Below the pieces are notes generated by a model. It did not search any database. It had not been told where the DNA came from and saw only the letters and a program-made list of their open reading frames with translations. Position numbers and translations under genes: made by a program. A DNA stretch of 24,253 nucleotides from Roseibacillus sp. (GTDB taxonomy: Bacteria > Verrucomicrobiota > Verrucomicrobiia > Verrucomicrobiales > Akkermansiaceae): NCBI GenBank assembly GCA_002729275.1, contig PBTP01000088.1:5456-29708 (forward strand), written 5' to 3'. Of the stretch, positions 1-24,253 are shown one piece after another; the first letter of the stretch is position 1, and each line of letters opens with the position of its first letter.

Positions 1-92
1 CTACCGGAGCCGCCGGAGGAGAAACGGAGATCATTATTCCTGATGCCCCGGCATCCGCACGCTATTACCGCCTCCTGCAGCTTGAGCCCTGA
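1..92 (+). CDS. C-terminal fragment of an exported protein (5' end outside the window)
   Basis: An open frame enters from the left edge (first full codon at 3) and gives 29 residues before TGA at 90-92. The tail contains ETEIIIPDAPASARYYRLLQ. It resembles the C-terminal end of the next gene (ETITIRDQIPAS, then RYTRVRI), so the two are probably related exported proteins sharing the same closing beta-sandwich module. That family ending is common in large secreted Verrucomicrobiota proteins. Too little is present to assign a function. The call rests on the pattern match with the downstream gene and on the terminator that follows 70 bases later. Confidence 0.6.
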   Translation, partial: TGAAGGETEIIIPDAPASARYYRLLQLEP

Positions 93-160
93 TACCTCTA
101 TCGGCCTGAGTAGGGACAGAATCCCGGGGGCCGGAAGATCTGATTCTACCTAATCTGAGG

Positions 161-190
161 GAGGCCGGCATCAAGCCGGCCTCTTTCTTT
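161..190 (+). terminator. Rho-independent terminator
   Basis: A perfect 9-bp stem, GAGGCCGGC (161-169) with GCCGGCCTC (175-183), encloses a 5-base loop ATCAA. It is followed by TTTCTTT. It lies 70 bases after the stop of the partial left-edge gene and before the start at 248, so it separates the two transcription units. Confidence 0.85.
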
Positions 191-247
191 CATTGCCTTT
201 ATTTAGCCCCTGAGTGACCCTAAATAAGGAAACCCCTTCCCCATTTC

Positions 248-3200
248 ATGAGACCCATTAACCGCCTCGTGGCACCTGCGGTTGTCGTGGCTATCGTAGC
301 CACTGCCGCGCTTCCCTCGTTCTCCCAGTCTCTGGTTATCGCCGAGTTCATGGCCTCTAACCAGAGCAGCATCCAAGATGATGATGGCGACCACGAGGAC
401 TGGATCGAGGTTCTGAACCAGGGGACTAGGGTCGTTAATCTCGAGGGCTGGTTCCTCACTGATAATGCGGCGGACCTGAATAAATGGGCCTTTCCCGGAG
501 TTACTCTGGACCCCGGCGACCGACTGCTTGTCTTTGCCTCGGCAAAGGACCGTCAGGATCCGAATGGCACCCTGCACACAAACTTCAAGCTCGCAAGCGA
601 AGGAGAGTATCTCGCGATTGTCCGACCAGACGGGTTGACCGTGGAACATCACTTTTCCCCTTCCTTTCCTCTTCAGGCTCAGGATATCTCCTACGGACTT
701 CAGCAGGTAACCTCGGCAACCACCCTCATCGGCCCTGATGCAGCGGTCAGATACCAGATTCCCTCTGATGGAGAAGGTGATGTTCTTGAGGGGACCAATG
801 CGGATTCGTGGATCGCAACCGAGTTCCCTGACGGGCAATGGAGTGCCGGCGCGGCGGCAATCGGATACGCTACCGGCAGTCCTGATGCCTACGACCCTTT
901 GATTGAGACCGACGTCGAAGAGCAGATGTTCAGTAATGCTACTTCCATTTATATTCGCATACCCTTTAGCGCTCCTGACCCGTCCTCCATTTCAGCACTG
1001 AATCTTAAAATGAAGTGGGACGATGGGTTCATTGTATACCTCAATGGAAACCCCCTCCCGGTTGCAGAGGAAAACGCACCGTCAACCGACGGGCTGGACT
1101 ACCAGTCGAGCGCAACAGCCAGCCATAGCGACAGTCAGGCCGTGGTATATGACAACTATGATATTTCTCCTTCGCTCCTGTCTTTGGGGGAAAATGTCCT
1201 CTGTATCCACGGACTCAATGTTTCCACGGGGAGCTCGGACTTCCTGATTGTTCCAGAACTCGAGGCATTAAGCTCGGGAGGAGTCAGCACTCCTGCATAC
1301 TTCGCTTCCCCAAGTCCCAACGCCCCAAATAACAGCGGAAATTCCTCGGTTGGACCCCTGATCCGGAATGTCACCAGAAACATTCCCCCAATTACTCTCG
1401 CCACTGCTACCCCTCCCGTGGTGGCCGACTCAGCCACAGAATTTTCGGGTGCTCAGGGCGCTCTGGGCTGGTTTTACGGCTACCAGGAGGGAGCAGGACC
1501 ATACGACCCGGATACGAGCTTCATCCCCTTCGAGGGTGGCGAGCAAGGAGGGCCTTGGAACGGCACGACGCAGGAGTGGTCGGGGAATGCCTGGGAGGCC
1601 AATAACTCGGCTTCCTCCCCATGGACTTCTCTGGAGGCCACTAGTATGCACCCTAATGATTCTAACCCGGGACCCGAGCAGTATCCGATTCGAAGGTGGG
1701 TCTCTGACACCTCTGGTTTACACACCATCGCGGGAAGCTTTCATAACCTCAGTGCCTCTGGGGACGGAACGACAGGACGAGTTTTACACGAAGGAAACGA
1801 AATCTTTTCTCGCCTGACAGATGGAGGCCCAGTCGACTTCTCAATCATCAGGAACCTGAATCAGGGAGACCGTCTGGATTTCATCGTTGATAGCGGCCCC
1901 TTTGACCAGGACGGCTCAGACGGCACCGATCAGGCAGTCACCATCTACGAGGGCTCTTTTGGCACGACTAGTGTGGTCATCGAGGCGGAGGTCCTGCCCA
2001 CTATGCGGCCAATCGAAAGCGTCAGCCTGATATGGAGGGTCATGTACGATCAGGAAACCACCACTCCCATGCTGGATGACGGAAATGGGGGTGACGCCTT
2101 TGCTGGGGATGGAATCTACACCGCCACGATTTCAACAAATGATCTTAACCGGGGAGAAATGCTGCGCTGGAAAGTACTCGCTACCGATACGGATGGAGTC
2201 ACCGCCAAACAACCCCAGTTTCCTGACCCACGCGACTCGCCGGAATACTTTGGAACGATTGCCGCAGATGCCTCCGTGACAAATTCTAATCTTCCTATTT
2301 TTCACTGGTTCACTTCCAACCCTGGTGGAGCCAACACAACGAGTGGCGCACGTGGCTCAGTCTACTTCCTCGAGGAATTTTATGATAATATCCAAGCAGA
2401 TCGGCATGGCCAGTCCACGGGAGGATTCCCGAAGAAAAGCTACGATTTCGATTTCAACAAAAGCGACCGCTTTCTCTTTCAGGAGGGGGAAGGTCGGGTG
2501 AAGGACATCAACATGCTCACGAACTGGGCAGACAAGTCCAAGACCCGGAATACCCTCGGCTACGAAATGGTCCGTCGCTCGGGAGAGCCCGCACATTTCG
2601 CCTTTCCAGTCCGGATTCAGCAAAATGGATCATTCTTCAGCGTTGCAGACATGGTCGAAGATGGGGATGACCGATATCTTGACCGAGCGGGACTGGACCC
2701 TGAAGGCGCTCTCTACAAGATGTATAATCGGCTCGATTCCTCCAGCAGTGGAATAAACAAGAAAACCCGGAAAAATGAAAATAACCGTGATCTTCAAGCC
2801 CTCATAACCGGGCTGGGCCTCTCGGGAGAAGCCCGGCTTCTCTACGGCTATGACAATATCGATATCCCCGGCACTATCAACTACCTTGCAGCCCTCGACC
2901 TCACCAACAACCGAGACCATGGGCACAAGAATTACTACCTCTACCGGGATACTCTGGGCACTGGAGAGTGGCGTCCCCTAGTATGGGATATTGACCTCTG
3001 CCTGGGGCGTAATTGGGTCGGCGGACCAGCATACTTTGATGATACCTTTACAAATAACAACCTCAGGGCAGGAGCCTCAAATCGCTTGAAGACCTTTATC
3101 TTCAACGATGCCATCCTGAACCAGATGTACCTGCGTCGAGTAAGGACCCTGATGGACCAGCTGATTGGCCCTCCCTCTTCTCCCGTCAACTATCTCCCTG

Positions 3201-4720
3201 ACAGAGTCGATGAGCTGACTCAGCTCATCGACCCAACCAATAACAACGCCCAGAGAGGAAATGATGATGCCGACCTCGATTACAGGAAATGGGGTTCGTG
3301 GGGAAATCGCAATACCCTTCGTGAAGCAGCGGACCGAATCAAGGTTGAGCATATTCCCGAGCGACGCAGCCAGCTCTACGGCCTGAATGAGATCCCTTCC
3401 GGGCAGCCCGAGGCCGCGGTCATCAGATTCGGAACTGTTGACTACAACCCAGCGGCAAGAGGAGCCTCTCCCGATCAGAGTGGAGAATACTTTCTTCTTG
3501 TGAACCCAAACCGAACAGCGATCGACTGCTCGTATTGGGAGATTTCAGGGGGCGTCTCCTTTTCGCTCCCCGCCGGCACAGTCCTGCCGGCGCGGGGACG
3601 CCTTTATGTGGCCCGGGACGCCCGAGGATTTCGAGAACGAAGCATCAGCCCCAAAGCGGGTGAGAAACGCTATCTCATCAGCGGCTACGATGGTCAGCTC
3701 TCCGCCCGGGGAGAAACCCTTACGCTCACAAACGAAATGGGCGTAGTGATCGATAGCCTTTCCTACTCTGGAAACCCAACCCCCGGCCAAGACTTCCTAA
3801 GGATAACCGAAATCCTCTTTGCTCCTGCACCACCAACAGAAAGTGAACTCGAAATCGACTCTTCCCTTACCGCAGAAGACTTCGAATTCGTCGAGTTGAC
3901 AAATACAGGCTCCACTCCTCTGGATATAAGTGGAGCCAGTTTCGTGGAGGGAATCTCACTTTCCTTTCCACCACAGACCATCCTGGAAGCAGGTCAGCAC
4001 ATTCTGGTTGTGGCCAACCTCGCGGCCTTCAATTTACGATACGATGCAGGATTGCCTGTGGCAGGAGAATATACAGGCAAACTCAGTAACGACGGAGAGC
4101 AACTCCAGATTCTAGACATCATGGGAGAGAATATTCTCGAATTCAGCTACAACGATGCATGGTATGATGCCACCGACGAGGCTGGACATTCGCTTGTCGC
4201 CCGTAATCCGGCTACCACTCCGATTACCGACTTTGACGGGCCTGCCAATTGGGGTGTGAGCCTTGACCAGGGAGGAGACCCCGGCTCATCTCCTTCCGGG
4301 TTCGCCGTCACTTTCTCCTCATGGAAATACCAGAATTATCCCGAGGACGCTGTTTCTGATCCCCAGGTGACCGGGGCCTCTGTGGATCTTGATGCCGACA
4401 CTCTCAATACGGTTCTGGAGTATGGATTCGGTAGAAACCCTAATGCCCATGATATTGAGGAGAATTATCATCCTTCCTTGGTAGAAGCCGACGGTATTGA
4501 CTATCTGGCTCTCTCCCTTCGAAGGCAGAAGAACGCTCTTGATCTCTCCTACGAAGTCCAGTTTTCCCATGATCTGATAAGCTGGACCAACTCAGGGGAA
4601 CCTGTTGGCGCCCCTCGGGACAATGGTGACGGAACGGAAACTATCACCATCCGGGATCAGATCCCTGCTTCCGGAAACTCGACCCGTTACACCCGCGTCA
4701 GAATAACGATCGGACAATAG
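248..4720 (+). CDS. Secreted CotH-kinase-like / lamin-tail-domain protein (1490 aa)
   Basis: A signal peptide covers about residues 1-26 (hydrophobic VVVAIVATAALPSFSQS). A first lamin-tail domain spans about 28-135 (LVIAEFMASN, DWIEVLN, GWFLTD). A jelly-roll-like module at about 180-345 has WDDGFIVYLNG and ENVLCIHGLN. The central CotH-like region, about 680-1000, carries GFPKKSYDF and PLVWDIDLCLG near residue 914. Two further lamin-tail-like domains lie at about 1057-1178 and 1184-1322, and the C-terminal sandwich follows EYGFGRNP. CotH proteins have an atypical kinase fold and phosphorylate spore-coat proteins in Bacillus; activity and substrate here are unknown. The ATG at 248 is chosen because it places the signal peptide first; an AAGGA lies upstream at an unusually long spacing of about 17 bases. 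No membrane anchor or sorting signal is evident. Confidence 0.9.
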   Translation: MRPINRLVAPAVVVAIVATAALPSFSQSLVIAEFMASNQSSIQDDDGDHEDWIEVLNQGTRVVNLEGWFLTDNAADLNKWAFPGVTLDPGDRLLVFASAKDRQDPNGTLHTNFKLASEGEYLAIVRPDGLTVEHHFSPSFPLQAQDISYGLQQVTSATTLIGPDAAVRYQIPSDGEGDVLEGTNADSWIATEFPDGQWSAGAAAIGYATGSPDAYDPLIETDVEEQMFSNATSIYIRIPFSAPDPSSISALNLKMKWDDGFIVYLNGNPLPVAEENAPSTDGLDYQSSATASHSDSQAVVYDNYDISPSLLSLGENVLCIHGLNVSTGSSDFLIVPELEALSSGGVSTPAYFASPSPNAPNNSGNSSVGPLIRNVTRNIPPITLATATPPVVADSATEFSGAQGALGWFYGYQEGAGPYDPDTSFIPFEGGEQGGPWNGTTQEWSGNAWEANNSASSPWTSLEATSMHPNDSNPGPEQYPIRRWVSDTSGLHTIAGSFHNLSASGDGTTGRVLHEGNEIFSRLTDGGPVDFSIIRNLNQGDRLDFIVDSGPFDQDGSDGTDQAVTIYEGSFGTTSVVIEAEVLPTMRPIESVSLIWRVMYDQETTTPMLDDGNGGDAFAGDGIYTATISTNDLNRGEMLRWKVLATDTDGVTAKQPQFPDPRDSPEYFGTIAADASVTNSNLPIFHWFTSNPGGANTTSGARGSVYFLEEFYDNIQADRHGQSTGGFPKKSYDFDFNKSDRFLFQEGEGRVKDINMLTNWADKSKTRNTLGYEMVRRSGEPAHFAFPVRIQQNGSFFSVADMVEDGDDRYLDRAGLDPEGALYKMYNRLDSSSSGINKKTRKNENNRDLQALITGLGLSGEARLLYGYDNIDIPGTINYLAALDLTNNRDHGHKNYYLYRDTLGTGEWRPLVWDIDLCLGRNWVGGPAYFDDTFTNNNLRAGASNRLKTFIFNDAILNQMYLRRVRTLMDQLIGPPSSPVNYLPDRVDELTQLIDPTNNNAQRGNDDADLDYRKWGSWGNRNTLREAADRIKVEHIPERRSQLYGLNEIPSGQPEAAVIRFGTVDYNPAARGASPDQSGEYFLLVNPNRTAIDCSYWEISGGVSFSLPAGTVLPARGRLYVARDARGFRERSISPKAGEKRYLISGYDGQLSARGETLTLTNEMGVVIDSLSYSGNPTPGQDFLRITEILFAPAPPTESELEIDSSLTAEDFEFVELTNTGSTPLDISGASFVEGISLSFPPQTILEAGQHILVVANLAAFNLRYDAGLPVAGEYTGKLSNDGEQLQILDIMGENILEFSYNDAWYDATDEAGHSLVARNPATTPITDFDGPANWGVSLDQGGDPGSSPSGFAVTFSSWKYQNYPEDAVSDPQVTGASVDLDADTLNTVLEYGFGRNPNAHDIEENYHPSLVEADGIDYLALSLRRQKNALDLSYEVQFSHDLISWTNSGEPVGAPRDNGDGTETITIRDQIPASGNSTRYTRVRITIGQ

Positions 4721-4740
4721 CCGGCTAGAGTCCTTCCCGA

Positions 4741-4763
4741 ATCCCGCAATCTTTCGGCGGGAT
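4741..4763 (+). terminator. Possible weak terminator hairpin
   Basis: ATCCCGC (4741-4747) pairs with GCGGGAT (4757-4763) around a 9-base loop, 20 bases after the stop at 4720. Only a short CTCTT follows, so intrinsic termination would be weak. Confidence 0.4.
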
Positions 4764-4836
4764 CTCTTAACTCCCATTGGATTAGCCTCGGCAGATAGTT
4801 GACGGACGGTTCTCCTTGCTGGAAGCTTGTCCACCA

Positions 4837-7800
4837 ATGTTTTCTTCCTCTCGCTTGGCCGGTCTGCTCTGCCTGACCCTGCTGTCCACGGCCTGTCAGC
4901 AGAAGGAGGAGGAGACCGCACGCCCCCACCCAACTCAGAACGGGTTCCGGCAGGCCTCGGAAACAATCACCGCAGATCCAGATCCCACCCTTTCGGATTG
5001 GGAGACCGAGGTTTTTACCTCTGCAACCGGGCTCAAACTGAAAGAGATTAAGGACTTCCTCCGAGCTACAATCACAGATCCCCCGGCAGGGACGTGCCAG
5101 CCCCTGAGCGGATTCCCCATGACCTCTCTCCCTGTCGGTGGAGCCTTTCATGTCCAACGAGCCAGCAACACCGAGGGAGAGCCAATGGATCTTTCTGAGG
5201 CTCTACAGAGCCTCCGCAGTAAGTTCAGCAGCGACAAAGCCACAATGGCCGAAATCAAAGTCGTCAAAGTCGACCTCTCCGGAGAAAACGCAACCACTGC
5301 ACTCAATGTCCAGATTGCCGATTCCGGGCTGCAGATTAATGCCAGATGGATCGCCCAATGGACCAAGGATAACCCTCCTGCTCTTCTGGATCTAAGAGTA
5401 ACAAGCCACGAGGAGTGCCTTCGGGGCAGCGGAGGGACTTTGGTCGATTCCACAGGCGCGGTGCTTGCTCCCTTCGTGGAGAAAGCTCAGGTCGTCCATG
5501 GCATGGACCACTGGGTGGGCCGGATTGAAACTCTTCTAGGCATCGAAATTGGCGGCTGGCACGGGCTTGCTACCGCTGACGTGAATAATGACGGACTTGA
5601 TGATATTTACCTTTGCGATGGAGGCGGTCTCCCCAACCGGCTACTGGTGCAACAGCAGGATGGAACAGTCCTCGACCGGTCCCAGGAATCGGGCCTCGGA
5701 CTCCTCGACCACAGCTTTGGATCCCTTTTCGCTGACTTCGATAATGACGGGGATCAAGATGCCGCGATCGCACTGGCTTCAGGGGTCCTCATTCTTGAAA
5801 ATGATGGAACGGGAACTTTCTCTCCCGCAAACGCGAAAAGCTTTCCTTCTGCAGTACCATATTCTCTGGCAGCGGCAGACTATGATGAAGATGGAGATCT
5901 CGATCTCTTTGCCAGCTGTTACGTGCAACGAGCTGGAGCAAATCGCCACTCCTTTGTAGCAAGGCCCCTGCCCTACCATGATGCCACCAATGGAGGCCGC
6001 AACGAACTGCTGCGGAACGAGGGAAGCCTGCGCTTCCGTAACGTGACCAAGGAAGTGGGCCTGCTTCCCGGTAATAGCAAGTTCTCGTATTCCGCCAGCT
6101 GGGAGGACTACGATCAGGACGGCGATATGGACCTCTACGTCGCCAATGATTTCGGCGGAAATAACCTCTACCGTAATACGCTCCGGGAGTCTGGAAAGCC
6201 TGCCTTCACTGATGTGGCCGCCGAGGCCGGGGTGCGTGATATAGCGGCTGGCATGTCCGCCTGCTGGGGAGATTTTGACAACAATGGACTCGTGGATCTC
6301 TACGTCGGAAACATGTTCTCCTCGGCCGGCAATCGGATCGCTTTTCAGGACAAATTTAAGAGTGAGGGCAAGGCCGAAACCCGGGCGCTTTATCAGCGCC
6401 ACGCGAGGGGCAATTCCCTGTTCCAGAACCTTGGTCAGGGGCGATTCAGGGATGTCAGCGTTTCCTCCGGCACCACCATGGGTCGGTGGGCATGGAGTTC
6501 GCTCTTCGCGGACCTCGATAACAATGGCTGGGAGGACCTCCTCGTGACCAATGGGTTCATCACTCAGAGAGACCCTGATGACTTGTGAAGTTTCTACTGG
6601 CGGCAGGTCGTGTCGCAGGCACCAGAGACAAGCACTCCGGACGAGGGAACCGAGGGCTACCTTCAAGCTTTTGGCGATCTCGCTCAGCGTATTCGTGATG
6701 GGGCCTCCTTCAGCGGGAGGGAGCGGCATTGTGCCTTCCTGAATACCGGTCAAGGCGACTTCGCCGACATCTCAACACTTAGTGGATTTGGAATGCCCTC
6801 GGATGGAAGAGGTCTCGCAATTACGGACTGGGACCACGATGGCGATCTGGATCTATGGTTCTCTAACCGGTCTGCTCCCCGTCTACAATTCCTTCAAAAC
6901 AAGATCCCCCCGGAGAGTTCCCGCTGGATTTCTGTAAGACTGAAGGGCAACCCGGAAAGGAAATGTTCACGGGACGCTATTGGATCGCGGGTCGAACTAA
7001 TATTCTCTGATGCCACTCAGCGCCGGGTAAAAACCCTCTACGCAGGCAACGGCCTTATGAGCCAATCCAGCAAGTGGCTCCACTTTGGCCTTGGAGCCGC
7101 AGATCAGCGCCTCGTGGCCGCAAAGGTCCGCTGGGCAGGGGGAGCGGAGGAGGAGTTCAAAGGGCTGGAGGAGGGCAAACGCTGGATTCTCATGCAGGAG
7201 CGGGGCAAAGCGTTAGAGGCAAACAAGAGAGAGCCCATCACCCTTCCAGCTAAGGCAATCAAACTCCCCGTCGCAACGGATGTGGCTCGCATCCGGCTTT
7301 CGCAACCCCTCAAAATTCCCGAGCTCAGCTATCGGGATTTCTCGGGCGAGACCCAAAGCATTACTCAGCTGGCCTCAAGCACAGCCGTTCTCATCAATCT
7401 CTGGGCGAGTTGGTGCACCCCTTGCGCTTCCGAGCTGGAGGCATTCGAGAAAGCTCGTAGCCTGTTTGAATCCAAAGGCATCAGAGTTGTCGCCCTGAAC
7501 GTTGACCACCTCGACCCCGAGGAAGAGATTACTCCGAGGGGCGCAGCGCGGGCTATGGCGAAATTTGGCTTTCGAGGATCCGGGGGCATGGCAGATGAGA
7601 AAATTCTCTCTCTTCTTCAGCAATCGATTCTGGCAAGTGTTTATCGTCATCATCAGATGCCCGTCCCAATCAGCTTTCTAATCGACAGGGGTGGGTGGCT
7701 CAGCGCGATTTATAAAGGTCCAGTGGAAGTATCACGTATCCTGTCAGATCTTGAGAAACTTGGAAGAAGTCCTGAGGCGGCGCTCAAAGCCGCCGTTCCC

Positions 7801-8403
7801 TTTGAGGGAGTCTGGTCCAAAAAATTCTTCCCAGCTGATCCAGTAGCAATTTCGAGGGCTTATATGGAGGGAGACTATCTGGAAGAGGCCCGATCCTCCC
7901 TCCTCAGCTTTCTCGAGAAACACGAGGCCCCTCCCGGAAACCCGGGCATCCCAGCAGAGCAAAAACGCAATATGCAAATCGGAGCTGTTTACTTCCAATT
8001 TGGTGAAATTTTTCTCCGTGAGGACAGGGAAACGCGCGCCCGCTCCTCTTTTCTCAAAAGCCTGGATTACACACCAAGGCAACTGCCCGTCCTGAATAGA
8101 ATTTCTTGGCTCTTGGCCACCGCAGGCGACTCATCTGTAAGAAATGGTATAGAGGCTCTCCGCTATGCGAAGTTCATGATGGGGGCTCCAGGTGCTGCCG
8201 ATGACCCAGCTCTGCTATCTACTCTCGCAGCTGCACACGCCGCAGCGGACCAGTTCCCAGCAGCAATTCAGACAACCTTGAAAGTCATTAAAATCCTGGA
8301 GGCTGGTCAACGGCCAGACAAGCTGGAGGAGCAGCAGGGGCGCCTTAGGCTCTACCGTCAGGGTAAAACGCTCTCTCGGCCCTTGGGTCGGACTACTCCA
8401 TGA
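4837..8403 (+). CDS. Candidate selenoprotein: FG-GAP/ASPIC-UnbV (CRTAC1-like) lipoprotein with TlpA-like thioredoxin and TPR-like tail, Sec at in-frame TGA
   Basis: I read this as one 1188-residue protein with TGA at 6586-6588 decoded as Sec584. Conventional annotation would split it into 4837..6588 (or from TTG 4816) and 6610..8403; both are in the same frame with 21 non-stop bases between. The N-terminus has a lipoprotein-like signal (LLCLTLLSTAC). Calcium-type FG-GAP loops lie near 248, 300, 348, 424, 479 and 559, with another after the TGA at 664, so the propeller spans the TGA. ASPIC/UnbV follows at about 695-770. A TlpA-like thioredoxin at about 824-980 has CTPC (C860, C863) and a cis-proline-type PVPISFLID. 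Helical, TPR-like sequence fills about 1004-1170. The second half lacks an ATG and a clear ribosome site; GTG at 6610 is only an internal codon. Alternatives are a nonsense mutation or a sequencing error. Function is unknown; exported redox chemistry is plausible. Confidence 0.78.
6586..6629 (+). promoter_or_regulatory. Candidate bacterial SECIS element with its UGA codon
   Basis: UGA is at 6586-6588. Downstream, GCGGCA (6600-6605) pairs with UGUCGC (6611-6616), including one G-U pair, around loop GGUCG (6606-6610). A lower stem, GUUUCU (6590-6595) with AGAGAC (6624-6629), can extend it to about 40 bases; CUGG/CCAG (6597-6600 with 6622-6625) is a competing lower pairing. The apical GCAGGUC is identical to that of the E. 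coli fdhF SECIS as I remember it. The UGA-to-loop distance is 17 bases here and 18 in fdhF. The bulged U of fdhF is not evident. Folding was done by eye. Confidence 0.65.
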
Positions 8404-8466
8404 GAGTGAGGAGAGAAGCCGCATTTCTCCTTTGACCGGAAGTGAGGTGGAGAGGAGGATCACACC

Positions 8467-9747
8467 ATGGCTTTTCGTCAGGCGTGTCTCACTCTTCTCC
8501 ATTCTACAGCTCTCTGCATGACATCCAGTGCTGCTGAAAATTGGAACCAGTTCCGAGGCCCGGCCGAGGATGGACGAGCGGATAATGCCGGATTGCCTAC
8601 CGCTTGGGCTGAAGACCAGAATGTCGCTTGGAAAACCCCTCTGGAAGGCAAGGCCTGGTCTTCTCCCGTGGTCTGGGGTGACCGGGTCTGGGTCACAAAT
8701 GCCAACCCCGAGGGCACCAGGCTGTCGGTTCTCTGTATCGACAAATCCAACGGTAACGTTCTCTATGATAAGCTACTCTGGGAGGTGGCAGAGCCCCAGT
8801 TCTGTCACGCATTCAACTCTTATGCCTCACCGACCCCAGTGCTTGAAGATGGGTTCGTATATCTCACTTTTGGTTCTCCCTATACGGCCTGCCTCAAGGC
8901 CTCCGATGGTGAGGTCGTCTGGACCCGTACTGACTTCACCTGTGATCATTTCCGGGGCGCCGGCTCTTCTCCAATTCTCCATGGAGATTCTCTCATTCTC
9001 AACTTCGACGGCGCCGATCATCAATTTGTTGTAGCTCTCAACAAGTTGACAGGGAAGACCGTCTGGAAGACGCCGCGGAGCGTGGATTACCGGGATCTTG
9101 ACGCCGGTGGAAAACCCAAAAGAGGCGGCGACATGCGCAAGGCCTACGGTACTCCCATCATGGTCAAAACCGACGACGGAACTGCCGTGCTCGTGAGTGC
9201 AGGTGCGATGGCACTATATGGCTATAACCCAACTAATGGAAAAGAGCTCTGGCGGGTGGAGACCATAGGGACTCATTCCACTTCCTGCAGGCCAGTCACG
9301 GGTCTGGGCATGGTCTACACCACAATGGGCTTCAGTAAGGGCATTCTTCTCGCCGTCCGGCCTGACGGAAAAGGTCACGTGACCAAGAGTCATGTAGCCT
9401 GGCGTTATACCAAAGCCGCTCCAAAAAAGCCGTCCATCCTCATCAAAGACGACCTTCTTTTCATGATCGATGACGGTGGGGTCGCCGCTTGCCTCGAGGC
9501 CCGGACCGGCACCGAAATATGGAAAGAACGGATCGGGGGTAACTTTTCGGCCTCCCCCATCATGGCCGGCGGAATGATCTACCTGTTCGATGAAAATGGA
9601 AAGGGCACCGTTCTTGCCGCTGAGCGAGATTTCAAGGTAATCGCAAGCAACGAGCTAGAAGCTGGATGTATGGGATCTCCCGCGGTTTCAGGCGACATGC
9701 TCATCGTTAGAACCAAGAAAGCCCTCTATGGCCTGCGTAATCATTGA
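8467..9747 (+). CDS. Exported PQQ-type beta-propeller protein (426 aa)
   Basis: A signal peptide (about 1-22, ending near SSAAE) precedes a WNQFRGP opening typical of exported PQQ-like propellers. Repeated blades follow, each with a paired strand and a tryptophan near the end (AWSSPVVWGDRVWVT, GEVVWTRTD, GKTVWKTP, GKELWRVE, GTEIWKERIG). The family (PF13360/BamB-like fold) includes PQQ dehydrogenases and many proteins of unknown role; no PQQ-ligating or catalytic set is recognised, so an enzyme is not claimed. The ATG at 8467 has a clear AGGAGGA (8453-8459) 7 bases upstream. It lies 63 bases after the candidate selenoprotein gene, on the same strand, and could be co-transcribed with it. It shares its opening motif with the gene at 11582. 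Confidence 0.88.
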   Translation: MAFRQACLTLLHSTALCMTSSAAENWNQFRGPAEDGRADNAGLPTAWAEDQNVAWKTPLEGKAWSSPVVWGDRVWVTNANPEGTRLSVLCIDKSNGNVLYDKLLWEVAEPQFCHAFNSYASPTPVLEDGFVYLTFGSPYTACLKASDGEVVWTRTDFTCDHFRGAGSSPILHGDSLILNFDGADHQFVVALNKLTGKTVWKTPRSVDYRDLDAGGKPKRGGDMRKAYGTPIMVKTDDGTAVLVSAGAMALYGYNPTNGKELWRVETIGTHSTSCRPVTGLGMVYTTMGFSKGILLAVRPDGKGHVTKSHVAWRYTKAAPKKPSILIKDDLLFMIDDGGVAACLEARTGTEIWKERIGGNFSASPIMAGGMIYLFDENGKGTVLAAERDFKVIASNELEAGCMGSPAVSGDMLIVRTKKALYGLRNH

Positions 9748-9748
9748 G

Positions 9749-9775
9749 CGCTCTCGGTATTATTTTTCGAAAGCG
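9749..9775. terminator. Possible hairpin between convergent genes
   Basis: CGCTCTCG (9749-9756) faces CGAAAGCG (9768-9775) with one C-A mismatch and an AT-rich loop containing TATTTTT. It overlaps the 3' end of the minus-strand gene. Termination is a guess from position. Confidence 0.3.
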
Positions 9776-11283
9776 TAGAGATGATTCTGGGTCTGGACAA
9801 ACAGGGTCCCATTGGCAGCTACCAAGCTGGAATAAATCGGGCCTGAAAACTCGGCGATTCCTAGCTCTTCTAGTTTTCGGCCCTCTTTAAGGATGATGAC
9901 TTCCCCGTCTTCTGTCCCAATATAGATCCGCCCGTCTGCCACCAGAGTAGAACCCCAGATCCGGCTCAGCGTATCGTGAACCCACAGCGCCTTGCCAGAG
10001 AGGGCATCGACACAATGAATCTGACCGGTGAAATCAGCGATGTAAACGAGACCATCCTTTACTGAGGGAGTTGAGAGGGACCGGTTAATTTTCTTATAGG
10101 TCCAATCTGTCTTTCCGGTTTCCACATCTACACAACTGAGCATTCCCACTCCGTCTCCATTTTCCGGGTCCTGTCCGATCGTCACGAACACCTTCCCTTT
10201 GTGGAAGACCGGGGTTCCCACAATTTCGCTCGGCCCTCGGTATGACGGGTATTCCCGGGGCTTGCCGTCTTGATCAAGACGATACTCTGGCGCATTGGCA
10301 TCCACCCGCCAATACTCCCCCATGACAGAGCTGCTCCCCTCTAATTTCTTTCCTGTCGGATCAAAGGCGTGCAAGAAACCATCGCCTCCCCCAAAGAAGA
10401 TTGCAGGGCTACCACTACGCTCTCCAATACAGGGTGACGACCAATTGCAATGCATTGTCGCCTTGGAAATCCCAGCCTGCTCAACGCTCTCGAGCTCTCC
10501 AGTAGTTGCATTCAACATGATCAGAGCAGGTGCCTTCGGGGAAGGTATATGATCATGATCTTCGTTAATTCCATTCGAAGTTGTCGCGACGACCTTCCCT
10601 CCCACCAAGGCAACTGAACTACTGGTGATGTTATGGGGCACAACCCCAAGCTCCTTGATCATATCATAGGTCCATAGAATATCGGCATCAGTAGGCCCTG
10701 CCTTACCCCCCTTCTTCCCCGGTCCGACCATATATTGACCCTCCTCTTGAAAGCCCTGATTTCCATTAGAAAACCCCTTCAGGTCAAGACAGGCGACCTC
10801 GCCCCGGTTGGTCATCACATACCCACGGTCTCCTTCAATCAGAGTGGAAGAGCAAATTCCCAGGTATTCCCAGTCTACCTCATCCCCACCGGGAAGCTTG
10901 GGTGCAGTCAACTGCCATAGGAAAGCCCCATCCTTTTCGCGGAAGGCCATCACTACTCCACGATCGCCGACAACAGATGGATTTCTTGGCTTTTCGTTAT
11001 TCGTTCCCACAAGAACTAATCCACTCCCGACAGTCGGCGTGCCATAGGACTCTGACCCCAGGGCAACGACCCATTTGCAACCCTTCGCAGTCGAAATGTT
11101 AATCTCTCCTTCCCGATCTTCCAACTCTTCGCCTCCGGAAATTTCCAGCGGCAGCCCTTCCTCAAAGGAAACCATATTCTTGTCCGGGCTCCCCCCCCAT
11201 TGGGCCCACGGAGCCGCAGGACAATAGTTGGCACACAGGAGAAAAAATCCACCCGCTATAAATTTAACGTATCTCAAGGCCAT
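9760..11283 (-). CDS. Exported PQQ-type beta-propeller protein (507 aa)
   Basis: From ATG at 11283 the protein opens [16 protein letters not shown] and ends its signal peptide near [12 protein letters not shown] at 11319 would add 12 residues ahead of the signal peptide, so the ATG is preferred; neither has a strong ribosome site. Propeller blades are visible as [11 protein letters not shown], a short divergent middle, [28 protein letters not shown] and the closing [14 protein letters not shown]. The sequence [12 protein letters not shown] is the usual first-blade signature of this family. Substrate or partner is not visible. The gene converges on the plus-strand propeller gene with a 12-base gap and diverges from the one at 11582, so the three are not one operon although they are related. 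Confidence 0.87.
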
Positions 11284-11581
11284 GACTGGAGTCTGGATAA
11301 CTTCAAACGGACTTTGCACGCCTAAACCTGCAACGCGGTAAGAACCTTTCGCATTCTGGCCGGTTTTTTTATCCGCTGACCTTAAAAATATAGGCCCTAG
11401 ATATCTCTGAAGGAGCAGAACTACCCGGGAATAACCTCGATCCCATGCTGCCAGGGCCTCCTATTTATGCCCTCTCCGAAGCAGTGTTTGCCACCTCGCC
11501 ACAGGGGAGCAGAGGCTTATCCACTTAGCGGAGGCTGAAAATCTCCTTGGTTCCCACCCGGGGCACAGGGAAGATTCCAAG
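11284..11581. other. Intergenic region between divergent propeller genes
   Basis: These 298 bases separate the starts at 11283 (minus) and 11582 (plus), so promoters for both should lie here. There is an AT-rich patch at about 11364-11392 (TTTTTTT, TTAAAAATATAG). A 7-bp inverted repeat, AGGCCCT (11392-11398) and AGGGCCT (11453-11459), is separated by 54 bases. No gene or confident promoter was recognised. Confidence 0.4.
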
Positions 11582-13108
11582 GTGACCAGAATTTTGATCC
11601 TGACCGGCATCCTCGTGGCTCCCCTTGGATATGGTGGTGAAATCACGAAGAACACTTGGAATCAATTCCGAGGTCCGGGGGGCTCCGGAGTTATGGAGAA
11701 ATCTAAACCTCCAGTCATGATCCAGTCCGGCGACCTGGCATGGAAAACGGCTCTGCCTGCTGGCCTCTCTTCTCCCGTCATTTCCGGAAACCGTATATTT
11801 CTTACTGCTTTCGAAGAAGGCCGGCTCCTCACCATTGCCCTCGATCGTGAAAACGGCCGGGAGCTCTGGCGGCGAACAGCTCCTGAAAAGCCGCTCCAAA
11901 AGGTTCATAAGGCCAACACCCCGGCCTCCCCGTCTGCTCTCGTAGACAACGAAAATGTCTACGTCTATTTCGGGTCTTACGGTCTTATCGCCTACCGGCA
12001 CGACGGAACAGAAGTCTGGAAGAGGCCTCTGAAAACCTCAAAAAGTCTTTATGGAGCATCTACCTCCCCAATCGCCTACAAGAACCTTCTCATTCTTGTT
12101 ACGGATGATGATGCCAATCTTGAGAGCAGCAGAGTGAGTCGCTCCCGGGTTCTTGCATTAAGCCGAACTAACGGGGAACTGGTTTGGGAGACCGCACGGC
12201 CTTTCCTCCGAAGTGGATGGTCAACCCCTTCTATCTGGAGACATCAAGATGCTGATGAACTTGTGGTCCTTGGACATGGCCGGGTAGTTGGGTATGACCC
12301 GCTTACCGGCCAGGAAAAATGGTTCGCGAAAGGCTTCTCACGCGAAACAATCGCTGTCCCCGTCCAGGGAAGGGGCAGGGTCTATATTTCTTCTGCGCAA
12401 CTTGGTGGAGTCTCCGACGCTGAGATTGACCCCAAGCCCTTCTGGGAGTCCATGTTGAAGTTTGACAAGAATCAGGATGGCAAAGTTGGCCGCGACGAGA
12501 TCACCGAAAACTTTACATGGCCGCTGCGGCCTGAGCTTCCCCTGGGGCATCCGGGATGGGGCATTCCCCTGCCCTCTGACCCTGCGCGCAGGCGGGACCG
12601 TCAGCAGGGGATCTTCGGATGGGCAGACAAGAACCGCGACAATCTATGGACGGAAGAGGAGTTATCTGCCCATATCACGAATCGCCCGGGAAGGCCGATT
12701 CTCATGGCCATTACCCCGGGAGGGAATGGTGAACTCGGGAAAGAACATATCGCATGGGAACTCAATCGTAGTGTCCCTGAGATCCCCTCTCCTCTTTTCT
12801 ATCGAGACCAGATCTACATGGTCCGTAATGGGGGAACACTTGCCGCGGTTGACCCAGAGACAGGTAAACTCAGCTACCGTGGACGCCTTGGGGGTACGGG
12901 ACAATACAGCGCATCCCCGATTGCGGCCAATGGTCATCTCTACCTCCTTTCCGATCAGGGGACTCTCTCCGTGGTAAAAGCTGGCAGCAAGTTCGAGATG
13001 ACGCACCGCTTTCAGCTTCCCGAGTCCGCATCCGTATCCCCGGCACTTGATCATGATACGCTTTACATCCGGGGAATGGGCCACCTCTGGGCCTACCGGA
13101 GCCGATGA
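11582..13108 (+). CDS. Exported PQQ-type beta-propeller with embedded EF-hand pair (508 aa)
   Basis: The start is GTG at 11582, supported by AGGGAAG (11567-11573) at about 8 bases and by the signal peptide it creates (TRILILTGILVAPLGYGG). NTWNQFRGPGGSG matches the opening of the gene at 8467. Blades include GRELWRRTAP, GTEVWKRPL, GELVWETARP and GQEKWFAKG. Between blades, about residues 294-362, two EF-hand-type loops occur: FDKNQDGKVGRDE from 294 and ADKNRDNLWTEEE from 348. The first has the canonical acidic spacing; the second has N and W at less usual positions. Calcium binding in the periplasm or outside is therefore plausible. Propeller blades resume after the insert (GKLSYRGRLGG, HLWAYRSR). 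Catalytic role is unknown. Confidence 0.87.
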   Translation: MTRILILTGILVAPLGYGGEITKNTWNQFRGPGGSGVMEKSKPPVMIQSGDLAWKTALPAGLSSPVISGNRIFLTAFEEGRLLTIALDRENGRELWRRTAPEKPLQKVHKANTPASPSALVDNENVYVYFGSYGLIAYRHDGTEVWKRPLKTSKSLYGASTSPIAYKNLLILVTDDDANLESSRVSRSRVLALSRTNGELVWETARPFLRSGWSTPSIWRHQDADELVVLGHGRVVGYDPLTGQEKWFAKGFSRETIAVPVQGRGRVYISSAQLGGVSDAEIDPKPFWESMLKFDKNQDGKVGRDEITENFTWPLRPELPLGHPGWGIPLPSDPARRRDRQQGIFGWADKNRDNLWTEEELSAHITNRPGRPILMAITPGGNGELGKEHIAWELNRSVPEIPSPLFYRDQIYMVRNGGTLAAVDPETGKLSYRGRLGGTGQYSASPIAANGHLYLLSDQGTLSVVKAGSKFEMTHRFQLPESASVSPALDHDTLYIRGMGHLWAYRSR

Positions 13109-13133
13109 GCATTCTCTGGCAGAATCCTCTATT

Positions 13134-16112
13134 TTACTCCGGCGAATCTAACTCAAAAAGCCCTCCGGCTGATTGACCCGATTGGAAGATTTTCTCAATT
13201 TCCTCCGGCAGAAGAGCCCGGCGCCAAAGCACAACGTCATCGATCTTACCTGGATGGTGCTGCTGGTCGTCGGAGTTACGTCCAATACAAAGCCCCGAGG
13301 AAGCTCCGATAGTCTTTCCATCAAGCAGAGCCATCGCGACTTTCTGCTCTACCAAGGCTCCATCGATAAATAACTGAATCCCGCTGCCTCCGCGCTCAAC
13401 AACGACCGCTACGTGATGCCACTCTCCATCAACGAGACTTTCCTGCTTGGCGGTAAGATCCGAGGCCGAATCCCCATCACTAATGCGAAAGGTCAGCCCG
13501 GTGCCATCCTTCTGGATCCAAACCGCCCAACCCGCCTTCTTGTCCGAACCGGCACCCGCCGAGATCAACCGCCTTGCCTGACCATCAGTGGATCCCGAGT
13601 TCCGCGTAAACCATAGACTGGCCGTAAAGGACTGGTCCGCAATTGCGAACTCGTTCTTACTTCCAATATCCAAACTGCCTCCCCCGAAGTCATAGGCCTC
13701 TCCGAATCTGCCCTCTGACACCTCCTTCACCTCGCCCTTGATCATGGCCTCCTCGATCGGCAAGTCGTGCTTGCTGGGCTTTCTTTTCTCCTGTTCCTCA
13801 GGGGGTTCATCATCTTTGCGCAAGCCAACGAGTTGAGCAAGAATGAGCATGTCGCTGCTCGCACATCCGGTATTTGTCGCATTAGGCTTACTCTTCTCCC
13901 CGTCATTGAGCGCATGAATTGCCAGGATATTGGTGCCCTGCACCAGTTGGCTGACCCGACGCGCGCTGAGCCTGATGGCCTCTGCTTCGACCGCCTCGCT
14001 ATCGTTTCTCTTCTTTGCGGACCCGGAGTTCCATAGAAATGGAAAGGGTGCATTCCTGCTGCCCAGTTCCGAACCATTCAGGTAAGCCTTGAACCCGTCG
14101 TCGTATTGAACATAGAGCGCAAGTTGCTCGTAGGCCTTTGGATCCTTCACCTCAAACGGGATCCGCAGGTAAAGACTGTGCGGGTGCTTTCCCTTTTCTG
14201 ATTCAATCGTAGTTTCAAGGAACTCCTTGAAGGCCCCGGGCACCTCCTCGTAGCCAATTCCATTGCGGCCATCAAGCCACCCATCTGAGTCATCAAACAC
14301 GAGCCTCTCCCACTTCAACCCTCCCGGGTCAAGAGCCGGCCGGAAGTAGCGCAGGGCTTGGCCTTTCATGATCAACTTCTCCTCTACTCCTCTCTCCGTA
14401 ACAGTAAAACGCGATATAACCTCGGAGGGTCGGCGATCGAAAGACCAGTAGGAGATCAGGTCCTGGCTCATATTCTCAGGAGCCGTTCGAAGTGGAGTCT
14501 CCTCAGGACCTTTCCCAGGTGCTTCCGGATCTATCGGGGCAGGAGGGGACGGCTCGCCGGAGTCCACCTGCGAAGGGCTCTCTGCAATCGCCGCCCTACT
14601 ACTACCACCCTCGCGCACGAGAGAAAGAGTGCCATCTAGCCCCGGACCAGACCACGTCAGACTAAGGCCAGGACTCTTCTCGCCACCCTGCTGAAAATAT
14701 TCCACGCGGAATGGCGTATGCCCCCTTCGACAGAGAACCCGGGTCGACTCCTGGGACCCTGATCTCGAAGATAGCTGCTCCTCTCCATAGATAAGAAGAG
14801 CGGCCCCGGTCGAAGCCTTCAGGGAAAATTTGTAGAAGCCTTTTTCTGGAACACGTAAATAACCATCCCACACCAGCCCACAAGGCTCGTTACCTGCATC
14901 TCCAAGATCCAGCATTCCTTCCACCATTGGTCTTCCCGCATTCAGCTCGCCGGCCTCCGAACGAAGCTCTCCGAGATCTCGGTAACTTTTCCTAAATCGT
15001 TGGACCACTAAATCTCTAAGCGGACCCTGCACTGTCTCTACTCGCTCTTTTTCCAAAAGAGCCGTGTTTTCCGTGGTTCTTTCGCCACCGCGGGGTTTCT
15101 CCTGTCCATCGGTTCTTCCCTCAGTCTCCTCATCCTGCATCATCCCGATCGCGATGATTGCCAGGAGAACGGCCAAAAGAGCACCAATACCCAGCACCCA
15201 TGGAAGGCTGGATCTTGGCCGCGAAACCGAGCCCCCAATACCTGCCGCCGGACGCCCTCCGGATCCAGGCCTTCCCACTACCAGATGGCCCTGACCTCCG
15301 GCCACGACCTCCCCAACCTTCGGGAGCTGAGCGAGGGCAAGCTGTGGAGCTGCTGCTGGCCGGGGAGCATCTGCCACCTTGCCCGAATCAACAACCTGTA
15401 CGAAATAGGGCAAAATCTCCAAGCCGGTCTCCTGAAGGTCCGCCTTGTAGGCCTCCACATCAAAGGCCACCCGACGAAAGAACACCGCCCGGGCGACATC
15501 GTCATATATCACATAGCTGGCCCTCACATCTGTAGTTCTGGGTTCACCAACAGATCCCACGTTGACCAGATAGCGATGTCCTCGCTCCAGCTGGAAGTCT
15601 TTCGGAGGCAACTGCGTTACCGCTCCACCTCGCTTTGACATTGAATACGCAAGCGGCAGATGGGTGTGACCAATGAACCCAAGGGACTCGACCATTGCCT
15701 CCAGATTGGCCTTCGCGGATGAAACCCCTTCCACGTAGCCGAACTCCCCGGGCTGCACTACCTCAGCATGAACGAAGTAGACGTCCGGGCCATTCATCTG
15801 GAGGGGCACCTGCCCAAGAAATTGAAGGGCGTTATTATCGAGCTGCTCCCGTGTCCATTCAATGACAACCCGCGCGCGCTCATTAAATATCGATGGGTCG
15901 AGTCGACCACAGGCTGCCGCATCGTGATTCCCAAGAACAAAATTAGCGGTTACCGCTCGGACACCTGCGAGAACCTCCAGAGGCTTCGGCCCGTAACCAA
16001 CCACATCGCCAAGACATACCAGAGTATCGGCACCTTGGTGCGCAATATCGGCAAGCACTGCCTCCCACGCCTGCCGGTTGGCATGAACGTCCGAGAAAAT
16101 GGCATAACGCAT
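13134..16112 (-). CDS. Membrane-anchored metallophosphoesterase with PA14-like, jelly-roll and LamG-like modules (992 aa)
   Basis: Residues 1-240 are a calcineurin-like phosphoesterase with the full metal set: D8 and H10 (FSDVH), D36 (GDVVGYG), N62 and H63 (GNHD), H115, and H149/H151 (GHTH). No signal peptide precedes it. A proline/glycine linker leads to a single membrane helix at about 303-325 (WVLGIGALLAVLLAIIAIG). After it come a PA14-like domain (about 365-498), a linker, YWSFD (555-559), a jelly-roll module (about 598-764), and a LamG-like domain (about 803-978; SLWF, GEWHHVAVV, KIDDVVLWRRAL). The expected topology is catalytic domain in the cytosol, sugar- or ligand-binding part outside. 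This parallels planctomycete receptor kinases but with a phosphatase fold. The substrate (phosphoprotein or nucleotide) is unknown. The gene is convergent with the propeller gene ending at 13108. Confidence 0.88.
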   Translation of the reverse strand: MRYAIFSDVHANRQAWEAVLADIAHQGADTLVCLGDVVGYGPKPLEVLAGVRAVTANFVLGNHDAAACGRLDPSIFNERARVVIEWTREQLDNNALQFLGQVPLQMNGPDVYFVHAEVVQPGEFGYVEGVSSAKANLEAMVESLGFIGHTHLPLAYSMSKRGGAVTQLPPKDFQLERGHRYLVNVGSVGEPRTTDVRASYVIYDDVARAVFFRRVAFDVEAYKADLQETGLEILPYFVQVVDSGKVADAPRPAAAPQLALAQLPKVGEVVAGGQGHLVVGRPGSGGRPAAGIGGSVSRPRSSLPWVLGIGALLAVLLAIIAIGMMQDEETEGRTDGQEKPRGGERTTENTALLEKERVETVQGPLRDLVVQRFRKSYRDLGELRSEAGELNAGRPMVEGMLDLGDAGNEPCGLVWDGYLRVPEKGFYKFSLKASTGAALLIYGEEQLSSRSGSQESTRVLCRRGHTPFRVEYFQQGGEKSPGLSLTWSGPGLDGTLSLVREGGSSRAAIAESPSQVDSGEPSPPAPIDPEAPGKGPEETPLRTAPENMSQDLISYWSFDRRPSEVISRFTVTERGVEEKLIMKGQALRYFRPALDPGGLKWERLVFDDSDGWLDGRNGIGYEEVPGAFKEFLETTIESEKGKHPHSLYLRIPFEVKDPKAYEQLALYVQYDDGFKAYLNGSELGSRNAPFPFLWNSGSAKKRNDSEAVEAEAIRLSARRVSQLVQGTNILAIHALNDGEKSKPNATNTGCASSDMLILAQLVGLRKDDEPPEEQEKRKPSKHDLPIEEAMIKGEVKEVSEGRFGEAYDFGGGSLDIGSKNEFAIADQSFTASLWFTRNSGSTDGQARRLISAGAGSDKKAGWAVWIQKDGTGLTFRISDGDSASDLTAKQESLVDGEWHHVAVVVERGGSGIQLFIDGALVEQKVAMALLDGKTIGASSGLCIGRNSDDQQHHPGKIDDVVLWRRALLPEEIEKIFQSGQSAGGLFELDSPE

Positions 16113-16148
16113 GAAATTTTGCTTGGTCAGGTGAAGCTCGCGGAGGGT

Positions 16149-16316
16149 CTATCCAATGCCGGTGCGCTTGCCAACCTTGCACTTTTTCAAGGTCTCCTGG
16201 TCATAAAATTCCTCCCAGATCCAGAGATTCTCATCTTTGTGAAACTCCGTTAAATACCCACTAACCTCGAACTTATTTGCGAGGCTCCGATTCCGGGGTC
16301 CCAGGCTTAGGATCAT
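16149..16316 (-). CDS. Possible small ORF (55 aa), unrecognised
   Basis: ATG at 16316 opens a frame that overlaps the last 44 bases of the PDZ gene and ends at TAG 16149-16151, 36 bases before the phosphoesterase start. The part beyond the overlap reads FHKDENLWIWEEFYDQ and then a basic tail ending GKRTGIG. This is more protein-like than typical shadow sequence, with several aromatic and acidic residues. No ribosome site, signal peptide or family was recognised. It may be a real small protein, a remnant of a decayed gene, or chance. Confidence 0.3.
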   Translation of the reverse strand: MILSLGPRNRSLANKFEVSGYLTEFHKDENLWIWEEFYDQETLKKCKVGKRTGIG

Positions 16317-17124
16317 TTTTCGGCTTGGGTGGAATTGCCGGCGCACGTGGTGCGGGGTTGGGACGCTGCAGCGGCGGGACAAAGGCCTTGGGTCCCCGCA
16401 GACGAAGAGCGAATGTTTTTTCGACCCTTTCGATTCGCGCACGGATTTTGTCGGAGGGAACGGCCTTATCCTGGGGCGTTACCCAAGGGCCTTCGAACGT
16501 GACCTTGTTGGACATGTCCCACACCGTGGCTTCTCGTGCCTCAGCTGCACCAATAACTTCAACAGTCCCATCATTGTCTCGCATCTTAAAGCGCTGGCCG
16601 TCCTCTCCCAGCCCAAAGCGCTGAAACCGTTGACGAACATCGGGAAGAACTTTGGGGCCTGCAGGCTCAATCGCCTCGGGCGGAATGACCACCTGAGGCA
16701 GAGGGGGGCGAGCCGCCAAGGTCACTCTCTTTTCCATCTGCTGCCCCTTCTGAATCAGGTTGAGCCTCACTACATCTCCCTGACGGCGCGCGGTAATTAA
16801 ATTGCGGAACTGAAGCATGTTTCCGATCTCTGCCCCATCGACCCCCAGAATAATATCTCCTGTCGCAAAACCCGCCTTACCCGCCGGGCTCTCATTCTCA
16901 ACGTCCGTGAGCCGAATACCCGCCGCGATCCCCAGCTTTTCAACCTCGGCCGCGGTCAGCTCCTCGGCGCTCACTCCGAAAAATCCAGAATCAGCAACTG
17001 CCCCGGGGCGGGCCGCGGGAATCTCCAATGAACCCGCGCCCGTGCCTTCCTCCTGTGCTTTCAAACCCGCAGCACAGCCCGCAACCGCAAGAACGGCTGA
17101 CAAAAATATCCGGGGGACTCTCAT
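16273..17124 (-). CDS. PDZ-domain lipoprotein (283 aa)
   Basis: From ATG at 17124 the protein begins MRVPRIFLSAVLAVAGC, whose VAGC fits a lipobox, so signal peptidase II processing is likely. An ATG at 17142 would add six residues and is less likely. A PDZ domain covers about residues 45-140: GFFGVSAEELT, the carboxylate-loop-like region, SPAGKAGFATGDIILGVDG and VVRLNLIQKG. No protease domain precedes it, so it is not a HtrA/DegP protease but a stand-alone PDZ protein, perhaps an adaptor. The C-terminal 40 residues are rich in proline and lysine (PAIPPKPKND). It sits between the dikinase-like gene and the phosphoesterase gene on the same strand. Confidence 0.85.
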   Translation of the reverse strand: MRVPRIFLSAVLAVAGCAAGLKAQEEGTGAGSLEIPAARPGAVADSGFFGVSAEELTAAEVEKLGIAAGIRLTDVENESPAGKAGFATGDIILGVDGAEIGNMLQFRNLITARRQGDVVRLNLIQKGQQMEKRVTLAARPPLPQVVIPPEAIEPAGPKVLPDVRQRFQRFGLGEDGQRFKMRDNDGTVEVIGAAEAREATVWDMSNKVTFEGPWVTPQDKAVPSDKIRARIERVEKTFALRLRGPKAFVPPLQRPNPAPRAPAIPPKPKNDPKPGTPESEPRK

Positions 17125-17263
17125 CGAATTCTCGTCAGACATCTGGATTATGAATGCTACGGCCTTTCAGCGTGATCGAAATAAGCCAGATAGCAAGAGG
17201 TCTGTCTATAGCCCCAATCCATGCTGATATCCCTGATTTGCAGCAGCCCTGCAGAGACAAGTC

Positions 17264-19702
17264 TTACTCAGAGAAAATCCATGGCCGGGCCTGCTTGATG
17301 CTTAGCTTACCTTCCCTTGTGATCTTGAACTCTAATTCCATGGCAAAGTCCTTGGCCTCGTATGAGTGCCCGTAGAGCTTTGCAAAACGGTTATGAATGA
17401 TTCCGAGCCCCTCACGGAGTTGCTCCAGATGCTCCGCACTGAGAATGAGCCCATCCTTGGTGTGATTGGAGCGACGCATTACCTTGGTCTTTCCCGAATC
17501 AAACCAATCGAGCAGTAACTCCTCTGGAATAGAATCCTCCTCTGGATTTGTCACGAGGTCCTCTCCTACCTGGGTATTCAGATAGTAGGTTCCCTCAGTG
17601 CGGTAGAGGATGTCCGTTGTAACGGCGACTCCGTTGGCCTCTTCCTCATCATAATTCGGGTGAATCAAAACTCCCATGGCGGTAAGCATGTGATCAATCC
17701 GATAGAATTGCCTCTCCTGCACGGCTCGGAAATTCCACAGGCTGGCAAAGACCTGCTTAATGGAATTCGACAGATGTCCCTCATCAACCCGATGTGTACA
17801 GGAATCATAGAGTCCCGCCCCACTAAACCCGGGCAGGTCCTCGTTATTCGTGCTCGATCGACAACGCAAAGACGTCCCGTCCGGGAATGAGCCATGGATT
17901 TTGGCCAGGCTTTCTCGGAGATCATCAGGGAAATCTCCATCCCGAATCAATCTCCGGAAATCGCCCAACGCCTTCCGAAGGGCCTCCGTATCGCCAGCCT
18001 GTTCCTGCTCTGAAAAAAGCTCCGCTGCCTTTTCATAGAATCCATTGTGATTCATGAAAGTGTGATAAAATTGGAACGGCACTGCAAAGCCTCTGGGAAC
18101 CACTCCTTCCGGGAGATCGAAGGAGCTCATTGCCGCTAGATTCGCGGCTTTCACCCCAACACTTTTCCAATCCTCAAAACCAATATCGTCAAGCGCGCGA
18201 ATTTCAGTCACCTCCAGATCCCGCGACGGCTTCTGCGGCTTTGCGGGCCGGAGTTTCGCAAAATGAGCCTCCACCTCACCATCCTTGGCCTCGCGGAGAG
18301 TGAACCCTTCGGCATCGACCTTATAGTAGACGTACTTTCCTACCAGTGAACTCACTTCCTTCATTTGAGCTGCCTCTGCGATGAACGCATTTGGCACCTT
18401 GTCCTGGATCGCACGCAAATTGACATGCGAGAGCGGGGTCTGACGAACCTCCGTGATTATTCCCGCACTGCGAGGCATCTCATTCGGAAGGGATTTGTAG
18501 AGAACAATTTCGCGGGGACGTGGATACTCATCAAGCTCCATGATCCTAAGACGCCCAAAACTTTCTCCCTGGTTGAGGGGAAGGTAGTCGATATCACCAA
18601 ACAGGTCCTCGTCCAGATAGACTCGGAATGGTGCGTCCTCATAGAGTTCTTTTTCCTCCCGATAGCGGATCAGCGCAGCAGGCATCGGGTAGTATCCCAG
18701 CCTGCCTTTCAGCTCGGCACTCTTCGTGATGAGAAGCTCGTATGCCTTCCTGATAGTCTCAAAGGGGTAGCGGTCATTGGGGTTGAACTCAAAAGTGTAG
18801 AGACCCCTTTCCCCGTTTGAACCCTTCAACCTTGGGCGATAAACGAGCACTCCCCTCATTTGCGCTCCTTCGCCGGGACGAGCCCGTGGAATTCCTACCG
18901 CCGACATGAATCTCATATGGGCCCGATGCGTCTTGGTATTAATGAAATAGAGTTCCGGTTTTTCTCCATCAGCTCCTTCAATCTGAAATTTAACAAACTG
19001 GTTTCCTGCAAGGTGGGTATCGATCATCACCTCCTCTCCCTGGTAGCTGAGTGTTTCAAACGCTTTGCGGTCCGGGATGGTTGCTGCCCCGTCTTCTATC
19101 TCGACCTCATCCGGAGACTTTCGGTCCACGTTATCCGGCTGCGGACCACGCCCCCCGGGACCACGCCCCCCGGGACCACGCCCTCCAGGACCACGCCCTC
19201 CGCGCGGAGGAGCCATCTCTCTCATCTCAATGCGCCCATCCCCGTTTGTATCCAGTTTAGTCAGGGCTCCGGAGGACTTCTCCTGCTCTGCGGCAGAGAT
19301 CTTGCCATCCCCATCCTCGTCGAGAGCCGACATCAGCGGAATACGCATCAGGAATCCAGCGGCTCCCGGACCGCCTCCTCCGCGCGGATCCCGACCCTCG
19401 GGTGGGGGCGGCAGGATTTCTTCACCTTCGAGAATCTTGTCCTTATTCTTATCAAGGGTTTTCAGCTTGGCCGGCGCCCCTTTCAATTCTTCCCCGGTGA
19501 TGACGAGGTCCCCATCGCTGTCCAGAGCTTGCACTATTGGAAGCCTCCGGAGGAATTCCTCTGGACCTCGGCGGGGCCCGCGCTCCCCTCTAGGTTCATT
19601 ACCCGGACCATTCCCCCCAATGTTAGGAGGATTTTCCTGCGCTAGAAGCTCAGGGGACAGGAAACAAAGGGATAGGAAGAAAAGAAGAAGGGCAAGATTC
19701 AT
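17264..19702 (-). CDS. Exported PEP/pyruvate-binding (PPDK/glucan water dikinase-like) protein with EF-hands (812 aa)
   Basis: The signal peptide is about 1-22 (LALLLFFLSLCFLSPELLAQ). Four EF-hand-type loops follow at 61-72, 84-95, 128-139 and 151-162 (for example DEDGDGKISAAE and DTNGDGRIEMRE), then a glycine/arginine repeat (167-188). A middle domain of unknown function leads to TPLSHVNLRA with H426, which resembles the swivelling phosphohistidine site of glucan water dikinase (LSHVSVRARN). Residues about 510-812 are a PPDK_N-type ATP-grasp domain: VGVKAANLAAM, a RCRSSTNNEDLPGFSGAG segment near 612-630, and the closing GKLSIKQARPW. The histidine-then-ATP-domain order is as in glucan water dikinase, not PEP synthase. 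An exported ATP-dependent enzyme is odd, since no ATP pool is expected outside; the reaction is not assigned. Confidence 0.87.
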   Translation of the reverse strand: MNLALLLFFLSLCFLSPELLAQENPPNIGGNGPGNEPRGERGPRRGPEEFLRRLPIVQALDSDGDLVITGEELKGAPAKLKTLDKNKDKILEGEEILPPPPEGRDPRGGGGPGAAGFLMRIPLMSALDEDGDGKISAAEQEKSSGALTKLDTNGDGRIEMREMAPPRGGRGPGGRGPGGRGPGGRGPQPDNVDRKSPDEVEIEDGAATIPDRKAFETLSYQGEEVMIDTHLAGNQFVKFQIEGADGEKPELYFINTKTHRAHMRFMSAVGIPRARPGEGAQMRGVLVYRPRLKGSNGERGLYTFEFNPNDRYPFETIRKAYELLITKSAELKGRLGYYPMPAALIRYREEKELYEDAPFRVYLDEDLFGDIDYLPLNQGESFGRLRIMELDEYPRPREIVLYKSLPNEMPRSAGIITEVRQTPLSHVNLRAIQDKVPNAFIAEAAQMKEVSSLVGKYVYYKVDAEGFTLREAKDGEVEAHFAKLRPAKPQKPSRDLEVTEIRALDDIGFEDWKSVGVKAANLAAMSSFDLPEGVVPRGFAVPFQFYHTFMNHNGFYEKAAELFSEQEQAGDTEALRKALGDFRRLIRDGDFPDDLRESLAKIHGSFPDGTSLRCRSSTNNEDLPGFSGAGLYDSCTHRVDEGHLSNSIKQVFASLWNFRAVQERQFYRIDHMLTAMGVLIHPNYDEEEANGVAVTTDILYRTEGTYYLNTQVGEDLVTNPEEDSIPEELLLDWFDSGKTKVMRRSNHTKDGLILSAEHLEQLREGLGIIHNRFAKLYGHSYEAKDFAMELEFKITREGKLSIKQARPWIFSE
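19143..19202 (-). repeat. Four tandem 15-bp units encoding GGRGP-type repeats
   Basis: On the plus strand the unit GGACCACGCCCCCCG occurs at 19143 and 19158, and variants GGACCACGCCCTCCA/G at 19173 and 19188. They lie in frame in the dikinase-like gene and code for the glycine/arginine linker between EF-hands and enzyme. In-frame units of this sort can change in number by slippage. Confidence 0.9.
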
Positions 19703-19911
19703 AACATTGACCGATTGGCGTTTTATCGCTGAAGGAACCCCGGAATCCCGAAGAAGTTGCCCTCAGAGCGGACTTTCTTCCTCGAACCACCTACCATAGC
19801 TCTTCGCCCTTCTGCTGACGTTTTGAGGGGATCTCCAGGTTGCGCTTTCTAGTTGCACCGTGACCTGAGAAGACAGAACTTTATCCCTGACCCTTGACCC
19901 CATCTGTCACA

Positions 19912-20664
19912 ATGGCTCGATTACCTGTCGCACTCTTTAGTCTCCTTCTTTCCTTTAACTCTCTCGCAGATCCGGGTGTAGATAAGCCGAAAGACAAAAG
20001 CGAGCCCGCCTGGCCCAACCACTACTCAAAAGGACGCAAGACTTTTGACGGAACCGGAAAATTCTATATGGGCAGAGAAATTTCCTACGTGATGGGGCAT
20101 CAGGCCATCCGCTGGCTGGAGCGAGGCAATCGTGAGGAGGAAGAAGCACCCAGCAAAGCCATTGCGGCTCTCAATCTCAAACCCACTGATGTGATTGCGG
20201 ACATTGGAGCCGGTTCTGGCTACTACACTTTTCGTCTCGCACCGCTCGTCCCGAAAGGAAAGGTCGTGGCCGTCGACATTCAGCCTGAAATGATCACCTT
20301 TCTCGAGAGGAAGGAAAAAAATCTGGGCCTGGCCAACGTGGAGGCTCATCTCGGAAAAGTAGATGACACCATGCTCAAATCGGGCTCGATCGATGCCGCA
20401 TTAATGGTCGATGCTTACCATGAGTTTTCCCACCCCCGTGAAATGATGCAATCTCTGTTCAAGGCCCTGAGACCGGGTGGGCGCATCATTCTTCTAGAAT
20501 ACCGTGCTGAGGACCCCACCGTCCCAATCAAACCACTCCACAAGATGACGGAGGCGCAATCTCGCAAGGAGATGGAGGCCGTTGGCTTAAAATGGAAAAG
20601 TACCGATTCCAAGTTACTCCCCTGGCAGCACTTCATGGTCTTCGAAAAACCTGAAAAGAAGTAG
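19912..20664 (+). CDS. Exported class I SAM-dependent methyltransferase (250 aa)
   Basis: ATG at 19912 gives an immediate signal peptide (ARLPVALFSLLLSFNSLAD); a TTG 18 bases upstream is less likely. The Rossmann methyltransferase core starts near residue 90: motif I DIGAGSGYY (97-105), the acidic end of strand 2 (VVAVDIQPEM), LMVDAYHEFSHP for motif II, and LRPGGRIILLEYRAED for the post-motif. This is the methyltransferase_11/UbiE-like fold. Cytosolic SAM makes an exported version unexpected, though such annotated proteins are found in PVC bacteria. The substrate is unknown. It is divergent from the dikinase-like gene with about 209 bases between, which probably hold both promoters. Confidence 0.86.
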   Translation: MARLPVALFSLLLSFNSLADPGVDKPKDKSEPAWPNHYSKGRKTFDGTGKFYMGREISYVMGHQAIRWLERGNREEEEAPSKAIAALNLKPTDVIADIGAGSGYYTFRLAPLVPKGKVVAVDIQPEMITFLERKEKNLGLANVEAHLGKVDDTMLKSGSIDAALMVDAYHEFSHPREMMQSLFKALRPGGRIILLEYRAEDPTVPIKPLHKMTEAQSRKEMEAVGLKWKSTDSKLLPWQHFMVFEKPEKK

Positions 20665-20671
20665 CCTACAC

Positions 20672-20699
20672 CTCTGGTGGCACCGAAGACGCCACAGGG
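20672..20699 (+). terminator. Possible hairpin after the methyltransferase gene
   Basis: CTCT-G-GTGGC (20672-20681, one bulged G) pairs with GCCACAGGG (20691-20699) around a 9-base loop, 8 bases after the stop. No T-run follows, so intrinsic termination is doubtful. Confidence 0.28.
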
Positions 20700-20838
20700 T
20701 CTCGGACACTCCTTCCGTATTCTGTCAGAGTCTTTTGGCGGGCGGTCACACCCCGCGACGGCAAGGACAAGGTGGCCATTACTCTCATTTGGTTCTTGCC
20801 CAGAACGGTATGAATCTGTGAATTATCAATAAAACGAA

Positions 20839-20979
20839 ATGAATTCTGGCAAAAACATCCTCAAAGTTGTGTTCCTCCTTGGTAGTCTCGTCGCCTTTTC
20901 GATGCTGACCTCCTGCGAAACGATCTCCGGTTTTGGACGGGATCTTCAGTATGCCTCCTCCGCGGCGAAAAACAGATAA
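20839..20979 (+). CDS. Entericidin-like small lipoprotein (46 aa)
   Basis: ATG at 20839 to TAA at 20977-20979 encodes 46 residues. A basic start (MNSGKNILK) and hydrophobic stretch lead to LTSC, a good lipobox with the cysteine at 26. The mature part is only 21 residues, CETISGFGRDLQYASS and a short basic end. It matches the shape and wording of E. coli EcnA/EcnB (GCNTARGFGEDIKH as I recall it). Entericidins are tiny cell-envelope lipoproteins, with EcnA and EcnB described as an antidote/toxin pair; only one member is seen here. No strong ribosome site is visible (purine-rich AAAACGAA). The flanking 174 and 179 bases show no other gene. Confidence 0.8.
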   Translation: MNSGKNILKVVFLLGSLVAFSMLTSCETISGFGRDLQYASSAAKNR

Positions 20980-21158
20980 CGCCCCAGGCTCCATTATTCA
21001 TCCCCGAGCTACGAGCTCATCCTTCTGTAAGGGGCCACTGCAGATCATTGTCTGAGCGGTTGTGCCCTGACCCAACACGTCAGGCGATCCAGAGGCTAAG
21101 CCTTGGAGACTTCGTTGTGGGTTTGCTCAATTTCCTATCTTCTCCTAGGTTTTGAGGC

Positions 21159-22265
21159 GTGAGCCTAGTCCCCGAAAGCCCTCCCCGCTCGTGGGCCGAG
21201 ATCGACCTCGCTGCCCTGCGGCATAACCTCAAGGCGGCCCGGGGCCATGGTGACCAGCAGATAATGGCCGTGGTCAAGGCCAGTGCCTACGGCCACGGGC
21301 TGGAAGCAGTAGCAAACACCTTAGAGAAAGAAGACATCGCGTTTTTTGGAGTGGCCAATGTTGGAGAGGCGAGGCGTCTTTCCGAATCCGGAATCCGCAC
21401 GCCAATCTACCTCCTCGGGGGAACTTTTCCTGCCGAGCGAGAGGAAGTCGTAGCCCATCAATGGCTCCCATGTCTGAATACCATGGAGGAGGCACAGCAC
21501 TTCGACCAGCTCGCCCGCGCCCGGGGCTCCATCGTGGAAGCCCATATTACCGTCGATACCGGTATGGGTCGCGGCGGCTTTCTCCCATCGGACACCCCTT
21601 CTGCCTTAACCGCCATCCGGGCCCTCTCCGGCCTCCGAGTGACTGGGATAGGGTCTCACCTGCCCTGTGCAGATGAAGACAATGGGTTTACCACAAAACA
21701 ATTTGAGTCCTTCGACACCCTGGTCGAATCCCTTCCAAAACGGGAAGAGCTGACACACGTTCACCTCGCTAACTCGGCAGGACTGCTCGGATATCAGTCC
21801 CGCACCACCACCCTCGCCCGTCCTGGACTGATGCTCTACGGTGTCCCTCCCATCACAAATGGTCAGGTCCCCCTAAAACCTGTGATGGCCCTAAAGTCCC
21901 GGATCGCAGTCATCCGGAATCTTCCCTCCGGTCATGGCATTTCCTACGGCCGCACCTTCGTTACAACCCGTCCAACAAAAGTGGGTACAATCGGAATTGG
22001 ATACGGGGATGGGTATCCCCGGGTGACTACAGGACAAACCCCGGAAGTCTTCGTTCGAGGCCAACGAGTCCCCCTCCTCGGAAGAATCACTATGGATCAG
22101 GTAATGGCGGATCTCACTGATAAGCCGGAATGCAACCCCGGTGACGAAGTCGAACTCTTCGGGTCCAATATCCCCGTCGAGGAGGTTGCTCTCAGAGCAG
22201 GAACTATCCCGTGGGAAATTTTTACTGGTATCACCCCACGGGTAGAGCGGGTTTACAGAGGGTAA
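21159..22265 (+). CDS. alr: Alanine racemase (368 aa)
   Basis: This PLP enzyme interconverts L- and D-alanine for peptidoglycan in the cytosol. The N-terminal barrel opens SWAEIDLAALRHN. K40 in AVVKASAYGHG is the PLP lysine (usual family wording VKANAYGHG, so one S for N). Y263 in ISYGRTF is the second catalytic base. GIGYGDGYPR and TMDQVMADLT mark the C-terminal domain. Length fits the family. The GTG at 21159 is used because it lies just before the conserved start; the ribosome site is poor (GAGG is too close). It converges on hisF with 42 bases between, which contain an imperfect hairpin (22272-22279 with 22295-22302). Confidence 0.96.
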   Translation: MSLVPESPPRSWAEIDLAALRHNLKAARGHGDQQIMAVVKASAYGHGLEAVANTLEKEDIAFFGVANVGEARRLSESGIRTPIYLLGGTFPAEREEVVAHQWLPCLNTMEEAQHFDQLARARGSIVEAHITVDTGMGRGGFLPSDTPSALTAIRALSGLRVTGIGSHLPCADEDNGFTTKQFESFDTLVESLPKREELTHVHLANSAGLLGYQSRTTTLARPGLMLYGVPPITNGQVPLKPVMALKSRIAVIRNLPSGHGISYGRTFVTTRPTKVGTIGIGYGDGYPRVTTGQTPEVFVRGQRVPLLGRITMDQVMADLTDKPECNPGDEVELFGSNIPVEEVALRAGTIPWEIFTGITPRVERVYRG

Positions 22266-22307
22266 CAGTAGCCGCGAGGCCCTTTACCCAGCTACCTCTC
22301 GGTCACG

Positions 22308-23081
22308 CTAGGCTTCGAATTCAGGACGCACCGGAATACCGCGCTCCTGAAGATACTTTTTGGTTTCTGGAACCGTAAACTCTCCGAAATGAAAAATACT
22401 CGCGGCCAGCACTGCGTCGGCATTTCCATCCCGTAGTACTTCCTCCATGTGATCCAGAGTGCCACAACCCCCACTGGCAATCACCGGGACTCCAACCGCA
22501 TCACTAACAGCACGCGTCAGCTCAATATCATAGCCATCCTTGGTTCCATCCGCATCCATGCTGGTAAGAAGAATCTCACCCGCACCTCGATTATACACCT
22601 CACGGGCCCACTCGATCGCATCGAGCCCCTCCACCGGATAACGCCCGCCGTGCGTATAGACTCCCCACTTGGTGGGACCCTGCCGCTTGGCATCGATCGC
22701 CACCACGATCGCTTGGCTCCCAAAAGTAGCAGCGCCCTCATCTACAACCTCCGGCCGGCGGATTGCGGCGGTGTTCACCCCAACCTTGTCAGCCCCTGCA
22801 AACAACATTCTCCGCATGTCCTCCACTTCACGGATACCACCACCTACGGTCAGCGGAACAAAGCAACGCTCGGCAGTCCTACGTACCACCTCCAGCATCG
22901 TATTACGCTCATCGGAAGATGCGGTGATATCGAGAAACACGATTTCATCCGCCTCCTGTTCGTTGTAAGCAACCGCACAATCGACGGGGTCCCCAGCATC
23001 CCGGAGATCGACAAAATTCACTCCTTTTACGACACGGCCATCCGTGACGTCCAGGCAGGGAATAATGCGTTTGGCCAACAT
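22308..23081 (-). CDS. hisF: Imidazole glycerol phosphate synthase, cyclase subunit (257 aa)
   Basis: HisF takes the ammonia released by HisH and converts PRFAR into imidazole glycerol phosphate and AICAR in histidine synthesis. It is a (beta/alpha)8 barrel. From ATG at 23081 the numbering matches the known enzyme: D11 in PCLDV and D130 in VVAIDAKR are the catalytic acids, with LTVGGGI and ASGGCG as phosphate-binding loops. A TTG at 23120 would add 13 residues that lack family support, although GAGGAG precedes it. No hisH or other his gene is in the window. It follows uppP on the same strand with an 84-base gap, so it may be co-transcribed with the envelope genes. Confidence 0.97.
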
Positions 23082-23165
23082 GGGAGGGCCCGAATATGAC
23101 CAATCCCTTTCATTTGCCAACTCCTCGTCTACCTCACCGCCCCCTGTCTGGGGAAAGATCAGCTT

Positions 23166-23975
23166 TCAGCGGTTGCCAAAGTAGATCATGGCCACGACCC
23201 CGACTAGGAAACAGTAGTAGCCAAAGTATTCGAACTTGCCCTTCTGAATGGTTTTGAGCACGAGATAGACCGCAAAGAGGCCCGAAACAAAGGCCGCCAT
23301 AAACCCCAGAAGATAGGCAGCGGCGGCTTCCCCCTGCATGACATCTTTCAGCTCCCGTAGCTTGAGGAGCGTTCCCCCTCCAATCGCGGGCAAGAACATG
23401 AGAAAGGAAAATTCTGCCGCCTTCGAGGCCTTGCCTCCAGCAAGGAGACCTGCAGTAATAGTAGCCCCGCTCCGCGAAATTCCTGGCAGGATAGCTAGCG
23501 ACTGCGCTACGCCCATCCAGATCGCCTGCCGCATGCCGAACTCCCGGCTCTCCCGGCTCTCCCGGGCAAAGAGTTTGGGCAGGAGAAGAATCACACCGGT
23601 GACTAGAAGGCATCCGCCTACAAGGACCGGATTATCGTAGGCTCCCTCAAAAAGGTCTCTCGCAGAGAAAAACGCCACAGTGGCCGGCACAGTGGCCATG
23701 ACCAACCACAGGATCATGGTTCGATCCTCTTTCCGTTCCTTCTGCCACAGGCACAATAGAAGTCCTACTAAGCGCCTCCGGAAATAAATGACGACACTAA
23801 GAAAGGTTCCCAGATGGAGGATTAGCTCGAACGTAATATCCTGTTGGGCGCCCTCTCCCGCATCCCGCATCCCGAGGGCGTGCTGGAGTAGCGCGATATG
23901 CCCCGACGACGACACTGGAAGAAACTCGGAGAGTCCCTGCACGATTCCGACCAGAATGGCTTTCCAGATCTCCAT
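23166..23975 (-). CDS. uppP: Undecaprenyl-diphosphatase (269 aa)
   Basis: UppP (BacA) dephosphorylates undecaprenyl diphosphate so the lipid carrier can be reused for cell-wall and glycan synthesis. It is a multi-pass inner-membrane protein. Family motifs are present: Q13 and E17 in QGLSEFLPVSSSGH with H26 (the Q/E-x3-E motif), and PGISRSGATIT with R168. Several hydrophobic helices follow, and length is normal. ATG at 23975 has GAAGGG a few bases upstream. The gene lies between lspA and hisF on the same strand, 97 bases after lspA. BacA overproduction is known to confer bacitracin resistance in E. coli. Confidence 0.97.
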   Translation of the reverse strand: MEIWKAILVGIVQGLSEFLPVSSSGHIALLQHALGMRDAGEGAQQDITFELILHLGTFLSVVIYFRRRLVGLLLCLWQKERKEDRTMILWLVMATVPATVAFFSARDLFEGAYDNPVLVGGCLLVTGVILLLPKLFARESRESREFGMRQAIWMGVAQSLAILPGISRSGATITAGLLAGGKASKAAEFSFLMFLPAIGGGTLLKLRELKDVMQGEAAAAYLLGFMAAFVSGLFAVYLVLKTIQKGKFEYFGYYCFLVGVVAMIYFGNR

Positions 23976-24073
23976 TTTCTAGCCCTTCATAACGATTTCC
24001 AGTCTTTCTGCGCTGAAACCTTTCCGTAGGCCACGGATACTATTTGACCCGGTCCCAACGACTCGCTGGCACA

Positions 24074-24253
24074 TCATTTACTCTTCCCTCCTCCCTCGTC
24101 TTCACCTTTTTCCTCCGCCCGAAACGTCGAGAGAATCAGAAAAAATGCAGCCACGCATATACACGAATCTGCAACATTGAAGGAGGGCCAGTGCCCATGC
24201 GGAGTCAATTTGGTTTCCAGCCCGATATTGAAATCGAGGAAATCAACAACATA
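24074..24253 (-). CDS. lspA: Lipoprotein signal peptidase (signal peptidase II), C-terminal part, cut by window edge
   Basis: Fifty-nine residues are visible and the N-terminal part lies beyond the right edge. YVVDFLDFNI followed by WPSFNVADSCICVAAFFLI contains the two conserved catalytic aspartates of the A8 aspartic-peptidase family (VVDF and FNVADS). A final hydrophobic helix and an acidic/basic tail (EEKGEDEGGGKSK) end at TGA 24074-24076. LspA removes the signal peptides of lipid-modified prolipoproteins in the inner membrane; several lipoproteins predicted here would be its clients. It appears to be first in a run lspA-uppP-hisF. Confidence 0.93.
   Translation of the reverse strand, partial: YVVDFLDFNIGLETKLTPHGHWPSFNVADSCICVAAFFLILSTFRAEEKGEDEGGGKSK

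Follow-up and report, generated by a model that had tools for sequence, protein, structure and literature searches.

The SECIS of E. coli fdhF has a GGUC apical loop, and the usual route by which a protein comes to carry selenocysteine (Sec) is from Cys. A model of the bacterial element (bSECIS) has been published with a loop of 3-9 nt, a stem of 4-16 bp, G in the first two loop positions, a spacing of 16-37 nt and a minimum free energy (MFE) of -7.5 kcal/mol or lower, as given in the part of the source available to us (PMC13188914). The same source names UGC-containing TlpA-family and Prx-like selenoproteins. Judged by the names, domains and motifs that it lists, the available part of its 2026 catalogue, which spans 119 prokaryotic selenoprotein families, includes no FG-GAP, ASPIC or propeller protein (PMC13188914). 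The gene described here, which lies in a window of 24,253 nt (the whole stretch of Roseibacillus DNA that was analysed), appears to extend the known mechanism to a protein of that kind.

From sequence comparison, not experiment, we hold with high confidence that this gene encodes a selenoprotein in which UGA 6586-6588 is read as Sec through SelB and a downstream hairpin (Table 1). The initial annotation had described a frame interrupted by a single TGA, and translation of the window bears this out, with 583 residues preceding the UGA and Sec584 in the context DDL-U-SFYWRQVV. It had also claimed that no ribosome site for a second gene follows; the only in-frame starts up to 240 nt after the TGA are GTG 6610 and ATG 6793, and no Shine-Dalgarno-like sequence was seen by eye for either. 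To judge by the sequences, the pairing of TGA and hairpin in this gene is far more than chance, because three paralogs in the same genome share both and, in a wider scan, the TGA falls in an open frame at 79 of 80 listed loci. Selenocysteine insertion at this UGA is very likely, and the earlier proposal that residue 584 is Sec is backed by selA, selB and selD in the assembly, by the TGA in at least 84 copies and by a hairpin with compensatory changes.

Table 1. Features of the predicted selenoprotein gene and its upstream neighbour (positions within the window).
Feature	Position	Strand	Details
Upstream neighbour, 1490-aa LTD / CotH-kinase protein	248..4720	+	Pfam; ends 116 bp before the ATG of the predicted selenoprotein gene
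Predicted selenoprotein gene	4837..8403	+	frame with one TGA; product of 1188 residues; terminal stop TGA 8401-8403
FG-GAP / CRTAC1-like propeller	5434..6906	+	about residues 200-690; encloses the predicted Sec helix 584-594
In-frame UGA, very likely read as selenocysteine residue 584	6586..6588	+	TGA kept in at least 84 copies
bSECIS-like hairpin	6600..6616	+	stem GCGGCA 6600-6605 with TGTCGC 6611-6616; loop GGTCG 6606-6610
ASPIC/UnbV domain	6976..7182	+	residues 714-782; PF07593, 46.5 bits
ResA/TlpA-like thioredoxin domain	7312..7515	+	Pfam stretch 826-893; PF00578/PF08534; ResA 1st9 TM-score 0.87 over target
CTPC motif (Cys860, Cys863) within the thioredoxin domain	7414..7425	+	translation
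C-terminal helical (TPR-like) region	7951..8358	+	helices 1039-1174 in model; TPR chains match family profile

The hairpin that had been read by eye, with a stem of GCGGCA/UGUCGC and a GGUCG loop 17 nt after the UGA, is confirmed on the window sequence. Its 5-nt loop starting GG, its stem of 6 bp, its UGA-to-loop gap of 17 nt and its energy of -8.7 kcal/mol all fall within the bSECIS model as far as the source gives it (PMC13188914). The energy belongs to the 21-nt core alone, which only 1 of 200 shuffles equalled; the fold of the 50-nt stretch is ordinary (z -0.53, 52 of 200 shuffles as good). The fold check suggested earlier thus supports the core and leaves the longer stretch unremarkable, so that folding energy alone proves little, and an Rfam search of the window gave no match at E up to 1. 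Comparison between copies is more telling. Over the 74 copies that are distinct as 36-mers, 428 of 444 stem cells are paired (mean of 2000 shuffles 415.7, maximum 422); all six pairs are intact in 64 and at least one is broken in 10, counted in the standard register. For L095 and L101, both scored as broken, the sequence suggests that the stem could form around a GGU triloop if the register is shifted. Compensatory changes occur: GU, AU, GC, UG and CG are all seen at one pair, and both CG and AU at another. Every stem cell is paired in 16 diverse copies, whose covariation score was reached by no shuffle, although these were picked by hand for diversity from the 84 copies, which favours variation, and the full count is that of the 74. 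The possible lower stem of the initial annotation was not upheld, the downward extension being unconserved (pair 13-31 in 32% and pair 12-32 in 55% of the 74 distinct copies).

At synonymous sites, the codons that flank the UGA and those of the hairpin hardly vary. Relative synonymous entropy is 0.22-0.49 at codons -1, +1 and +5 to +8 in 67 Sec copies of <90% identity (the 84 copies less 13 with short flanks and 4 of the remaining 71 that are near-copies), against a median of 0.96 for a background of 84 conserved columns that excludes codons +1 to +9; this background takes in the UGA column and codon -1, and its next lowest column is Ser at +52 (0.53).

The Roseibacillus assembly (G000; 3.67 Mb, 143 contigs, 89.7% complete) holds three more long homologs, found by protein search, that are 41-43% identical and have one in-frame TGA each. 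All four paralogs have the TGA at the same codon of [DG]DL-U-SF[FY]WRQVVS (DNA TTGTGAAGTTTYTWCTGGCGRCAGGTCGTGTCGC), and the DNA after it is nearly identical. The selenocysteine claim had been said to depend on sel genes in the same genome. Matches over cut-off were obtained for selA (504 and 498.5 bits), for selD (364.9 bits) and for selB (261.7 bits), whose 660-aa frame includes the SelB winged helices; a search for selC in this MAG, which is 89.7% complete, found none. The selD gene (L034 1480-2529, contig C93) has an in-frame TGA of its own in SSCAG-U-ASK, so the selenophosphate synthetase here is itself a probable selenoprotein. The two selA stretches (L172 1-3251, L173 3650-6900), both close to contig ends and one with scattered N, share 87.9% identity over 3258 bp, a sign that the assembly may be a mixture of related strains.

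A pattern scan of about 85,000 species genomes returned at least 109 stretches and at least 80 loci, with about 0.9 chance matches expected. Within the DNA retrieved, the reading frame around the TGA is open in both directions at 79 of the 80 listed loci; in four of these (L076, L097, L102, L116) the DNA ends with fewer than 30 codons on one side. The remaining locus, L052, was dropped as a false match, and no selA was found in its genome. By record titles, which cover 76 of the 79 loci, the hosts are Verrucomicrobiota (41), Planctomycetota (20), Acidobacteriota (14) and Pseudomonadota (1, a MAG). The count of at least 84 TGA copies was obtained with a pattern that itself required TGA. A search of 387 genomes of the phylum in which this codon was left free gave six matches, from two genomes, and every one has TGA there; the search demanded the motif's exact codons and did not accept T as the last base, so it misses some copies, and since all its matches are TGA it provided no non-Sec control for the hairpin.

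In an order-wide sample of 141 genomes, 13 have the TGA pattern (the Roseibacillus genome included), with 43 copies and up to six per genome. All 13 have a selA match (E <= 0.001), 11 of them over cut-off, and G124 and G055 have selA only as fragments at contig ends; over the whole sample 40 genomes match and 38 pass the cut-off. The association between UGA pattern and selA has p of about 1.5e-8 by genome and 1e-4 by genus, with kinship not corrected for. Among 37 UGA-bearing genomes reached through picked loci (38 of the 80, hand-chosen; the selA positions in G519 and G520 coincide with those in G027 and G130 of the order-wide sample), selA is over cut-off in 30 and absent over cut-off in 7. 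Outside the Roseibacillus MAG, a selC over the Rfam cut-off was found in 10 of 13 UGA-bearing genomes and, in a second set of nine chosen by hand, in 6 (16 of 22 in total), and ARAGORN called tRNA-SeC with anticodon tca in 5 of the 5 candidates given. The Rfam cut-off is not fully specific, as 5 of 14 control genomes also pass it. No selC over this cut-off was found in the three close relatives (G516, G521, G522) that complete the second set; selA is present in G000 and G516, the two of these genomes searched for it, and the selC of these four genomes may be diverged or unassembled.

The Sec column looks different among relatives outside the Sec set. In the best 120 of 7782 database matches, a sample biased toward the closest relatives of the Sec protein, it holds D 25, L 19, S 18, E 13, C 11, A 9, N 5, G 4, H 4, R 2, Y 2, Q 2 and a gap in 6. 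The Leu rows, with one exception, come from a distant group whose motif differs. A mix of this kind is unusual for a catalytic Sec, and the expectation that homologs would show Cys or further UGA codons at DDL-x-SFYWRQVV is borne out only in part, by Cys in 11 of the 114 scored homologs and UGA in at least 84 copies, while the other 103 have neither Cys nor Sec. Five of the six gaps (P0065, P0079, P0087, P0092, P0101) are predicted proteins that stop immediately before the Sec column, an indication that annotation truncates some members of the family. Around the column, 80 rows, of which 54 come from database matches, show almost no variation at W588, R589 and V591. On a FastTree phylogeny of 172 rows, which left out 19 distant Leu rows, Sec versus non-Sec needs 18 changes, 9 of them forced by starred branches. 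With at least nine forced changes and Sec copies that do not form one clade, Sec has been gained and/or lost repeatedly, and the tree cannot tell which.

The window protein comprises a probable lipoprotein signal, suggested by its N-terminal letters, followed by an N-terminal domain, an FG-GAP propeller, ASPIC/UnbV, a ResA/TlpA-like thioredoxin domain and TPR. Pfam matches to FG-GAP_3, UnbV_ASPIC, AhpC-TSA and Redoxin lie on both sides of the UGA, and FG-GAP family membership is indicated by PF13517 (136.5 bits), by PF07593 and by the fold match. The AlphaFold2 model (pLDDT 91.9, pTM 0.91; Sec entered as Cys) combines a CRTAC1-like propeller, a ResA-like thioredoxin and TPR; among the fold matches listed CRTAC1 comes top (Foldseek and VIA) and ResA next (Foldseek). 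A thioredoxin fold with its CxxC (CTPC) is present and the ResA/TlpA assignment holds at domain level, the NCBIfam TlpA and ResA whole-protein models matching far under their cut-offs. In the model Sec584 is placed at the start of a helix. Helix starts are a common place for reactive thiols.

The initial annotation had Sec584 possibly working with the CTPC thioredoxin of the same chain. In favour of this, the CxxC letter pattern occurs in 53 of 61 scorable Sec copies (absent in 8; a further 10 of 71 were too short) versus 22 of 96 non-Sec copies, Leu and gap rows other than P0064 being left out of the association test, but the association is not significant in a phylogeny-aware test (median p 0.125). 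Cys632 is Cys in 50 of 82 Sec/Cys rows versus 11 of 85 others; a partner role for it is not claimed, because the phylogeny-aware test was again not significant (median p 0.375).

The genomic neighbours suggest a surface or exported setting and point to no substrate. ORFs clustering by BLAST with the LTD/CotH-kinase neighbour occur in 21 of 83 stretches, and ORFs assigned by BLAST cluster to other FG-GAP proteins in 15 of 83. In the window, three PQQ_2/BamB-like propeller proteins adjoin the predicted selenoprotein gene (8467-9747 +, 9760-11319 -, 11582-13108 +). Further along (17264-19702) lies an 812-aa protein whose odd architecture combines EF-hands and PPDK_N with a weak glucan-water-dikinase-like phosphohistidine match.

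Several other explanations of the UGA deserve consideration. If pseudogene decay or a base-calling error had made the TGA, the ambiguous bases on other contigs and the composite look of the assembly would fit; the window itself is without N, however, and the same TGA with synonymous constraint around it recurs in at least 84 copies, comparative data that refute this account and leave it a negligible probability. A genome-wide reassignment of UGA to an amino acid is more improbable still and is refuted by normal TGA stops: TGA ends 4 of 11 window genes checked, the predicted selenoprotein gene among them, and each of the four paralogs has only one stop, a TGA, inside its match. The UGA might instead be a real stop, or a leaky one read by a near-cognate amino acid, the main product then being a 583-residue propeller fragment and the hairpin a selenium-independent readthrough or regulatory element. 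The failure to find selC in this MAG, the five predicted proteins that end at the UGA and the lack of Cys or Sec in most listed non-Sec homologs would agree with this. We nevertheless consider it very unlikely given the selA matches throughout the UGA-bearing genomes of the order and in most of those reached by loci, a loop, stem and spacing that fit the bSECIS model in the available part of its source (PMC13188914), and the conservation as protein of the half downstream of the UGA.

It is also conceivable that Sec is inserted without a catalytic part, as a tolerated residue, as selenium storage or as selenium-dependent control of full-length synthesis, and the chemical freedom of the column in listed non-Sec homologs and the scattering of Sec copies over the tree would suit such a role. 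Maintenance of UGA and hairpin across several phyla, the excess of CxxC among Sec copies (with the phylogenetic caveat above) and the modelled helix position speak against it, and we regard it as rather unlikely. In the selenoprotein explanation that we prefer, ribosomes would translate 583 residues and meet the UGA, where SelB on the GGUCG-loop hairpin would bring Sec-tRNA(Sec), and the 1188-residue chain would therefore be completed. The product, probably exported and membrane-anchored, would be a CRTAC1-like FG-GAP propeller with Sec584 at a helix start, joined to a ResA/TlpA-like domain with CTPC and a TPR tail. The most likely role of Sec584, to which we give about an even chance, is that of a redox centre in an extracytoplasmic enzyme, reduced by the CxxC of the same chain. 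A wider and more doubtful reading, offered tentatively, would see multi-copy exported selenoenzymes in PVC bacteria and Acidobacteriota in which a helix Sec in a CRTAC1-type propeller is recharged by the in-chain ResA-like domain, with the SECIS built from a conserved peptide that already existed (WRQVV), so that Sec, contrary to the usual route, could appear where no catalytic Cys had ever been.

Apparently, the FG-GAP/ASPIC/thioredoxin selenoproteins constitute a new family within a known mechanism, one that is large, spans several phyla and is uncatalogued. The earlier statement that no selenoprotein has been described in the FG-GAP/ASPIC family stands for the catalogue as far as available, for NCBIfam and for the literature looked through: no model of NCBIfam release 20.0 was over cut-off for the three paralogs scanned, and the publications yielded none, while the supplementary candidates of a planctomycete study may include one (PMC4807772). 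The family adds a seemingly undescribed and common group of selenoproteins, mostly from Verrucomicrobiota, Planctomycetota and Acidobacteriota, and a case in which Sec occupies a column where most listed relatives lack Cys. At least some of its genes are represented in public protein sets by a product truncated at the UGA (5 of the best 120 matches), and a strict DNA signature is now available for finding members.

Compared with the E. coli fdhF SECIS, the element shares the GGUC apical loop and a similar UGA-to-loop distance, whereas the host protein differs and the downward stem extension is not conserved. Relative to CRTAC1 and other ASPIC-UnbV FG-GAP proteins (murine CRTAC1, PDB 9etn), the window protein adds the predicted Sec helix, a C-terminal thioredoxin domain and TPR. 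It resembles ResA/TlpA oxidoreductases in a thioredoxin domain with CTPC that superposes well on ResA, but here that fold is one domain of a long chain and the Sec would lie outside it. With the TlpA-family and Prx-like selenoproteins, as presented in the available part of the source, it has in common that both are bacterial selenoproteins with a thioredoxin-like fold (PMC13188914). The UGC and UxxC names of those proteins suggest a Sec in the thioredoxin active site, whereas the Sec predicted here is located in the propeller, 276 residues before the first Cys of the CTPC motif.
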